DNA from: Caballeronia humi
GTDB lineage: Bacteria > Pseudomonadota > Gammaproteobacteria > Burkholderiales > Burkholderiaceae
Length of the DNA stretch: 64,000 nucleotides
Direction: 5' to 3'
NCBI RefSeq assembly: GCF_001544475.1
Contig: NZ_FCNW02000013.1
Coordinates: forward strand, 62,001-126,000
Shown in pieces: positions 1 to 64,000 of the stretch (its first letter is position 1; each line of letters opens with the position of its first letter). Made by a program: the position numbers and the translations under genes. The notes under the pieces were generated by a model. The model was not told the origin of the DNA. It was given only the letters and a program-made list of their open reading frames with translations, and did no database searches.

Positions 1-435
1 ACGAAGCGTGAAATCGTCGAGATGATTCATATGTGGGCCGCGCTCGAGAGCATGGCTGCGCGCCTCGCCACGCAGCGCGCGACAGACGACGAAATCGCCC
101 GCCTGCGCCACATGTTCGACAATTTTCGCGACGCGACGCCCGCCGAGCACATCGACGAGTATTCGGAAGCGAACATCGCGTTCCATCAGGCGATCGTGCA
201 ACTGGGCAAGTCGCAGATCATTTTCGACACGATCAAGAACATTTTTGTGCACGTCCGCGCGATCCGGAAGATGACGATCTCGCAGAGCGACCGCGCGTCG
301 CGCTCGATCGTCGATCACATGCGGATCATAGAGGCGCTGGAAAAGCGCGATACGGAGCTGGTCGAACGGCTCGTTCGGCAGCATTCGCTCGATTTGGCCG
401 CGTTTGTCGAGGCTAATTGCGATTTTCTGGATTGA
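1..435 (+). CDS. GntR-family regulator, FCD domain (5' end outside window)
   Basis: The reading frame is open from the first base, so the N-terminal winged-helix DNA-binding domain lies upstream of the window. What remains is an all-helical FCD ligand-binding domain. The histidines in FHQAI, VDHMRIIEAL and VRQHSLDL are placed as the usual metal/ligand-binding set of this domain. FCD regulators of the FadR subfamily sense small carboxylates and usually repress neighbouring catabolic genes. The gene lies beside a divergent sucCD-like/frc region with matching palindromes, so control of that block is a reasonable inference. It ends just before a strong hairpin terminator. The family call is firm; the effector is unknown. 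Confidence 0.88.
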   Translation, partial: TKREIVEMIHMWAALESMAARLATQRATDDEIARLRHMFDNFRDATPAEHIDEYSEANIAFHQAIVQLGKSQIIFDTIKNIFVHVRAIRKMTISQSDRASRSIVDHMRIIEALEKRDTELVERLVRQHSLDLAAFVEANCDFLD

Positions 436-464
436 AGCGTTAGTTAGACGCGCTTGAACGATCA

Positions 465-504
465 AGGCCGCCCGGTGGATCAAATCGCCGGGCGGCCTCT
501 GTTT

Positions 505-506
<2 letters not shown>
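465..506 (+). terminator. Rho-independent terminator after the GntR gene
   Basis: An 11-bp perfect stem (AGGCCGCCCGG at 465-475 with its complement at 488-498) is followed by a T-rich run. It separates the GntR gene from the convergent sucD-like gene. Confidence 0.85.
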
Positions 507-1377
<871 letters not shown>

Positions 1378-1389
1378 GTGCTGTCCCCT

Positions 1390-2589
1390 TCAGTGGCGTG
1401 CGGCGGCGACGGCGCTGACGATCTTGTCGGCGGCGTCGGCGAGGTTGTCGGCGGGAATGATCGTGAGGCCCGAGGCGCTCAGGATCTCGCGGCCCGCGTC
1501 CACGTTCGTGCCGGCAAGGCGCACGACGAGCGGCACGCCCAGGCTCACTTCGCGCGCCGCCGCGACCACGCCCTCGGCGATCACGTCGCAGCGCATGATG
1601 CCGCCGAAGATGTTGACCAGAATCCCTTCGACCTTCGGATCGCGCAGGATCAGCTTGAACGCCGTCGAAACGCGCTCGCGCGTCGCGCCGCCGCCGACAT
1701 CGAGGAAGTTCGCCGGCTCGCCGCCGTAGAGCTTGATGATGTCCATCGTCGCCATCGCGAGGCCGGCGCCGTTCACCATGCAGCCGATGTTGCCGTCGAG
1801 CTTTACGTAGTTCAGGCCGTGTTTCGCCGCCTCGATTTCGGTCGGCTCTTCCTCGTCCTCGTCGCGCAGGGCTTCGATATCGGGATGGCGGTAGAGGGCG
1901 TTGTCGTCGAAATTGAGCTTGGCGTCGAGCGCGATCACGTCGCCCGCGCCCGTCACGACGAGCGGATTGACCTCGACGACCGACGCATCCAGATCGACGA
2001 ACGCCTGATACAGCGCGCCGATGAACTTCGACGCCGCGCCGATCTGCTTGCCCGTCAGCCCGAGCCCGAAGGCCACCTGACGCGTGTGGAAGGGCTGCAG
2101 ACCAGTGGCCGGATCGATCGCGACCTTCAGAATCTTCTCAGGCGAGTGATGCGCGACTTCCTCGATTTCCATGCCGCCTTCGGTCGACGCCATGATCGTG
2201 ATCCGCGACGTGGCGCGATCGACGAGCATTCCGAGATACAACTCGCGCGCGATGTCGCAGCCTTGCTCGATATAGAGGCGCTTGACCTCCTTGCCGGCCG
2301 GGCCGGTTTGCTTCGTGACGAGCACTGACGACAGCATCTTCTGCGCGTTCGCGCTCACGTCCTCGACCGATTTCACGACGCGTACGCCGCCTTTGCCGTC
2401 GGGATCGTTGGTGAAACGGCCGGCACCGCGCCCGCCCGCGTGAATCTGCGATTTGACGACCCAGACCGAGCCGCCGAGCGCGTGAGCGGCGTCGGCGGCT
2501 TCCTGCGCCGAAAACGCGACGCGGCCGTCCGGCACCGCCACGCCGTACTTTCGCAGCAGCGTCTTCGCCTGATATTCGTGGATGTTCAT
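1390..2589 (-). CDS. sucC: Succinyl-CoA ligase-type beta subunit (SucC paralogue)
   Basis: A 399-residue ATP-grasp beta subunit starting [16 protein letters not shown]. The reading frame continues upstream, but this start has the conserved N-terminus of the family. Visible landmarks are the nucleotide-binding [15 protein letters not shown] segment, the VEVNPL metal/ATP motif and the C-terminal [14 protein letters not shown] CoA-ligase domain. Its length and the insert near [20 protein letters not shown] resemble the alphaproteobacterial form more than the roughly 388-residue form expected of a burkholderial housekeeping SucC. It is the first gene of the operon, and its likely promoter overlaps a palindromic operator. 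Substrate specificity (succinate, malate or another diacid) cannot be read from the sequence. Confidence 0.88.
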
Positions 2590-2652
2590 TGCGTCTCCTG
2601 ATCCTCTGATGGGAATGAGCGCGAGCTGTCGAAGAAGCCGAAGTCTTGCGCT

Positions 2653-2685
2653 GAAATATGATATATCACATTTCACGAGTGCCAA
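2653..2685 (-). promoter_or_regulatory. sucCD-like promoter with palindromic operator
   Basis: Reading the minus strand, TTGGCA (2680-2685) and TATCAT (2658-2663) are separated by 16 bp. The -10 box lies inside a near-perfect inverted repeat at 2653-2674 with the perfect core TGATATATCA (2659-2668). An operator over the -10 suggests repression, plausibly by the adjacent GntR/FCD protein. Confidence 0.45.
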
Positions 2686-2867
2686 AAACGGAATTTGGCA
2701 AGAGCCGAAGCGCAGAGAATGTAAGCGGACGCTTAGCGCGATGACAACAAATTATGTTGCCCAGATGACGTTGGTGCACTGCAAGAGCAATGCAAGAAAA
2801 GCCAGCAAATATGAGCCTCAGAGACGTGCTGCATCGCAATACAGGGTTTCCGAGATGCGCTGAACAC

Positions 2868-2904
2868 TTGACTAATACTGTGTCTGGAATATTGTATATC
2901 ACAA
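2868..2904 (+). promoter_or_regulatory. frc promoter with operator-like site
   Basis: TTGACT (2868-2873) and TATTGT (2890-2895) have a 16-bp spacer. The second element runs into TTGTATATCACAA (2892-2904), with TTGT/ACAA half-sites, which shares TATATCACA with the site in front of the divergent operon. One regulator could therefore control both directions. Confidence 0.42.
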
Positions 2905-3001
2905 CTGTGAGGCAGCTTGATCAGACCAAGGGTCAACGAAAGCTGTCCACGCGCTGTCCCAACGGCGCCGACGAATGTGCAAAAACGATAGGGAGACGGT
3001 A

Positions 3002-4249
3002 ATGAGCAAGGCACTGGATGGTGTGCGCATCCTCGATTTCACGCACGTTCAATCGGGTCCGACCTGCACGCAGTTGCTCGCGTGGTTCGGCGCGGATGTG
3101 ATCAAGGTCGAGCGCGCGGGCGCGGGCGATATCACGCGCGAGCAGTTGCGCGATATCCCCGACGCCGACAGCCTCTACTTCACGATGCTCAACCACAACA
3201 AGCGTTCGATCACCATCGATACGAAGAATCCGGAAGGCAAGAAGGTTCTCGAATCGCTCGTGAAAAAGTGCGACGTACTGGTCGAGAACTTCGCGCCGGG
3301 CGCGCTCGACCGGATGGGTTTCACGTGGGAGCGCATCCAGGAACTGAATCCGAAGATGATCGTGGCGTCGGTGAAGGGCTTCGGCCCCGGCCCGTACGAG
3401 GACTGCAAGGTCTACGAGAACGTCGCGCAGTGCGCGGGCGGCGCGGCATCGACGACAGGTTTCGATGACGGCCCGCCCGTCGTCTCGGGCGCGCAGATCG
3501 GCGATTCGGGCACGGGGCTGCATCTCGCGCTCGGCATCGTCGCGGCGCTTTTTCAGCGCAACACCACCGGACGCGGCCAGAAAGTGCTCGCCGCGATGCA
3601 GGACGGCGTGCTCAATCTCTGCCGCGTGAAACTGCGCGACCAGCAGCGGCTCGAGCGCACCGGCGTCATGAAGGAATATCCGCAGTTCCCGAACGGCACT
3701 TTCGGCGACGCCGTGCCGCGCGCCGGCAACGCATCGGGCGGCGGCCAGCCGGGCTGGATTCTGAAGTGCAAGGGCTGGGAAACCGATCCGAACGCGTACA
3801 TCTACTTCATCACGCAGGCGCCGGTGTGGGGCGAAATCTGCAAGGTGATCGGCAAGGAAGAATGGATCGACCATCCCGATTACAAGACGGCCGCCGCGCG
3901 TCTGCCGCACCTGAAGGATATCTTCGCGGAAATCGAGCACTGGACGATGTCGAAGACCAAGTTCCAGGTGATGGACATCCTCAACAAGCACGACATTCCG
4001 TGCGGCCCGATCCTGTCGATGAAGGAAATCGCGGAGGACGAATCGCTGCGCAAGACGGGAACGATCGTCGAAGTCGATCATCCGGTGCGCGGCAAGTATC
4101 TGACGGTCGGCAACCCGATCAAGCTTTCCGACAGCCCGACCGAGGTCACGCGCTCGCCGCTGCTCGGCGAGCATACCGACGAGGTGATGGCCGAACTCGG
4201 CTACAACGCCGACCAGATCGCGACGCTCAAGAGCCTGGGCGCGATCTGA
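3002..4249 (+). CDS. frc: Formyl-CoA:oxalate CoA-transferase
   Basis: This 415-residue family III CoA-transferase activates oxalate by moving CoA from formyl-CoA or another donor, giving oxalyl-CoA for decarboxylation. It matches the E. coli and Oxalobacter Frc proteins as recalled throughout, for example [33 protein letters not shown] and [14 protein letters not shown]. The catalytic aspartate is D168 in [10 protein letters not shown]. The glycine-rich [10 protein letters not shown] loop that closes the active site is present. The start at 3002 has GGGAGA upstream and aligns with the family N-terminus. The usual partner, oxalyl-CoA decarboxylase, is not in the window and may lie upstream. 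It leads an apparent operon with the FAA hydrolase. Confidence 0.95.
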
Positions 4250-4283
4250 GCTCGTTTCCTATTTCACCTTCGAGGACTTCTTC

Positions 4284-5063
4284 GTGACCAACTGGATTCG
4301 CTTTCGCGACGCCGAGGGCCGCATCGGCTTCGGCACGCTCGATCAGCACGCTACCCGCGTCCTGCAATACGACGGCAACATTTTTGACAGACCGAAGCCG
4401 ACGAACCACTCGCTCCCGGTCAAGGAAGTGACGCTGCTCGCGCCGTGCGAGCCGACCAAGGTGATCGCGCTCTGGAACAACTACTACGCGCTATCGCAGA
4501 AGCTCGACAAGGCGCCGCCACAGCATCCGCTTTTCCTCATCAAGCCGCCGATGTCGGTGATCGGGCCAGGCGCGGACATTCGCCGGCCGAAGAGTTATCA
4601 GGGAAAGATCGCGTATGAGGGCGAACTCGGCATCGTGATCGGCAAGACGTGCAGCAACGCCACGCCCGAGGAAGCCGAGGCGGCGATCTTCGGCTACACC
4701 TGCGTGAACGACGTCACCGCGGTCGAACTGTTGCAGGAAGACCCGAATTTCGCCCAGTGGTGCCGCTCAAAGGGCTTCGACACGTTCAGTTGCCTCGGAC
4801 CGTCGATCGTGACGGGCTTCGACTGGCGGCGCGCGAACGTCGTGACCAAGGTCGACGGCGTCGAGCGCCAGAATTACCCGCTCGACGACATGATCTTCAC
4901 GCCCGCCCAGCAGGTCGCGATGATCTCCGCCGACATGACACTCGTCCCCGGCGACGTGATCATGTGCGGCACGTCGATCGGCGTCGGGTCGATCAAGGAC
5001 GGCGCGAGCGTCGATGTCTCGATCGACGGGATCGGCACGCTCACGAACCGGCTCGCGATCTAG
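4284..5063 (+). CDS. Fumarylacetoacetate hydrolase-family protein
   Basis: A 259-residue FAA-fold enzyme starting at GTG with GAGGA upstream. The metal-binding acidic residues appear in YEGELGIVIG and VNDVTA, and the C-terminal CGTSIGVGSI loop corresponds to the usual GTPSGIG active-site loop. Members hydrolyse acylpyruvates or isomerise/decarboxylate 2-oxo diacids, using Mg or Mn. It lies 34 bp after frc, so co-expression is likely. Why an FAA hydrolase accompanies an oxalate CoA-transferase is unclear; cleavage of an oxalate- or pyruvate-containing C-C bond that releases the substrate is one inference. The substrate is unassigned. Confidence 0.85.
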   Translation: MTNWIRFRDAEGRIGFGTLDQHATRVLQYDGNIFDRPKPTNHSLPVKEVTLLAPCEPTKVIALWNNYYALSQKLDKAPPQHPLFLIKPPMSVIGPGADIRRPKSYQGKIAYEGELGIVIGKTCSNATPEEAEAAIFGYTCVNDVTAVELLQEDPNFAQWCRSKGFDTFSCLGPSIVTGFDWRRANVVTKVDGVERQNYPLDDMIFTPAQQVAMISADMTLVPGDVIMCGTSIGVGSIKDGASVDVSIDGIGTLTNRLAI

Positions 5064-5065
5064 CC

Positions 5066-5776
5066 ATGTTCGACGTTGCAGGCGGCGTGGTTTGCGTTCT
5101 GGCGGTCGTCGCGACGATGGAGGCGCTTCGCCTCTCGACGGCGCGGCGGCGCGTGCTGTGGGAAATCGGCGCGATGGGCGCGGGTGTCATCGTGGCGCAG
5201 GCACTTGGCGGGAGCGAGAGCGCCGTGCTTTCGGTGATCGTCGCGCTTGCTATCGCGGGGTGCGCGGCGGCGGTGTGTGGACGCTTCGGACTGGACCTTA
5301 AGCCGCGCCTGACGCACTTCCAGGGCGCCATTGCGGCGGCGGCGCTCGCCTCGACGCTTTTCGGGCCGTCGGATGCGCCGTTTTTCGCTGTTCTTGGCGC
5401 GGGAGTCGCGCTGGCCGGCGTTGCGGCACTTGCCCGGCTGGGTCGCATCACGCCAAACGAGTCGCTTCACTTCGCATGCGCGGGCGCGTGCGCGGTGATC
5501 GGCTATGCGGCGGGGCACGAGCAGGGCGTGCTGGCGGTCGTGATCGTCATCGCGATGGCCGCGCTGATCGCCTCCCACCTGACGATGGCGCTCGCCGGCA
5601 CGGCCTGGCCCGCACTCGTCTCGGCGATGAACGGCACCGCCGCGTGTTCCGTGGTCGCAGCCGGAGTCGTCACGGGCAGCGGCGCGCTGCTCGTCACAGG
5701 CGTGGCGGCCGCGATCGGCTGCGCGGCGTCGCACGCGAGCGCGACCGAGTCGCGCGGTCCCTATCTGTCGAAATAA
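5066..5776 (+). CDS. Multispan membrane protein, transhydrogenase (PntB)-like membrane domain
   Basis: The start codon follows the FAA hydrolase stop by only 2 bp, so the two are probably coupled. The 236-residue product is Ala/Gly/Val-rich with about seven predicted membrane helices and almost no soluble domain. The stretches around ITPNESLHFACAG and ALVSAMNGTAACSVVAAGV recall the membrane part of the NAD(P) transhydrogenase beta subunit. The large nucleotide-binding domain of PntB is absent, so transhydrogenation cannot be claimed. A hairpin terminator ends the operon right after it. Similarity was judged by eye and is modest; a transport or membrane-anchoring role is possible. Confidence 0.6.
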   Translation: MFDVAGGVVCVLAVVATMEALRLSTARRRVLWEIGAMGAGVIVAQALGGSESAVLSVIVALAIAGCAAAVCGRFGLDLKPRLTHFQGAIAAAALASTLFGPSDAPFFAVLGAGVALAGVAALARLGRITPNESLHFACAGACAVIGYAAGHEQGVLAVVIVIAMAALIASHLTMALAGTAWPALVSAMNGTAACSVVAAGVVTGSGALLVTGVAAAIGCAASHASATESRGPYLSK

Positions 5777-5790
5777 GCGCTACAAATAGC

Positions 5791-5827
5791 AAAACGGCGG
5801 TCCGCATCAAACCGGACCGCCGTTTTT
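5791..5827 (+). terminator. Rho-independent terminator of the frc operon
   Basis: A perfect 14-bp stem (5791-5804 with 5813-5826) has an 8-nt loop and A/T flanks on both sides, so it can work in both directions between the convergent frc operon and the CsbD gene. Confidence 0.92.
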
Positions 5828-5845
5828 ACATTCGACAACAAATTG

Positions 5846-6100
5846 TCAACGATCCCGATTCCACAGGGCGCCGAGCACGAAGCCGACCGCCGCCGCGATC
5901 AGCACGCCGTTGATCGGCTGGCTGACGACAGCGGTGCGCACGTTGTCGATGGTCTGGCCGTAGCTCTGTTGCAGCGAACCGAGCGCCTGGCGCGCCTTGC
6001 CTTCGACCTGGGTCGAGGCGTCGCCGGTAATGGCGCCGACGGCGTCCTGCACCTTGCCCACGACGTTCTGCGCCGCGCCTTCTACCTGATCCTGCACCAT
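5846..6100 (-). CDS. CsbD-like stress protein with C-terminal membrane segment
   Basis: An 84-residue protein starting MVQDQVEGAAQN, chosen because GGGAGG lies just upstream. The N-terminal part has the repeated amphipathic pattern of CsbD-type proteins (GKVQDAVGAITGD, VEGKARQALGS). It is followed by a single hydrophobic segment, NGVLIAAAVGFVLGALW, and a basic end. Such proteins are abundant under general stress in proteobacteria; the biochemical role is unknown. It is a monocistronic gene convergent with the frc operon. Confidence 0.78.
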   Translation of the reverse strand: MVQDQVEGAAQNVVGKVQDAVGAITGDASTQVEGKARQALGSLQQSYGQTIDNVRTAVVSQPINGVLIAAAVGFVLGALWNRDR

Positions 6101-6191
6101 GGTGCCTCCCGTTCTGGATGATTGCGTGTTCAAAGTTGTCCGGTGTCCCCGGAACGTCTCATACAGCACGGTTCATGCCCAGCGCTGAAAA

Positions 6192-6548
6192 TCAGGGCGC
6201 GCCGATCAACCGTACGACGATGGCCAGCAAATCGTCGATGGAAACCGGCTTGCGGTGGAATTCCACGCCGTCGTGTTCCAGCCGCGGCGCTTTCGCGGCC
6301 GCGCTCATCAGCACGACCGGCACGCTCGAAAGCGCCGCGTCGAGCGTGAGTGCGCCGATCAGCGCGACGCCGTCCATGCGCGGCATCATCCAGTCGGTGA
6401 TGATCAGGTCGGGGACGTGCGCGCGCGCGGCGTCGAGCGCCAGGATGCCGTTCGACGCCGTGACGATTTCATACCCCTCCATCTCCAGCACGAGGCGCCA
6501 GGTGGTGAGAATGTCGAATTCGTCATCGACAACGAGAATTTTTTTCAT
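6192..6548 (-). CDS. Stand-alone CheY-like receiver protein
   Basis: A 118-residue receiver domain with no output domain. The acidic pocket D8-D9, phosphoacceptor D52 (in IITDWMMP), Ser82 and Lys100 (RKP) are all present, so it should be phosphorylatable. The start codon overlaps the end of the upstream KaiC-like gene by 4 bp (ATGA), showing translational coupling. The receiver probably signals to or from the KaiC-like ATPase; no histidine kinase is encoded beside it. Confidence 0.92.
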   Translation of the reverse strand: MKKILVVDDEFDILTTWRLVLEMEGYEIVTASNGILALDAARAHVPDLIITDWMMPRMDGVALIGALTLDAALSSVPVVLMSAAAKAPRLEHDGVEFHRKPVSIDDLLAIVVRLIGAP

Positions 6549-8056
6549 GTCCGCGCGCCGGCATCGGACACTGAAAGCGATGGCCCGATCGAACTGCGTC
6601 CCGACAGAAGCCCCGTCGCGCCGATGAAGCCTTCGGTTACGTGCAGCCCGCGCTCGTCAATGATGAAGCGGCGGATCGCCGAATCGTGCGCGCTCTCGCG
6701 CTGCTTGACGACCGACAGCATCCGGTACAGCCCCGAGTTCGACTCGACATAGCGCAAGAGCACGATGTTCTCGGTCATGGCGGAGGCGCGCAATGCGACG
6801 CCGGGGATCGCGTCCGTATAGAGCGGCAGTTCCTCGGTGAGGATTGTCGTGACGCCGGACTGGCGCAGCCGGTGCGACAGCGCGTTCAGAAAGAGCCCGA
6901 AGCGCTCGACGCGGTTCGCCGAATCGTGGAAGCCTTCGATGCCGTCCACCACGAGCCGCGACGCGTTCGTGCGCTCGAGAACCGCCATCAGCTCGGCGGC
7001 GAGTTCGTCGATGGCAAGCTCGACCGCCGGTTGCCACTGAATCGTAAGGCGCCCGTCGCGCACCGCTTCCTCGAGCCGGATCGACACGGACTCGGCCTTC
7101 GCAACCAGCCGCTCCGGCGATTCGTAGAAGCCGAAGTAGACGCACTTCTCGCCGCGCTCCAGCCCCGCTTCGAGAAACTTCAGCCCGAGGAGCGTCTTGC
7201 CGACGCCGGACGGACCGATCAACGTCGTCGTCGACCCTTTCACGACGCCGCCGCCCGTCATCATGTCGAATTCCGGCATGCCGAAGCCGAGCCGGGACTT
7301 GAGGTCGGGCGCGCCTTCGAAGAGCGACGGCCGTGCTTCCAGCCGCGGGAACGTGACGATTCCGTTGTCAGTGATCTTGATGAAATGCTTGCCGAGCAGA
7401 TGATCGCGCGCGCGCAGCTTGTGCACCTCGATCTCGCGCGCGCGACGCATGCCGGTGCTGTAGCGGTTCAGCTCGACCAGGCCGTCGACGAGCGTGTGTT
7501 CGGGATGCGGTTCGTTGCCGGATAAAGGCGCGAGGATCAGCGTCGTGCAGCGCGCTGCCGTGACGAAAGCGCTCAATTCGTGGATGAATTGCGACAATTC
7601 CAGCTCGGTCGAACTGAATTCGCGCGCGCTGCGGAATCCGTCGATGACCATGAAGCGCGGCCGGTTCATCTTGATCGTCTGCGCGATCAGCGCGAGAAAG
7701 CCCGACAGGCCGTCGCGCATCAGTTCGTGGTAGCCAGAAACGAAGAGCATGCGGTCGGAGATCGCGTCGGCGTCGTAAAACGAGAGGCGCTTCAGGTGCG
7801 ACAGCAACTTCGTGTGCGACTCGGCGATCAGCGTGACGTAAAGCACCATGTCGCCCTGGGCCACGCGGTGAAAGCCGATCTGCGAGGACAGGATCGTCTT
7901 GCCCGCGCCCGCCATGCCTTCAATCAGGTACAGGCCGCCCTCCACGAGACCGCCGCCGAGGATGTCGTCGAAGCCGGGAACGCCGGTCGTGATGTTGGTC
8001 GTATCGATCGCCGGCTCGTCGGGCGGCGGGGTCGATGGCGTGTCGTCTTTATTCAT
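6545..8056 (-). CDS. KaiC-like double RecA-domain ATPase
   Basis: This 503-residue protein has two KaiC/RecA domains in tandem, as in circadian KaiC. Walker A motifs are GMAGAGKT (residues 47-54) and GPSGVGKT (281-288); Walker B-like strands are FMVIDG and RLVVDG. The paired catalytic glutamates of KaiC (motif EES) are single here: LIAES near 79 and FYES near 312. KaiC family members hydrolyse ATP slowly and couple to signalling partners. The overlapping receiver gene makes a two-protein signalling unit likely. No kaiA or kaiB is seen nearby, so a clock function is not supported; a stress or light/redox signalling role is inferred. Confidence 0.9.
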   Translation of the reverse strand: MNKDDTPSTPPPDEPAIDTTNITTGVPGFDDILGGGLVEGGLYLIEGMAGAGKTILSSQIGFHRVAQGDMVLYVTLIAESHTKLLSHLKRLSFYDADAISDRMLFVSGYHELMRDGLSGFLALIAQTIKMNRPRFMVIDGFRSAREFSSTELELSQFIHELSAFVTAARCTTLILAPLSGNEPHPEHTLVDGLVELNRYSTGMRRAREIEVHKLRARDHLLGKHFIKITDNGIVTFPRLEARPSLFEGAPDLKSRLGFGMPEFDMMTGGGVVKGSTTTLIGPSGVGKTLLGLKFLEAGLERGEKCVYFGFYESPERLVAKAESVSIRLEEAVRDGRLTIQWQPAVELAIDELAAELMAVLERTNASRLVVDGIEGFHDSANRVERFGLFLNALSHRLRQSGVTTILTEELPLYTDAIPGVALRASAMTENIVLLRYVESNSGLYRMLSVVKQRESAHDSAIRRFIIDERGLHVTEGFIGATGLLSGRSSIGPSLSVSDAGART

Positions 8057-8432
8057 GAAGATGTCTTTTTTTGTGTCAAAGCGCTTGCGCGAACGCGAAT
8101 TATGGACGACAGGACCGCGGGTGTCGCGTTTCGACAGTGCCTGACTGCTCGATGAGCATGATTTCGTGGCGAACGATGTCGAATGAACGATCGGCGCCTT
8201 TTACATCTCATACGGTGTTCGTCGGGAGATGCAGCATTTTCTGCGCCCGGTGCTGCGGATTTGATCGGATCGATTGGGATGGGTCTGATGCCGGTCTCGA
8301 TCAGTCGGTGGTCTCATTAGGGCCCTCGTGTTTTGGCATTTTCAAACCACGTCTTTTCCCTAATTTTCCCGGTACGCGCCGGAATATTCTCTCAAATTCT
8401 CAAGCGCGCGGGCTTCTGCCTCGAATCACACC
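8057..8432. other. Non-coding stretch upstream of the KaiC-like operon
   Basis: A 376-bp gap that should hold the promoter of the minus-strand KaiC/receiver operon and any promoter for the small plus-strand gene. No structured element, repeat or convincing coding region could be identified. Confidence 0.5.
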
Positions 8433-8717
8433 ATGTCCGTATCTCACGCCGCTGTTGCCGCCGCGATCTTTACTTCGGGCGTTTTCGTCAACATGCCGTC
8501 ACCGGCTTCTACACCGTCGCCCGCCACCGCAGACAAACTTCCCGATGTCGGCATCCTTGCCGCCGCTCCATTTCGCTTCAAGGCCGATCGCGAGATTTTC
8601 AAGCGTCTGCCGGAAACGCCCGTCGATCCGCGCTTCTTTATGGAACGCGAACAATGGAAGCCCACGGATTCGGAAATCGCACACCGGAACCTGTGGGCGC
8701 CGGGTGAATCGCTTTAA
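8433..8717 (+). CDS. Small hypothetical protein, possibly exported
   Basis: A 94-residue reading frame with a hydrophobic N-terminus (AAVAAAIFTSGVFV) followed by a Pro/Ser/Thr-rich linker and a compact polar C-terminal part (ADREIFKRLPETPVDPRFF). Third-position GC is high, as in real genes here, but no good ribosome-binding site precedes the ATG. An internal start at 8494 is possible. The family is not recognised. Confidence 0.42.
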   Translation: MSVSHAAVAAAIFTSGVFVNMPSPASTPSPATADKLPDVGILAAAPFRFKADREIFKRLPETPVDPRFFMEREQWKPTDSEIAHRNLWAPGESL

Positions 8718-8844
8718 GCGCGGACATTTACCTCCGGATAAAACGATCCGGCCGGTAGCGCTCACTTAAATCTGGAATTCGACGTTTCCAGTAGCCATAA
8801 TCCAGAAGACCATGCTTTTCTCTTTAAGCGGACACGGACACTCA

Positions 8845-9516
8845 ATGAATTACAAATCGATCTTCAGGGATGCTGCCGTGGTCGCAGGATTATTGCTTTC
8901 GACCGCGGGCGCAATCGCCGCGGGCCCGGCCAGCAATGCGCTCGGGGACACAAGCATGCGCCGCGACGTGCTGTCAGGCACTACCGACGACTCGCAAACC
9001 CCGGCAACCGGCGATATCGCCGAGTTACAGCAAATGATTCGCGACGGCAAAGTCCGGGAATTGCGCACGACTTATAACGGCAGTTATGGCGCGAGCCTCT
9101 TGTACTACCCCGACGAAATGCTTTACTACGTCGCAATGTTTCAGCAAAAGAAATTCTGGCGCGTAATCAAGACGCAAAATGATGCGCGCGCTGAAACGGT
9201 ATATGCAGATTTTGCCAAATCTACGATGCAGCTTTCCGATACTGAAATCCGCCGCATCAAACTGGAAGCGGAGAAATCGTACGCGGACCGCTTGATCGCG
9301 ACGCAGCAAAACCGGGCGAGCCGCCTGCAGGCGGACCTCGAAGTCGCGCGGGCGCAGCAAAGCCAGGTCGCCGATCGCCAGCAACAGCAACAGGAAGCGA
9401 TCCGCGCGCTGCGCAACGAGCAGGCGGCGGCGCAGGCGCAACTGCGCGCATTGCAGGCGCGCGTGCAGGATCTGCAGAAGCAGCAGGAAGGCGATCTGCC
9501 GACGCCTTCCAGATGA
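8845..9516 (+). CDS. DUF2968-family exported protein
   Basis: A 223-residue protein starting MNYKSIF with a signal peptide ending near GAIAAG. The central part, ELQQMIRDGKVRELRTTYNG followed by LYYVAMFQQKKFWRVIK, has the pattern of the DUF2968 family recalled from Burkholderia relatives. The C-terminal third is a Gln/Ala/Arg-rich coiled coil. It is probably periplasmic. An upstream in-frame ATG at 8812 exists, but the later one gives a normal signal peptide. Function unknown. Confidence 0.8.
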   Translation: MNYKSIFRDAAVVAGLLLSTAGAIAAGPASNALGDTSMRRDVLSGTTDDSQTPATGDIAELQQMIRDGKVRELRTTYNGSYGASLLYYPDEMLYYVAMFQQKKFWRVIKTQNDARAETVYADFAKSTMQLSDTEIRRIKLEAEKSYADRLIATQQNRASRLQADLEVARAQQSQVADRQQQQQEAIRALRNEQAAAQAQLRALQARVQDLQKQQEGDLPTPSR

Positions 9517-9818
9517 CATCCAGGGCAGGCTAATGCCAGATGGCGGCGAGCGATTTTTTAAACCAGGCGCGCCGCTCGCAAAAGGCGAGCAACGCGTTGC
9601 AAATGCCCGCTCCGCTTTAAGAGTTTTCGCGTGAAAAGCGCTGTATACCCCGTGCTAAGATTCCGCGCGATTTTCGGATTCCCGATTATTTCGAGATCTG
9701 GGTCGTCGGCATGAGGCGAATAGGGTGGCTGTGAAGATCGGGTTGTCGTCGGTGCCCCTGCAGTGCGTATTTGTCTCGATTTTTTCAGTCATAGAGTAAT
9801 TTCAGAACGGTAACCAGG
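9517..9818. other. Non-coding gap upstream of the OmpA-like lipoprotein
   Basis: Roughly 300 bp with A/T-rich patches that probably contain the promoter of the lipoprotein gene. No hairpin terminator, repeat or gene could be supported. Confidence 0.5.
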
Positions 9819-10523
9819 ATGTCTAAAAAACTAGTAGTCGCAAGTATTCTCTCGATCAGCGTGATCGCCGGTTGCACCACCGTCGCCCAGGGTCCGACGT
9901 TCAACGTGTATCAGATCCAGACGTCGAACGGTATGAAGGCGTATCGCGCGGAATGCCACGGCGCGTTCGAAACCGTCGCCGCATGCGTCTCGGCTGCGCA
10001 GAAGGTCTGCGGCGACCAGCCCGCATACAAGCTCGACACGATGGAACGCCTGCGCGCGCCGAACGAGGACGCGAGCGATCCGCGTATCGTCACGTTCCAG
10101 TGCGGTGCGCCGCAAACCGCCGCCGCACCGGTGCCGGCACCCGAGCCGGCTCCGCAACCGGCGCCGGAAATGCCGCGTCAGATCAACCTGAGCGGCGACG
10201 CGAACTTCGCAACCGACAGCGCATCGCTGACGCCGAAAGCCACGGACACGCTTGACCAGTTCATCGAGGCTGGACAAAACGTGACGTTCAAGTCGGTGCG
10301 GGTTGCCGGCTACACGGACTCGACAGGTTCGGCTTCGCATAACCAGAAGCTCTCCGAGCGTCGCGCACAGTCGGTCATGTCGTACCTGAAGGGCCACGGC
10401 CTGCGTTCGCAGAGCTACTCGGCGCAAGGCTTCGGCGCATCGAGCCCGGTGGCGTCGAACGCGACGACGGCTGGGCGCGCGCAGAATCGCCGTGTCGAAG
10501 TCAGCGTGAGCACGCAGCAATAA
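9819..10523 (+). CDS. OmpA-family peptidoglycan-binding lipoprotein
   Basis: A 234-residue lipoprotein. The signal sequence ends in the lipobox VIAGC (Cys19). A small N-terminal domain follows with several cysteines (AECHGAF, AACVSAAQKVCG), then a Pro/Ala/Glu linker near residues 103-120, then a C-terminal OmpA-like domain. That domain keeps the fold's hallmarks: ANFATDSASLTP, VAGYTDSTGS and the LSERRAQSVMSYL / NRRVEVSV helix-strand that grips diaminopimelate. It should tether the outer membrane to peptidoglycan. It is followed by a strong terminator, so it is monocistronic. Confidence 0.92.
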   Translation: MSKKLVVASILSISVIAGCTTVAQGPTFNVYQIQTSNGMKAYRAECHGAFETVAACVSAAQKVCGDQPAYKLDTMERLRAPNEDASDPRIVTFQCGAPQTAAAPVPAPEPAPQPAPEMPRQINLSGDANFATDSASLTPKATDTLDQFIEAGQNVTFKSVRVAGYTDSTGSASHNQKLSERRAQSVMSYLKGHGLRSQSYSAQGFGASSPVASNATTAGRAQNRRVEVSVSTQQ

Positions 10524-10551
10524 GCTGAATCGCGTATCGTCCGCGTGACGC

Positions 10552-10589
10552 AAAAAACCCCGCAAGCCCAAAAGGCTTGCGGGGTTTTT
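10552..10589 (+). terminator. Rho-independent terminator after the OmpA-like gene
   Basis: CCCCGCAAGCC (10558-10568) pairs perfectly with 10574-10584 around a 5-nt loop, with an A-run before and a T-run after. It is bidirectional between convergent genes. Confidence 0.95.
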
Positions 10590-10614
10590 GCTTTGTGTGC
10601 TCAGTCGCGCGGAT

Positions 10615-11130
10615 TCAGAAGAGCGTGAGTTGCGCGCGCCCCGGTCCGCCTTCGAGCGTCAACAAATGCTGCTTGCGTTCGATGCCGCCTGCGTAGCCCG
10701 TCAACGTGCCGTCGCCGCCGATCACCCGATGGCACGGCACGATGATCGCCACCGGATTGCGCCCGTTCGCCCCGCCCACCGCGCGCGACGATCCCGCCGG
10801 CAAGCCGAGGTGCCGCGCGAGGTCGCCGTAGGTCCAGGCATCGCCGAAAGCGATGTCGCGTAGCGCGCTCCACACGCGCTGCTGGAACCCCGTGCCGTCG
10901 AGCCGCAGCTTCACGGAAAACGCGCGCCGCTCGCCGGCGAAATACTCGTCGACCTGTTCGCGCGCTTCCTCGATCACGCGCGGCAGTGGCGCGCCCTCCG
11001 AGAGCGTCGGCTGTGCGATGCCCGCCGGAAAATGCTTCTGTCCGACGAAGAAAAGGCCCGTCAGGCTGTCGCCCTCGGAGCGGTACAGGATGTGCCCGAT
11101 CGGACTCGGCGCCACATGGCATTCGATCAT
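10615..11130 (-). CDS. ogt: Methylated-DNA-[protein]-cysteine S-methyltransferase
   Basis: A 171-residue suicide DNA-repair enzyme that takes the alkyl group from O6-alkylguanine onto its own cysteine. The active-site motif is IIVPCHRV, with the asparagine hinge in GGANGRNP and the helix-turn-helix region FQQRVWSALRDIAFG. The N-terminal domain is short, as in Ogt-type proteins. There is no Ada-type regulatory domain. The catalytic C-terminal domain follows the family pattern throughout. Confidence 0.95.
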   Translation of the reverse strand: MIECHVAPSPIGHILYRSEGDSLTGLFFVGQKHFPAGIAQPTLSEGAPLPRVIEEAREQVDEYFAGERRAFSVKLRLDGTGFQQRVWSALRDIAFGDAWTYGDLARHLGLPAGSSRAVGGANGRNPVAIIVPCHRVIGGDGTLTGYAGGIERKQHLLTLEGGPGRAQLTLF

Positions 11131-11158
11131 TTCGCGTCCCGGCTTGCGATGCGTCGCG

Positions 11159-11419
11159 TCAGATGAACGGATTCCCGGTTTTGCCGGTCGGCGCAGCAGG
11201 TTCTTCCGCGAGTTTGGCGGGCAGCGCGGCGTCCTTCTGCAACGCGTCGACGATCGCGTTCACCGCTTTTTGCAAAGCGAGCGCCGTCGTAAGACCAGTC
11301 TTGTCGCGGGGAATCTCGATGTCGGCGGCGATCGCGATGCGCGTCATGCCGTTCGTGACGGAGAACGCGTCGCCGTTGACGTTGAGCGCGTCGGTATCGT
11401 TGGCAAATGGTTTAAACAC
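11159..11419 (-). CDS. Small hypothetical protein coupled to the endonuclease gene
   Basis: An 86-residue protein starting at GTG, inside the last codons of the upstream endonuclease gene, with GGAGG upstream. The N-terminal half looks like a short beta-rich fold (DALNVNGDAFSVTNGMTRIAIAADIEI); the rest is a helix and a Pro-rich tail. No signal peptide is visible. The overlap suggests co-translation with the nuclease; an inhibitor or accessory role is possible but unsupported. The family is not recognised. Confidence 0.65.
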   Translation of the reverse strand: MFKPFANDTDALNVNGDAFSVTNGMTRIAIAADIEIPRDKTGLTTALALQKAVNAIVDALQKDAALPAKLAEEPAAPTGKTGNPFI

Positions 11420-12173
11420 CTTTCAGTCCTCCAATTCGTTTGTCTTTCAGCGACTCGGGGATGCCGGGAAACCGCAGCCCGCTCATCGTCTCGAGTTCGT
11501 GCACGGTCTTGACCGTGTAGTCCCTGGTCGGGGCGCTGTTGTCGACGACGACCGCGAACGACAATTCGCGCGCGGGCAGATACACGACCTTGTAGAGCTG
11601 CGTCGGCACGAACACGCGCGATTCGCCGATCGTCTGGAGCTCACCACCCGAGAACAGCGGCCCGGTCACGACGTAGGCATCGCCCGATTCTTCCGTCAGA
11701 CGCCGCACCGCTTCCTCGATGCGCGACCAGATGCGCCGGTTGTTCGACGGATTCTGCGGCACGATGTTCGCAAGCGAGAACGATTCGGCCATGCCTTTCT
11801 TGCTCCAGCGGTCGCCGGCGGGGCTCATGTGGCCGCGATCGTAGCCGCTCTTCTTGTAATCGGAGAGTTGCGCGCTCTCGCTGGGCGGCAGCTTGCGCTC
11901 GGCGAAGAAGCGATTGGTGCGCGTGTTGTTCTTGGCGTCGTCGACGTGCTCGGCCGTCAGGTGTTCCGCCGACCAGAGCGGTCCTTTCGTCACGCCGGAG
12001 TGCAGGACGGCGAAGTCGGAATAGCAGAGTTCCTGCGTGGCCGCGCGCATCTTCTGGTTGACGACCACGGGTGGCTGGCCGCCGGGGCTGAATTGCGCGC
12101 AGTCGCTGGCTGCGGCGGTGAGGGACGAGGCGCAGAAAAGCGCGGCGACGAATGCCTTGAGGCGTGCTGTCAT
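11412..12173 (-). CDS. Secreted DNA/RNA non-specific endonuclease (NUC1 type)
   Basis: A 253-residue protein with a signal peptide (LKAFVAALFCASSLTAAAS). The catalytic motif DRGHMSPAGD is present, with the general-base His and, further on, the metal-binding Asn in the NIVPQNPSNN segment. This is the beta-beta-alpha-Me nuclease family, which cleaves single- and double-stranded DNA and RNA in the periplasm or outside. The start at 12173 was chosen because it begins the signal peptide; the frame is open further upstream. The downstream small gene overlaps its end. Confidence 0.92.
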   Translation of the reverse strand: MTARLKAFVAALFCASSLTAAASDCAQFSPGGQPPVVVNQKMRAATQELCYSDFAVLHSGVTKGPLWSAEHLTAEHVDDAKNNTRTNRFFAERKLPPSESAQLSDYKKSGYDRGHMSPAGDRWSKKGMAESFSLANIVPQNPSNNRRIWSRIEEAVRRLTEESGDAYVVTGPLFSGGELQTIGESRVFVPTQLYKVVYLPARELSFAVVVDNSAPTRDYTVKTVHELETMSGLRFPGIPESLKDKRIGGLKGV

Positions 12174-12307
12174 GCTCGGGTCTTGAGGGCGCCTGGGACG
12201 CGCGGCAAATGATGGCCGCAAAGTATAAGACGTTAGCGCGCGCAGGCGATCAAAAACCGCGCGCGATAGAATCTTCCGCACCGAGTTCGCCCACTTCGAT
12301 CGCTTCC

Positions 12308-13345
12308 ATGACCTTCAAGAGCCGCTTGCTTTCTGCTTTGATCGCTGTCGCCGCGCTCCACGCCCACGCCGACGAACCCGCATCGCAACCCGCCGGCAAC
12401 GACGGCCCCGTGTACGGCCCCGAGCTGCAAGGCTTCGATTACCCGTACCCGGTCGCGCAGTTCGCCATCACGTCGCAGCGGCAGGTCGTGAAGATGGCCT
12501 ACATGGACGTGCATCCGGCGCGTCCGAACGGTCGCACGGCGGTGTTGCTGCACGGCAAGAACTTCTGCGCGGCGACGTGGCGTCAGACGATCGAGACATT
12601 GACCGACGCGGGTTATCGCGTGATCGCGCCGGATCAGATCGGCTTCTGCAAGTCGACCAAGCCCGTGCGCTATCAGTACAGCTTCCAGCAACTCGCGCGT
12701 AACACGCACGCGCTGCTCCAGGCGCTCAACGTGCACAATGCGACGCTCATCGCGCATTCGACGGGCGGCATGATCGCCGTGCGCTATGCGCTGATGTATC
12801 CGCGCGAGACGGAGCAGATCGTGCTCGTCAATCCGATCGGCCTGGAGGACTGGAAGGCGAAAGGCGTGCCGTCGATTTCGATCGACGACTGGTACGCGCG
12901 CGAGCTGAAGACCAGCGCCGACGGCATCCGCCGCTACGAGCAGAGCACGTATTACGCGGGTCACTGGCGCGCCGACTACGAACCGTGGGTGCAGATGCTC
13001 GCGGGCATGTATCGCGGATCGGGGAAGGAGGTGGTCGCCTGGAACTCGGCGCTGCTCTACGACATGATCTATACGCAGCCGGTCGTGTATGAATTCGACC
13101 AGTTGCGTACGCCGACGCTGCTGCTGATCGGCGACAAGGACACGACCGCGATCGGCAAGGACTTCGCGCCGCCGGAGATTCGCCCGACGCTTGGCCGCTA
13201 TCCCGATCTGGCGAAATTGGCGGCGGAAAGGATCGCGGGGGCAAAGCTCGTCGAGTTTCCGGAGCTGGGCCATGCACCGCAGATGCAGGACCCGGCGGCG
13301 TTTCATAAGGCGTTGCTGGAGGGGTTGGCGGCGGCGAACCGCTGA
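12308..13345 (+). CDS. Exported alpha/beta hydrolase
   Basis: A 345-residue protein with an N-terminal signal (LLSALIAVAALHAHA). It shows the alpha/beta hydrolase core: oxyanion loop LLHGKNFCAATW, nucleophile elbow LIAHSTGGMIAV (Ser), an acid near IGDKDTT and the catalytic His in ELGHAPQMQDP. Export suggests a periplasmic esterase or lactonase-like role. The start at 12308 gives the signal peptide; the upstream open frame overlaps the divergent nuclease gene. The substrate is unassigned. Confidence 0.88.
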   Translation: MTFKSRLLSALIAVAALHAHADEPASQPAGNDGPVYGPELQGFDYPYPVAQFAITSQRQVVKMAYMDVHPARPNGRTAVLLHGKNFCAATWRQTIETLTDAGYRVIAPDQIGFCKSTKPVRYQYSFQQLARNTHALLQALNVHNATLIAHSTGGMIAVRYALMYPRETEQIVLVNPIGLEDWKAKGVPSISIDDWYARELKTSADGIRRYEQSTYYAGHWRADYEPWVQMLAGMYRGSGKEVVAWNSALLYDMIYTQPVVYEFDQLRTPTLLLIGDKDTTAIGKDFAPPEIRPTLGRYPDLAKLAAERIAGAKLVEFPELGHAPQMQDPAAFHKALLEGLAAANR

Positions 13346-13697
13346 GCGTTCCGCCACCGTACTCCTGCGTCGTTCACGGCCAGTGGAAACGGCTTCGCGA
13401 ATGTTCAGGGAGACCGCGTGTGGATAGGCTGTAGTCAGCCAGGTGCGGACAATCGACGTCGACGGTGGGATCGTTGGCAATCGTTCGCCCTGCCCTAGAA
13501 AGCAGAAGTCCGCTTTGCCATCTACGAATCTGCGCCTGTACGCCGATGCTCAATTCGCAAGTCCCGCAAAGGCCGTCTGTTCAACGTTGGCTCGCCCTGA
13601 TGCGGATGTTTTCAGTATGGTGCAGCGGGTGGGTTGCGAGGCGCGGTTTCGATCGGAACTCGCCGCCGGAACCGCGACGGCCCACAAACAACCCGTC
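13346..13697. other. Non-coding gap between convergent genes
   Basis: A 352-bp stretch between the hydrolase and the minus-strand MATE gene. Short overlapping frames exist, but none has a credible start, composition or family signature. No terminator hairpin was identified. Confidence 0.5.
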
Positions 13698-15038
13698 CTA
13701 AGCCGGGCCCAGTCGGCGCTCGATAGCCGGCAACTGCACCCCCAACGTCACCCCGCGCGCGATCATAAAAACCGTCATCGCGAGCCACAGCCCGTGGTTC
13801 CCGAGCGGCCCCGCCAGCGCCCACGCCGCCAGCAGGAAGACCGCCGATGAGGCGGTCATCGCCAGCATCAGCTCACGCGTGCGCGTCGCGCCAATGAACA
13901 CGCCGTCAAGCTGGAACCCCGCCACCGACGCCAACGGCGACGCCGCCGCCCACGGCAGATACTGTAGCGCGGCGGTGCGGATCGAAGCCTGATCCGTCAG
14001 CAAGCCGACGATCCACGCGCCGCCCGCCCAGTACACCAGCGAAAACCCCGTCGCGCCGATCACCGACCAGAACATCGTCACCTTCACAGCCTGCCGGAAC
14101 GCATGCCGGTCGCGCGCGCCCGTCGCCGCGCCCACGAGCGCCTCGGCCGCGTGCGCGAAGCCATCGAGTCCGAACGCCATGAACGTCTGGAAATTGAGCA
14201 GCAGCGCATTCGCGGCGAGAATCGCGTCCCCTTCGCGCGCGCCGAGATGCGCGAACCAGCCGAACGAGCCGAGCAGGCAAAGCGTGCGCACGAAAATATC
14301 CCGATTGATCACGACGAGCCGCTTCAGCGCATGCGAATCCGACAACGCGCTCCATGCGAGCGGCGGAAGTCCGCGCGGACGCAGCCGCCACAAAATCGCC
14401 ATGCCGAGCGCGAAACCACAGGCGTCCGCGGCGGCGGTCGCGGCGCCGATGCCCGCGATCGCCCAGTCGAATCGATACACGAAGACCAGCACCGCGACGA
14501 TATTCACCGCGTTGATGAACACCTGCGTGAGGAGCGCGAGCCGCACGCGCTGGCAGCCGAGCAGGTAGCCCAGTACGACGTAGTTGGCGAGCGCGAACGG
14601 CGCCGCCCAGATGCGCGCGTGGCAATAGAGGCGCGCGGTCGCCTGCACGGCCTCGCTGCCGCCGAGCGCGCCGACGCCGAAGGCGATCAGCGGCGTCTGC
14701 ACGGCGAGCACCACCAAGCCGATCGCGGCGGCGAGCAACAGCGCGCGCAGGAGCGTGGCGCGCAGGGCGTCGTCGTCGCGGGCGCCGAAGGCTTGCGCGA
14801 CCAAGCCCGTCGTGCCCATGCGCAGGAAGCCGAAGCCCCAGAACACGAAGCTGAAGACGAGCCCGCCCAGCGCGACGCCGCCCAGATACTGCGGGCCGTC
14901 GAGATGCCCGGCGACGGCGGTATCGACGGCACCGAGAATCGGCTGTGTCAGATTCGCGACGACGATCGGAAACGCGAGCATCAGCACGCGGCGATGCCAG
15001 CGCACGGGTAGCGGCGGCGGATCGAGGGGAGTGGTCAA
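13698..15038 (-). CDS. MATE-family (DinF-like) multidrug efflux transporter
   Basis: About 446 residues with twelve hydrophobic segments in two repeats, starting near RVLMLAFPIVVANLTQPILGAVDTAVAGHL, the conserved first helix of MATE exporters. Members export cationic drugs or metabolites using Na+ or H+. The start is uncertain: the frame is open far upstream, but that part is basic, unlike a MATE N-terminus and overlaps the divergent ynfA gene. The TTG at 15038 gives the usual family length and is used here. The family call is firm; the substrate is unknown. Confidence 0.88.
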   Translation of the reverse strand: MTTPLDPPPLPVRWHRRVLMLAFPIVVANLTQPILGAVDTAVAGHLDGPQYLGGVALGGLVFSFVFWGFGFLRMGTTGLVAQAFGARDDDALRATLLRALLLAAAIGLVVLAVQTPLIAFGVGALGGSEAVQATARLYCHARIWAAPFALANYVVLGYLLGCQRVRLALLTQVFINAVNIVAVLVFVYRFDWAIAGIGAATAAADACGFALGMAILWRLRPRGLPPLAWSALSDSHALKRLVVINRDIFVRTLCLLGSFGWFAHLGAREGDAILAANALLLNFQTFMAFGLDGFAHAAEALVGAATGARDRHAFRQAVKVTMFWSVIGATGFSLVYWAGGAWIVGLLTDQASIRTAALQYLPWAAASPLASVAGFQLDGVFIGATRTRELMLAMTASSAVFLLAAWALAGPLGNHGLWLAMTVFMIARGVTLGVQLPAIERRLGPA

Positions 15039-15113
15039 TTGGACTCGGTGGGAAGGCGCAGGCGCTATTGTGATGCAACCGCGCACGATTTCCACGGACG
15101 ATAATGTGCGCCT

Positions 15114-15434
15114 ATGAAAACCTTCTTGCTCTACGTCGTGACGGCGATCGCCGAGATCGCCGGCTGCTATTTTCCGTATCGATGGCTGAAGGCGGGCGGC
15201 TCGCCGTGGCTGCTCGTGCCCGGCGCGCTCGCGCTCGCGCTGTTCGCCTGGCTGCTGACGCTTCATGCGACCGCCGCCGGGCGCGTCTATGCGGCGTATG
15301 GCGGCGTGTATATCGGCGTGGCGATTGGCTGGCTCTGGGCGGTCGATCGCATTCGGCCGACCGCATGGGACTTGGCGGGCGCGGCGATCGCGCTTGCCGG
15401 CATGGGTGTGATCGCGTTCCAGCCACGCGGGTGA
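15114..15434 (+). CDS. ynfA: YnfA/UPF0060 small membrane protein
   Basis: A 106-residue inner-membrane protein with four helices. The conserved signatures [28 protein letters not shown] and [13 protein letters not shown] identify the UPF0060 family, which resembles small multidrug resistance-type transporters. It is divergent from the MATE gene with a short shared promoter region. Transport function is inferred from the fold class only. Confidence 0.93.
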
Positions 15435-15441
15435 AGGCGCG

Positions 15442-15861
15442 TCAGGGTTTGCGTTCCATGATGCGCTCGGGGTTGACCGGCGCGGTGAAGCCGAATTTCG
15501 CGTAGAGGCCGTGCGCGTCGGAGGTGACGAGCATCATGCGCCGCAGATCCTGCAAATCGTCGTGCGAGAGGATGCACGCCATCAGCCACGTGCCGAGTCC
15601 CTTGCCCTGATGCCCGGGCAGCACGAAGACGTCGGCGAGATAGGCGAAGGTCGTGGCATCGGTGATCATGCGCGCGTAGCCAATCTGCGCGTCGCGCTCG
15701 AAGAGGCCGAACGCAAGCGATCGCCGCGCCGCGCGCTCGACCTTCGCGCGCGCAATGCCCGGCGACCAGTACGCGACTTCGCTCAGATAGCGGTGGATGA
15801 CGTCGAACTGGAATTCGTCGACGTTCGTCGTCACGCGGTAATCGTCCTTCGTCCATTGCAT
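15442..15861 (-). CDS. GNAT-family N-acetyltransferase
   Basis: A 139-residue single GNAT domain. The acetyl-CoA-binding motif A is visible as VFVLPGHQGKGLGTWLM, and the final GLYAKFGFT segment is the usual C-terminal strand-helix. The N-terminus (VIHRYLSEVAYWSPG) resembles stand-alone acetyltransferases of the YjgM/ElaA type. The substrate is unknown. It is convergent with ynfA. Confidence 0.9.
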   Translation of the reverse strand: MQWTKDDYRVTTNVDEFQFDVIHRYLSEVAYWSPGIARAKVERAARRSLAFGLFERDAQIGYARMITDATTFAYLADVFVLPGHQGKGLGTWLMACILSHDDLQDLRRMMLVTSDAHGLYAKFGFTAPVNPERIMERKP

Positions 15862-15903
15862 CGATGCGCTCCCGGTTTCAACCGGGTTCGAGCATAAGCG
15901 AGG

Positions 15904-16503
15904 TCAATGCACCTTGTACACGCGTCCGGTCTCCGCGCCTTCGACGCTGCGGCTGTACGCCAGCGCGACGCGCGCGCCCGGCGCCGGTTCGAAGCCCCGG
16001 AAGTACGGGCCGAAGCTTTCGGCCGCTTCTTCGAGCATCGTCGGGCTGACGGCGTTGATGCGCAGTCCACGCGGCAGTTCGATCGCCGCTCCCCGCACGA
16101 AGCCTTCGATTGCGCCGTTCACGGCGGCCGCGCTCGCGCCCTGGAGAATCACCTCCGCGCCGACGATGCCGCTCGTCAGTGTGAACGAGCCGCCGTCGTT
16201 CAGGTAGTCGCGCGCGGTGAGGACGAGGTTGACCTGGCCCATCAGCTTGTCGTCGAGACCGCGGCGGAACTGCGCGGGCGTCATCTCGACGAGCGGGCCG
16301 AAGTGGACGTGGCCGGCCGCGGCGACGATCGCGTCGACGCGGCCGATGGAATCAAACAGGCGGCGGATGCTGTCGACGTCGGTCAGATCCACGCGATGCG
16401 CGCCGCGCGTCGCGCCGATTTCGACTGCCTCATGGCGCTTGGCAAGTTCCGCGAACACGGCCCGGCCGACGGTGCCGGTTGCACCGATCACAGCGATTTT
16501 CAT
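15904..16503 (-). CDS. Short-chain dehydrogenase-like protein lacking the YxxxK motif
   Basis: A 199-residue Rossmann protein with the nucleotide loop GATGTVG at the N-terminus and the VDAIVAAAGHVHFGP strand typical of SDRs. Where classical SDRs have the catalytic Tyr-x-x-x-Lys, this protein has SAAAVNGAIEGF, without Tyr or Lys. This matches the Lin1944-like subgroup of SDRs, which has lost the standard active site. NAD(P) binding is likely; reductase activity is doubtful. Confidence 0.82.
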   Translation of the reverse strand: MKIAVIGATGTVGRAVFAELAKRHEAVEIGATRGAHRVDLTDVDSIRRLFDSIGRVDAIVAAAGHVHFGPLVEMTPAQFRRGLDDKLMGQVNLVLTARDYLNDGGSFTLTSGIVGAEVILQGASAAAVNGAIEGFVRGAAIELPRGLRINAVSPTMLEEAAESFGPYFRGFEPAPGARVALAYSRSVEGAETGRVYKVH

Positions 16504-16605
16504 GGCTTTGGCTCACTCGAAAGGGAATGAGCCATTGTGCGCGGGCGGCGCGGGGAAACAAAGCCGCGTCTCATTGGAGCTTTGCCAACCAGCGGTTTTG
16601 AATCG

Positions 16606-17064
16606 TCAGACTGGCTGGGCTACTGCGCGAGCTGCCGGAGCCAGAAGGAACAACGACGCACTCAGCTTGCACACGACCGCCAGCCCGGACACAACAGCGG
16701 CTGCGGGAAAGACCTGCCACTGGAGCGCGAGCGTCGGCGCGACGAGCACCACCGACGCGAATCCCAGCGCGACCGTCACCCAGCGCGCCCACTGCAGGCG
16801 CGCCGCGACGCACAGATAAAGCACGCCGACCAGCACGCGCGCCACGACCGATGCCGCGAACGGATGACCGCCGGCGGCATCGGCGGGAAGGCCGATCAGG
16901 AGCGACAGACCTAGTTCCGCCCATGACAGCGCGTAAGCGAGCGCGAGGCCCGTGAGCGCGGCGGCGTGGCGCTCGCCGCGCAGGAGGCGCGCGGTCCACG
17001 CCGCTGCACGATTGGTTTCGATGGCACTGACGGCGTCGCGAGAATACGCGTTCACAGCACTCAT
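16606..17064 (-). CDS. Hypothetical four-helix membrane protein
   Basis: A 152-residue protein starting MSAVNAYSRD, preceded by GGGAGCAGGA. After a polar N-terminus of about 30 residues come four hydrophobic segments (LTGLALAYALSWAELGLSLL, ASVVARVLVGVLYL, WVTVALGFASVVLVAPTLA, AAAVVSGLAVVCKLSASLFLL). The layout resembles small DoxX-like membrane proteins, but no signature residue is clear enough to assign the family. The frame is open upstream, but the ribosome-binding site fixes this start. Confidence 0.72.
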   Translation of the reverse strand: MSAVNAYSRDAVSAIETNRAAAWTARLLRGERHAAALTGLALAYALSWAELGLSLLIGLPADAAGGHPFAASVVARVLVGVLYLCVAARLQWARWVTVALGFASVVLVAPTLALQWQVFPAAAVVSGLAVVCKLSASLFLLAPAARAVAQPV

Positions 17065-17211
17065 GTCCTGCTCCCCAAGGTTGGTCGGCCCGATAATTTT
17101 TGGAATCCGGGAGGGCGATCGCACAACTCGTGCCTGCTCCGGGCGCCCGGTGGAACGGCGGTTGCTCAGGTTTTGCTCAGGTCGATGGACGAAACGGCAA
17201 AGGAGCCCGCG

Positions 17212-17364
17212 ATGATCGACACGAAAGAGCAAAACCCGCATTCCGAACGCGACGAAGAGGACGTGGACAAGGCCGTCGAGGACAGTTTCCCGGCAAGCGA
17301 TCCGCCCGCGACGGGCGGCGTGACACGCATCGAAAGCGAGGATGAGAAGGGCAAGAAGGCGTAG
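17212..17364 (+). CDS. Small acidic protein
   Basis: A 50-residue very acidic protein (MIDTKEQNPHSERDEED) with a conserved-looking core VDKAVEDSFPASDPPAT. AGGAG lies 7-8 bases before the ATG, which decides this start over an upstream in-frame ATG. Similar tiny proteins are recalled from Burkholderia relatives. No function can be assigned. Confidence 0.75.
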   Translation: MIDTKEQNPHSERDEEDVDKAVEDSFPASDPPATGGVTRIESEDEKGKKA

Positions 17365-17381
17365 TGAATTTGCCATAGAAG

Positions 17382-17411
17382 AGGGGCCGCAAACTATACG
17401 GCCCCTATGCT
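17382..17411 (+). terminator. Hairpin between convergent small genes
   Basis: AGGGGCCG (17382-17389) pairs with CGGCCCCT (17399-17406) around a 9-nt loop, followed by a weak T-rich run. It probably terminates transcription from both sides. Confidence 0.6.
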
Positions 17412-17428
17412 TTGATCAGGCGGAGAAG

Positions 17429-18040
17429 CTATTTCTCCCGCCGCTGCAACTCGATCAGCCGCGACGGCCGCATGTGATTGAGCGCGTAGTGCTTGCGCCC
17501 GCGCAGCGTGTGTCCGTGCGGATCGCGTCCCTGGAAGCGCAACTTCTCTTCGATCTCGCGAACGGGCGGCTCGACCATACCCTTGTCGATCATCAGATAG
17601 CCGCGCTCCAGCGCGAGCAAGAGGCCGTTGCGCGCGGGACGGCTGTCGAAGCCGCCGAGGCCGTCGCCCATCTCGCCGACGAAGTTCACGAGCGTCGCAT
17701 TCGTCGTGACGATGGCGTCGGGTTCGCGCTCGCGCATCTCCATCTCGCGCTTCGCATCGCGGTTCTTGCCGTCGGTGTCGACGGTGTCGTCTAGCGAGCC
17801 GTCGTTGAGCACGTCTAGCCCGACTGGATGATGGAATGCCGCCTTCGTATCAGCGGCAGCCGCAGGCTTTGTCGACCGCTCGCCGCTCGCCTGCCCAAGC
17901 CCCGCTTCCTGCCCGCTCGCCGCCTTCGCTGCATCCTGGACCTTGACGTGGGCCGTCTCGGTCTCGGGCTTCTTGATCGGGCTATCGGCTGCACGTTGCA
18001 CCTGCTTGTCCTGCGTTTCGTCGTTCTTTGCGTTGCTCAT
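17429..18040 (-). CDS. Hypothetical low-complexity soluble protein
   Basis: A 203-residue protein starting MSNAKNDETQDKQ behind a GGAG site. The first half is Lys/Ala/Glu/Thr-rich and probably disordered. The second half is more ordered, with LVNFVGEMGDGLGGFDSRPARN and a basic end, RGRKHYALNHMRPSRLIELQ. No signal peptide or membrane segment is seen. The family is not recognised. Confidence 0.7.
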   Translation of the reverse strand: MSNAKNDETQDKQVQRAADSPIKKPETETAHVKVQDAAKAASGQEAGLGQASGERSTKPAAAADTKAAFHHPVGLDVLNDGSLDDTVDTDGKNRDAKREMEMREREPDAIVTTNATLVNFVGEMGDGLGGFDSRPARNGLLLALERGYLMIDKGMVEPPVREIEEKLRFQGRDPHGHTLRGRKHYALNHMRPSRLIELQRREK

Positions 18041-18309
18041 GATGCGCTCCTGTTCAGCCAAACAAGGGGATGCGCTTGCAAGACTCGTTCCGGCTTTTTA
18101 GCGACGGACCCGTGAGCCTTGTCGGAGCGAACCTTCAGATTACCACCAGAAATCACGAACGTTTTTCAACCCAAGGCACGTTTTCTACAGAGTATGATTT
18201 GGACCTGCCAGCGCTCAAGTCCCACGATTCATCATTGGCCAACGGGCTTTGCCACTGTGCACGAGCGCTGCGAAATCGAATTAGCAGGGCACTTTCACAC
18301 AGGTGACTC

Positions 18310-18543
18310 ATGCAACAAGATGCTGCTTTTTCACATCGCGGCTATCTGCTCAATTGTGCGCCCGCCCGGGCCGGAGATGGCAGCTTTCAGCCCTACGTCG
18401 TGATATCGCGATCGAGCGATGGCGAACTCGTGGCGAACCGCTTCTTTCCGTCGGAACTGCGCTTTCGCAACCCGGACGAAGCGATTGCCCACGCGCGCGA
18501 CTGGGCCGTCCGATGGATCGATGCGAGCAACATCACCGTCTGA
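18310..18543 (+). CDS. Small hypothetical protein
   Basis: A 77-residue protein with a mixed alpha/beta pattern (FQPYVVISRSSDGELVANRFFP followed by the helix NPDEAIAHARDWAVRWID). It looks like a compact cytoplasmic domain of a kind seen in several copies in burkholderias. No ribosome-binding site stands out, but codon use fits a real gene. Function unknown. Confidence 0.68.
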   Translation: MQQDAAFSHRGYLLNCAPARAGDGSFQPYVVISRSSDGELVANRFFPSELRFRNPDEAIAHARDWAVRWIDASNITV

Positions 18544-18705
18544 ACGCGTATCTCCGAAAGCTCAGCGCAAGCCTGCGCGAAGCGCGCCGCATAAGCTGCT
18601 GCGAAACCGGCGCTGTCACAGCGATCCGCAAAAAACGGTTAATCTTGGGACACTGTTTTCAACGCGCCGCTCCAGGCGAACCGTCCTTTTCCGTCTATCG
18701 CCACC

Positions 18706-19674
18706 ATGCCGAACAAACTGCCATCGCCTCCCAACGATCCGTCCCGCGAGTGGGGACTGGCCGAAATCGTCGCCGGCCTCAGGGCATCGCGCGAGGACTT
18801 GCATCGCACGCGCCATCCGCTCGGCATTCGTGAATTGCCGTCGCGCGAGGCGATCGTGCGGATCGTCAACGGCCTGCGCTCGGCGCTCTTTCCGACGCAC
18901 TACGGCGCGCCCGATCTGACCGACGAAAGCGTCGACTACTACGTGGGCCAGACGCTTGAAAGCACGCTGCGTCTGCTGCACGAGCAGATGCGCCGCGCGC
19001 TGCGCTTTCTGCCCCAGTACCGGGACTCGAGCGACGCCGAGTTGAGCAATCACGCGTTCGATATCGCGCGCGAGTTCGGCACGCAGTTGCCTGCGATCCG
19101 CGCGCTGCTCGTCTCCGACATCCAGGCCGCGTTCACCGGCGACCCGGCCGCGCAGCACATTACGGAGATTCTTCTGTGCTATCCGGGCGTCTGGGCGATG
19201 ACGCATCACCGGCTCGCGCATGCGCTGCATCGCTTGGGCGTGCCGCTCCTGGCGCGCTTCATCAACGAGATCGCGCACTCGGCGACCGGCATCGACATCC
19301 ATCCGGGCGCGACCATCGGCCCGAGCTTTTTCATCGATCACGGTACGGGCGTGGTGATCGGCGAGACAGCGATCATCGGCGAGCGGGTGCGTGTGTATCA
19401 GGCGGTCACGCTCGGCGCGAAGAGTTTTCCGTCGAGCAGCGACGGCACGCTCGTGAAGGGCAACGCGCGCCATCCGATCGTCGAGGACGACGTCGTGATC
19501 TACGCGGGCGCGACGATTCTCGGCCGCGTGACGATCGGGCGCGGTTCGGTGATCGGCGGCAACGTGTGGCTTACGCACAGTGTGCCGCCGGGGAGCAATG
19601 TGTCACAGGGGAAGGTGCGCGAAGGCGCGGGCGCCGAGCCGCCGGACAACGGGCACCACAGCTACGGCGCCTGA
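18706..19674 (+). CDS. epsC: Serine O-acetyltransferase (EpsC/CysE type)
   Basis: A 322-residue enzyme that acetylates L-serine with acetyl-CoA, the committed step of cysteine synthesis. The C-terminal left-handed beta-helix is clear: GIDIHPGATIGPSFFIDHGTG contains the catalytic His, then VVIGETAIIGERVRVYQAVTLGA and further hexapeptide turns. The N-terminal helical part is longer than in E. coli CysE, as in the EpsC branch. It ends one base before the convergent folE gene. Confidence 0.94.
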   Translation: MPNKLPSPPNDPSREWGLAEIVAGLRASREDLHRTRHPLGIRELPSREAIVRIVNGLRSALFPTHYGAPDLTDESVDYYVGQTLESTLRLLHEQMRRALRFLPQYRDSSDAELSNHAFDIAREFGTQLPAIRALLVSDIQAAFTGDPAAQHITEILLCYPGVWAMTHHRLAHALHRLGVPLLARFINEIAHSATGIDIHPGATIGPSFFIDHGTGVVIGETAIIGERVRVYQAVTLGAKSFPSSSDGTLVKGNARHPIVEDDVVIYAGATILGRVTIGRGSVIGGNVWLTHSVPPGSNVSQGKVREGAGAEPPDNGHHSYGA

Positions 19675-19675
19675 C

Positions 19676-20326
19676 TCAGGTGTTCGAGACGCTGTAGGCG
19701 TTCTGATTGCCGACGATCGCGAGGAATTCGCGGCGTGTCGAAGGATCGTCGCGGAAGGCGCCGAGCATGCGCGACGTGACCATCGACGCGCCCGCCTTGT
19801 GAACGCCGCGCGTCGACATGCACTGATGCGCAGCCTCCAGAATCACGCCGACGCCGAGCGGCTGCAATACTTCATCGAGCGTATCGGCGATTTGCGCGGT
19901 CATTTTTTCCTGGATCTGCAGGCGCTTGGCGAAGGCATCGACGAGCCGCGCCAACTTCGAAATGCCGACGACGCGCTTGCTCGGCAGATACGCGACGTGC
20001 GCGCGCCCGATGATCGGCACCATGTGATGCTCGCAGTAGCTTTCGAAGCGGATGTCCTTGAGGACGATCATCTCGTCGTATCCCTGGACCTCCGAGAAAG
20101 TGCGCTGGAGGATCTCGCGCGGGTCCTGCTCGTAGCCCCGGAAGAATTCCTCATACGCGCGGATGACGCGCGCCGGCGTATCGCGCAGACCTTCGCGGCG
20201 CGGATCGTCGCCGGCCCAGCGCAGCAAGACGCGCACGGCGGCTTCGGCTTCTTCGCGGCTGGGACGATCGGCGGAGCCCGCCGGCATGTCCGAAGCGGAA
20301 GGGGTGGTTTTGCCCGAGACGCTCAT
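19676..20326 (-). CDS. folE: GTP cyclohydrolase I
   Basis: A 216-residue enzyme that opens GTP to 7,8-dihydroneopterin triphosphate, the first step of folate synthesis. The zinc site is present ([11 protein letters not shown] and the later QCMSTRG), which marks the type IA Zn form. The start [10 protein letters not shown] is preceded by GGAG; an in-frame ATG 12 codons upstream lacks a comparable site. The first 30 residues are variable and probably disordered. Confidence 0.95.
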
Positions 20327-20393
20327 CGAAGACTCCTGTTCCTCTTGGTTGAAGAGGGCCATTGTTCCATGTTTCGAGATTCCGACAGGCCTG

Positions 20394-20597
20394 TCAGGTC
20401 TTTCCGCCGCCGTCGATGCCCGAGCCCGTACGCCAGGCTTCCTTTCCTTCTTCGGTCAGCTTGCCGCTGCTGTGGTCCTTGTCCGGCTGCGTGCCTTCCT
20501 GCGCCATCGAACCGCCTGGCTGCTCCTCGGCCTTCTGCTTCTGGCCCTTGCGCTGGGCGATGCGGTCTTCCTGTGAACGTCCGGCGTAGTTGCTCAT
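20394..20597 (-). CDS. Small hydrophilic hypothetical protein
   Basis: A 67-residue protein, [15 protein letters not shown], with AAAGGAG upstream. It is rich in Lys, Gln, Glu and Gly, has no hydrophobic core and resembles small stress-induced disordered proteins. No family is recognised. Confidence 0.7.
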
Positions 20598-20722
20598 GTC
20601 GTGTCTCCTTTGATGAGGACATTTGACACGCGCGCAAGCGGCGTTCCAAGGGGGTTGGCTTCGCGCATTCTTATGCACGAAGCGCGCCAACGCTTGAGCG
20701 TGACAGTGTGTTCGCGTAGCGC

Positions 20723-21154
20723 TTACTGCGGGCCGTGGTCTTCCATGCCGCCGAGCACCATCCACGACAGGCCGAACTTGTCCGCGACCATGCCGAAGCG
20801 CTTGGCGAAAAACGTCTGCGTGAGCGGCAGTTGTACCTGTCCGCCATCGGCAAGCGCGTTGAAGCACTGCTCCGCCTTTTCGATGTCCGCCACGGTCAGC
20901 GACAGCGACACGCCCTGGAAATTCGGCTTGCCGGAGCACATGCCGTCGGAGGCCATGATCACCGAGTCGCCGACACGGAACGACGCGTGCATGATCTTCT
21001 CCGCCATCTCGGGGCGGGTGTTGCAGGCGTTGTTCTCCGGCGGGCCTTCCTTGTAGCGCATCATCATCGCCGGCTGCGCGCCGAGCTTTTCCGTGTAGAA
21101 CGCGAGCGCTTCCTCGCAACGGCCTTCGAAGAACAGATAGGGTTGTACCAGCAT
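20723..21154 (-). CDS. PhnB-like glyoxalase/VOC-fold protein
   Basis: A 143-residue VOC protein starting MLVQPYLFFEGRCEEALAFY, the typical first repeat of the PhnB/YjdN-like group. The second repeat ends GMVADKFGLSWMVLGG. These proteins form dimers with a shared cleft; many in this branch have no known reaction. It lies 14 bp downstream of the SnoaL-like gene, so the two form an operon. Confidence 0.88.
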   Translation of the reverse strand: MLVQPYLFFEGRCEEALAFYTEKLGAQPAMMMRYKEGPPENNACNTRPEMAEKIMHASFRVGDSVIMASDGMCSGKPNFQGVSLSLTVADIEKAEQCFNALADGGQVQLPLTQTFFAKRFGMVADKFGLSWMVLGGMEDHGPQ

Positions 21155-21168
21155 GTCTACTCCTTGGG

Positions 21169-21591
21169 TTATGAATGGTCGTCGGGGTCCATGTCTATAT
21201 TGAGCGGCATCGATACGTGTTCGTGCACCACGCGCCATTCGCCGTCGATCCTGCGAAAACACGCGGTGCCGCGCGTCAGATTGTCCTGCTCGCCGACGAC
21301 CACGCGGTTCACGCTATGCGCGAAGGCGACGTCGCCGCTCGCGGCCACTTTCACGTCGGGCATTTCGAACGAGAACGGTCCTTTCATCGAATCGAACCAG
21401 CCCTGCCAGTGCTCGCGATAGCGCTCCGTTCCGGTGAAGGACGCAGGCGGCACGATATCGAACACGACGACATCGCTTGCATAGTGTCGCATCAGCAAGT
21501 TCACGTCTTTCGCGACGACTGCCTGCCGCCATTCCTCGATGATTTCGCGGATGCGCGCTTCGTCGCTCTCTGGTGCATTTGACTTGGTCAT
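21169..21591 (-). CDS. SnoaL/ketosteroid isomerase-like protein
   Basis: A 140-residue NTF2-fold protein (IREIIEEWRQAVVAKDVNLLMRHYASDVVVFD, then RYREHWQGWFDSM and RVVHEHVSMP). The start MTKSNAPES is preceded by GGAGG. The long inverted-repeat element begins only 12 bp upstream, so any promoter must lie inside or beyond that element. The frame is also open into the repeat, but that part would encode only repeat sequence. The enzymatic role is unknown. Confidence 0.85.
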   Translation of the reverse strand: MTKSNAPESDEARIREIIEEWRQAVVAKDVNLLMRHYASDVVVFDIVPPASFTGTERYREHWQGWFDSMKGPFSFEMPDVKVAASGDVAFAHSVNRVVVGEQDNLTRGTACFRRIDGEWRVVHEHVSMPLNIDMDPDDHS

Positions 21592-21603
21592 GATTGGACC
21601 TCC

Positions 21604-22381
21604 GGGTTTCGCTGGCGCTTGGGGGTGGCGGTGGGGTGGGGGTTGGGGGTTCAACACCGTTTGATGCACCAGGGCTTCAATGGACTTTCGTTCTTATCGG
21701 TCTATTAGCTCTGCCCCTGTCCGGGGCGGGACTTACTTTCTTTGCTGCTGCAAAGAAAGTAAGCAAAGAAAGCAGCTTCCACCCGCCTATCCTTGCCTCA
21801 TACCTCCAGACCACTCCCTCGGAGTGGTCCGACCGGGGGAGTGTCGTCAGCGCGGTTTCGTCGTTGTTGGCACGAAGAAGCGGGCGCGCATCTCGCACAG
21901 CGACAGGGAGTGGATCAGCAATCATTCATCCGGCCTCGCGCAAAGCGCTCACCCGAGAGGCGAGACTCAAACCAATGGCGTGCTTGCGCTTGCCAACCGC
22001 GCATCGAAGCCCCGCCACTAGCATACCTGTCGTCGGGCACGTAGTGCCAGGACGGATGAATGACTGCTGTTCCACTCTGAGTGGCTTCGCGACGTGCGCG
22101 CCCGCTTCTTCGTGCCAACAACGACAAAACCGCGCTGACGACACTCCCCCGGTCGGACCACTCCGAGCGAGTGGTCTGGAGGTATGGGGCAAGGACTGGC
22201 GGGTGGAAGCTGCTTTCTTTGCTTACTTTCTTTGCAGCAGCAAAGAAAGTGAGTCCCGCCCCGGACAGGGGCAGAGCTAATAGACCGATAAGAACGAAAG
22301 TCCATTGAAGCCCTGGTGCATCAAACGGTGTTGAACCCCCAACCCCCACCCCACCGCCACCCCCAAGCGCCAGCGAAACCC
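21604..22381. repeat. 778-bp palindromic element with two 333-bp inverted arms
   Basis: The left arm (21604-21936) and the right arm (22049-22381) are reverse complements. I counted about 17 mismatches in 333 aligned positions by eye and no gaps, with differences concentrated toward the centre. The central 112 bp (21937-22048) is not repeated. Each arm carries nested hairpins. Reading frames on both strands are near-copies of one another because of the symmetry and are not credible genes. It behaves like an insertion: it abuts one gene and replaces the end of another. No transposase and no clear target-site duplication were found. Confidence 0.93.
21732..21763. repeat. Perfect hairpin inside the left arm
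   Basis: CTTACTTTCTTTGC pairs perfectly over 14 bp with its complement around the loop TGCT. The right-arm copy at 22222-22253 has the same hairpin with one mismatch. It may act as a transcription terminator or as a recognition structure for mobility. Confidence 0.88.
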
Positions 22382-23763
22382 AACCCGAGGTGGCGCGCCG
22401 TCGAATCAATCGCGGTCTTCGCCTTCTCCATGATCTCGTCGATTTCCGTATGCGATATGACGAGCGGCGGTGAGAGCAGCATACGGTCGCCGGTTGCGCG
22501 CATCACGAGGTTGCCGTTGAAGCAGAAGTCGCGGCACAGCGTCCCGATCTCGCCGCCGTTCGCGAAACGCTTCCTCGTGCGCGGCTCTTCGGCAAGCTGG
22601 ATGCCCGCGACCAGCCCGGCACCGCTGATTTCGCCGACGATCGGATGCGCCCCGAACGTCTCGCGCAAACGCTTTTGAAAATACGGTCCGGTGTCGCGCT
22701 TCACGCGTTCGATGATCCCTTCGTCGCGCAGCAGCGTGAGATTCGCGACCGCCACCGCCGCCGCGACCGGATGCCCCGAATACGTGAGTCCGTGATTGAA
22801 CTCGCCGTTCTCGATGATCACCCGCGCCACACGATCATGCAGGCCCACCGCGCCCATCGGCACGTAGCCGCTCGTGAGCCCCTTCGCTAGCGTAATGAGG
22901 TCCGGTTCGAAGCCGAAGTGCTGATGCGCGAACCATTCGCCGGTGCGCCCGAATCCTCCGATGACTTCGTCGGCGGCGAGCAGCACGTCGTACTTGCGGC
23001 AGATGCGTTGTATCTCCGGCCAGTACGTGCGCGGCGGAAAGATTACGCCGCCCGCGCCCTGGAACGGCTCGCCGACGAACGCCGCCACGTTCTCCGCACC
23101 CGCTTCGAGGATCGTCGCTTCAAGCTGACGTGCGCGCGCGAGACCGAACTCGTCCGGCGTCATATCGCCGCCTTCGCCGAACCAGTACGGCTGATCGATA
23201 TGGACGATGTTCGGCACCGGCGACGGCATCTGCTCGTGCATGTAGTCCATGCCGCCAAGCGTGCCGCCCGCGATCGTCGAACCGTGATAGCCGTTCCTGC
23301 GCGAGATCACGATTTTCTTCTGCGGCTGGCCGAGCGCGGCCCAGTAGCGATGCACGATACGCAGCATCGTATCGTTGCCTTCGGAACCGCTGTTGCAATA
23401 AAAGAAGTGATTGAACGGCGCGGGCGTGAGTTCGGCGAGCAGCGCCGATAGTTCGATGACAGGCGGGTGTGTGGTCTTGAAGAACGTGTTGTAGAAGGGC
23501 AGTTCCTGCATCTGACGATACGCGGCATCGGCCAGTTCGCGGCGGCCGTAGCCCACGTTTACGCACCATAGCCCCGCCATGCCGTCGATCATGCGGTTGC
23601 CGTCCGAGTCCCACAGATACACGCCCTCGGCCCTCACGATCACGCGACTGCCCGCGCGATTGAGCGCGCCCATATCGGAGAACGGATGGATGTGATGCGC
23701 GGCATCGAGCGCGCGGTATTCGGCGGTGGTGCGTGCCGGCTTCAGAGCGATTCTGTCGTTCAT
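22321..23763 (-). CDS. spuC: Putrescine-type class III aminotransferase (SpuC-like), C-terminus altered by repeat
   Basis: A 480-residue PLP enzyme close to Pseudomonas SpuC as recalled, which transfers the amino group of putrescine to pyruvate. Conserved segments include GMAGLWCVNVGYGR, NSGSEGNDTMLR, NGYHGST, the PLP aspartate in LLAADEVIGGFGRTGEW and the PLP lysine K294 (LAKGLTSGY). Homologues of about 456 residues end near the TARHLG position. Here the last 19 residues, Gly/Trp-rich, are encoded by the inverted-repeat arm, which also supplies the stop. It is the distal gene of the puuD-puuA-spuC operon, 17 bp after puuA. Confidence 0.92.
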   Translation of the reverse strand: MNDRIALKPARTTAEYRALDAAHHIHPFSDMGALNRAGSRVIVRAEGVYLWDSDGNRMIDGMAGLWCVNVGYGRRELADAAYRQMQELPFYNTFFKTTHPPVIELSALLAELTPAPFNHFFYCNSGSEGNDTMLRIVHRYWAALGQPQKKIVISRRNGYHGSTIAGGTLGGMDYMHEQMPSPVPNIVHIDQPYWFGEGGDMTPDEFGLARARQLEATILEAGAENVAAFVGEPFQGAGGVIFPPRTYWPEIQRICRKYDVLLAADEVIGGFGRTGEWFAHQHFGFEPDLITLAKGLTSGYVPMGAVGLHDRVARVIIENGEFNHGLTYSGHPVAAAVAVANLTLLRDEGIIERVKRDTGPYFQKRLRETFGAHPIVGEISGAGLVAGIQLAEEPRTRKRFANGGEIGTLCRDFCFNGNLVMRATGDRMLLSPPLVISHTEIDEIMEKAKTAIDSTARHLGLGFAGAWGWRWGGGWGFNTV

Positions 23764-23780
23764 GTTGGTCCCCTGGTGCC

Positions 23781-25115
23781 TTAGACGTGCAATAGCAAAT
23801 GCTTGCGTTCCCACGAACTGATCACGCGAAAGAACGCTTCGAACTCGGTTTCCTTCAGCGCGAGATACGCGCGCACGAACTTCTCGCCGAGCATCTCTGC
23901 AAGCGGCTCGCACGCGCCCATCAAAGTGAGCCCTTCTTCCAGATTGCGCGGCAACTGATACGCGAGCGCGTAGCCGTCGCTCGCGAGCGGTTCTGTCGGT
24001 TCGAGATGCTGCGTCATGCCGAGATAGCCCGCCGCAAGCGTCGCCGCAATCGCGAGGTACGGATTGCAGTCGACGCCCGGAATGCGGTTCTCGATACGCC
24101 GCGCGGCTGGCGCCGAATGCGGAATGCGAAAGCCGACGGTGCGGTTGTCGTAGCCCCATTGCACGTTGATCGGCGCAGCCATGAAGCGCGACAGCCGCCG
24201 ATACGAATTGATGTACGGCGCGAAGATTGGCATCAGCGCGGGTGTGTATTTCTGCAGCCCCGCGATATAGCCGTGAAAGAGCGCCGTTGCTTCGCCGTCG
24301 CGGCCGGTGAAGAGATTGCGCCCGCTCTCGGCATCGACGAGGCTCTGGTGCACGTGCATCGCCGAGCCCGGTTCGTTTTCCATTGGCTTCGCCATGAACG
24401 TCGCGTACATCTTGTGGCGCAGCGCCGCCTCGCGCACCGTGCGCTTGAAGAGAAACACGCGGTCGGCGAGATTGAGCGGATCGCCATGCAGGAAGTTGAT
24501 CTCCATCTGCGCCGCGCCCACTTCGTGGATCAGCGTATCGACTTCGAGTTCCTGCACGTCGCAATACTCGTAGATGTCTTCGAACAACGGATCGAACTCG
24601 TTGACGGCTTCGATCGAATACGCTTGACGTCCCGTTTCGGGCCGCCCCGTTCTGCCGATCGGCGGCTGCAGCGGCAGGTCCGGGTCCTTGTTCATGTCGA
24701 CGAGAAAGAACTCCAGTTCGGGCGCGACGACCGGCTTCCAGCCCTTCGCTGCGTACTTCTCCAGAACCTGGCGCAGCACGCGGCGCGGCGAGATCGCGAC
24801 GGGCGTGCCGTCGAAGTGCACGCAGTCGTGAATCACCTGCGCGGTCGGATCGACGGCCCACGGGATCAGGCGAATCGTCGATGGATCGGGCACGCAGACC
24901 ATGTCGGGATCGGTGACGCCGGTGAAGCTGCCGTCGGCGGGATAGTCGCCGGTGACGGTCTGGATCATCACGGCTTGCGGCAGCCGCATCGACTCGCCCG
25001 ATTCGAACTTGCTGCGCGGAATGATCTTGCCGCGCGCAGTGCCGGCCATGTCGGGGATGATCGCCTCGATCTCGGTGATTCGATGCTTCTTCAGAAACTC
25101 GTCGATGTGTTGCAT
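23781..25115 (-). CDS. puuA: Gamma-glutamylputrescine synthetase
   Basis: A 444-residue glutamine-synthetase-family ligase. In the Puu pathway it joins glutamate to putrescine with ATP. The C-terminal catalytic domain shows ELEFFLVD (metal Glu), the VGAAQMEINF strand, GSAMHVHQSLVD and the arginine loop NRTVGFRIPHS. The N-terminal beta-grasp domain (IPDMAGTARGKIIP) is shorter than in true GlnA and there is no adenylylation-loop tyrosine motif. Its position directly behind puuD and before a putrescine aminotransferase supports polyamine catabolism rather than ammonia assimilation. Confidence 0.92.
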   Translation of the reverse strand: MQHIDEFLKKHRITEIEAIIPDMAGTARGKIIPRSKFESGESMRLPQAVMIQTVTGDYPADGSFTGVTDPDMVCVPDPSTIRLIPWAVDPTAQVIHDCVHFDGTPVAISPRRVLRQVLEKYAAKGWKPVVAPELEFFLVDMNKDPDLPLQPPIGRTGRPETGRQAYSIEAVNEFDPLFEDIYEYCDVQELEVDTLIHEVGAAQMEINFLHGDPLNLADRVFLFKRTVREAALRHKMYATFMAKPMENEPGSAMHVHQSLVDAESGRNLFTGRDGEATALFHGYIAGLQKYTPALMPIFAPYINSYRRLSRFMAAPINVQWGYDNRTVGFRIPHSAPAARRIENRIPGVDCNPYLAIAATLAAGYLGMTQHLEPTEPLASDGYALAYQLPRNLEEGLTLMGACEPLAEMLGEKFVRAYLALKETEFEAFFRVISSWERKHLLLHV

Positions 25116-25119
25116 GGCT

Positions 25120-25857
25120 TCATCCTTGGGTTGAAGTGGTGCGACATGCGTCGCCGAAGGCGCGGAAGATGGCGCGCGAGAGCGGGTCGTCAGCGTGTTT
25201 CCATTCGGGGTGCCATTGCAGCGCGAGCGCGAAGCTCTTCGCGTGCTTGACGCTGATCGCTTCGATGACGCCGTCGGGCGCGACGGCCTCGACTTCGAGA
25301 CCGTCGCCCAGGCGGTCGATGCCTTGCGCGTGCAGCGAATTCACGCGTGCTTCGCGCAGGCCGCTCAAACGGTGCAGCATGCCGCCCGCGCTGATTTCGA
25401 CCGGATGCGACGGGCCGTATTGCACGTCGAGCGGATCGTCCTTGCGCTCGCGATGCGCTTCATGAACATCCTGATTCAGCGTGCCGCCGAACACGACGTT
25501 CATCTCCTGAAAGCCCCGGCAAATCGCTAGGACAGGCACGCCGCGCTCGATTGCTGCGCGCATCAGCGGCAGCGTGGTGGAATCGCGTGCGGGATCATGC
25601 GACGTGCCAGGAGCGCTCGCAGCAGCGCCATAACGATGCGGCTCGACGTTCGAATGGCTGCCGGTGAAGAGCAGGCCATCGACGGCCGCGAGCACATCGT
25701 CCACAGGTTGCTTTTCGCCGAGCGCGGGCAGCACGAAGGCGAGTGCCTTCGCGCCGTCGACGATCGCCGTGATGTACTTTTCTCCCGCGACGTGCGAGGG
25801 ATGGGCGCCGATCATCGTTCGATCGGCGCTGATGCCGATGACAGGTAGTGTTCTCAT
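25120..25857 (-). CDS. puuD: Gamma-glutamyl-GABA hydrolase (class I amidotransferase-like)
   Basis: A 245-residue peptidase C26 enzyme with the catalytic triad visible: Cys113 (VLAICRGFQEMN), His216 and Glu218 (LQWHPEWK). In the Puu route it releases GABA and glutamate from gamma-glutamyl-GABA. It is the first gene of a three-gene operon, 4 bp before puuA. The oxidase (puuB) and aldehyde dehydrogenase (puuC) needed in between are not in this window. Confidence 0.92.
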   Translation of the reverse strand: MRTLPVIGISADRTMIGAHPSHVAGEKYITAIVDGAKALAFVLPALGEKQPVDDVLAAVDGLLFTGSHSNVEPHRYGAAASAPGTSHDPARDSTTLPLMRAAIERGVPVLAICRGFQEMNVVFGGTLNQDVHEAHRERKDDPLDVQYGPSHPVEISAGGMLHRLSGLREARVNSLHAQGIDRLGDGLEVEAVAPDGVIEAISVKHAKSFALALQWHPEWKHADDPLSRAIFRAFGDACRTTSTQG

Positions 25858-26439
25858 AACAGCGTTAATAAGCGGGCAGCACTTCGCCCGCGGCCTTTGC
25901 GCTTGGCAAGACCGCTGGAAATAACGATCGATCGTCAGCGTCGAGCAGACGCGACGAAGCGCACGCTCAAGCGCGATAAACGAATCGAACGACGAAGGGA
26001 AAGGTGAGGCTTAAAGAGGCGCTACGGCAGCAGCGACGACACGCCGACGCAATGAACCGCGATGAACGCGCGTGCGGCGACGGAGTTGTGGCGTCGCACG
26101 GAGCGGCGCGACAGGATGGTGAAGGCGGACTGGAAGCGGCGATCGAGTAGCTTGCCGCAGCGACCGATGATGGAGCATTCAGCACGGGGATGGCCCGCGT
26201 ACTGGCTTCTGCTCCATATGACCAACGGGCTTCGGACTCTCACGATTTCACTCGGATGTTGAGGGTGCAGGGTGGTGTCACAGTTCAGGCTGACGATTCC
26301 CTGTCATTCAGGATATACGAGCCAATATCATCGTCAATACGTTTTTTCCAGCAGCCTGTGACGCTTATTCGGCAACCGCGACACCGCACGAAGCATTTCA
26401 TCGATAATTACGCCTCTTTCGCCAATCGCCACAGAGCCG
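25858..26439. other. Divergent promoter region, puuD / livHM
   Basis: A 582-bp non-coding region with lower GC toward the right. It should contain promoters for both operons. Seen here are a 6-bp GC hairpin (GCGGGC at 25872-25877 with 25886-25891) and the perfect palindrome ACGATCGATCGT (25924-25935), a possible operator. The segment around 26040-26260 has an irregular composition that recalls a decayed mobile or repetitive sequence, but I could not identify it. Confidence 0.5.
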
Positions 26440-28317
26440 ATGCTTTCCAACCTGGCCATACAACTCGTCAACGGACTCGCCGATGCCTGCGCGCTCTTTC
26501 TCGTCGCGTCGGGCCTCTCGCTGATCTTCGGCGTGACCCGCATCGTCAACTTCGCGCATGGCTCGTTCTACATGCTCGGCATGTATGTCGCGTGCAGCCT
26601 CGCGAACCGCTTCGGCGCGACCGTGGGCGGCTTCTGGCTTTCGGTGGTGGCGGCAGCGTTGATGATCGCGGTGCTCGGTGCGTTGGTCGAGATGGTTGTC
26701 CTGCGGCGGATCTATCAGGCGCCCGAGTTGTTCCATCTGCTCGCGACGTTCGCGCTCGTGCTGATCTTGCGCGACGCCGCGCTCTATATCTGGGGGCCGC
26801 AGGATCTCTTCGGGCCGCGTGCGCCTCATCTCGCGGGCGCCGTTGAATTGCTCGGCCATCAACTGCCCGCGTACAACGTCGTGCTGAACGTCATCGGTCC
26901 GCTCGTGCTCGGGGCGCTCTGGTATGCGCTCACGCGCACGCGCTGGGGCACGCTCGTGCGGGCGGCGACGAGCGACCGCGAGATGCTCGGCGCGCTCGGC
27001 ATCAATCAGGCGTGGCTCTTCACCAGCGTGTTCTTCGCGGGCGCGTTTCTCGCGGGGCTGGGCGGCGCGTTGCAGGTGCCGCGCATGTCGGCGAATCCCT
27101 CGCTCGATCTCGATACGATCGGTAACGCGTTTGTGGTCGTCGTGGTCGGCGGGATGGGGTCGATTCCGGGCGCGTTCGTTGCGGCGCTGCTGATCGCGGA
27201 GATCAAGGCTTTGCTGATCGGCATTGGACATGTGTCGGTGTTCGGCATCGACTTTTCGCTGAGCAAGTTTACGCTCGTCGCGGAGTTCGTCGTGATGGCG
27301 ATCGTGCTCGTCGTGCGGCCGTGGGGCCTTTTCGGACGCGCGCAAACCGCCGTGCGTGCGATGGGCGCCGCTGAAACGCCGTTGCGTCCGGCAAGCAAGC
27401 GCCTGAAGCGGGGCGCTGCGATCGTCGTGCTGCTGCTCGCGCTCGCGCCGCTTCTGGCCGGACAGTTTCCGTATCTGCCCGTACTGCTCGTCGAGATCAT
27501 GATCGCCGTGCTGTTCGCCACGAGCCTGCACTTCATCATGGGGCCGGGCGGCATGCATTCGTTCGGGCATGCGGCGTATTTCGGGCTCGGCGCATACGGC
27601 GCGGCGCTCTTCCTCAAAGTGTTCTCGTGGCCGATGGAGCTCGCGCTTGTGTTCGGCCCGCTGCTCGCCGCGCTCGGTGCAATCGTGTTCGGCTGGTTCT
27701 GCGTGCGGCTCTCGGGCGTCTATCTCGCGATGCTCACGCTCGCGTTCGCGCAGATCGTGTGGTCGGTCGTGTTCCAGTGGGACGCGGTGACGGGCGGCAG
27801 CAATGGCATCCTCGGTCTGTGGCCTTCGCCCTGGCTGAGTTCGTCCATCGCGTATTACTATGTGACGTTGATCTTCGTCGTGGCCGGCGTATGGTTACTG
27901 CGACGCATGCTCTTCACGCCGCTCGGCCACGCGATGCGCGCCTCGCGCGATTCGCCACTGCGTGCCGAGGCCATCGGCATCGACGTGCAGCGCATCCAGT
28001 GGACCGCGTTCGTGATCGCGTCGATTTTCTGCGGCCTCGCGGGTTCGCTCTATGCATTCTCGAAGGGCAACATCTCGCCGGACGTGATCAGCGTCGGGCG
28101 CTCCGTCGACGGCCTCGTGATGGTGCTGCTGGGTGGCGTGCAGACGCTTGCCGGGCCGATCGTCGGCGCAGCGGTGTTCACGTGGCTCGAAGACACGGTC
28201 GCGCGTCAGACCGACTACTGGCAGGCGCTCCTCGGCGCCGCGATCCTGCTGCTCGTGATCGCGTTCCCGCAGGGCATCGTCGGCTTCGTGCGCGAACGAT
28301 TCGCGGAGGCCGAGTGA
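26440..28317 (+). CDS. Fused LivH-LivM branched-chain-type ABC permease
   Basis: A 625-residue protein carrying both permease subunits of a branched-chain amino-acid-type importer. Residues 1-290 are LivH-like (SGLSLIFGVTRIVNFAHGSFYMLG, then VVVVGGMGSIPGAF). From about 330 it is LivM-like (GPGGMHSFGHAAYFGLGAYGAALF, the EAA-type region AEAIGIDVQRIQW, then LLGGVQTLAGPIVGA). The junction near residues 300-325 is a short basic linker. It overlaps the next ATPase gene by one base. The substrate is unknown; adjacent polyamine genes suggest an amino-acid or amide nitrogen source. Confidence 0.93.
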   Translation: MLSNLAIQLVNGLADACALFLVASGLSLIFGVTRIVNFAHGSFYMLGMYVACSLANRFGATVGGFWLSVVAAALMIAVLGALVEMVVLRRIYQAPELFHLLATFALVLILRDAALYIWGPQDLFGPRAPHLAGAVELLGHQLPAYNVVLNVIGPLVLGALWYALTRTRWGTLVRAATSDREMLGALGINQAWLFTSVFFAGAFLAGLGGALQVPRMSANPSLDLDTIGNAFVVVVVGGMGSIPGAFVAALLIAEIKALLIGIGHVSVFGIDFSLSKFTLVAEFVVMAIVLVVRPWGLFGRAQTAVRAMGAAETPLRPASKRLKRGAAIVVLLLALAPLLAGQFPYLPVLLVEIMIAVLFATSLHFIMGPGGMHSFGHAAYFGLGAYGAALFLKVFSWPMELALVFGPLLAALGAIVFGWFCVRLSGVYLAMLTLAFAQIVWSVVFQWDAVTGGSNGILGLWPSPWLSSSIAYYYVTLIFVVAGVWLLRRMLFTPLGHAMRASRDSPLRAEAIGIDVQRIQWTAFVIASIFCGLAGSLYAFSKGNISPDVISVGRSVDGLVMVLLGGVQTLAGPIVGAAVFTWLEDTVARQTDYWQALLGAAILLLVIAFPQGIVGFVRERFAEAE

Positions 28318-29099
28318 TGCTGCTGCGCGTCGGCAACCTCTCCAAATCGTTCGATGGCTTCAAGGCCGTCGATGGCGTCACGTTCGAAGTCCCCGCAGGA
28401 CGGCTCGTCGCGCTGATCGGTCCGAACGGCGCGGGCAAGTCGACCTGCTTCAACATGGTCAACGGCCAGTTGAAGCCGACCTCGGGATCGATCCGCTTCA
28501 ATAATCAGGAAATCGCCGGCATGCGTCCGCGCGACATCTGGCGGCTCGGCGTCGGACGCACGTTCCAGATCGCGGCCACGTTCAATTCGATGACCGTCAT
28601 CGAGAACGTGCAGATTGCACTTGCATCGCGCGATAAACATTTGCTCGGCTTGTGGAAACCGGCGTCGGCATCGCATACGGATGAAGCGATGGCGCTGCTC
28701 GAACAGGTGGGCATGGCGGGACACGCGCGGCGTGCATGCGGCGTCCTCGCGTACGGCGACGTTAAGCGTGTCGAGTTGGCGATCGCGCTCGCGAACCAGC
28801 CGAAGCTGCTGCTGATGGACGAACCCACTGCCGGCATGGCGCCGAACGAGCGCAACGACCTGATGGCACTGACGAAGCAACTCGTGAAGGAGCGCGACAT
28901 AGGCGTGCTTTTCACCGAACACAGCATGGACGTGGTGTTTGAATACGCCGACAAACTCATTGTGCTTGCGCGCGGCAAGCTGATTGCACAAGGCGACGCC
29001 GAGACCGTCCGCAACCACGCGCACGTGCAGGAGGTGTATCTCGGCACCGGCAAGTCGTTCACGCCGCGCGCGACCTTCGCGGGCGGAGTCAGGCGATGA
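28317..29099 (+). CDS. ABC transporter ATPase, LivG type
   Basis: A 260-residue ATPase with Walker A GPNGAGKST, Q-loop QIAATFNSMTV, a signature region reading LAYGDVKRVELAIAL (as in LivG proteins, where LSGGQ is relaxed), Walker B LLLMDEPTAG and the H-loop FTEHSMD. It pairs with the following LivF-type ATPase to energise the fused permease. Start and stop codons overlap both neighbours, indicating tight coupling. Confidence 0.93.
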   Translation: MLLRVGNLSKSFDGFKAVDGVTFEVPAGRLVALIGPNGAGKSTCFNMVNGQLKPTSGSIRFNNQEIAGMRPRDIWRLGVGRTFQIAATFNSMTVIENVQIALASRDKHLLGLWKPASASHTDEAMALLEQVGMAGHARRACGVLAYGDVKRVELAIALANQPKLLLMDEPTAGMAPNERNDLMALTKQLVKERDIGVLFTEHSMDVVFEYADKLIVLARGKLIAQGDAETVRNHAHVQEVYLGTGKSFTPRATFAGGVRR

Positions 29100-29815
29100 G
29101 CGGCGATCAACCGATGCTCGCCGTCTCGAGCCTCAATGCGTTCTATGGCCGCGCGCAGGTGCTGTTCGACGTCGGCCTCGAAGTGGGGCGCGGCGAAGTC
29201 GTGGCGCTGATGGGCCGCAACGGCGCGGGCAAATCGACGACGATGAAAGCCGTCATGGGCCTCATGCCCCGCACGTCGGGCACGGTCGCCTTCAGGGGTC
29301 ACGAGATCGGCGGATGGCAGCCGTATCGCATCGCGCGGCTCGGGCTCGGCTTCGTGCCGGAGGACCGGCGCGTGTTCGGCGACCTCACCGTGATGGAGAA
29401 CCTCGACACCGGCCGCCAGCCGCCGCGCGAAGGTGCGCCTGTGTGGACGCCCGAGAAGCTCTTTCGCCTGTTCCCGAATCTCGGCGAGATGCGTGAGCGT
29501 CTCGCGAGCCGCATGAGCGGCGGTGAGCAGCAGATGCTCACCGTCTCGCGCACATTGATGGGCAATCCGCATCTCGTGCTGCTCGATGAACCGTCGGAGG
29601 GCGTGGCGCCGGTGATCGTCGAGCAGATGGCGAACATGATTCTCGAACTGAAGCGCGAGGGGCTGTCGATCCTGCTGTCCGAGCAGAATCTGCATTTCGC
29701 CGAACTCGTCAGCGATCGCGCCTACGTGCTGGAAAAAGGACAAGTGCGCTTTTCCGGCACGATGGACGAACTCACGTGCGACGAAGCGCTGCGGCGCGAT
29801 TACCTGAGCGTATGA
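29096..29815 (+). CDS. ABC transporter ATPase, LivF type
   Basis: A 239-residue ATPase with Walker A GRNGAGKST, signature RMSGGEQQML, Walker B LVLLDEPSEGVAP and switch residues LSEQNLHF. The short length and the YGRAQVLFDVGLEV start are typical of LivF. It overlaps the LivG-type gene by 4 bp. Confidence 0.93.
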   Translation: MSGDQPMLAVSSLNAFYGRAQVLFDVGLEVGRGEVVALMGRNGAGKSTTMKAVMGLMPRTSGTVAFRGHEIGGWQPYRIARLGLGFVPEDRRVFGDLTVMENLDTGRQPPREGAPVWTPEKLFRLFPNLGEMRERLASRMSGGEQQMLTVSRTLMGNPHLVLLDEPSEGVAPVIVEQMANMILELKREGLSILLSEQNLHFAELVSDRAYVLEKGQVRFSGTMDELTCDEALRRDYLSV

Positions 29816-29863
29816 GCGCTGGCACAATCACGTTTTAACCGAACATTCAACGGAGAGATTTCC

Positions 29864-31066
29864 ATGATGCGCGCGGCAACGCTTCTTCGGCTGACGGTCA
29901 TCGCGACGGCCTCGTGTGCGGCATTCGGCGCACGGGCCGAGACGATCAAAATCGGCGAGATCAACAGCTACAAGGCGCAGCCGGCGTTTCTCGTGCCGTA
30001 CAAGAACGGCTGGAACCTCGCGCTCGATCAGATCAACGCGGCGGGCGGCGTCAACGGCAATCAGCTTGAAGTCGTCTCGCGCGATGACAACGGCAACCCG
30101 GGCGATACGATCCGCGTCGCGCAGGAACTCGTCGCGCGCGAGCAGGTGAAGCTGCTGTTCGGCGGCTATCTGTCGAACACGGGCCTCGCGCTGACCGACT
30201 ACGCGAAGCAGCGGCGCATCTTCTTCCTTGCCGCCGAGCCGCTTACCGACAAGATCGTCTGGCAGGACGGCAACAAGTACACGTATCGTCTGCGGCCATC
30301 CACCTACATGCAGGTCGCCATGCTCGTGCCCGAGGCCGCGAAGCTCAAGAAGAAGCGCTGGGCGCTCGTGTATCCGAATTACGAGTACGGGCAATCGGCG
30401 GTCGCCACGTTCAAGCGGCTTTTGAAGTCGGCGCAACCGGACGTCGAGTTCGTGAACGAGCAGGCGACCCCGCTCGGCAACGTCGATGCGGGCGCCGTCG
30501 CGCAGGCGCTCGCCGATGCGAAGCCCGATGCGATCTTCAACGTGCTCTTCAGCGCCGACCTCGGCAAGTTCGTGCGCGAAGGCAACACGCGCGGGCTCTT
30601 CAAGGATCGCGCGGTCGTGTCGTTGCTGACGGGTGAGCCCGACTACCTCGATCCGCTCGGCGCCGAGGCGCCCACGGGCTGGATCGTGACGGGCTATCCG
30701 TGGTATTCGATCGATACGCCGGCCAACAAGAAATTCGTTGCCGACTATCGCGCGAAGTATCACGACTATCCGCGGCTCGGGTCGGTGGTCGGCTATACGG
30801 CGATGATGTCGCTTGCTAACGGCTTGAAGAAGGCAGGCTCGGCCGATTCGGACAAGCTCGCCGCGGCGTTCAAGGGCCTCGCCGTCGATTCACCGTTCGG
30901 GCCGATCACCTACCGGCCTCAAGACAATCAATCGACGATGGGCGCGTATGTCGGCGTGACGGCGCTGAAAGACGGAAAGGGCGTGATGACGTCGTATCGT
31001 TACATCGATGGCGCGAGCGTGCAGCCGTCCGACGACGAAGTGAAGAAGCTGCGTCCGGCCGATTAA
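29864..31066 (+). CDS. Periplasmic substrate-binding protein of the Liv-type importer
   Basis: A 400-residue class I periplasmic binding protein with a signal peptide (LTVIATASCAAFGARA). The mature part starts ETIKIGEINSYKAQPAFLVPYKNGWNLALDQINAAGGV, typical of the leucine/amide-binding family, and has the two-lobe pattern with LFGGYLSNTGLAL and WALVYPNYEYGQSAV. GGAGAG precedes the ATG. As the last gene of the importer it should define specificity, but ligand residues cannot be assigned by eye. It overlaps the convergent glycosylase gene by 4 bp. Confidence 0.92.
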   Translation: MMRAATLLRLTVIATASCAAFGARAETIKIGEINSYKAQPAFLVPYKNGWNLALDQINAAGGVNGNQLEVVSRDDNGNPGDTIRVAQELVAREQVKLLFGGYLSNTGLALTDYAKQRRIFFLAAEPLTDKIVWQDGNKYTYRLRPSTYMQVAMLVPEAAKLKKKRWALVYPNYEYGQSAVATFKRLLKSAQPDVEFVNEQATPLGNVDAGAVAQALADAKPDAIFNVLFSADLGKFVREGNTRGLFKDRAVVSLLTGEPDYLDPLGAEAPTGWIVTGYPWYSIDTPANKKFVADYRAKYHDYPRLGSVVGYTAMMSLANGLKKAGSADSDKLAAAFKGLAVDSPFGPITYRPQDNQSTMGAYVGVTALKDGKGVMTSYRYIDGASVQPSDDEVKKLRPAD

Positions 31067-31662
31067 GCCTTCGGAAACGGCTTGCTGACATACTTCGACC
31101 CGGCGAGCCCGAAGCGCCACGGCACGTCCATCGCCTTGGTTATACCGATACGCGGGCCGGTCACGATCGCGATCTCGCCACTCGCCGCTTCGACGTTAAA
31201 CGGCGGCTCGAGCAGCGACATCCCGTTGTTTCGATGCGTGATGCCGAGCGCCTGAGCCAAACGCCCCGGCCCCGAGCACAGCAGCTTGAGCGGTTCGAGC
31301 CCGCGCCGTTCGCGCATCACGTCGATACCGTGCAGCGGCTCGATCGCGCGGATCAGCACCCCGGCGCCGTGGCCGGCCTCGCGGCACACGAAGTTCAGGC
31401 ACCAGTGGATGCCGTAGGAGCGATACACGTACACGTGCGCGGGCGGCCCGAACATGACCGCGTTGCGCGGCGTGGGTCCGGAGAAGGTGTGCGAGGCCGG
31501 GTCCTCGCGATCGTACGCCTCGGTTTCGACGATACGTCCGCCGACGCCGTCGAGCGTCACCACGGCGCCGATCAACACGCGCGCAACATGTTCGGAAGGA
31601 GCGGAAAAATCGATTGGAGAGGTCACAGGCCTTATTCTAGCCGGGCTCGCCCACTCGATCAT
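31063..31662 (-). CDS. Alkyladenine (3-methyladenine) DNA glycosylase, AAG/MPG type
   Basis: A 199-residue base-excision enzyme. The catalytic Glu is in IVETEAYDREDPASHT, and the DNA-intercalating/active-site strand is HVYVYRSYGIHWCLNFV. The GPGRLAQALGI segment completes the family signature. It removes alkylated and deaminated purines. The frame is open upstream; the start at 31662 gives the usual length. It is divergent from the iron-permease-like gene with a very short spacer (15 bp). Confidence 0.92.
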   Translation of the reverse strand: MIEWASPARIRPVTSPIDFSAPSEHVARVLIGAVVTLDGVGGRIVETEAYDREDPASHTFSGPTPRNAVMFGPPAHVYVYRSYGIHWCLNFVCREAGHGAGVLIRAIEPLHGIDVMRERRGLEPLKLLCSGPGRLAQALGITHRNNGMSLLEPPFNVEAASGEIAIVTGPRIGITKAMDVPWRFGLAGSKYVSKPFPKA

Positions 31663-31677
31663 CGCGGAGAAACGGAC

Positions 31678-32103
31678 ATGAAAAGCTCGTGGTTCCTCAA
31701 GTTCTCGAACAAGCTCGCGCAGGTAGCCGGCCACGCCTCGACGTTCGTGATCGCGGTGGGTCTCGTGATCGTCTGGGCGATCTCCGGGCCGCTCTTTCAC
31801 TTCAGCGATACGTGGCAGCTCGTCATCAATACGTCGACGACCATCGTGACGTTCCTGATGGTCTTCCTCATCCAGAACACGCAGAACCGCGATACCGCCG
31901 CGATGCAGATCAAGCTCGACGAACTGATCCGCGCGATCGACAAGGCGCATAACGCGCTGCTCGATCTCGAAGAACTCGACGAAAAGGATCTCGCACGGTT
32001 TCGCGAGCGCTACGAAAAGCTCGCGAGAGACGCCCGCGACGACTTGCGCGACGCGAGCCGGGAAATCGACCTTCCCTCCGTGGATCGACGGGAAAGAAAA
32101 TAG
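31678..32103 (+). CDS. Low-affinity iron permease-family membrane protein
   Basis: A 141-residue protein with two N-terminal membrane segments (GHASTFVIAVGLVIVWAISG and LVINTSTTIVTFLMVFLIQ) followed by the conserved QNTQNRDTAAMQIKLDELIRA and an acidic helical tail. This is the bacterial form of the low-affinity iron permease family; iron transport in bacteria is not established. The tail (EELDEKDLARFRERYEKLA) probably forms a coiled coil. Confidence 0.88.
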   Translation: MKSSWFLKFSNKLAQVAGHASTFVIAVGLVIVWAISGPLFHFSDTWQLVINTSTTIVTFLMVFLIQNTQNRDTAAMQIKLDELIRAIDKAHNALLDLEELDEKDLARFRERYEKLARDARDDLRDASREIDLPSVDRRERK

Positions 32104-32596
32104 CCGGGGGTTTATCGGCGGCATTTACGATAACTTCAATCAAACCGCGAAATTGCACTTGCCAGTGGCGGGTGTTTACGGGATAAAATGTGGAAATACC
32201 GTACGAAACATGGACGGACGGTTTAAAGCGGCTTTAACGCTGCAAAATGAACCGGGCTAAAAGCGCCGCAAAAAAAATCAGGACAAAACGCGGCGCTAAT
32301 TTCGCCAAAACCCTTGCCGGAGCTTGGTCAGCCGCAAACGTTTGGCGCAAAACACTGCGCCCGGCGGGCCTTTGCGGTTTTGCCGGCAAAAGGCGAAAAA
32401 GCAAATTTCTACTCCCTAAAGTTTTCCCGGTTTCTGCCGATTAGCGGTTTTAACGCGGCAAATCAAACGCGGGAATTGAGGCCAGTTTGTGCCTCAAATG
32501 GCAAGACTATTTCTTTTAAGAGTCGCTAGGATTGGCGTACTCGATTCAGTTTTGGATCGGGTCCACACCTACCTTCTCGTAAAAGGATTTTCAAAA
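32104..32596. other. Leader region of the Tad pilus locus
   Basis: A 493-bp non-coding region with lower GC and many short A-runs, unlike the coding sequence around it. It should hold the flp promoter. A perfect inverted repeat, TTGAGGC (32476-32482) with GCCTCAA (32491-32497), lies about 100 bp before flp and could be a regulator site or transcript hairpin. No gene is supported. Confidence 0.6.
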
Positions 32597-32782
32597 ATGC
32601 GCAAGCTTTTCAAAGCGTTTGTCCGCGACGAACGCGGCGTCAGCGCCATGGAATATGCCGTCCTGGCAGGCATCGTCGTGATCGCTCTCGGCGGCATGGC
32701 AGCCACGTTCAAGACGAGCATCGGCACGATGTTCAGCACGCTGTTCACCAAGGTCACGACCTCGCAGAACAACGCGAACTGA
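32597..32782 (+). CDS. flp: Flp-type type IVb pilin
   Basis: A 61-residue pilin precursor. The short basic leader ends at a Gly before VSAMEYAVLAGIVVIAL, the type IVb class pattern with the conserved Glu and Tyr after the cleavage site. The hydrophobic helix packs in the pilus core. It is the first gene of the tad locus and is likely expressed more strongly than the rest; a spacer precedes tadV. Confidence 0.95.
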   Translation: MRKLFKAFVRDERGVSAMEYAVLAGIVVIALGGMAATFKTSIGTMFSTLFTKVTTSQNNAN

Positions 32783-32857
32783 TCTGACGTGTCGGGAGTC
32801 CGGACGCTGTCTGGCCGGCTCTCCCCTAGTTTCCCCCGAACTCACAACGTAACCATC

Positions 32858-33367
32858 GTGCAGATCCTGTCGCTTGCCATTCGCCTCGTCGTACTGTGCG
32901 TGCTGCTTTGGCTCGCCGTCATCGACGTTCGTTCGCGGCGCTTGCCCACGAACATCGTCCTCACGATCGGTGCTCTATTTTTCGCGGATGCGCTGTTGCA
33001 AGGCATGTCCGTCGATGACGTCCTCGCGCATCTGCTGCTCGCGCTCGGCGTCTTTCTGATCTGCGCCGCGCTGTTCGCGGCCCGGATGCTGGGCGGCGGC
33101 GATGCGAAGCTCGCCTCCGTCATTTTTCTGTGGGCAGGCTTGGGTCTTTCGCTGGCTGCCTTAACCCTGATTTCGGTGATCGGGACGCTTGTGTCCCTGG
33201 TCAGTCTTGCCACGCGGAACATGGATCCGTCGCAGCGCTCGCAGCCGATGCGCGCGCTCGCGATGTTCTCCGGCGCGCGCGGCGTGCCTTACGGCGTGGC
33301 GCTTGCGCTTGGCGGCGGTCTCGTCATCGTGCTGCCCGCACTTCTGCCTTTGCTTCTGACGCGATAG
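32858..33367 (+). CDS. tadV: Prepilin peptidase TadV/CpaA
   Basis: A 169-residue aspartic membrane peptidase of the short TadV type. The two catalytic aspartates lie in LAVIDVRSRRLP and in the GGGDAK motif. Six hydrophobic segments are visible. It cleaves the Flp leader. The GTG at 32858 places the first helix at the N-terminus; an ATG at 32789 would add 23 residues and is less likely. Confidence 0.9.
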   Translation: MQILSLAIRLVVLCVLLWLAVIDVRSRRLPTNIVLTIGALFFADALLQGMSVDDVLAHLLLALGVFLICAALFAARMLGGGDAKLASVIFLWAGLGLSLAALTLISVIGTLVSLVSLATRNMDPSQRSQPMRALAMFSGARGVPYGVALALGGGLVIVLPALLPLLLTR

Positions 33368-33379
33368 GACGGCGTCCCT

Positions 33380-34339
33380 ATGTCCAACATCATCAAGTTT
33401 GCCGTGCTCCTCGTCGGAGCGATCCTGATCGCGCTGATCGTGCGCGTGGTCATCGCGAGCGCGACGCGTCCGTCCGGACCGCCCGCCGTCACGACGGAGA
33501 AAGTGCAGGTCAGCGCCGCCGATCTTCCGCAGGGCCTGCTCTTGCGCGACGAAGACCTCGTCTGGAAGCAAGTGCCCGCCGCACAGATTCCGCCTAACGC
33601 GATCATCTCCGGCGCACCCAACGCACCCGACCTGAAAGGCGCGCTGCTGCGCCATCCGGTGGCAAGCGGTGCGGTGCTCGTCGCCGACGACGTGATCCTG
33701 CCGAGCGCCCCTGGCTTCCTTGCGGCAACGCTCAAGCCCGAGATGCGCGCGGTATCGGTGGCGGTGGACGACGTCTCCGGCAACGCGGGCCTCATTCAGC
33801 CGGGCGACTACGTCGACCTCCTGCTCACGCAGCAAATGGACCGTCGCACGGATTCGCCGGACATGGCGGTATCCAGTGAAACGGTGGTCGAGCATGTACG
33901 CGTTCTCGCGGTCGGCTCGGAGATCAAGCGCCCGAAGAACAACGCCACCGACGCGCCCGAAACCGGCAGTCGCGCTCGCACCGTGACGCTCGAAGTGACG
34001 CCGCGCATGGGCGAAGTGGTCGCTGTGGCCGCGCGCCTTGGCAGCTTGTCGCTCGCGCTGCGCAGTTTCGCGACGGTCACGCGCGATCCGGCGGCTGCGG
34101 CTGTCACGGCGGCTTCGTCGTCGGAACGCTCGCCGATCTGGGCCGGCGATATTTCGCGCGCAGTGCGTGACCTGCCGCGCTCGCACAAGGCCAGCGCCAG
34201 CACGAACAACGCACCGCCGCCCGTGCCGCGCACGGTGGTCATCTATCGCGGCTCCGAGAAAGCCGACGGGGCTGGCGCGCAGGTGACCGGTGCCGCGGAT
34301 GGCGCGCCGCCGCTGCCGACCGTCGCTTCGCAGCGCTGA
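33380..34339 (+). CDS. rcpC: Flp pilus assembly protein CpaB/RcpC
   Basis: A 319-residue periplasmic protein with one N-terminal membrane anchor (IIKFAVLLVGAILIALIVRVV). The SAF-like domain follows (VSAADLPQGLLLRDEDLVWKQVP) and then the RcpC/CpaB domain (MRAVSVAVDDVSGNAGLIQPGDYVDLLLTQ). It stabilises the secretin and links it to the inner complex. It lies 12 bp after tadV. Confidence 0.94.
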   Translation: MSNIIKFAVLLVGAILIALIVRVVIASATRPSGPPAVTTEKVQVSAADLPQGLLLRDEDLVWKQVPAAQIPPNAIISGAPNAPDLKGALLRHPVASGAVLVADDVILPSAPGFLAATLKPEMRAVSVAVDDVSGNAGLIQPGDYVDLLLTQQMDRRTDSPDMAVSSETVVEHVRVLAVGSEIKRPKNNATDAPETGSRARTVTLEVTPRMGEVVAVAARLGSLSLALRSFATVTRDPAAAAVTAASSSERSPIWAGDISRAVRDLPRSHKASASTNNAPPPVPRTVVIYRGSEKADGAGAQVTGAADGAPPLPTVASQR

Positions 34340-34375
34340 GCCCATGCCGACTCATATCGCCAGGACAAGAAAGTC

Positions 34376-35938
34376 ATGAAAACGCAGTCCAGTTCGAGCC
34401 GCACCGAAGCCGCGCGCATCGCGCTCGCTTTGGCGTGCGCGGCGCTGATGCCCGGCGCCGCGGCGCTCGCGGCACAGCCCGCCGCCATCGGCCTTCCTTC
34501 GTTGGATAGCATGCCGGCCTATCATCCCGAGCCGCCCATACAGATGGCGCAGGTGCGCGTGCCGACGCAGGCGCCCAGGGCGTCTTCGAGCGGTATGGTC
34601 AACCCGCCGCCGCTGCCCGCCAGCATGCAGGGTCCGCTTTCCCTCGATGCCGGCAAGGGCACGATGCTGAACCTGAGTGAAGACGCGACCTCGGTCTTCG
34701 TCGCCGATCCGAGCATCGCGGACGTGCAGGCCCCGTCGCCGAGAGCGGTGTTCGTCCTCGGCAAGAAGACCGGCATGACGACGGTCTATGTGCTCGGCGC
34801 GAACAACCGCACGCTACTGCAACGCACGGTCGTGGTTTCGCGCGACATGATCGCGGTGCGCAACATGATCTCGTCGCGCTTTCCGAACCTGAACGTGCAG
34901 TTGACCACGGGGCAGGGCTCGCTGCTGCTGACGGGCCAGGTGAGCAACTCCTCCGATGCCGACGCCGTCGTGCAGGCCGTCACACCCTATCTCGCCGAGA
35001 AGGAAACGCTGATCAACCGCATGACGATCGACCGGCCGCTGCAAGTGCAATTGCGCGTGCGGATCACGGAAGTGGACCGCAACGTCACGCAGCAACTCGG
35101 CATCAACTGGCAGGCGATGGGCAGCGCGGTCGGCAATTTCTACGGTGGTCTCTTCAGCGGCCGCCCGATCTACAACCTGAACCAGCCGCTCGCGAACGGT
35201 GCTGGCGGCGTGACCTATCCGGTGAACCTGCCGACCAACAACGCCTATTCGATGTTCGGCGCGTTCAAGACGGGCAACGTCGATATCCGCGCGCTCGTCG
35301 ATGCGCTGAACCAGGAAGGCTTGCTGACCGTGCTCGCCGAGCCGAATCTCGTTGCGCTGTCGGGCCAGACAGCGAGCTTTCTCGCTGGCGGCGAATTCCC
35401 GATCCCGGTCTCGCAGACGAACGGCGCGATTTCCGTCGAGTTCAAGCAGTTCGGCGTCAAGCTCGACTTCACGCCGACCGTTCTCAGCGAACACCGGATC
35501 AGCCTGAAGGTGCGTCCGGAAGTGAGCCAGATCGATACGTCCGTGAGCGTGACGACAGGCGGCATCACGGTGCCGGGTCTCTCGGTGCGCCGGGCGGATA
35601 CGACGGTGGAACTCGCGAGCGGCCAGAGCTTCGCGATCGGCGGCCTTTTGCAGAGCAACACGACCGACATCATTTCGCAGGTGCCGGGCGTCGGGTCGAT
35701 TCCGGTGCTGGGCAAGCTGTTCTCGTCGTCGAACTACCAGAACAACAAGACCGAACTCGTGATCATGGTGACGCCGTACCTCGTCGAGCCGACCGATCCC
35801 GCGAAACTGCGCACGCCGCTCGAGTCGCTGACTTCACCGAGCAGCGACGTTGAATACAGCTTCACGCACCGCTCCGGCGACGAACCGCCGGCTGCTGGTC
35901 AACCGCGTCTCGTCGGCGCGGCCGGATATGTCTATTGA
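34376..35938 (+). CDS. rcpA: Outer-membrane secretin RcpA/CpaC
   Basis: A 520-residue secretin that forms the Flp pilus exit pore. After the signal peptide come a Pro-rich linker, a pilus/BON-type domain (DAGKGTMLNLSEDATSVFVADPSIADVQAPSP), and the secretin core (VLAEPNLVALSGQTASFLAGGEFPIP, then FGVKLDFTPTV and the terminal VPGVGSIPVLGKLF). Length and domain order are normal for CpaC. Confidence 0.95.
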   Translation: MKTQSSSSRTEAARIALALACAALMPGAAALAAQPAAIGLPSLDSMPAYHPEPPIQMAQVRVPTQAPRASSSGMVNPPPLPASMQGPLSLDAGKGTMLNLSEDATSVFVADPSIADVQAPSPRAVFVLGKKTGMTTVYVLGANNRTLLQRTVVVSRDMIAVRNMISSRFPNLNVQLTTGQGSLLLTGQVSNSSDADAVVQAVTPYLAEKETLINRMTIDRPLQVQLRVRITEVDRNVTQQLGINWQAMGSAVGNFYGGLFSGRPIYNLNQPLANGAGGVTYPVNLPTNNAYSMFGAFKTGNVDIRALVDALNQEGLLTVLAEPNLVALSGQTASFLAGGEFPIPVSQTNGAISVEFKQFGVKLDFTPTVLSEHRISLKVRPEVSQIDTSVSVTTGGITVPGLSVRRADTTVELASGQSFAIGGLLQSNTTDIISQVPGVGSIPVLGKLFSSSNYQNNKTELVIMVTPYLVEPTDPAKLRTPLESLTSPSSDVEYSFTHRSGDEPPAAGQPRLVGAAGYVY

Positions 35939-35948
35939 GCGCCCAGCC

Positions 35949-36323
35949 ATGAACCATACGAGACTTCTTTCGCTTCTTCTCGCCTGCGCGTTCGCGGCTG
36001 GTGCGAGCGGCTGCTTCAAGCCGCCGCGCGGCATGCCCAACGAGACGGTCATCAGCTACGACGGCCACGGAGCCGTGCCGCCCGACTGCGCGAGCCTGGC
36101 GCAACCTTCGCTTTTGACGGACGGCGGCATTCGCCGCCCGAGCATGCAATGGGGCTGCGCGACTTACACGAATCTCGCGGCGCAACTGGCGCACCCCGAG
36201 GACATCGTGAAGCCGCAAACGCTCGGCCCGGCCGATGCCGCCGTCGCAGCGAGCGCAGTGCGCCGTTATGAACTGGGTCGCGTGATTCCGCTCGACGCCA
36301 CGACGTCGCGCGATTCCAAGTAA
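35949..36323 (+). CDS. CpaD-like Flp pilus lipoprotein
   Basis: A 124-residue lipoprotein with the lipobox GASGC. The segment WGCATYTNLAAQLAHPEDIVKP and the following GPADAAVAASAVRRYE are typical of CpaD proteins, which assist secretin assembly. It is shorter than alphaproteobacterial CpaD and keeps little more than that region. It lies between the secretin and tadZ genes. Confidence 0.82.
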   Translation: MNHTRLLSLLLACAFAAGASGCFKPPRGMPNETVISYDGHGAVPPDCASLAQPSLLTDGGIRRPSMQWGCATYTNLAAQLAHPEDIVKPQTLGPADAAVAASAVRRYELGRVIPLDATTSRDSK

Positions 36324-36348
36324 CGCGCCACATTCGAAGAAGAACACA

Positions 36349-37569
36349 ATGAGCACGACAGAACTGAGTTTCCTCAAGCCGAAGACCGGAGTGCGGATCG
36401 CCGATTTCATCGCGTTCGTCGCGGATCGCAAGACCGAGCAGGTGCTGAAGACCTTCGTGCTCGAACAGGCGATGCCGCACGCGCATATCGCGATCGGCAA
36501 CGTCGACGATGCGATCGCGCACCTGTCCAAGATCGAGCGCTCGCCGCTTTTCCTGCTCGTCGACCTGCAGGATTCGGTGATGCCGCTCTCGGACCTCGGG
36601 CGCCTTGCGGAAGTCTGCGAGCCGTCGGTGCAAGTGGTGGCGCTCGGCGAACGCAACGACGTGGGCCTTTTTCGCAGTCTGCTCAAGATCGGCGTGCGCG
36701 ACTATCTGGTCAAGCCGCTGACGGTCGAACTGCTCAAGCGCACGGTGAACGTGTCGGAGGGCAAGGTGAGCCCGGTGACGCTCGCGCGCGCGGGCAAGAC
36801 CATCGCGTTCGCCGGCACGCGCGGCGGCGTGGGCGTAACGACGCTCGGCCTGAATCTCGCGCGTCACCTCGCCGAGGACACCCACCGGCGCGTCGCCTAC
36901 GTCGACCTGAATCTGCACGGCGGCGCCGCGAACGGCATGCTCGGCATGCAGAGCAACAACGGCCTGATCGACGTGCTGCAAAACGTGCGGCGGCTCGATC
37001 CGCAATACGTGGAGCGCACGCTGGTCGCGAAGGGCAGCCGCCTGTATGTGCTCTCCGCCGATCTCGACTACGGCACCGCGAAGGACTTCGAGCCGGGCGC
37101 CTTGACGCGCGTGATCGAGTTGCTGTGCGACAGCTTCCACTACGTGATCCTCGATGTCGGCAATCCCGCCGATACGCTCGCGCAGGAAGCCTTCGATCAT
37201 GCGTCGCGCGTCTACCTCGTGGTGGACCGCTCCGTGCATTCGACGCGCGAGACGATCCGCCTTCTGCGCTACATCGAAGACCGCGACAACAATCCGCCGA
37301 CCTCGCTCCTCCTGAACAACCCGAACGCCGCGACCGCGGGCAAGGTGCAGCCGACCGACTTCATGTCGGCCGTCGGACGCACGGTGCTGCACGAAGTGCA
37401 GTTCGAATCGAAGGCGATCGCCACCGCCGAAAACCTCGGCGAGGCGCCGCTCGAAAAATCGCCGACGGGCTTCAATCAGGCTATCGCGCGCATCGCGAGC
37501 GACCTCACCGGACAACACGCGGCAGCCGATCGCACGTTCCTCCAGAAGCTCAAGCTGAGGAGGAAATAA
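36349..37569 (+). CDS. tadZ: Pilus polar localisation ATPase TadZ/CpaE
   Basis: A 406-residue protein with an N-terminal receiver-like domain (about 1-130; KIGVRDYLVKPL near its end) and a C-terminal ParA/MinD-like ATPase. The P-loop reads GTRGGVGVTTL, lacking the usual MinD lysine before TT, as is common in TadZ. It positions the secretion machine at the pole. Its stop codon overlaps the tadA start by one base. Confidence 0.93.
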   Translation: MSTTELSFLKPKTGVRIADFIAFVADRKTEQVLKTFVLEQAMPHAHIAIGNVDDAIAHLSKIERSPLFLLVDLQDSVMPLSDLGRLAEVCEPSVQVVALGERNDVGLFRSLLKIGVRDYLVKPLTVELLKRTVNVSEGKVSPVTLARAGKTIAFAGTRGGVGVTTLGLNLARHLAEDTHRRVAYVDLNLHGGAANGMLGMQSNNGLIDVLQNVRRLDPQYVERTLVAKGSRLYVLSADLDYGTAKDFEPGALTRVIELLCDSFHYVILDVGNPADTLAQEAFDHASRVYLVVDRSVHSTRETIRLLRYIEDRDNNPPTSLLLNNPNAATAGKVQPTDFMSAVGRTVLHEVQFESKAIATAENLGEAPLEKSPTGFNQAIARIASDLTGQHAAADRTFLQKLKLRRK

Positions 37570-38993
37570 TGTTCGGGCAAAAGCAGGCTTCCAGGCCGCA
37601 GCCGGCGATCGATCCCTCCGTCGTGGCGCAGGCAGGCGCCGCGCTCGCGCCGGCCGAGCCGGCACCCGCCGCACCCGCTCAACCGGTCGCGCCGCCTGCG
37701 TCCCGTTCGGCGGCGCCGGAAGGCAACGAGACGCTGGTCCGCTCCGACCTCTTCAAGCTGATCCGCAACGGCGTGTTCAGCGCGATGAACGCGTCGGCGG
37801 CGGTCGGCAAGACGCGCGAGCAGATGAAGCCCGCCGTCGAGCAGCTCGTGCTGGAAGTCGCCGAACGCGAGCGGCTGAACATCACGCTGTCGGAGCAGGG
37901 GCAGATCGTCGGGGAATTGCTCAACGACATGTTCGGCCTCGGCCCCATCGAGCCGCTTCTCGCCGACGAAACCATCACCGACGTGCTCGTGAACGGTCCC
38001 GATCAGGTCTATGTGGAACGCCACGGCCGGCTCGAACTGACGTCGTGCAAGTTCCGCGACAACACGCACGTGATCAACGTCGCGCAGCGCATCGCGGCGG
38101 GCGTGGGGCGCCGCGTCGACGAAAGCAGCCCGATGGTCGATGCGCGTCTCGCCGACGGCAGCCGGGTCAACGTCGTGCTGCCGCCGCTCGCGATCCACGG
38201 CGCGTCGATCTCCATTCGTAAGTTTTCGAAGCGCAACATCACGCTGCACCGGATGGCGCAGCAGGGCAACATGTCCCAGGCAATGGCGAACGTGCTCAAG
38301 CTGGCGAGCACGTGCCGGCTGAACGTGATCGTATCGGGCGGTACGGGCTCGGGCAAGACGACGCTGCTCAACGCGCTGTCGCACTTCATCGGTCTGGGCG
38401 AGCGCACCGTGACGATCGAGGACGCGGCCGAACTCCAACTCGTACAGCCGCACGTCGTGAGCCTGGAAACGCGGCCGGAGAATGCCGAAGGACTCGGCGC
38501 CGTCACGCAGCGCGACCTCGTGCGCAATGCGCTGCGGATGCGTCCTGATCGCATCATCCTCGGCGAAACGCGCGGCCCCGAAGCCTTCGACGTGCTGCAG
38601 GCGATGAACACCGGCCACGACGGCTCGATGACGACGATCCACGCGAACACGCCGCGCGACGGCATCACACGTCTGGAAAGCATGGTGATGATGGCGAACG
38701 GCAACCTGCCGCTGCTGTCGATCCGCCGGCAGATCGCGAGCGCGGTGCATCTGATCGTGCAAATCGAACGGATGCGTGACGGCATGCGGCGCGTGACGCG
38801 CATCACCGAGCTCGTTGGCATGGAAGGCGACGTGATCATCACGCAGGATCTCTTCACGTTCCGCTACGACGCGAGCGCGTATAGCGAGGAAGTGAAGGGC
38901 ACGTATGAATCGGCATCGGTGCGGCCGGCGTTCTCCGCGCGCGCCGCGTACTACGGCCTCGAAGCCGCCTTGCTCGAAGCAATGACGCCATGA
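37569..38993 (+). CDS. tadA: Flp pilus motor ATPase TadA/CpaF
   Basis: A 474-residue VirB11/PilT-type hexameric ATPase that powers pilus extension and retraction. Walker A is GGTGSGKTT, the Asp box is ERTVTIEDAAELQL, Walker B is RIILGETRGPEA and the His box is GSMTTIHANTP. The N-terminal 60 residues are Pro/Ala-rich and disordered. It overlaps tadB by 4 bp. Confidence 0.96.
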   Translation: MFGQKQASRPQPAIDPSVVAQAGAALAPAEPAPAAPAQPVAPPASRSAAPEGNETLVRSDLFKLIRNGVFSAMNASAAVGKTREQMKPAVEQLVLEVAERERLNITLSEQGQIVGELLNDMFGLGPIEPLLADETITDVLVNGPDQVYVERHGRLELTSCKFRDNTHVINVAQRIAAGVGRRVDESSPMVDARLADGSRVNVVLPPLAIHGASISIRKFSKRNITLHRMAQQGNMSQAMANVLKLASTCRLNVIVSGGTGSGKTTLLNALSHFIGLGERTVTIEDAAELQLVQPHVVSLETRPENAEGLGAVTQRDLVRNALRMRPDRIILGETRGPEAFDVLQAMNTGHDGSMTTIHANTPRDGITRLESMVMMANGNLPLLSIRRQIASAVHLIVQIERMRDGMRRVTRITELVGMEGDVIITQDLFTFRYDASAYSEEVKGTYESASVRPAFSARAAYYGLEAALLEAMTP

Positions 38994-39964
38994 ATCTCGT
39001 CAACCTCATCACGATCTGTTCGTTCATCGGCGTGATCCTGCTCGGCGTGATGTGGCTGACCGTGCAGGACATGCGCAACCACCAGCCGCATGCACGCATC
39101 CGCACGCGCATGCAGCAGTCGTTCGTGACACAGGTCGTGCGCGGCAAGGAAGGCGGCAAGGCCGACCACGATCTCTTCAAGGTGAGCCGCCACGACAACA
39201 TCCTGAGCCGCTGGTTCGGCCCAAAACTCGTGCGCCTGAAGACGGTCGCGGCCGCGCGCGGCGTGCAGATCGTGATCGGCGCGGGAATCGTGGGCGAAAT
39301 CGTCGCGCTGCTGATGGTGCACTTCATGCCGCTGCCCGATTTCGCCACGCCGCTGCTCACGCTCGGACTGCCGGCGGCTGCCGTCGTGCAGGCGTACCGC
39401 TTTCTCGTCGACCGCTTCCGCAAGCGCTTTCTCGATGCCTTCCCCGACGTGATCGATCTGATCGTGCGGGCCGTGCGCGCGGGCGTGCCGGTGACGCAGG
39501 TGATTGCCTCGGCGGCGAGCGAATGTCCCGAGCCGTTGCGCACCGAGTTCAAGCTGATGGGCGACTCGCTGCAGGTCGGGCTCGATCTCGAAGAAGTGCT
39601 CGCGGTGGCGGTGCGCCGCATCCAGGTCGCCGACTTCTCGTTCTTTTGCGTGTGTCTTTTGCTGCAGCGCGAAACCGGCGGGCAACTCGGCGAGACGCTG
39701 GAAAACCTCGCGGGAATCGTGCGCACGCGCCGCGAGATTCGCCAGAAGACGAAGGCGCTGACGGGCGAAGCGCGCATCACGACGAAGATCCTCGCGGCGA
39801 TCCCGGTCGTCATCATGCTCTCGATGTACTTCGCCAACCACGACTACCTGATGGTCCTGTTCGACACGGAAGCAGGCAACAAGCTGCTGACGTTCGGCGT
39901 CATTTCGATCGTGATGGGCATCGTCGTGATCACCAAGATGTCCAAACTCGATACCTCGCGCTGA
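38990..39964 (+). CDS. tadB: Inner-membrane platform protein TadB
   Basis: A 324-residue GspF-type membrane protein. One N-terminal helix is followed by a cytoplasmic helical bundle (FPDVIDLIVRAVRAGVPVTQVI) and two or three C-terminal helices. With TadC it forms the platform turned by the TadA ATPase. Confidence 0.94.
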   Translation: MNLVNLITICSFIGVILLGVMWLTVQDMRNHQPHARIRTRMQQSFVTQVVRGKEGGKADHDLFKVSRHDNILSRWFGPKLVRLKTVAAARGVQIVIGAGIVGEIVALLMVHFMPLPDFATPLLTLGLPAAAVVQAYRFLVDRFRKRFLDAFPDVIDLIVRAVRAGVPVTQVIASAASECPEPLRTEFKLMGDSLQVGLDLEEVLAVAVRRIQVADFSFFCVCLLLQRETGGQLGETLENLAGIVRTRREIRQKTKALTGEARITTKILAAIPVVIMLSMYFANHDYLMVLFDTEAGNKLLTFGVISIVMGIVVITKMSKLDTSR

Positions 39965-39971
39965 TACCACG

Positions 39972-40934
39972 ATGACGCAAGACAACGCCGAAACACTGAT
40001 CAACCTGCTGATGCTGTTCGCCCTGTTCGCGGTGCTGGCCGTGTGGTGGGCGACGAAGCACGGCGGACGGCGTGGCCGGATCGCGGAGCGCGCGCGTCTT
40101 GCCGCGCTCACGCATCGCAGCGATCGCGCGGAACTCGAAGATGCCAGCGAGGACGTAGGCTTTCGCACGCGACTTTTGCGCCGGCTCGCGCGAATCGGCG
40201 ACAAGATTCCGCTCTTCGATGCCAAGTACCGGTTGAAGCTGCAAAAGCAAATGGTGCGCAGCGGCTATCGCAGCAACGTGGCCGTCTCGATCCTGCTCGC
40301 GGTCAAGTTTTGCGTCGGGTTGATCTGCGCGGCGCTTACCGTGATGATGGGCTCGCACATTCCGATGATCGGCGAGTATCCGGCGGCGCGCGGCATTGCG
40401 ATGCTGATGGTGTTCATCGTCGGCATGATTCTGCCGGAGTACGTGGTCGCGTTTCGCGCGGCGCGCCGCCGCAAGGCGATGGCGGGGTGCCTGCCCGATG
40501 CGCTCGACCTGCTCGTGATCTGCACCAACGCGGGCAACAGCCTCGGCGTAAGTATCCGGCGCGTCGCGGACGAACTGAAGTCGATCTGCCCGCCGCTCTC
40601 CGACGAATTCTCGCTCACCGCCGACGAGCTCAAGCTCTCCGGCGACAGCACGCGCGCACTCCAGGCGCTTGCCGAACGCATCGACCTGCCGTCGATCCGC
40701 GCGCTCATATCCACGCTCACCCAGTCGATGCGCTACGGCACGCCGATCACGCAGGCACTGCGCACGCTCTCGCGCACCGAGCGGCTCGCGCATATCGTTT
40801 CGCTCGAAGAAAAGGCCGCGAAGCTCGCACCGAAGATGGTCGTGCCGATGATGCTTTTCATTCTCCCCGCGATCATCGCGATCGCAGCCGGCCCGGCCGT
40901 CATCCAACTTCTCGCTTTCGTCGCGGGGCAATAA
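39972..40934 (+). CDS. tadC: Inner-membrane platform protein TadC
   Basis: A 320-residue GspF-type membrane protein with the same layout as TadB (LPDALDLLVICTNAGNSLGVSIRRVADEL). The C-terminal hydrophobic segment (KMVVPMMLFILPAIIAIAAGPAVIQL) closes the protein. It is the TadB partner, 7 bp downstream. Confidence 0.94.
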   Translation: MTQDNAETLINLLMLFALFAVLAVWWATKHGGRRGRIAERARLAALTHRSDRAELEDASEDVGFRTRLLRRLARIGDKIPLFDAKYRLKLQKQMVRSGYRSNVAVSILLAVKFCVGLICAALTVMMGSHIPMIGEYPAARGIAMLMVFIVGMILPEYVVAFRAARRRKAMAGCLPDALDLLVICTNAGNSLGVSIRRVADELKSICPPLSDEFSLTADELKLSGDSTRALQALAERIDLPSIRALISTLTQSMRYGTPITQALRTLSRTERLAHIVSLEEKAAKLAPKMVVPMMLFILPAIIAIAAGPAVIQLLAFVAGQ

Positions 40935-40936
40935 CA

Positions 40937-41794
40937 ATGAACTCAACCGAACTTTTCCGCCGTGTCGTGACGCTGGCCTGCGGCGCATCGATCGCGCTCG
41001 CATTCGCCGCCTGCACGACGACGACCCGCCAGGTCTCCGATAGCGCCCGGCCCATCACGCGCAACACGGCGCCGAGCACGATAAGCGAACTGCGTATCGC
41101 GGATACGGCGCTCGATTCCGGCAATCTCGAACTCGCGACGAGCCTCTTCGAGAAGGCCGTGCAGGCCGATCCGAAGTCCGTGGCGGGCCTGACCGGACTC
41201 GGCAACACGCTCTATGCGGTGGGCGATTTCACGCGCGCCGGTGTCTACTATCAGCGCGCGAGCCAGAGCGATCCGAACGCGACGGCACCCCTCATCGGCA
41301 TCGCGCGCGTGGCGATCCATCAGCGCCGCTTTGATGATGCCATCGCGACGTACAAGCGCGTGCTGACCGTCTCGCCGAACGATCCTTTGGCCGCCGCGGG
41401 CCTCGGCGCCGCGCTCGATTTGCAAGGCGATCACGCGCTCGCGCAGTCGGTGCTGCGCCAGGCGCTCAAGACCAATCCTGGAGATCCGGTGCTGAGCGTG
41501 AACCTCGGCTTGTCGCTGATTCTCGCCGGCAATCCGCGCGAAGGCGCGAACGTGCTGCTCGACGTGACGCGCTATCCGGCGGCGCCGCCGCAGGCACGGC
41601 AGAATCTCGCGCTCGCGTACGGCCTGCTCGGTAATACGGAAGCGGCGGCGGAAATCCTCTCGCACGATCTGCCGAAGGCGTCGGTGCAGGACAACCTGCG
41701 CTACTACGAAATCCAGCGCACGCGCATGACGCAGCCTTCCGCGCAGGCGACGCCCGCCACGGTCGCAGCGATTCCCGTCGCAAGCGTGCGATGA
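40937..41794 (+). CDS. tadD: TPR lipoprotein TadD
   Basis: A 285-residue lipoprotein with the lipobox AFAAC and about five tetratricopeptide repeats (for example SGNLELATSLFEKAVQADPK). TadD helps secretin assembly at the outer membrane. The start at 40937 lies just after the tadC stop and gives a clean signal peptide. It overlaps tadE by 4 bp. Confidence 0.92.
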   Translation: MNSTELFRRVVTLACGASIALAFAACTTTTRQVSDSARPITRNTAPSTISELRIADTALDSGNLELATSLFEKAVQADPKSVAGLTGLGNTLYAVGDFTRAGVYYQRASQSDPNATAPLIGIARVAIHQRRFDDAIATYKRVLTVSPNDPLAAAGLGAALDLQGDHALAQSVLRQALKTNPGDPVLSVNLGLSLILAGNPREGANVLLDVTRYPAAPPQARQNLALAYGLLGNTEAAAEILSHDLPKASVQDNLRYYEIQRTRMTQPSAQATPATVAAIPVASVR

Positions 41795-42288
41795 AGATGA
41801 AGCCGCTCCTCGACCGGTGCCGCCAGGACTTCCTCCCGCGCATCGCACGCGACAGCCGGGGCATGTCGTCCATCGAATTCGCGCTCGTCGGGCCGGTCGT
41901 GATCTTCCTGACGCTCGGCACGGTGGAACTCGCGCTCGACATGATCGTCGATGCGTCGGTGCAGATCGCGGCGCAGGCGGCCTCGCGCGTCGGGCTGACG
42001 ACCGTCGATCCCGCAAGCGGCACGCGTGCCGACCAGGCGAAGCGCATCGTGATGGCCATCGTGGGCCGCTGGCAGAACATCGGCGGCACGGTGAGTATCT
42101 CCACGCTCAACTATGGCACCTACAGCAACGTCGGCACGAGCAACTATCAGGCGAACATGGGCAATCTCGGCGATGTCGTGTCATACAACATCGCCGTGAC
42201 CATTCCAGGTTTCTCGGGCATTCCAAAGCTTTTTGGCGTGAAGTCGATGACGTTCCAACGCAACTATCTCGTGCAAAACGAAAAATGA
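41791..42288 (+). CDS. tadE: Minor pseudopilin TadE
   Basis: A 165-residue TadE-like protein: a basic N-terminus, then GMSSIEFALVGPVVIFLTLGTVELALDM, the TadE helix with conserved Glu, then a small periplasmic domain. It is processed by TadV in studied systems. It overlaps tadF by 4 bp. Confidence 0.92.
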   Translation: MKMKPLLDRCRQDFLPRIARDSRGMSSIEFALVGPVVIFLTLGTVELALDMIVDASVQIAAQAASRVGLTTVDPASGTRADQAKRIVMAIVGRWQNIGGTVSISTLNYGTYSNVGTSNYQANMGNLGDVVSYNIAVTIPGFSGIPKLFGVKSMTFQRNYLVQNEK

Positions 42289-42959
42289 AAAGCACGTCCG
42301 AAAACACACCGCCTCGGCCGTTCATGCGTCGCTTCGTGCACCGCTTCTGGCGCTCCGAACGCGGCAGCGTGGCGATCGAATTCGTGATCGTCGTTCCCCT
42401 TATGCTGCTCGTGCTGCTCGGCTTCACGGAGCTGTATCTTTACATGCGCGCGGTGAGCATCGTGGAACGCACGGCGTTCACGCTCGCCGATTCGATCGGC
42501 CAGATGCAGCAGGTCATCGACGACACTTCGACCAGTAACTCGAACACCCTCGGCTCGATCTGGAAGGCGGCCACGCTGATCGCGGCGCCCAATACGCTGC
42601 AGGCGAAGGGCGGGGTCGTCGTGACCTCCGTGTGCGACCAGACGACCGGCTGCACGACGCCGCTCACGACGCCCGCCCAGTCGTGGGGAGCGGGCACGCC
42701 GCAGATCACGTGGCAGCGCAAGGCACCGTGGGCGGCTTCCGGCATGACCTCGCGCGTCACGTCCACTAACATCCTGCCGAAGACTTGGCCATTTCGCAGC
42801 GGCGACTCGGCGATCGTGGTTGAAGTGTTCTACACGTACACGCCGTTCGCGATGACCGCGCCGTTCTGGACAAAAGCCCCCGGCACGCAGACGATTTACA
42901 CGCGCGTCTACGTGCGCCAGCGCGACGGCCAGCCGCTGTTGCTCAAGGCGGCGTCATGA
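42285..42959 (+). CDS. tadF: Minor pseudopilin TadF
   Basis: A 224-residue TadE/F-like protein with SVAIEFVIVVPLMLLVLLGF near residue 30 and a longer periplasmic domain containing a disulfide candidate (VCDQTTGC). Position between tadE and tadG and its size fit TadF. Confidence 0.87.
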   Translation: MKSTSENTPPRPFMRRFVHRFWRSERGSVAIEFVIVVPLMLLVLLGFTELYLYMRAVSIVERTAFTLADSIGQMQQVIDDTSTSNSNTLGSIWKAATLIAAPNTLQAKGGVVVTSVCDQTTGCTTPLTTPAQSWGAGTPQITWQRKAPWAASGMTSRVTSTNILPKTWPFRSGDSAIVVEVFYTYTPFAMTAPFWTKAPGTQTIYTRVYVRQRDGQPLLLKAAS

Positions 42960-44716
42960 GGAAAGCCGCAACGAAAACGCTCTTCAAAGGCGACGATGGC
43001 GCCGTCACGATGTTGTTCGCGGTGTGCGCGAGCCTGATGATCGGCTCGATGGCGACCACGATGGACATGATCCACTACGAAATGACGCAGGCGCGCATGC
43101 AGATGGCGCTCGACGTCGCGACGCTCTCGGCGGGTGCCGATCTCTCGCACTACGCCACGACGACCGGCACCGATCTCGCGAACTGGCAGAAGGACGCGCG
43201 CGCCTACTACGACGCCAACATGCCGAAGGGTTATCTCGACCTCGTGATGCCCGACAACAAGTTCGTCCCGACGGTCACCGGCTCGCCCGCGACGGGGCAG
43301 ACGATCAAGCTGTCGGCGTCCGGTTCGATGCCGCTGATGGCGCCGTACATCTTCGGCAGCGACACGACGGGCGGCTCGGGCAACGGCACTGGCACGGGCG
43401 ACATGCCGACGGTGGGCACCGTCACGGCGTCGAACGCGGCGCTGCGCCTGCCGAAGAGCACGCTCGAACTCGTCATGGTGCTCGACAACACCGGCTCGAT
43501 GTCCGACTACGCGAGCAGCGACAAGACGCAGGGCACGAAGATCGCGGGGCTGCGCGCCGCGGCGTCGAACCTCGTGACGGCGCTCTTCAATCAATCGTCG
43601 AACGATTCTTACGTCGGCCTCGTGCCGTTCACGACGATGGTGAACGTCAGCAACTCGCTGAATTCGGGCGGAAGCTGGCTCACGCCGTCGTTCACTTACA
43701 ATCCGCTGAACGTCTCGCTCGCGGACAATGCCAAGGTCACGCAATCGGGTTGGGACGGCTGCCCGGTCGAGCCGCGCGACGCGTCGGGCAACCTGTATCC
43801 GAAGGCCTACGCGCCGAAGAGCGTGCCGGGCTTCACGCCGTTCTACTACAACGTGCCGAGTACGGGCTTCAAGGTCACGACCTACGACAACAGTAGTAGT
43901 TGCAAGGTGGTCAGCACCACGACCAACATGGGCGGCCCGCTCACGCTGCAGAACAACGGCTCGCTGACGTACTGCGGCACGAAGAACGGCTCGACGATCG
44001 CAAGCGCCTGGGGCCAGCCGAGCACGAACAGCCCCGCGACCACGACGGTCTACCAGAACGGCAATACGAACACGACCGGGTCGAGTAACGGCCCCTGCGG
44101 CATCGAGCCCGCGACTTTCCTCACGCGCGATTCGAAAGCGCTCACGGCTTCCATCGGCCGGATGCAGGCGGCGGGCTCGACGATCATTCCGACCGGCTTG
44201 CTGTGGGGCTGGCGCATGCTGTCGTCGGACTGGTCGAACGCCGTGGCGGGCAGCGGCAACGGCTGGATCTCGACGGATTCCACGCTGCCGAGGCCGGAAA
44301 CCACGCAGGCGCTGCAGCGCGTCGCGATCGTTCTGACCGATGGCCAGAACGATCCGGGCAGCGCGAGCGGCATCATGCCGATGCCGTCGTTCAACGGCTT
44401 GTCGGGCGTCGGCAACAACGTGCTCCAGGCACCGACGCTCACGCGCACGAACGGCACGTCGCTCGTGAACGGGTCGATGTCGTCGGTGACGGACATCAAC
44501 GCGTTCCAGCTCGGTGTCTGCACGGCGATGAAGAACAGCGGCATCATCGTCTACGCGATCACGTTCGGCTCGGACGCGTCGAGCGGCGTCGCGCAGCAGG
44601 TGATGCAGTCCTGCGCGTCGCCGGGCAACTACTATCACGCGCCGACCAACGCCACGCTCGATCAGATCTTCCAGCAGATCGCGGGCAATCTCGGCATCCT
44701 GCGGCTCGTGCAATGA
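42956..44716 (+). CDS. tadG: TadG, von Willebrand factor A-domain pilus protein
   Basis: A 586-residue protein with an N-terminal membrane helix (AVTMLFAVCASLMIGSMATT) and a large surface/periplasmic part. The vWA metal site is LVMVLDNTGSMSDYA (near residues 175-190), later supported by VAIVLTDGQND. Long Ser/Thr/Asn/Gly-rich inserts sit inside the vWA domain. TadG anchors or caps the pilus machine. It ends the locus, followed by a hairpin. Confidence 0.93.
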   Translation: MRKAATKTLFKGDDGAVTMLFAVCASLMIGSMATTMDMIHYEMTQARMQMALDVATLSAGADLSHYATTTGTDLANWQKDARAYYDANMPKGYLDLVMPDNKFVPTVTGSPATGQTIKLSASGSMPLMAPYIFGSDTTGGSGNGTGTGDMPTVGTVTASNAALRLPKSTLELVMVLDNTGSMSDYASSDKTQGTKIAGLRAAASNLVTALFNQSSNDSYVGLVPFTTMVNVSNSLNSGGSWLTPSFTYNPLNVSLADNAKVTQSGWDGCPVEPRDASGNLYPKAYAPKSVPGFTPFYYNVPSTGFKVTTYDNSSSCKVVSTTTNMGGPLTLQNNGSLTYCGTKNGSTIASAWGQPSTNSPATTTVYQNGNTNTTGSSNGPCGIEPATFLTRDSKALTASIGRMQAAGSTIIPTGLLWGWRMLSSDWSNAVAGSGNGWISTDSTLPRPETTQALQRVAIVLTDGQNDPGSASGIMPMPSFNGLSGVGNNVLQAPTLTRTNGTSLVNGSMSSVTDINAFQLGVCTAMKNSGIIVYAITFGSDASSGVAQQVMQSCASPGNYYHAPTNATLDQIFQQIAGNLGILRLVQ

Positions 44717-44722
44717 AGCCCA

Positions 44723-44748
44723 GTGCCCGCGATGAAAGTCGCGGGCAC
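44723..44748 (+). terminator. Hairpin terminator after tadG
   Basis: GTGCCCGCGA (44723-44732) pairs perfectly with 44739-44748 around a 6-nt loop. The following tract is only moderately T-rich. Confidence 0.65.
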
Positions 44749-44804
44749 GTGTGTTGCTGTGCTGTTCGGTGCAAGTCAACCTGAACTCTTCAAGGAGAGT
44801 CGAC

Positions 44805-45314
44805 ATGCCCGAGAAGAAAACCGTGGAGCGCGCCCACGCCGCCAAGCGCGCAGGCAAATCGCCGAGCACGCAGGCCGGCGCCTTCGTCAAGGAACAGATC
44901 GACCATATTCGCGAAGGCAAGCATGGCGCGAAGTCGGCCAAGCAGGCGATCGCGATCGGCCTGTCGGAAGCGCGGCGCTCAGGCGTCGGCGTGAAGGCGC
45001 CGAAGAAAGGCACCACCTCCGAAGCCACGCGCAAGAAGGCCATGAAGGACACCGCCGCGGGCCAGCACAAGACGAAGAAGAGCGCGAGCACGGAGTCTAA
45101 GAGCAAACGCTCGACCGTCGCGACGCGCGTGCTAAAGCGCGAGGGCACGCAGGCGGCATCGCATACCGCGTTGTCGCGGCAGGCGCATGCAAGCGCATCG
45201 CGCCGTTCCGCTGCCGACCGTTCCGCCGCCGCGAAGAAGGGTTGGGCGACGCGCCGCAAGGCCGCTGCCGCGAAGGGCGCGAGCGGGTCAGGCCGACGGC
45301 ACGCGTCCCGCTGA
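44805..45314 (+). CDS. Basic Lys/Ala-rich protein (DUF6496-like)
   Basis: A 169-residue strongly basic protein. The N-terminal half has a conserved-looking core (FVKEQIDHIREGKHGAKSAK followed by AIAIGLSEARRSG); the C-terminal half is Lys/Ser/Ala-rich and histone-H1-like. AAGGAGA precedes the ATG. DNA or RNA binding is inferred from charge only. Its last 27 bases overlap the convergent LysR gene. Confidence 0.8.
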   Translation: MPEKKTVERAHAAKRAGKSPSTQAGAFVKEQIDHIREGKHGAKSAKQAIAIGLSEARRSGVGVKAPKKGTTSEATRKKAMKDTAAGQHKTKKSASTESKSKRSTVATRVLKREGTQAASHTALSRQAHASASRRSAADRSAAAKKGWATRRKAAAAKGASGSGRRHASR

Positions 45315-46223
45315 AGCCGGCAACATCCGCGCGAACGAGACCGCCATCGTCGCGAGCTCCTGCGCGGCGGGCGTGAGCGGTACGCCCGCGCGGCGCAGCA
45401 GGCAGACCGGCGTGCTCGCCACGTGCTCGACGATCGGCACCACGGCGACGTGCTCGCGGAAAAAAGCATGCTCCGCGAGCCGAGCGGGCTCGAGCGCGAG
45501 ATAGTCGGAGTTCGCGACGCAGTGCATCGTGTCGAACACGGCTTCGGTCGTTGCGGCGATGCGCGGCGCGTCGAGCCCGGCGGTGTCGAAGAGCATCGAG
45601 AGGCGATTCGCCGTGGATACGACCCTGCGCGGCCGCGTGCTGACCCATCCTGCATCGCTCAACTCGGCGAGCGTGCGCGCGCCCGCGAGCGGGTGACCGC
45701 GCCGCGCGATCACCGCGACTTCTGAATCGAACAGACGCGTGGTTTCGAGATCGTGCACGTCCGCGTCCTGCGAGACGAGCGCCAGCGCGAAATCGAGGCT
45801 GCCGTCGCGCACCCACGACGTCAGCACGCGCGAGGTCGCGCTCGTCAGATGCACGTCGATGCGCGGGCAGCGCTCCCGAAAACTCGCAAGCAGCGCGGGA
45901 AAGAGCCGCATCGTTGCTTCGGCGGCGAGGCCGAGCGCCACCTGTCCCGTCGATTCGCCGCGCAACTGGCGCATCTCCTCTTCCGTCCGCAGACACTCGC
46001 CGAGAATCACGTCGGCGCGCACCCGCAGGCGTTCGCCGATCGCGGTGAGCCGTGCACCGCGATGTCCACGCTCGAAAAGCGGCCCGCCGACGCTCGCTTC
46101 GAGCTTGCGCAACTGCTGCGTCACGCCGCTCTGCGCGACATTCAAACTCCGCGCAGCGGCGCGCAGGCTGCCTGCTTCCGCCACCGCGATGAACATGCGC
46201 AACTGTGCAAGCGTCAATTCCAC
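45288..46223 (-). CDS. LysR-family transcriptional regulator
   Basis: A 311-residue LTTR. The N-terminal winged helix is clear (LAQLRMFIAVAEAGSLRAAARSLNVAQSGVTQQLRKLE), followed by the periplasmic-binding-protein-like effector domain. The GTG at 46223 starts the usual LysR N-terminus; in-frame ATGs at 46274 and 46283 would add 17-20 residues. It is divergent from the binding-protein/aspartoacylase-like operon, which it probably regulates. Confidence 0.9.
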   Translation of the reverse strand: MELTLAQLRMFIAVAEAGSLRAAARSLNVAQSGVTQQLRKLEASVGGPLFERGHRGARLTAIGERLRVRADVILGECLRTEEEMRQLRGESTGQVALGLAAEATMRLFPALLASFRERCPRIDVHLTSATSRVLTSWVRDGSLDFALALVSQDADVHDLETTRLFDSEVAVIARRGHPLAGARTLAELSDAGWVSTRPRRVVSTANRLSMLFDTAGLDAPRIAATTEAVFDTMHCVANSDYLALEPARLAEHAFFREHVAVVPIVEHVASTPVCLLRRAGVPLTPAAQELATMAVSFARMLPASAGRVPSA

Positions 46224-46358
46224 GTTGTTTCCACGATGGGCCGCCTTCGTCGAGTGATCTCGAAAAGTGATCATGATAAGCAAATCGGCCCTTTTTCGTG
46301 GCGTTTTGCAGCCTTAGTATCGGTTGGCGATTTCTCAAAAAACCAGCCGGCTCCTTCG

Positions 46359-47144
46359 ATGACCAAACTCACCTCGCTTCTGATGACCTCGACGCTCGCC
46401 GCGGTTCTTGCCGCGTCCCCCGCTTTCGCCTTCGCCAAAGACGCCAACGCACTGCGCCTCGGGATCGATCCTGGATATCCGCCGATGGACGTGAAGACGC
46501 CGGACGGACACGTCGCGGGCTTCGACGTCGATCTCGGCGACGAAATCTGCCGCCGCATCGCGATGCATTGCGAGTGGGTCGAGCTGGAGTTCTCGGGAAT
46601 GATCCCGGCGCTGCAGGCGCGCAAGATCGACGGGATCATGTCCTCGATGGCGATCACCGATAAGCGCATGAAGCAGATTGCGTTCTCCACGAAGCTGTTC
46701 CAGTTCAAGTCGCGGCTGATCGCGAAGAGTGGTGCGGCGCTGACCGCCAACGCGCAAGGGCTGCGCGGCAAGCGTATCGGCGTGCAGAGCGGCAGCCAGT
46801 TCGAAACGTATGCGCTCAAGAACTGGCAGCCGGGCGGCGTCGAAGTGGTCGCTTACCAGAGTCAGGAGGGCGTGTTCAACGACCTCGTCGCGGGACGCAT
46901 CGACGCCGCGCTGCTCGGCTCGGTGGAAGCGGAGCACGGCTTTCTGAAGACATCGCGCGGGACGGGGTTTGCGTTCGTCGGCGAGCCGCTTTCGATGGGC
47001 GATCACGGTGTCGGCATGGGCTTGCGTCAGGACGACACCGCGCTGAAGGCGAAAGTCGATCGCGCCGTCGCCGACATGCGCACCGACGGCACGTACCAGA
47101 AGATCGCCCGCAAGTATTTCGACTTCGACGTCTACGGCGACTGA
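46359..47144 (+). CDS. Polar amino-acid periplasmic binding protein
   Basis: A 261-residue class II binding protein of the His/Lys/Arg/ornithine family with a signal peptide (STLAAVLAASPAFAFA). The mature start LRLGIDPGYPPMDVKTPDGHVAGFDVDLGDEICRRI is a textbook signature, and the ligand Arg/Asp positions look usual. No permease or ATPase follows; instead an aspartoacylase-like gene does, so it may feed another transporter or serve as a sensor. Confidence 0.9.
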   Translation: MTKLTSLLMTSTLAAVLAASPAFAFAKDANALRLGIDPGYPPMDVKTPDGHVAGFDVDLGDEICRRIAMHCEWVELEFSGMIPALQARKIDGIMSSMAITDKRMKQIAFSTKLFQFKSRLIAKSGAALTANAQGLRGKRIGVQSGSQFETYALKNWQPGGVEVVAYQSQEGVFNDLVAGRIDAALLGSVEAEHGFLKTSRGTGFAFVGEPLSMGDHGVGMGLRQDDTALKAKVDRAVADMRTDGTYQKIARKYFDFDVYGD

Positions 47145-47167
47145 CGCTCTCTATTCAAGGATCATCG

Positions 47168-48286
47168 ATGCAAACGCAACGCAAGTCGCTCGTCTCGACC
47201 ACGCTCGGTACCCAGCGCGAACTCGTCAGCTTTCACTTCGGCACGCCGGGCGAGGGCGAGAAGGTCTATGTACAGGCGTCGCTTCACGCCGACGAAACGC
47301 CCGCGATGCTGACCGCGTGGCAACTCAAGCAACGTCTGAAGCAACTCGAAGCCGATGGACGCTTGCGTGGTGAAGTGGTGCTCGTGCCGGTGGCGAATCC
47401 GGTCGGGCTTTCGCAGCACGTGCTCGGACAATTTCTCGGACGCTTCGAGGCAAACAGCGGCCACAACTTCAACCGCAGCTTTCCGATGCCGACCGCTGCG
47501 GCGCTGGTCACGCGCATCGGTTCGAAGTGGACGCGCGATGCACGCGAGAACACGCGGCTCTTGCGGCGCGCAGTGCGCGACATGCTGGCTGAAAGCACGG
47601 CGAAGAACGAGTTCGAATCGCTGCGCCTGACGCTTCTCACGCTCGCCGCCGATGCCGACGTCATCCTCGACTTGCATTGCTCGCTCGAAGCGACCATGCA
47701 TCTCTACACGAGCCCGGCGAGCTGGCCCGAGGTCGAGCCGCTCGCGCGCTACATCGGTGCGAATGGCGTGCTGCTCGCGACCGACTCGGGCGGGCAATCG
47801 TTCGATGAGATTCACACGCTGCTGTGGAATGAAGTGCGCGCGCTGCTGGGGGAGATGCCGCTCGCGGCGCCGAACGTCGCGGTGACGATCGAGCATCGCG
47901 GACAGCGTGACGTGTCGTACGAGACGGCACGCGAGGATGCGGATGCGATCGTTGAGTTTCTCGTGCGGCGCGGGGTGATCGAAGGCCAGGCGCGCGAGCT
48001 GCCGCCGCTCTTGCATCCGGCGACACCGCTTGCCGGCAGCGAGCAGTTCGTCGCGCCGGTGAGCGGGGTGGTGGTTTATCGTGCGGCGGTCGGGGCGCGT
48101 TTGAAGGCGGGCGATCCCGTGTTCGATATCGTCGACCCGCTGACCGATGAAGTGACGACGCTATATGCCAAAAACGATGGGGTGTTCTACATGCGCCGGG
48201 CGATCCGGTTCGCGTATGCAGGCGCGCCGATGGGGCGCGTTTCAGGCGAGAAGGCGTTCAGGACCGGGGTTTTGATCGGGGCTTGA
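47168..48286 (+). CDS. Succinylglutamate desuccinylase/aspartoacylase-family protein
   Basis: A 372-residue M14-type zinc hydrolase. The zinc ligands appear in QASLHADETPA (His and Glu) and ILDLHCS (His), and the catalytic Glu in VTIEHRGQ. A C-terminal biotinyl/lipoyl-like beta domain follows (APVSGVVVYRAAVGARLKAGDPVFDIVDPLTDE). Family members cleave N-acyl amino acids or remove amide-linked acids. AAGGA precedes the ATG, and it lies 23 bp after the binding protein gene. Confidence 0.9.
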   Translation: MQTQRKSLVSTTLGTQRELVSFHFGTPGEGEKVYVQASLHADETPAMLTAWQLKQRLKQLEADGRLRGEVVLVPVANPVGLSQHVLGQFLGRFEANSGHNFNRSFPMPTAAALVTRIGSKWTRDARENTRLLRRAVRDMLAESTAKNEFESLRLTLLTLAADADVILDLHCSLEATMHLYTSPASWPEVEPLARYIGANGVLLATDSGGQSFDEIHTLLWNEVRALLGEMPLAAPNVAVTIEHRGQRDVSYETAREDADAIVEFLVRRGVIEGQARELPPLLHPATPLAGSEQFVAPVSGVVVYRAAVGARLKAGDPVFDIVDPLTDEVTTLYAKNDGVFYMRRAIRFAYAGAPMGRVSGEKAFRTGVLIGA

Positions 48287-48296
48287 AAAGGCCCGA

Positions 48297-49565
48297 TCAC
48301 GATTCCGCGCTTTCGGTCGTGACGGGACGCCTGAGAAACTGCACGCCTTCGAGATGCAGCGTCAAGGCCATCGCCGCCGCAATCGATGTTTCCACGATCA
48401 GCGCCGTCGCGGCGGCGCCTTGCTCGCCGAACAGCTTCGCGAGCACCGCGAGCAAACCGAAATTCAGCACGGCCGATGCGATCAGCACGCGGCTGAACGC
48501 CGAGTTCATTCCGAGTGGGAGCATGGTCTGAACGCCGAACAGGTCGGACAGGCTCGACATCAGCGGAACGAACGCCATCCAGCGCAGCACGTCGACGGTT
48601 GGCTCGTATTGCGGGCCGTAGAGCAGCTTCACCGCGAGCGGCGCGCCGAAGAAAATGCATAGCGAGATCATCGACGCGATGCCGCCCTGCAAGACGAACA
48701 TCTTGCGCAGAAAGACGAACGCTTCGTCGCGCGCGTGATGCATGAGAAAGCTCACGCGTGGATAAGCGGCGGTTCTCAACGGTTGCAACATGCCGAGCGC
48801 GGCGCGGATGAGTTTGTCGCCCGCGGCGAAATAGCCGCCCGCCACGTTGCCCGCCATGAGCGTCAGCAGCACGATATTGCTCGACGCATAGATCTCGACG
48901 AGCGACGTCGCGATGAACACGCTCCATCCTTCCCTCAGCCGCGCCAGCGCGGCCTTGACCGACACCGGCACGAAGTCGATCTCGCGGCGGAAATAGAGAA
49001 ACGTGCAGATCGCGATGCCCGACAACAGCGGAACCAGCGTGTTGACCAGCATCGCGATGTAGACATCGTCGCGATGACGCACGAACAGATACATCGCGGG
49101 CACGCTGAGCGCACGGCCCGCGAACACGAAAATGCTGATCGGCGCGAGATCCTCCACGCCCTGGAAGTACCATGTTGGAATGAGCATCGCGCCGACGGCC
49201 ATGCCGAAGCCGGTCAGCAGCAAGTCACGGTTCTCGGCGAGCTGCGGCACGGTGAACGTCAGCGCCAGCAGAACAAGAAAGCTGCTGACGACGAGCAACG
49301 CCTGCGCCGACATCGTTTCCCAGAAGACGCGCGAACGCGTCGCGCGGTCGTCCCGATTGATCGATATTTTCGGCGTGGCCGTGAGCGAGAAGCTGAAATT
49401 CGTCAGCGTGATGAAGTAAGCGGTGAACGCCAGCGCGAATGACAGACGTCCGTACTCGTTCGGACCGAGCACGCGCGCGAGCCACGGCAGAGTCAGAAGC
49501 GGTGCCAGGTAAGTGGACACCTGCAACGTCATCAGAATCGTGAAGTTCCTCTTGAATGAAGCCAT
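48297..49565 (-). CDS. Polysaccharide flippase (Wzx/MATE-like O-antigen transporter)
   Basis: A 422-residue membrane protein with about twelve helices, starting MASFKRNFTILMTLQVSTYLAPLLTLPWLARVLGPNEYG, the typical entry of Wzx-type flippases. It should move lipid-linked sugar repeats across the inner membrane. The frame is open upstream; this start matches the family. It follows the ATP-grasp gene by 50 bp. No glycosyltransferases are encoded beside it. Confidence 0.9.
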   Translation of the reverse strand: MASFKRNFTILMTLQVSTYLAPLLTLPWLARVLGPNEYGRLSFALAFTAYFITLTNFSFSLTATPKISINRDDRATRSRVFWETMSAQALLVVSSFLVLLALTFTVPQLAENRDLLLTGFGMAVGAMLIPTWYFQGVEDLAPISIFVFAGRALSVPAMYLFVRHRDDVYIAMLVNTLVPLLSGIAICTFLYFRREIDFVPVSVKAALARLREGWSVFIATSLVEIYASSNIVLLTLMAGNVAGGYFAAGDKLIRAALGMLQPLRTAAYPRVSFLMHHARDEAFVFLRKMFVLQGGIASMISLCIFFGAPLAVKLLYGPQYEPTVDVLRWMAFVPLMSSLSDLFGVQTMLPLGMNSAFSRVLIASAVLNFGLLAVLAKLFGEQGAAATALIVETSIAAAMALTLHLEGVQFLRRPVTTESAES

Positions 49566-49615
49566 TAAACGGTTTTGTCCTCGGCATCGGATGATGCCGT
49601 TATATGAAGTATCGA

Positions 49616-50668
49616 CTATGCGCCCAGCTTCAGCTTTTCCCACTTGAGGTCGGAAAAACAGGGTCCTTGCGTGGCTTCGCTGAACTTGACGTCGTTGTGT
49701 TCCGCGTTCCACTCCATCAGCATGACTTGCTCATCGGCATCGACGGTCACATCCCACCCTACGCAGCGCGCGTACGGCACCTTTGCATGCAACTCGATCA
49801 CCTTGCGCACGCACTGCTCGTATGCCGGCAGCGTCACGCCTTCGAATCGCGTCCTGGAATCGGGATGGGCGTCGACGCCCATCCAGTCGCTCGAATATCC
49901 CTCGCGATTTAGCCGTCCGCTTGCAAGATCCGCGGGGACGCAGATTTCGCTGTCTGGGCGGATGAAGGAATCGGTGGTCCGGCCGAGTCGGAGGAAGCAG
50001 GCGCGCAGCGAGATATCGCCGGCATTGTCGACGACGGTCGTGAGACGGATCGTGGCGACCGCCTTCGACGCAAACTGGCGAAACGACTCGTGCTGGACGA
50101 TGAATCGTTGCAACACGCCGTTGCCGAGCTGTTTGATACGCGCCACGTCGAAGTTCGCGCGGTTCATGAGGAAGACGCCCCGGCCTTGCATCGATTGGTC
50201 GAGCTTGAAGACGACCGTATCCGTACTGGCGAACGCCAACTCCGCAACCTTTGCATCGGGGATCGCCACGTGATCGACGGAGAAGAACATGCCGTTCACG
50301 TAGTAGCCGATGTCCGGAAATACGTCGTCGTGAAAAAGCAGTCGGGAGAGCGGCTTAAGGTGGGATATTTTGCCGTACATGCCTTTCAATTTCGGCACGA
50401 CGATCCAGCCGTAATAGTTGTCCGGAATCCAGCCTTCCTTGAAGGTCCGGTTGAAGGCGGTGTACGCGTGAAGCCAGGGTGCGTAGCAAGTGTCGCCGAA
50501 GACATCGCGGGCGTAGGCGTCCGCTAGCCGCATTTGAGCAGGATCGGTCTTTCCGTGCCTTTCCTCGATGGCGCGGAGGATCTTGCCCGCCTCCACGTGA
50601 TGCTTCCAGTCGAATCTTCGACGTGAGAGGTTCTCCCACGAATGCTTGACGAGGCGCTTGACTTGCAC
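49616..50668 (-). CDS. Sugar-transfer-associated ATP-grasp protein
   Basis: A 350-residue ATP-grasp enzyme of the type found in polysaccharide loci. Nucleotide/metal regions are VVFKLDQSMQGRGVFL and VGWDVTVDADEQVMLMEWNAEH. Such proteins attach amino acids or similar groups to carboxyl-bearing sugars. The GTG at 50668 has AGAGGTGA in front; an ATG at 50710 has no ribosome-binding site. Together with the flippase it suggests a small surface-glycan decoration unit. Confidence 0.83.
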   Translation of the reverse strand: MQVKRLVKHSWENLSRRRFDWKHHVEAGKILRAIEERHGKTDPAQMRLADAYARDVFGDTCYAPWLHAYTAFNRTFKEGWIPDNYYGWIVVPKLKGMYGKISHLKPLSRLLFHDDVFPDIGYYVNGMFFSVDHVAIPDAKVAELAFASTDTVVFKLDQSMQGRGVFLMNRANFDVARIKQLGNGVLQRFIVQHESFRQFASKAVATIRLTTVVDNAGDISLRACFLRLGRTTDSFIRPDSEICVPADLASGRLNREGYSSDWMGVDAHPDSRTRFEGVTLPAYEQCVRKVIELHAKVPYARCVGWDVTVDADEQVMLMEWNAEHNDVKFSEATQGPCFSDLKWEKLKLGA

Positions 50669-51277
50669 AGCGTTGTCACCTCTAAAGAAGGTTGTTGTCT
50701 GATGAAACATACTTTGGCCCGAGCGCTTGATCGTGCCTTCATCGAGGTCGATGCGGTGTCACGACATGCCGTGATCGCGGCGTGGCTCCGCGAGCATGCG
50801 AAGCAGGGCGCATCGCATATTTCGCGCGATCGGAAGCTGACAACGCGTCGTTGCTTCAGGTCGGACCAGGGGAGCCGTGCGGAGATGTTCAAGCGGCGAT
50901 GGTTTAGCGCAGGCGCACTGTCGTATCGAACATCAGCGCATGCGAGTGTTTAACACACTTCTTCGCTCCAGTCTGTGCGCCGGCGATGATAAGAAAACCG
51001 CTATGGCATGTGCTGCTGCAGAAAGCGTTCAAGCAAACGTTAGCTGGGTGGCCTCGGACGTTCCAACTAGACGGAATTGTGATTCAGCCTTACGTCTCTA
51101 ATTGACGAAGGTCGTCATAACATCGCGGTAATCGCCCAGAAAGCGCACAGAAAGAAAGGGGCGTGGTGATTTCATGCATGGTGAAAGCGCTTGACGCGGC
51201 TCCGTTCGTTTCTGCGAAGAGCGTGCCAATGACGAGCGTGATGGACCAGGCAGAGGTGTGCATCGTCGGTGAGCGCT
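50669..51277. other. Non-coding stretch before the TetR gene
   Basis: A 609-bp gap with relatively low GC in its middle. The only structure seen is the inverted repeat TGACGA-AGG-TCGTCA (51103-51117), whose half-site resembles the operators at 52071-52117. No gene is supported. Confidence 0.5.
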
Positions 51278-51997
51278 CTAACGCGGCGCGTCATCAGGCT
51301 GTTCACCGTCCTCGTTTGCCAATGCATCGACCCGTTCAAATATGGCACCGCGTGGTGCTGAAGGATCGGCGATCGGCGCAAAGGCCAGCTTTCTGGCTTC
51401 CTTCGACCCGATGCCAAAGGCGCGCATGAGCGCGAACATCGATTGTTCGGAGTAGTCGGCGGGCGCGTCGCCAGACAGCAAGGTTTCGATGCCGTACATG
51501 ATCGAGCCAAGCGCGATATCGCGCGCGACAACCACATCCGCAACGTCGAATCGACCGGCATCGGCAGCCATCTGCAGATCGCGCGTGAGGTACTCGTCGA
51601 GCAGGCGGCCTCGCGATCCCCGTTTTGTGCCCACCCGCGTGATGAACGCGCCCCACAGCGGATACCGTGCCGCCATCCCCATATAAAGCCGCGAACCGAC
51701 CACCACGCGCTGCGCCGGATCATCGATCGCACGCACGAGCGGATCGATGACCGCGAGCACTTCATCGCTGCTTTCGCCCGCTACCGCAGATAGCAGTTCC
51801 GCAGTCGTGCGGAAGTAGTTGTAGAACGTTCCGCGTGCTACGCCCGCCGCTGCGATGAAATCATCGATGGTCGGGGCGTCCGCTCCCTTCTCCGCAAAAA
51901 CCCCCAGCGCGCTTTCGATCAGACGAATGCGGGTCTTTTCCCGTCGCAACGCCCCCACGCGAGTTCGATGATTTTCACTCGATTCTGTCGCTTCCAT
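51278..51997 (-). CDS. TetR-family repressor of the aromatic cluster
   Basis: A 239-residue TetR protein. The helix-turn-helix is visible in TRIRLIESALGVFAEKGADAPTIDDFIAAAGVARGTFYNYF. The C-terminal ligand domain is unclassified. It is divergent from the catabolic operon beginning at 52174, and the shared region carries two matching operators, so self-regulation and control of that operon are likely. Confidence 0.9.
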   Translation of the reverse strand: MEATESSENHRTRVGALRREKTRIRLIESALGVFAEKGADAPTIDDFIAAAGVARGTFYNYFRTTAELLSAVAGESSDEVLAVIDPLVRAIDDPAQRVVVGSRLYMGMAARYPLWGAFITRVGTKRGSRGRLLDEYLTRDLQMAADAGRFDVADVVVARDIALGSIMYGIETLLSGDAPADYSEQSMFALMRAFGIGSKEARKLAFAPIADPSAPRGAIFERVDALANEDGEQPDDAPR

Positions 51998-52069
51998 TGG
52001 CTATCCCGTTGATCTGGCTTGATTTTAGCAGCGCAAGCGCCCTGCGGGTTTGTCCTATGCGAATTCATA

Positions 52070-52117
52070 TTGACGAGATTGTCATTTTGCATAGAATTGG
52101 AACTGACAAATTCGTCA
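52070..52117 (+). promoter_or_regulatory. Promoter with two TetR-type operators
   Basis: Two 14-bp palindromes of form TGAC-N6-GTCA lie at 52071-52084 and 52104-52117; the second is nearly the reverse complement of the first. Their centres are 33 bp apart, three helical turns. A promoter fits between them: TTGACG (52070-52075), 16 bp, TAGAAT (52092-52097). The upstream operator covers the -35 and the downstream one lies just after the -10. Confidence 0.65.
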
Positions 52118-52173
52118 ACACGAGATTCAGCAATCCCCGAGTCGTCTTTCGCTCGGGGTCACAGGAGGCAGAT

Positions 52174-53022
52174 ATGCGGTTCGTCAGTTTCGAAAAGAAT
52201 GGCAAGGCAACCCTCGGCGTGCGGGAAGGAGACTATGTGCGCGTCATCGGCGACGAGTCGCTGGAATCGCTCCTCGCTCGCGGCGTAAGTCTTGGTGAGT
52301 ACGCGAAAACAAACGCGACGGAAGACAAAGTGCCTGCCGACGGCCTGAAGTTCCTTCCGCCGCTGCAAAAGCCGCCGAAGATCGTTTGCGTGGGCCTGAA
52401 CTACGCCGACCACACGAAGGAGAGCAAGTACGAACAGCCCGACTACCCGACCCTGTTCCTGCGCGTCAACACGAGTCTCATCGCGCACGAGCAGCCGATG
52501 ATTCGTCCGAGTGTGACCGATTCCGAAGGCCTCGATTACGAAGGCGAGGTCGCTGTCGTATTGGGCAAGGGCGGCCGCCATATTTCGAAGGGAGACGCGC
52601 TCTCGCACGTAGCGGGCTATGCGCTCTTCAACGATGGCTCGGTGCGCGAGTATCAGTTCAAGACGCCGCAGTGGACCGTCGGCAAGAACTTCGACGGCAC
52701 GGGCGCATTCGGTCCCGATCTCGTGACCGCTGACGAATTGCCGGCAGGCGCGAAAGGCCTGCTGCTGGAAACGCGCGTGAACGGTGAAGTGGTTCAATCG
52801 GCCAGCACCGACGACATGGTCTTCGACGTCGCGACGCTCATCAGCGTAATCAGCGAAGCCATCACGCTCGAACCGGGCGACGTGATCGTGACCGGCACGC
52901 CGTCAGGCATCGGCTGGGCGCGCACGCCGCGTCTTTTGATGAAAGCGGGAGACGTCTGCGAAGTGTCGGTCGAGAAGATCGGCACCCTGCGCAATGTCAT
53001 CGCTGACGAAGCCGCACGCTAA
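52174..53022 (+). CDS. Fumarylacetoacetate hydrolase-family enzyme of the aromatic cluster
   Basis: A 282-residue FAA-fold hydrolase. Metal ligands are visible in LDYEGEVAVVLGKG and ALFNDGSVREY; the GTPSGIGWAR loop is conserved. The start MRFVSFEKNG has AGGAGG upstream; the longer open frame includes the operator region and is rejected. It probably cleaves the C-C bond of the ring-opened product formed by the next two enzymes. Confidence 0.9.
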   Translation: MRFVSFEKNGKATLGVREGDYVRVIGDESLESLLARGVSLGEYAKTNATEDKVPADGLKFLPPLQKPPKIVCVGLNYADHTKESKYEQPDYPTLFLRVNTSLIAHEQPMIRPSVTDSEGLDYEGEVAVVLGKGGRHISKGDALSHVAGYALFNDGSVREYQFKTPQWTVGKNFDGTGAFGPDLVTADELPAGAKGLLLETRVNGEVVQSASTDDMVFDVATLISVISEAITLEPGDVIVTGTPSGIGWARTPRLLMKAGDVCEVSVEKIGTLRNVIADEAAR

Positions 53023-53080
53023 TTTCTAATCCGCGAAGCCGGACGCAGAGCCGGCGCTTTTCGAACATGGAGACACGGTC

Positions 53081-54019
53081 ATGAGCGACCCTTCCGTAGC
53101 ATCCGCATGCGCGAGTGTTCACTCGATCGATCACTTTGCGCTGAACGTTCCCTCGCTTGCCGATGCCGAGCGCTTTTTCAGCGCGTTCGGTCTCGACGTA
53201 GCAGCGACGGACAAAGAACTTGAAATGCGCGCAACCGATGGACATCGTTGGGCGCGCGTCTTCTCTGCGTCGAGCAAGTCGCTGGCGTACTTGAGTTTTA
53301 ACTGCTTCGAAGAGGATTTCGCAGCGATCCGCGAACAGGTCAAGGTGGCCGGCGCGGAACTGGCTGCATCACCCAATGAAGGCTTCTGGTTCCACGATCC
53401 GGACGGCAACCTGATCCAGGTGAAGATCGGCCCTAAGACGACGCCATTCCATAAGGAACCATGCGTCGTCGCATCGAGCAACGCGGACGAGCGCGGTGCG
53501 CACATGCGCTCGCAAGCAACGACCGTGCGTCCGAGACGTCTTTCGCATGTGTTGCTCTTCTCGCCTGACGTGCTTGGCGCGCTCGATTTCTATGGCAAGG
53601 CGCTCGGCCTGCGTTTGTCGGACAAGTCGCTCGACATCATCGCGTTTACACATGCGCCGCATGGCAGCGACCATCATCTGGTTGCGTTCGCCAAGAGCAG
53701 CGCGCGCGGCTGGCACCACGCGGCGTGGGACGTCGATAACGTGAATCTCGTCGGTCAAGGCGCGTCGCAGATGGCCGCGGCCGGTTTCACGAAGGGCTGG
53801 GGTACAGGCAGGCACGTGCTGGGCTCGAACTACTTCCACTACGTCCAGGACCCATGGGGCTCGTTCTGCGAGTACTCCGCCGACATCGATTTCGTGTCTG
53901 CAGGCCAGGCCTGGCCTGCTGGCGCCTTCGCGCCGGAAGACTCGCTCTATTTGTGGGGCCCGCCGGTCCCCGACGACTTCATCCATAACACCGAAGCCGG
54001 CGTCGTTTCAGAAGACTGA
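53081..54019 (+). CDS. Type I extradiol (VOC) ring-cleavage dioxygenase
   Basis: A 312-residue two-domain VOC enzyme. The Fe(II) triad is apparent: His156 (RRLSHVLLF), a His in GWHHAAWDVD (212/213) and Glu264 (SFCEYSAD). The second-shell residues His253-Tyr254 are also present. The N-terminal domain is non-catalytic. It cleaves a catecholic ring next to the hydroxyls. ATGGAGAC upstream provides a ribosome-binding site. Confidence 0.9.
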   Translation: MSDPSVASACASVHSIDHFALNVPSLADAERFFSAFGLDVAATDKELEMRATDGHRWARVFSASSKSLAYLSFNCFEEDFAAIREQVKVAGAELAASPNEGFWFHDPDGNLIQVKIGPKTTPFHKEPCVVASSNADERGAHMRSQATTVRPRRLSHVLLFSPDVLGALDFYGKALGLRLSDKSLDIIAFTHAPHGSDHHLVAFAKSSARGWHHAAWDVDNVNLVGQGASQMAAAGFTKGWGTGRHVLGSNYFHYVQDPWGSFCEYSADIDFVSAGQAWPAGAFAPEDSLYLWGPPVPDDFIHNTEAGVVSED

Positions 54020-54108
54020 TCGCTTCACACCCTTTGCATCGATTCGATGGCTGCCGGTTCATCCGGCGCCAGGGCACAACTCGTTCTTTTTTCCGCAGGT
54101 GATCCGAA

Positions 54109-55725
54109 ATGACAGATCAAACCATCCTCGACGTCGCGATTGTTGGATACGGACCGGTCGGGCAGTCTCTTTCAATTCTGCTTGGAGAACGCGGCTATAA
54201 CGTCGCGGTCTTCGATCGCTGGCCTTCGCTGTATCCGCTTCCGCGTGCGGTATTTCACGACCACGAGATTCGCCGCGTATTTCATGCGATGGATATTGGA
54301 GAAGACGTCGAGCGCATCTCGCAACCTTCGTCCAAGTATCAGTGGTTCAACGCGGACTGGAAGACGCTCGTCGAAATCGACTGGTCGGCGGAATCGATCA
54401 GCGATGGCCCCGTGGGCTACCTTTTCAATCAGCCGTCGCTCGAAGCACTGCTGGACAAGAAGGCAAAGTCGCTTCCGAACGTCTCCGTGCAACAAGGCTG
54501 GGAAGCAACCGAACTGCGCCAGCTCTCCGATTGCTGCGAAGTGACCCTGCGTCGCGGCGTGATGAATGGCGCGAGTTGGGACCCGACCGGCCAGACGCAG
54601 ACGGTGCGCGCACGCTACATCGTCGGGGCCGACGGCGCGAACAGTTTCGTGCGCAAGTCGCAGAAGATCGAGTTCGATGATCTTGGCTTCCAGGAAGACT
54701 GGCTCGTTATCGACCTGAAGCCGAACGACGGCGTGAAGCTCGACGTGCCCGACATCGGCCAGTGGTGCAATCCGGCGCGGCCGACGACGATGGTGCCGGG
54801 CGGCCCAGGCTTCCGTCGCTGGGAGTTCATGCGTTTGCCGCACGAATCGATCGAAGACCTGCAAAAGCCGGAGAAGGTGTGGGAACTGCTTTCGCCTTGG
54901 GTCACGCCAGAGAACGCGACGCTCGTGCGCTATGCCGTCTACAAGTTCCGCTCGCTGATCGCTCGAAACTGGCATAGCGGGCGCGTGGTGCTCGCGGGTG
55001 ACGCTGCCCATCAAATGCCGCCGTTCATGGGGCAGGGCATGTGCTCCGGCGTCCGGGACGCATGGAATCTCGCCTGGCGTTTCGACCTGATCCTCAGGGG
55101 AATTTCATCGGATCGTGTGCTTGAGGACTACACGCCTGAGCGTCGTCCGCAAGTACGGGCGGTGATCGATGCATCCATCGCGATGGGCCAGGTCGTCTGC
55201 ATCTCGGACAAGGACGAAGCGGCCCGGCGCGACGAAGCATATCTCGCTGGCAACGTGCCTCCGCTGCCGCCGTTCCCAGGTCTGACCGATGGCCTGATCT
55301 GCAACGACCCTGCATTCGCCTGCGAGAGCGTGGCCGGACTGCTGAGCGTTCACGGCCAGGTAAGCAACCTCGGCGAAGCATCGCGCTACGACGACGCAGT
55401 GCCCAACGGCTTTCACGTCATCGCGCTCGATGCACACCCGAACCGTTATCTCGACGCGCAAGGCAAGGCGGCGCTTGCCGCCATCGGCGGGCGCTCGATC
55501 GGCATCACCACCGACGCGGACAAGGCCGTGAAGGACCGCGTGCTGCTCGACGTCAGCGGCAAGTACAAGCAATTCTTCGATGAGCACGGCGTCAAAGCCA
55601 TCGTCGTGCGGCCCGACTTTTACATCTTCGGTGGCGCGAAGACACTCGAACAATTGCCGGCGTTGTTGAGCGCTCTCGTGTCGCGGCTTTCGATCGACGA
55701 GAACGCAGAAGCGACTGTCGTCTGA
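54109..55725 (+). CDS. FAD-dependent aromatic hydroxylase (MhpA-like)
   Basis: A 538-residue class A flavoprotein monooxygenase. The FAD motif GYGPVGQS, the DG motif IVGADGANSFVR and the GD motif VVLAGDAAHQMPPFMGQGMCSG are intact, and the C-terminal thioredoxin-like domain is present. This matches MhpA and related phenol/3-hydroxyphenylpropionate hydroxylases in layout. It should make the dihydroxylated substrate for the dioxygenase. The exact substrate is not deducible. Confidence 0.92.
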   Translation: MTDQTILDVAIVGYGPVGQSLSILLGERGYNVAVFDRWPSLYPLPRAVFHDHEIRRVFHAMDIGEDVERISQPSSKYQWFNADWKTLVEIDWSAESISDGPVGYLFNQPSLEALLDKKAKSLPNVSVQQGWEATELRQLSDCCEVTLRRGVMNGASWDPTGQTQTVRARYIVGADGANSFVRKSQKIEFDDLGFQEDWLVIDLKPNDGVKLDVPDIGQWCNPARPTTMVPGGPGFRRWEFMRLPHESIEDLQKPEKVWELLSPWVTPENATLVRYAVYKFRSLIARNWHSGRVVLAGDAAHQMPPFMGQGMCSGVRDAWNLAWRFDLILRGISSDRVLEDYTPERRPQVRAVIDASIAMGQVVCISDKDEAARRDEAYLAGNVPPLPPFPGLTDGLICNDPAFACESVAGLLSVHGQVSNLGEASRYDDAVPNGFHVIALDAHPNRYLDAQGKAALAAIGGRSIGITTDADKAVKDRVLLDVSGKYKQFFDEHGVKAIVVRPDFYIFGGAKTLEQLPALLSALVSRLSIDENAEATVV

Positions 55726-55747
55726 CTTCAAACAAGGGGAAGAGAAC

Positions 55748-56848
55748 ATGAGGAAGACACTATGCGCGCTGGCCATCGCAAGCGCGCTAACCCCGCACGC
55801 CCACGCACAAAGCAGCGTGACGCTGTTCGGCATTCTCGACGTCGGCGTGAGCTACGTGAGCAACGAAAGCGGGCACCATAACTTCAAGGCCGACGACTCG
55901 ATCTGGACGCCCAGCATCTGGGGCATTCGTGGTGTCGAAGATCTGGGCGGAGGCTACAAGACCCTCTTTGAGCTTGCGTCGCAGTTCTCGGTGAACAGCG
56001 GCGCGGGAATCCCGGGACCCAGCGCCGACTTCAACCGGCAGGCTTTCGTCGGTCTGTCGAAGGACGACGTCGGGCGCATAACGTTCGGCCAGCAATACAA
56101 CCTGATGGCTGATTTCCTCTTCTTCCCGCCCGCGAGACTGGATGGAGCGTTCACCTACGGCGGCCTTTACAACATGCGCCAGGGGCCTTTTGCCGCGCTC
56201 GGCATTCCCCAGAATCCGACCGGCTCGTTCGACTTCGACCAGACCGGCGGAACGTCACGTGTGTCGAACTCGGTCAAGATCGTATCGGCGACCTTCGCGG
56301 GTTTAAGGCTTGGCGCGCTCTATGGCTTCGGCAATACGCCCGGGTCGTTTTCCGCCAACAACACGATCGGCTTCGGCGTGAACTATGCGATCGGCGGCTT
56401 CGGTATCGCGGCTGCTTACAACGAAACCAAGTACGCGGCGTTGAACGACGGCCACGACGGAATTCGCAACTTCGGAGGCGGGCTCAGTCAGACCATCGGC
56501 GACGTGTATCTGAACGCACTCTATACCAACACGCGCAATACGCTGACGGGCGGTGTAGTCCAGGCGGTTCAGGTCGGAGGGCTATACACCTTCATGCCGG
56601 ACATTCGGTTCGGCGCGAACTATCAGTACATGAAGGGCAACGCGCAACTGAGCCATAACAGGGCGCAGCAAGTCACGAGCGTGGCCCAGTATCTCCTCTC
56701 CAAGCGCACGACGTTGTACGCCGAAGCGGTCTACCAGTGGACGGGTGGCGACGTCGAAGGCGGACACAACGCCTGGATCAACGGTGCGGGTCAATCGAGC
56801 ACCACGCATCAGGTCATCGGCCGCCTCGGCCTGCAGACTTCGTTCTGA
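55748..56848 (+). CDS. Gram-negative general porin
   Basis: A 366-residue outer-membrane beta barrel with a signal peptide (LCALAIASALTPHAHA) and the mature start QSSVTLFGILDVGVSYVSN. It ends in an aromatic C-terminal Phe, as required for Bam recognition. Repeated strands such as GVNYAIGGFGIAAAYNETKYA fit the 16-strand porin. It lies 22 bp after the hydroxylase gene and probably provides outer-membrane entry for the aromatic substrate. Confidence 0.94.
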   Translation: MRKTLCALAIASALTPHAHAQSSVTLFGILDVGVSYVSNESGHHNFKADDSIWTPSIWGIRGVEDLGGGYKTLFELASQFSVNSGAGIPGPSADFNRQAFVGLSKDDVGRITFGQQYNLMADFLFFPPARLDGAFTYGGLYNMRQGPFAALGIPQNPTGSFDFDQTGGTSRVSNSVKIVSATFAGLRLGALYGFGNTPGSFSANNTIGFGVNYAIGGFGIAAAYNETKYAALNDGHDGIRNFGGGLSQTIGDVYLNALYTNTRNTLTGGVVQAVQVGGLYTFMPDIRFGANYQYMKGNAQLSHNRAQQVTSVAQYLLSKRTTLYAEAVYQWTGGDVEGGHNAWINGAGQSSTTHQVIGRLGLQTSF

Positions 56849-56942
56849 CACGTATTGCGTTCATGAAGCGTGCGCGAATTCCTCGTGCCGCCGCCGCTCA
56901 ACGATTTGGAGATTGCAACATGGAATACAACCCCGGTTCAAG

Positions 56943-58172
56943 GTGGATACCGCCTATGAGTGGAAAGCCGTGGCCTTGCTGTCCCTTGGCTTCGGACTGG
57001 TCGGCATCGACCGGTTCATGATCATGCCGCTCTTTCCCGTCATGATGACGGATCTGCACCTGGACTATCAGGACCTCGGGCATATCACCGGCGCGCTCGC
57101 CGTCGCATGGGGGATCTCGGCGATGTTCATGGGCAACCTGTCCGATCGCATAGGCCACCGCAAGGTCATCATTCCGGCGATCATCGTGTTTTCGTTGCTA
57201 GCGGGTTTGAGTGGTCTGGCAACAGGCGTCGGCTCGCTGATCCTGATACGCGCCGTGATGGGCTTTGCCGAGGGAGCGTACACGCCTGCGAGCATTATCG
57301 CGACCCTCGATGCATCGAGGCCGACGCGTCACGGTCGAAACATCGGCATTCAGCAGATGGCGCTGCCGCTCTTTGGTTTGGGCATCGCGCCGATCCTCGT
57401 CACGCAATTGCTCAAAGTGCTGCCGTGGCACTGGATATTCGCGGTGGTATCGATTCCTGGTTTGCTGGTTGCTTACCTGATGTTGAAGGTGTTGCGCAAT
57501 ACTCAAGCTACGTCCGCTGCACAGCACACGGCGACGCACGATGCCACCACCCACAAGTGGACCGATGTCTTTCGCTATCGGAACATACCGTTGAACATCG
57601 TCGGCATGTTGTGCTGGCTGACGTGCCTCGTCGTACTGAGCGCGCTCTTCCCAAGCTACCTGATCGACTACCTCCACCTGAGCATGCAGCAGATGGGCTA
57701 CGTGCTTTCGGCGATCGGTTTCGGCGGCACGCTTGGCACCCTCGTGATGCCGGCTCTTTCCGATAGACTCGGCAGAAAGCCGGTCATGATCTTCTCGGTA
57801 GCCGGCGCGGCCGTGTTCCTGTTCCTTCTCATGCGAACCGGTGCGAACCCGTCGATGCTTTTCACGTACCTTACGCTCACGCTTTTTTTCGTATTCAGCA
57901 TGATCACGCTGACAGTGGGACCGTTGAGTGCGGAATCGGTGCCGGCGAAGCTGATGTCGACGGCTTCAGGACTGGTGGTCGGCATCGGCGAAGTTTTCGG
58001 AGGCGGACTTGCCCCGGCGATAGCGGGTTACATCGCGAAGCATTTCGGCATTCAGTACATCATGCATCTCGGGTTGGCGGCGCTCGCTATCGGGTTTGTC
58101 GTAGCGCTCAGTCTGAAGGAGACGGCGCCGTCGAGGAGGAGCGTGCAGGCACCAGCCGTCGCATTGGACTGA
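56943..58172 (+). CDS. MFS transporter (start region apparently frameshifted)
   Basis: About 409 residues with twelve helices, of the aromatic acid/sugar acid MFS type (FGLVGIDRFMIMPLFPVMM, MGNLSDRIGHRKVIIP between helices 2 and 3). In-frame translation can start at the GTG at 56943, but that has a poor ribosome-binding site. An ATG at 56920 with GGAG upstream is one frame off. One extra C in the CCCC run at 56931-56934 would join them as MEYNPRFKVDTAYEWK, where FKVDTAYEWK looks conserved. It probably imports the aromatic or sugar-acid substrate. Confidence 0.82.
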   Translation: MDTAYEWKAVALLSLGFGLVGIDRFMIMPLFPVMMTDLHLDYQDLGHITGALAVAWGISAMFMGNLSDRIGHRKVIIPAIIVFSLLAGLSGLATGVGSLILIRAVMGFAEGAYTPASIIATLDASRPTRHGRNIGIQQMALPLFGLGIAPILVTQLLKVLPWHWIFAVVSIPGLLVAYLMLKVLRNTQATSAAQHTATHDATTHKWTDVFRYRNIPLNIVGMLCWLTCLVVLSALFPSYLIDYLHLSMQQMGYVLSAIGFGGTLGTLVMPALSDRLGRKPVMIFSVAGAAVFLFLLMRTGANPSMLFTYLTLTLFFVFSMITLTVGPLSAESVPAKLMSTASGLVVGIGEVFGGGLAPAIAGYIAKHFGIQYIMHLGLAALAIGFVVALSLKETAPSRRSVQAPAVALD

Positions 58173-58211
58173 TCGCGTGATGCGTTCATGCTTGCCTCAG
58201 CGGTCCAATCG

Positions 58212-59150
58212 TTACGAAGAATCAGAGTTCCGGGACTGGAAGGTTCCCAGCTGCATTGCAAGGCGCCGTGCACATTCCAGTCCGAACGCGGTGGGTGCGA
58301 CGCCGCGATCGTGCTGCACGTCGAAACCCATTCGCCATGCTGCAATTCTCTTGCCGTAACACGTGAGAGCGTCGAGCGATTGCATCACGAAGACGATCGC
58401 CGGTAGTGTCTGGGCATACAGTGCTTCGGCTCTTTGCTCGCGCCCGTCAGCGAACGCCTGTTGTATCGCGACCTGCCAGTCGAATGTGTCCGGCGCAACG
58501 ATCAGTCCGGCGCATCCGGCTCGCAGGTTGTCGACTAATTCCTGTCCACCCCTGCCATTGAAGACTGGTAACGTATGACCGAGCGCGTGCAGTTGGTCGA
58601 TGGTGCGTTCAATGGTGGTCGCAGGTCCCTCGCCTTTGAGCAGGCGAAAATTGGGACATCGACTTGCAAGCGCCACGATGGATTCCGCCGACAGACCGAC
58701 GCCGAGATATTCCGGCGCGTTCTGGATGCCGACCGGAGCGCGTGTGCGCTGCATCACCGCAGCGAAGAAGTCGAAGTAGAACGAGTCCGGCTTGTCGCGC
58801 ATCGACGGCGGCTGAAGAATCAGCCACGAAGCGCCACGCTCGACAGCGTAATCAGCGAGAGCAACTTGCGCATCCACGGTGTCGCCCGTGATCGTGACGA
58901 CGAGCGGTACGCGTGCTGCAAGGTCTTCGCTGGCCCAGTCGATCAGTTGATGTTTCTCATCGAGCGTGAGCCGATGTACTTCTGTCGCGAGGCCCAGTAT
59001 GACGATGCTTCGCGCGCCAGCCGCGATCGTCGTATCGATCTGCGTGCGGAGTGCCTGGCGATCCAATTGGTTATGGGCGTCGAAATATGCATAAAGCACG
59101 GGCCAGATTCCGCTCGGGGAAGAGTCGGTGTCGGCTGCCATCGTTATCAT
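58212..59150 (-). CDS. DapA-family aldolase/dehydratase
   Basis: A 312-residue TIM-barrel enzyme. The Schiff-base Lys lies in NFRLLKGEGPATT, and the region VGIQNAPEYLGVGLS corresponds to the family's catalytic loop. The sequence fits 2-keto-3-deoxy sugar acid dehydratases/aldolases better than true dihydrodipicolinate synthase. It lies 17 bp downstream of an IlvD/Edd dehydratase gene, which supports a two-step sugar-acid route. An internal ATG at 59138 is also possible. Confidence 0.87.
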   Translation of the reverse strand: MITMAADTDSSPSGIWPVLYAYFDAHNQLDRQALRTQIDTTIAAGARSIVILGLATEVHRLTLDEKHQLIDWASEDLAARVPLVVTITGDTVDAQVALADYAVERGASWLILQPPSMRDKPDSFYFDFFAAVMQRTRAPVGIQNAPEYLGVGLSAESIVALASRCPNFRLLKGEGPATTIERTIDQLHALGHTLPVFNGRGGQELVDNLRAGCAGLIVAPDTFDWQVAIQQAFADGREQRAEALYAQTLPAIVFVMQSLDALTCYGKRIAAWRMGFDVQHDRGVAPTAFGLECARRLAMQLGTFQSRNSDSS

Positions 59151-59167
59151 CTGCCGTCCAGTTTGGT

Positions 59168-60880
59168 TCAGTGGGAGTCGCGCGGCACCGGTGCGCCGCT
59201 CGATCCGACCAGAAAGTCGAGATCCGCGCCTTGGTCCGCTTGCAGGACGTGTTCGACGTAGAGCTTGTAATAACCGCGGGTGGGCGGCGTTGGCGGCTGC
59301 CAGGCTGCGCGGCGACGCGCGAGTTCATCGTCGGTGACTTCCAGATGCAGACGGCGTGCGTCGACGTCGAGTTCGATCATGTCGCCGGTCTGCACGAACG
59401 CGAGCGGTCCGCCCGCCGCCGCTTCCGGCGAGACGTGCAGCACGACCGCGCCGTATGCCGTGCCGCTCATGCGGCCATCTGAAATGCGGACCATGTCGGT
59501 GATGCCCTTTTGCAGCACCTTTTTCGGCAGCGGCATGTTGCCGACTTCCGCAAAGCCCGGATAACCCTTCGGCCCCGCGCCCTTCAGCACCATCACGCAA
59601 TTTTCGTCGATATCGAGCGTTTCGTCATCGACCTTCTCGTGCAGTTCCTCGATCGTCTCGAATACGACTGCGCGTCCGCGATGCTTCAGGAGGCTCGCCG
59701 TCGCCGCCGACGGCTTGATCACCGCGCCGTTCGGCGCGAGATTGCCTCTTAACACGGCAATGCCCGCCTTCGGCTTGAACGGCGCTTCGAACGTCGTGAT
59801 GACCTTTTCGTCGTAGTTCGGCGCATTGCTGACGTTGTCCCAGATCGTCTTGCCGTTGACCGTCAGCGCGTCTTTATGCAGCAGCCCCTGGTCGCCCATC
59901 AGCTTCAACACGGCCGGCAAACCGCCCGCGTAGTAAAAATCCTCCATCAGAAACTCACCTGAAGGTTGCAAATTCACCAGACACGGCACGTTCGACCCGA
60001 GCTCGAAATCTTCCAGCGAGAGTTGGACGCCGATGCGCCTGGCCAGCGCGATCAGATGGACCACCGCGTTGGTCGATCCGCCGATCGCCGCGTTCGTGCG
60101 GATCGCGTTCTCGAAGGCCTCGCGCGTTAGGATCTTGTCCATCGTGAGGTCTTCGCGAACCATGTCGACGATGCGCCGCCCCGCCATGTGCGCGAGCACC
60201 TGGCGCCGTGCATCGACCGCCGGAATCGCCGCGTTGTGCGGCAGACCCATGCCGAGCGATTCGACCATCGACGCCATCGTCGAAGCCGTGCCCATCGTCA
60301 TGCAGTGTCCGCGTGAGCGGTTCATGCACGATTCGGCCTCGGTGAATTCCTCATGCGTCATTGTCCCGGCGCGCACTTCCTCCGACATCTGCCACACGCC
60401 CGTGCCCGAGCCGATTGTCTTGCCACGAAAGCGGCCATTGAGCATCGGGCCACCGGACACGGCCAGCGCTGGCAGATTGCACGACGCGGCGCCCATCAAA
60501 AGCGCGGGCGTCGTCTTGTCGCAACCGACGAGCAGGATCACACCGTCCATCGGATTGCCGCGAATCGATTCCTCGACGTCCATCGAAGCCAGATTGCGGA
60601 ACAGCATCGCGGTCGGCCGCAGATTCGACTCGCCAAGCGACATCACCGGAAACTCGAGCGGCAAGCCGCCCGCCTCGCGCACGCCGCGCTTCACATACTC
60701 GGCGAGTTCTCGAAAATGTGCGTTGCACGGCGTCAATTCCGACCACGTATTACAGATGCCGATCACCGGCCGGCCGTCGAAATTGTCGTGCGGAATGCCC
60801 TGGTTCTTCATCCACGAACGGTGGATGAAACTGTCCTTGTCGTTCCCGCCGAACCAGCTTTGCGAGCGAAGCTTGCGCAT
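59168..60880 (-). CDS. IlvD/Edd-family sugar-acid dehydratase
   Basis: A 570-residue Fe-S dehydratase. Conserved features are GICNTWSELTPCNAHFRELAE, the cluster cysteine in VGCDKTTPALLMG, ESCMNRSRGHCMTMGTAST and DGRMSGTAYGAVVLHVSPEAAAGGPL. The pattern suits L-arabinonate/galactonate-type dehydratases rather than IlvD itself. The start at 60880 begins MRKLRSQSWFGG; the frame is open upstream but lacks a site. The product would be a 2-keto-3-deoxy sugar acid for the DapA-like enzyme. Confidence 0.9.
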   Translation of the reverse strand: MRKLRSQSWFGGNDKDSFIHRSWMKNQGIPHDNFDGRPVIGICNTWSELTPCNAHFRELAEYVKRGVREAGGLPLEFPVMSLGESNLRPTAMLFRNLASMDVEESIRGNPMDGVILLVGCDKTTPALLMGAASCNLPALAVSGGPMLNGRFRGKTIGSGTGVWQMSEEVRAGTMTHEEFTEAESCMNRSRGHCMTMGTASTMASMVESLGMGLPHNAAIPAVDARRQVLAHMAGRRIVDMVREDLTMDKILTREAFENAIRTNAAIGGSTNAVVHLIALARRIGVQLSLEDFELGSNVPCLVNLQPSGEFLMEDFYYAGGLPAVLKLMGDQGLLHKDALTVNGKTIWDNVSNAPNYDEKVITTFEAPFKPKAGIAVLRGNLAPNGAVIKPSAATASLLKHRGRAVVFETIEELHEKVDDETLDIDENCVMVLKGAGPKGYPGFAEVGNMPLPKKVLQKGITDMVRISDGRMSGTAYGAVVLHVSPEAAAGGPLAFVQTGDMIELDVDARRLHLEVTDDELARRRAAWQPPTPPTRGYYKLYVEHVLQADQGADLDFLVGSSGAPVPRDSH

Positions 60881-60924
60881 GTCGTCTCCCTCTGTGTCTG
60901 TCGATTGCCTTTGATGATGCTGCA

Positions 60925-61602
60925 TTAAGCGGCTAGAGATTCATTGGCGCAATGGGTTGTCCACCCGAGCCCACGCACATTGCGAATCAGTGATTGACCA
61001 AACTTCTTCCGAATCGAATGGATCAATACATCAAGTGAATTGCTTTCTACTTCGCGTCCCCAGCCGTATATCCGGTCTTCTAGTTGCCGGCGCGACAGAA
61101 TCGCACCGGGTCTTTCAAGAAAACAGTGCATCAAGGCAAATTCGCGGGCAGAAAGGGCCGATGCAACACCATTGCAATATAGCGTGCGTTTCTGGAGATC
61201 GAGGCCAAGTGATTCGTCCCCGATCCGCGATGTTGCGCAACCAGCCCTGCGCCGCAACACTGCTCGCAAGCGAGCCAGAAGCTCTGGAACATCGACGGAT
61301 TTGAGCATGCAATCGTCGGCGCCCACATCAAGGCTGCGCACACGCATGTCCGGATCATCGCGCGCGGTCAGGCTCAGCACAGGCACGGGGTTGCCCGCGG
61401 CACGCAGCGCCATGAGCATGTTCATCCCGCCGACGGCCGATGGCCCGAGATCCAGCAGCACGGCTGCATAGCAGGTGGATACGATGTTCACGTTATCTGT
61501 CTTGCCGTGCCGTATCCAGTCGACGGTGTAGTGCGCTTCCTTCAGCGCGCGAAAGAGATTTCGACCAATCTGCAAATCGCCTTCAACCATTAAAACTCGC
61601 AT
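60925..61602 (-). CDS. OmpR-type response regulator with degenerate receiver
   Basis: A 225-residue winged-helix response regulator. The phosphoacceptor Asp51 (AVLLDLGPS), Thr79 and Lys101 are kept, and the DNA-binding domain is normal (SAREFALMHCFLERPGAILSRRQLEDRIYGWG). Two changes stand out: the acidic pair reads VEGD, so the Mg-binding Asp of the usual VEDD is Gly8, and the K-P after beta5 reads K-S. No sensor kinase is adjacent. Phosphorylation-independent control is possible. Confidence 0.88.
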   Translation of the reverse strand: MRVLMVEGDLQIGRNLFRALKEAHYTVDWIRHGKTDNVNIVSTCYAAVLLDLGPSAVGGMNMLMALRAAGNPVPVLSLTARDDPDMRVRSLDVGADDCMLKSVDVPELLARLRAVLRRRAGCATSRIGDESLGLDLQKRTLYCNGVASALSAREFALMHCFLERPGAILSRRQLEDRIYGWGREVESNSLDVLIHSIRKKFGQSLIRNVRGLGWTTHCANESLAA

Positions 61603-61814
61603 CTTTTCCTCAGTACATAGTCCAAGACATTGACTCGGATTTGTTCCGGACGAATGTCTGGGTGTGGTGACTTCCCCCGTTCGATTTGAATGACGTTTTA
61701 GGTTATCTGTCGCCCATCCAGGAAAGACGATTTCCCGTCGACATCGAGATAATATGAGCTATGCTCATGTTTTGAAACTCGCGTTTCCAGAGTCCTCATT
61801 CAATTGAAATAATC

Positions 61815-62435
61815 ATGGAAAATCAACAGGATAGACGGCGCAGGCCGCAGCAGGAGCGTGCTCAGCACAAGGTCGAACTCATGTTAGAGGCGGCTATCCA
61901 GTTGCTGGAGACGGGCAGCATCGAGACGCTCACGACGAACGCCGTGGCGGCAAAGGCGGGTGTCAGCATTGGCACGCTGTATCAGTACTTCGGCAGCAAG
62001 TCCGCGCTGCTCGACGCGCTGGTAACGCGCGAGTTGGGCGCGATGTCGGACAAGATTATGGGTTCGCTGCACACATCGACGCGGGCTTCGGCGGGAGACC
62101 GGATACGCACCACCTTGAGTGCGGTCACGGCCGCATACGGCGGACGCAATCGCGTCCATCGGCTGCTGATCGAACATGCGTCGACGAACAGATCGGGCGG
62201 ACGACTATCACCGTTGTACGCGCAACTGATTGATCTTTGGACCCGGGAAGGTGTGGCGTCCCCGGGCGGGACCGCACGCAAGCTCACGGCTGCTGAAGCC
62301 TTCGTGTTGACGTATGCGATGGCAGGCGTGCTGCGCACGATGGCAGCCAGCGAAGACGCGCCGCCGGCGCAAGAAGTAGAGGATGCGCTCGTGCGGCTCG
62401 TTGTCGGCTTTCTGAGAAAAGAGGGTCCTGGGTGA
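61815..62435 (+). CDS. TetR-family transcriptional regulator
   Basis: A 206-residue TetR protein with a strongly basic N-terminus (DRRRRPQQERAQHKVELMLEAA) and the HTH VAAKAGVSIGTLYQYFGSKSALL. The C-terminal domain is helical with a conserved-looking AFVLTYAMAGVLRTM. No target is evident; it is followed by a strong bidirectional terminator. Confidence 0.9.
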   Translation: MENQQDRRRRPQQERAQHKVELMLEAAIQLLETGSIETLTTNAVAAKAGVSIGTLYQYFGSKSALLDALVTRELGAMSDKIMGSLHTSTRASAGDRIRTTLSAVTAAYGGRNRVHRLLIEHASTNRSGGRLSPLYAQLIDLWTREGVASPGGTARKLTAAEAFVLTYAMAGVLRTMAASEDAPPAQEVEDALVRLVVGFLRKEGPG

Positions 62436-62468
62436 GCGGTACCGTTCGATGCGGGCGATGGCGTGGCG

Positions 62469-62500
62469 GTGCGCAGCCGTCGATGATGACGGCTGCGCAC
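62469..62500. terminator. Perfect 13-bp hairpin between convergent genes
   Basis: GTGCGCAGCCGTC (62469-62481) pairs perfectly with 62488-62500 around a 6-nt loop. It sits between the TetR gene and the convergent TerB-like gene; T-runs are short on both sides. Confidence 0.75.
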
Positions 62501-62504
62501 TCAG

Positions 62505-62954
62505 TCATTCCACGCGATGCGGCCGCGCGAGTCTGATCACCTCGCGTGGACGCGCCCAGTCCGCGTGCTCCGGCAATTCCCACGCCGCGCGAAGCAGACG
62601 AAGAAATCCGGCTTCTCCCGCAGAGACATGCCTGTCTGCGTGGATGGCTTCCTTGCATAGCCAGATCACGTCACGCCGCATTTGCCAGTCCTGCACATCG
62701 GCGGCGAGTTGCACGACGATAGCCGGATCGAGCCTGCACGCGTCGCCCCAATCCAGATAAGCGGACCAGGTCAGGTCTTCGCACAGACTCTGTACGACGA
62801 CAAGAAACTGATGCGGGCGCAACGACAATCGTCGTTCGATGTCGTGGCGAACGAGTGCTTCGATCTCGTCCGCTCCGAGGTATCCGTCCGATAGCAGGCA
62901 GGCCGCGACGATGCGTGCTGCGGCTTCAGGACTGTCGCATTGATAGTGGCGCAT
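62505..62954 (-). CDS. TerB-like/small helical hypothetical protein
   Basis: A 149-residue helical protein starting MRHYQCDSPEAA behind AAGGAGAA. The repeated pattern AARIVAACLLSDGYLGADEIEAL and HADRHVSAGEAGFLRLL resembles the TerB fold of tellurite-resistance-related proteins, with an acidic metal-loop look (SDGYLGADE; HADRHVSAGE). Assignment is by pattern only. It lies 26 bp after the DUF3563 gene, so the two are probably co-transcribed. Confidence 0.72.
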   Translation of the reverse strand: MRHYQCDSPEAAARIVAACLLSDGYLGADEIEALVRHDIERRLSLRPHQFLVVVQSLCEDLTWSAYLDWGDACRLDPAIVVQLAADVQDWQMRRDVIWLCKEAIHADRHVSAGEAGFLRLLRAAWELPEHADWARPREVIRLARPHRVE

Positions 62955-62980
62955 ATCGATTCTCCTTGTCTGTAGATGGG

Positions 62981-63166
62981 TCACCGTTCGTTGTCGCGTG
63001 GCGTGACGTATGAATGCAGGCTGAACGGATAGCCGCCGCTGTCGAGATGACGAATGCGGCGTTCGAGGTCCACGAGATCGGTCGACGAGGCCAGATAGTC
63101 ATCGCGTTCCTCGTAGTGTGAAGGGGGGAACAACGGTCCCAGCATGTCGGACAGTGCGGCAAACAT
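62981..63166 (-). CDS. DUF3563-family small protein
   Basis: A 61-residue protein, MFAALSDMLGPLFPP, with GGAG upstream. The core RDDYLASSTDLVDLERRIRHLD and the aromatic end match the DUF3563 family, which is common in burkholderias. It has no signal peptide and is probably a cytoplasmic coiled coil. Function unknown. Confidence 0.85.
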   Translation of the reverse strand: MFAALSDMLGPLFPPSHYEERDDYLASSTDLVDLERRIRHLDSGGYPFSLHSYVTPRDNER

Positions 63167-63496
63167 GATGCGCTCCTTGAGTGGCGCGACGCATGTCGGG
63201 CCGGCGGTCCGCATCGTCGCTTCAGTCCGATGCATGTCAACGCGTTGGTCGCGTCTGACTGGCGGTTCGAACCTGAACCTGTGCATCGACGTACGAATCG
63301 TAGGTCGCGTGAATTAGCAGGGAATGAGGCTTCGCGAAGGCCCTCCCGGAGCCGCTGACCGCAGAGCGTGACCGGCTGTCGTGGGGCCGGGTAAGAAATC
63401 CCTGTTTCCAGCCGGACATTGATTCACTCTGCGATTAGCGATACTCTTAAATCGTTCGTGATCGTCGAATGCTGGGCAACCCGGAGGCACCGTTTC
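63167..63496. other. Non-coding gap before the RNase-fold lipoprotein
   Basis: A 330-bp divergent gap presumably holding promoters for both flanking genes. No palindrome, hairpin or gene stood out. Confidence 0.5.
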
Positions 63497-63967
63497 GTGA
63501 AGCGAGCTTGGGCTTTCTCCTGCATCCTCGTGTTGAGCGCGATCCTCATTGGATGCAACAAGGACGGATCGAAAAATGCCGCGCCGGAATCGGGCGCATC
63601 CGCGAGTCAGGCAGCGTCTCAGCCCGAACCGGCCGCGAGCGGCGCACCGGCCGCATCGGGCGCGCAGGCGGGGAGTGCGCCAGCCGTTGTCACCAAGGCG
63701 CAGTTGCCGGGAGAAGCATCCGAAACGCTGCGTCTGATCAAAGCGGGGGGGCCTTTCCCTTTTAGCGAGGACGGTGTCGTGTTCCGCAACAGCGCGGGTT
63801 TGCTGCCGCAGCATCCGCGTGGCTATTACCGCGCGTACACGGTTCGCACGCCCGGCGCGGCGGATCGCGGGCTGCGCCGCATCGTGTGCGGTGGATCGCG
63901 CAAGAAAATCAGCGACTGCTATTACACCGAGGATTACTACGTCAGTTTCAAACGCATTACAGAATGA
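63497..63967 (+). CDS. RNase Sa/barnase-fold lipoprotein lacking both catalytic acid-base residues
   Basis: A 156-residue protein starting at GTG behind GGAGG, with lipobox LIGC (Cys20), an Ala/Ser/Pro/Gly linker (about 25-66) and a C-terminal microbial RNase domain. That domain aligns cleanly with RNase Sa as recalled (LPGEASETL, GGPFPFSEDGVVFRN, GYYRAYTVRTPGA, RGLRRIV). RNase Sa Glu54 is Ala113 here and His85 is Tyr147; the two active-site arginines (R65, R69) are kept as R124 and R128. RNA cleavage is therefore unlikely; RNA binding or a structural role is possible. Confidence 0.88.
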   Translation: MKRAWAFSCILVLSAILIGCNKDGSKNAAPESGASASQAASQPEPAASGAPAASGAQAGSAPAVVTKAQLPGEASETLRLIKAGGPFPFSEDGVVFRNSAGLLPQHPRGYYRAYTVRTPGAADRGLRRIVCGGSRKKISDCYYTEDYYVSFKRITE

Positions 63968-64000
63968 CTTGAGCCAATCGAGAGCCGGTGATCGTCGCCT

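Follow-up and report, generated by a model that had tools for sequence, protein, structure and literature searches.

The analysed window, a 64,000-nucleotide stretch of Caballeronia humi DNA, contains a very long palindrome, which raises the questions of what such an element is, how it came to lie where it does and what keeps its two arms alike. An inverted-repeat search placed its exact bounds at positions 21604-22381, giving a 778-base inverted repeat. The left arm (21604..21948, + strand) and the right arm (22037..22381, + strand; located by the inverted-repeat search and arm comparison) are each 345 bp long, ungapped and 94% complementary, with 22 mismatches, and enclose a non-palindromic centre of 88 bp (21949..22036) that matches at 8 of 44 positions. 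A first-pass annotation had reported equal, ungapped arms of about 95% complementarity, which is borne out closely, together with an arm length of 333 bp and a centre of 112 bp, which are not. Its observation that divergence grows toward the centre is confirmed: counted per 50 bp from the outside inward, the arm mismatches number 0, 0, 1, 3, 1, 6 and 11, none of the 22 falling in the outer 130 bp, where the arms are identical, and 17 falling in the inner 95 bp. The best inverted match of the window scored 994 bits, whereas three equally long first-order Markov sequences reached at most 43.7 bits. Folded as RNA, the palindrome reached -737.5 kcal/mol, compared with -301.4 +/- 8.0 in 20 shuffles. 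Given the 88-bp centre, the palindrome would more likely form a long hairpin, as single-stranded DNA or as RNA, than a cruciform. Rfam 15 at the gathering score returned 0 matches across the 64-kb window, a tRNA search returned none matching the palindrome, and no Pfam or NCBIfam family matched it above the cut-off (one NCBIfam match had E=0.28).

The palindrome extends from the last codons of an aminotransferase gene to the ribosome-binding site of a SnoaL-like gene. The frame of the class III aminotransferase (22321..23763, - strand) enters the right arm and stops 19 codons on at a TGA inside it, so that its last 19 codons (GFAGAWGWRWGGGWGFNTV) and stop lie within the end of the right arm, as judged by eye in a comparison with the sister species; the palindrome therefore supplies the stop codon of this gene. 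On the other side, a GGAGG-like ribosome-binding site (by eye) of the gene for a 140-aa SnoaL-like protein (21169..21591, - strand) adjoins the left arm. In C. terrestris, the sister species, the flanks match those of the window at 93% and 95% identity, and the 762 bp between them hold a TetR-family gene (Pfam TetR_N and TetR_C_33), which is absent from the corresponding interval here (21600..22386). Six more relatives' loci (L069, L070, L071, L081, L084 and L087), chosen since both neighbour genes fell inside the fetched stretch, have a TetR-like gene in the interval, as judged by position and by eye, the one in L087 apparently with in-frame stops. The element was seen at the orthologous site in none of the 25 relatives' loci fetched, most of these stretches being without the aminotransferase. 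By this alignment of flanks, the window element replaces the 762-bp TetR block and was not simply added, and on parsimony the block was probably lost in the window lineage after its split from C. terrestris. Comparison of orthologous sites, which the first-pass annotation had proposed, thus yielded sites without the element, with no target duplication seen and with exact ends that could not be placed to the base.

Several features of the neighborhood deserve mention in their own right. On the - strand of the window (22321-25857), a glutamine-synthetase-like gene and a peptidase C26 gene precede the aminotransferase, forming a set that presumably resembles a polyamine (puu-like) catabolic operon. 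In relatives, the TetR gene missing from the window stands next to this puu-like gene set. Further along (26440-28317) lies a 625-aa ORF that appears to be a fusion of two permeases, two stretches of it matching the branched-chain amino acid permease family.

Sequence searches showed the window palindrome to be one divergent member of a palindromic repeat family that is dispersed in Burkholderiaceae, in Caballeronia and related soil bacteria. The unit of this family consists of two inverted double-hairpin cores of 82-90 nt, mostly 390-540 bp apart, and the arms that join them are complementary to one another, yet their sequence differs between lineages. Each family core comprises a 14-bp stem, TTTCTTTG motifs and a G+C hairpin; a CTTTCTTTG-like motif is present in two direct copies and one inverted copy beside the G+C hairpin. 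In the window, the left core (21689..21778, - strand) and the right core (22207..22296, + strand), 98.9% identical, both read outward, and the right core is the portion of the element that was found across the genus and family. The small hairpin of the left core (21732..21763) has a 14-bp stem and a 4-nt loop and pairs at all 14 positions, while that of the right core (22222..22253) has 13 of 14 Watson-Crick pairs and one T-G; the nested 14-bp stem noted at first reading does recur in both arms. The G+C hairpins are GCCCC-TGTCC-GGGGC on the left (21713..21727) and GCCCC-GGACA-GGGGC on the right (22258..22272), the latter folding on both strands of the right core. The common end motif of the elements, as read by eye, is CGCTGGCGCTTGGGG.

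Among the loci examined, 64 non-identical inverted pairs were found (orthologous copies being entered separately), 60 of which have 390-540 bp between the cores; a further 102 core matches lie outside the counted pairs, many of them cut by the locus end or belonging to duplicate loci or partial tandem units. Compared with its own genome, the element gave at least 128 matches (from the 40 candidates scored out of 74, with every arm entered once per strand), and a count by hand gave at least about 44 other arm places and at least about 15 partial outer units or fragments. When 20 of these places were fetched, nine proved to be inverted pairs (one cut by a contig end, one split by an insertion), and the other 11 comprised nine that reach a contig end, one lone arm (L035) and one short palindrome (L037). 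The core or arm was present in 54 of 58 Caballeronia genomes (at most 14 candidates scored per genome) and the core in 40 of 120 family genomes, covering 8 of 25 genera (at most seven scored per genome), the matches per genome being lower bounds in both surveys. An exact 38-base pattern occurred in at least 81 stretches, the 80 listed lying in C. terrestris, C. arationis and C. telluris, which do not bound its range. The same inverted pairs appear among the matches listed for assemblies of 3-7 contigs (G047, G049, G016, G039 and G034); these five genomes have 26-55 core matches each among those listed, and some other genera have fewer. Many contigs of draft genomes break off within an element of this kind. 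The expectation of a dispersed element without a transposase, missing from relatives' orthologous site, is supported by the family copies and by the TetR gene that the relatives hold. The suggestion of two elements inserted head to head is not supported, as family members ordinarily come as inverted pairs, in few-contig assemblies too. The search for single-arm and full copies in this genome and its relatives yielded many full pairs and few lone or half copies (L035, L171 and L131).

Half elements, with one arm and no other side, were observed at L171 4514-4601 and L131 4005-4092 (C. arationis and C. terrestris, respectively), and the outer part of one arm forms tandem arrays with a spacing of about 95-134 bp at L029, L033, L049 and L151. 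The inner part of the window copy matched only stretches of 23-86 bp in 8 other genomes among 58 (at most 11 candidates scored in each), the best match among those scored being a centre motif in G011, and it had no match in a plasmid collection. A phage origin was rejected, the core having no match in 50,697 phage records. A coding role was also rejected: the frames listed that follow a ATGACTGC-like motif vary in length from 6 to 82 aa, different copies do not share their short frames, and Pfam and NCBIfam gave no match above the cut-off. We found no description of this repeat family in the open-licence papers searched.

Filled sites for which a relative lacks the element numbered eight, namely the window and L019, L122, L099, L043, L044, L162 and L057, the last of which holds a single core only. 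At the seven sites outside the window, the relative has a gap of 33-265 bp at that place. Gene loss was seen only at the window site, and L099 and L162 show trimming of a gene's 3' end. No target duplication was seen by eye at any of the eight, where element ends vary and a short duplication could escape. At one site filled by an element in this genome, the empty counterpart in C. arationis holds two convergent stop codons with what, by eye, is a terminator-like hairpin between them. Frames run into an element and stop there in the window and, by eye, at L099 and L162. Several element sites are common to related species.

The position of the elements relative to genes was then counted with a crude GC3-based gene caller. 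Among 156 flank clusters, the gene faces the element in 88 and faces away in 58, with 10 uncalled or tied (p=0.016). The 53 unique full sites that remain when orthologues are subtracted from 97 full elements are convergent in 12 cases, tandem in 29, divergent in three and uncalled in nine. For 53 facing genes, the distance from the stop codon to the core edge, counted without a distance control, is within 95 nt in 29, 96-150 nt in seven and larger in 17. Genes thus tend, modestly, to end at elements. Loose terminator-like matches (G+C stem plus U tract) numbered three, compared with 1.4 +/- 1.4 in shuffles, and are not above chance; the tails after the G+C stems (ACTTACTTTC, TCTTTGCTTA and TTCTTTGCTT) are T-rich and not canonical U tracts.

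Since facing genes outnumber those facing away, stops cluster near cores and frames stop inside elements, we lean towards reading the family as a portable gene-3'-end element that spreads non-autonomously. A transcript entering from either flank would form a long hairpin that would terminate the RNA or protect its 3' end. Copies would survive where they abut stop codons, and could stand in for terminators. The likeness of the arms would come mainly from copying of one arm onto the other, through template switching or gene conversion, and copies would spread non-autonomously via an enzyme that recognizes the core hairpins or via exchange between copies. This proposal is weakened by the terminator-like sites, which are not above chance, and by the modest orientation bias.

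The alternative that fares best, less probable in our judgement than the gene-end element but a serious competitor, is that the family is purely selfish REPIN- or MITE-like DNA, whose core hairpins would be transposase recognition sites and whose location at gene ends would result only from the purging of harmful insertions. Its dispersal, the lack of a recognized protein family, the inverted-pair unit, the tandem outer units, the relatives' sites without the element and the absence of the TetR gene at the window site all agree with this. The only match to the Y1 transposase (PF01797) in this genome, at G000:C19:37544-37834, argues against it, as this single Y1-type gene has no core within 1.5 kb; linkage to a RAYT gene was accordingly rejected for this genome. 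Also against it, units of 600-800 bp exceed REPINs, no target duplication was seen, and convergent sites outnumber divergent ones by 12 to 3 among the 44 called. Movement also appears slow, because several sites are common to related species. An autonomous version was sought in two of the three pairs with wider centres (L063, L065 and L066), and no ATG-started frame of more than 108 aa was present in the two that were read, L065 and L066. A 382-aa transposase-like ORF, which we take to be IS481-like, is inserted at a core hairpin of another copy in this genome (L023 1603-2751, contig C12), splitting its right arm.

How the gene-end element might keep its arms alike was examined by comparing arms within and between copies. 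Inner arms (the 100 nt next to the hairpin, some core bases included) are 0.70-0.95 alike within 15 elements and mostly 0.56-0.73 between lineages, one of 16 representatives having given no pair and been dropped; among related representatives they are 0.80-0.92 alike, shuffles averaging 0.58 and reaching at most 0.66. Palindromy therefore outlives arm sequence, with some residual similarity between lineages. Arm mismatches in the 64 elements, with orientation not normalised, comprise 438 G-T, 411 A-C and 1054 others; when the better strand was picked afterwards for each element, G-T rose to 531 against 318 A-C, an upper bound biased by that choice. RNA-duplex selection along the whole arm was rejected as the main force, there being no excess of G-T over A-C, and arm-to-arm copying is therefore favored over it. 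Rapid homogenisation of arms in all members was rejected as well: typical Caballeronia copies have arms about 75% alike (median 0.754), and changes between sister species in three orthologous pairs are mostly one-armed (37, 64 and 52, versus 5, 4 and 6 concerted), so that typical members do not copy one arm onto the other rapidly. The nearest sequence is the arm's own partner in 4 of 128 arms, other copies being closer otherwise. The three sister-species element pairs are 0.90-0.92 identical and their matched flanks 95-98% (one pair matched on one side only), a lower identity in elements that would fit exchange between copies.

The window copy stands at the end of this range. Its outermost arms score 1.00/1.00, compared with medians of 0.73/0.57 in the 58 of 64 elements with arms long enough and 0.67/0.57 in random arm pairs. 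The next-highest value is that of L019 (0.89/0.91), in a G-rich simple stretch, and given L019 the window copy is an extreme and not a class of its own. Because its outermost arms are identical while those elsewhere are near random, a recent arm-to-arm copy in the window element is indicated. It is rather unlikely, though conceivable, that the window copy was instead made in situ, by a template switch at a replication fork that copied one arm inverted and rejoined downstream, deleting TetR. The complete identity of the outermost arms where others are mostly at the random level, the 762 bp missing at the same place and the half elements in C. arationis and C. terrestris are in line with such an event; the 17 of 22 mismatches in the inner 95 bp and the two-core unit as the rule in the family speak against it. 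Bringing arms and gene ends together, the family may be a class of very long palindromes that persist as palindromes and not as sequences: their arms would be rewritten from lineage to lineage and recopied from one arm to the other, the double-hairpin core with its covarying stem ends would be retained, and the units would act as portable stop-plus-terminator caps that settle at gene 3' ends and can displace whole neighbor genes, such as TetR. We offer this picture tentatively and, taken as a whole, hold it less likely than not.

Conservation of the core bears on a further alternative, namely that the core is a DNA-level site bound by a nucleoid, gyrase-like or recombination protein, the long arms following from inverted duplication. 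The first TTTCTTTG copy, which lies outside the selection pattern, is nearly invariant across 24 aligned cores while arm sequence is not conserved, as such a site would predict; the remaining two motif copies belonged to that pattern, so that their invariance proves nothing. For the covariation test, 24 of 37 pattern-picked cores were used, and as the pattern fixes ten bases per stem side, 10 of the 14 stem pairs are invariant by sequence choice and four are free to vary. Three of these four change on both sides. Such both-sided changes fill 15 cells, a number reached in 0 of 500 shuffles, and the covariation score of 0.183 exceeds all shuffles (mean 0.084), the signal vanishing when the partner is slid. 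Two other measures did not rise above shuffles: how many pairs carry both-sided changes (249 of 500 shuffles) and how many further pair types occur (377 of 500). Covariation at the stem ends of the small core hairpin is supported by these data, and the both-sided changes therefore favor a hairpin over a linear site, leaving the protein-binding site improbable.

That the palindrome is an assembly artefact is highly improbable: the genome is a draft of 272 contigs and many contig ends lie within family elements, but the same architecture occurs in few-contig assemblies, the inner arms are distinctive with 22 mismatches between the arms, and the flanking genes neighbor one block in relatives, so that the palindrome appears to be a genuine dispersed element and not an error of sequencing.

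If the reading of the family as a gene-end element is true, a common component of Caballeronia and related genomes, one that coincides with draft contig ends, would gain an anatomy, and roles of the family at transcript ends and in the loss of genes could be put to the test. The family would also offer a natural system for studying how long bacterial palindromes persist and how their arms stay alike.

Several known systems invite comparison. MITEs and foldback elements are non-autonomous inverted repeats without a transposase, and the window element is like them in having terminal inverted repeats and no recognized coding content in Pfam or NCBIfam. It differs in that it replaces a gene, its palindrome reaches nearly to the centre and no target duplication was seen by eye at ends that could not be placed to the base. 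Bidirectional intrinsic terminators likewise place hairpins between gene ends, and one element occupies the place at which a relative carries a hairpin that, by eye, resembles a terminator; however, the element tails are T-rich rather than canonical U tracts, and terminator-like sites do not exceed chance.

REP, REPIN and BIME sequences, which bear GTAG or CGTC tags, are described in PMC3733652 and PMC3116915 as dispersed intergenic palindromes, often in dimers or clusters; many lie downstream of coding regions, and their stems have alternative residues that are complementary. The family shares with REP/REPIN the inverted dimer as its usual arrangement, seen in the 64 non-identical pairs. It differs in scale, with a two-hairpin core of 82-90 nt and a unit of 600-800 bp in place of a 20-40 nt unit, most of the measured copies having arms of some 240-350 bp, not 20-40 bp. 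RAYT genes flanked by long terminal inverted repeats are noted in PMC3733652; the Y1 gene of this genome is not flanked by the family core, and no long terminal inverted repeats resembling this core surround it. Neither Burkholderia nor Ralstonia is mentioned in the main text of PMC3733652 or that of PMC2267715. The latter cites palindromic repeats of Yersiniae as determinants of mRNA stability. The YPAL and ERIC repeats described there are intergenic stem-loop repeats, as is the family, and compared by description only they are shorter, about 70-170 bp. Although it lacks the short REP/REPIN unit and, in this genome, a RAYT gene flanked by the repeat, the palindromic family of Burkholderiaceae resembles both REP/REPIN and YPAL-like repeats in its behavior.
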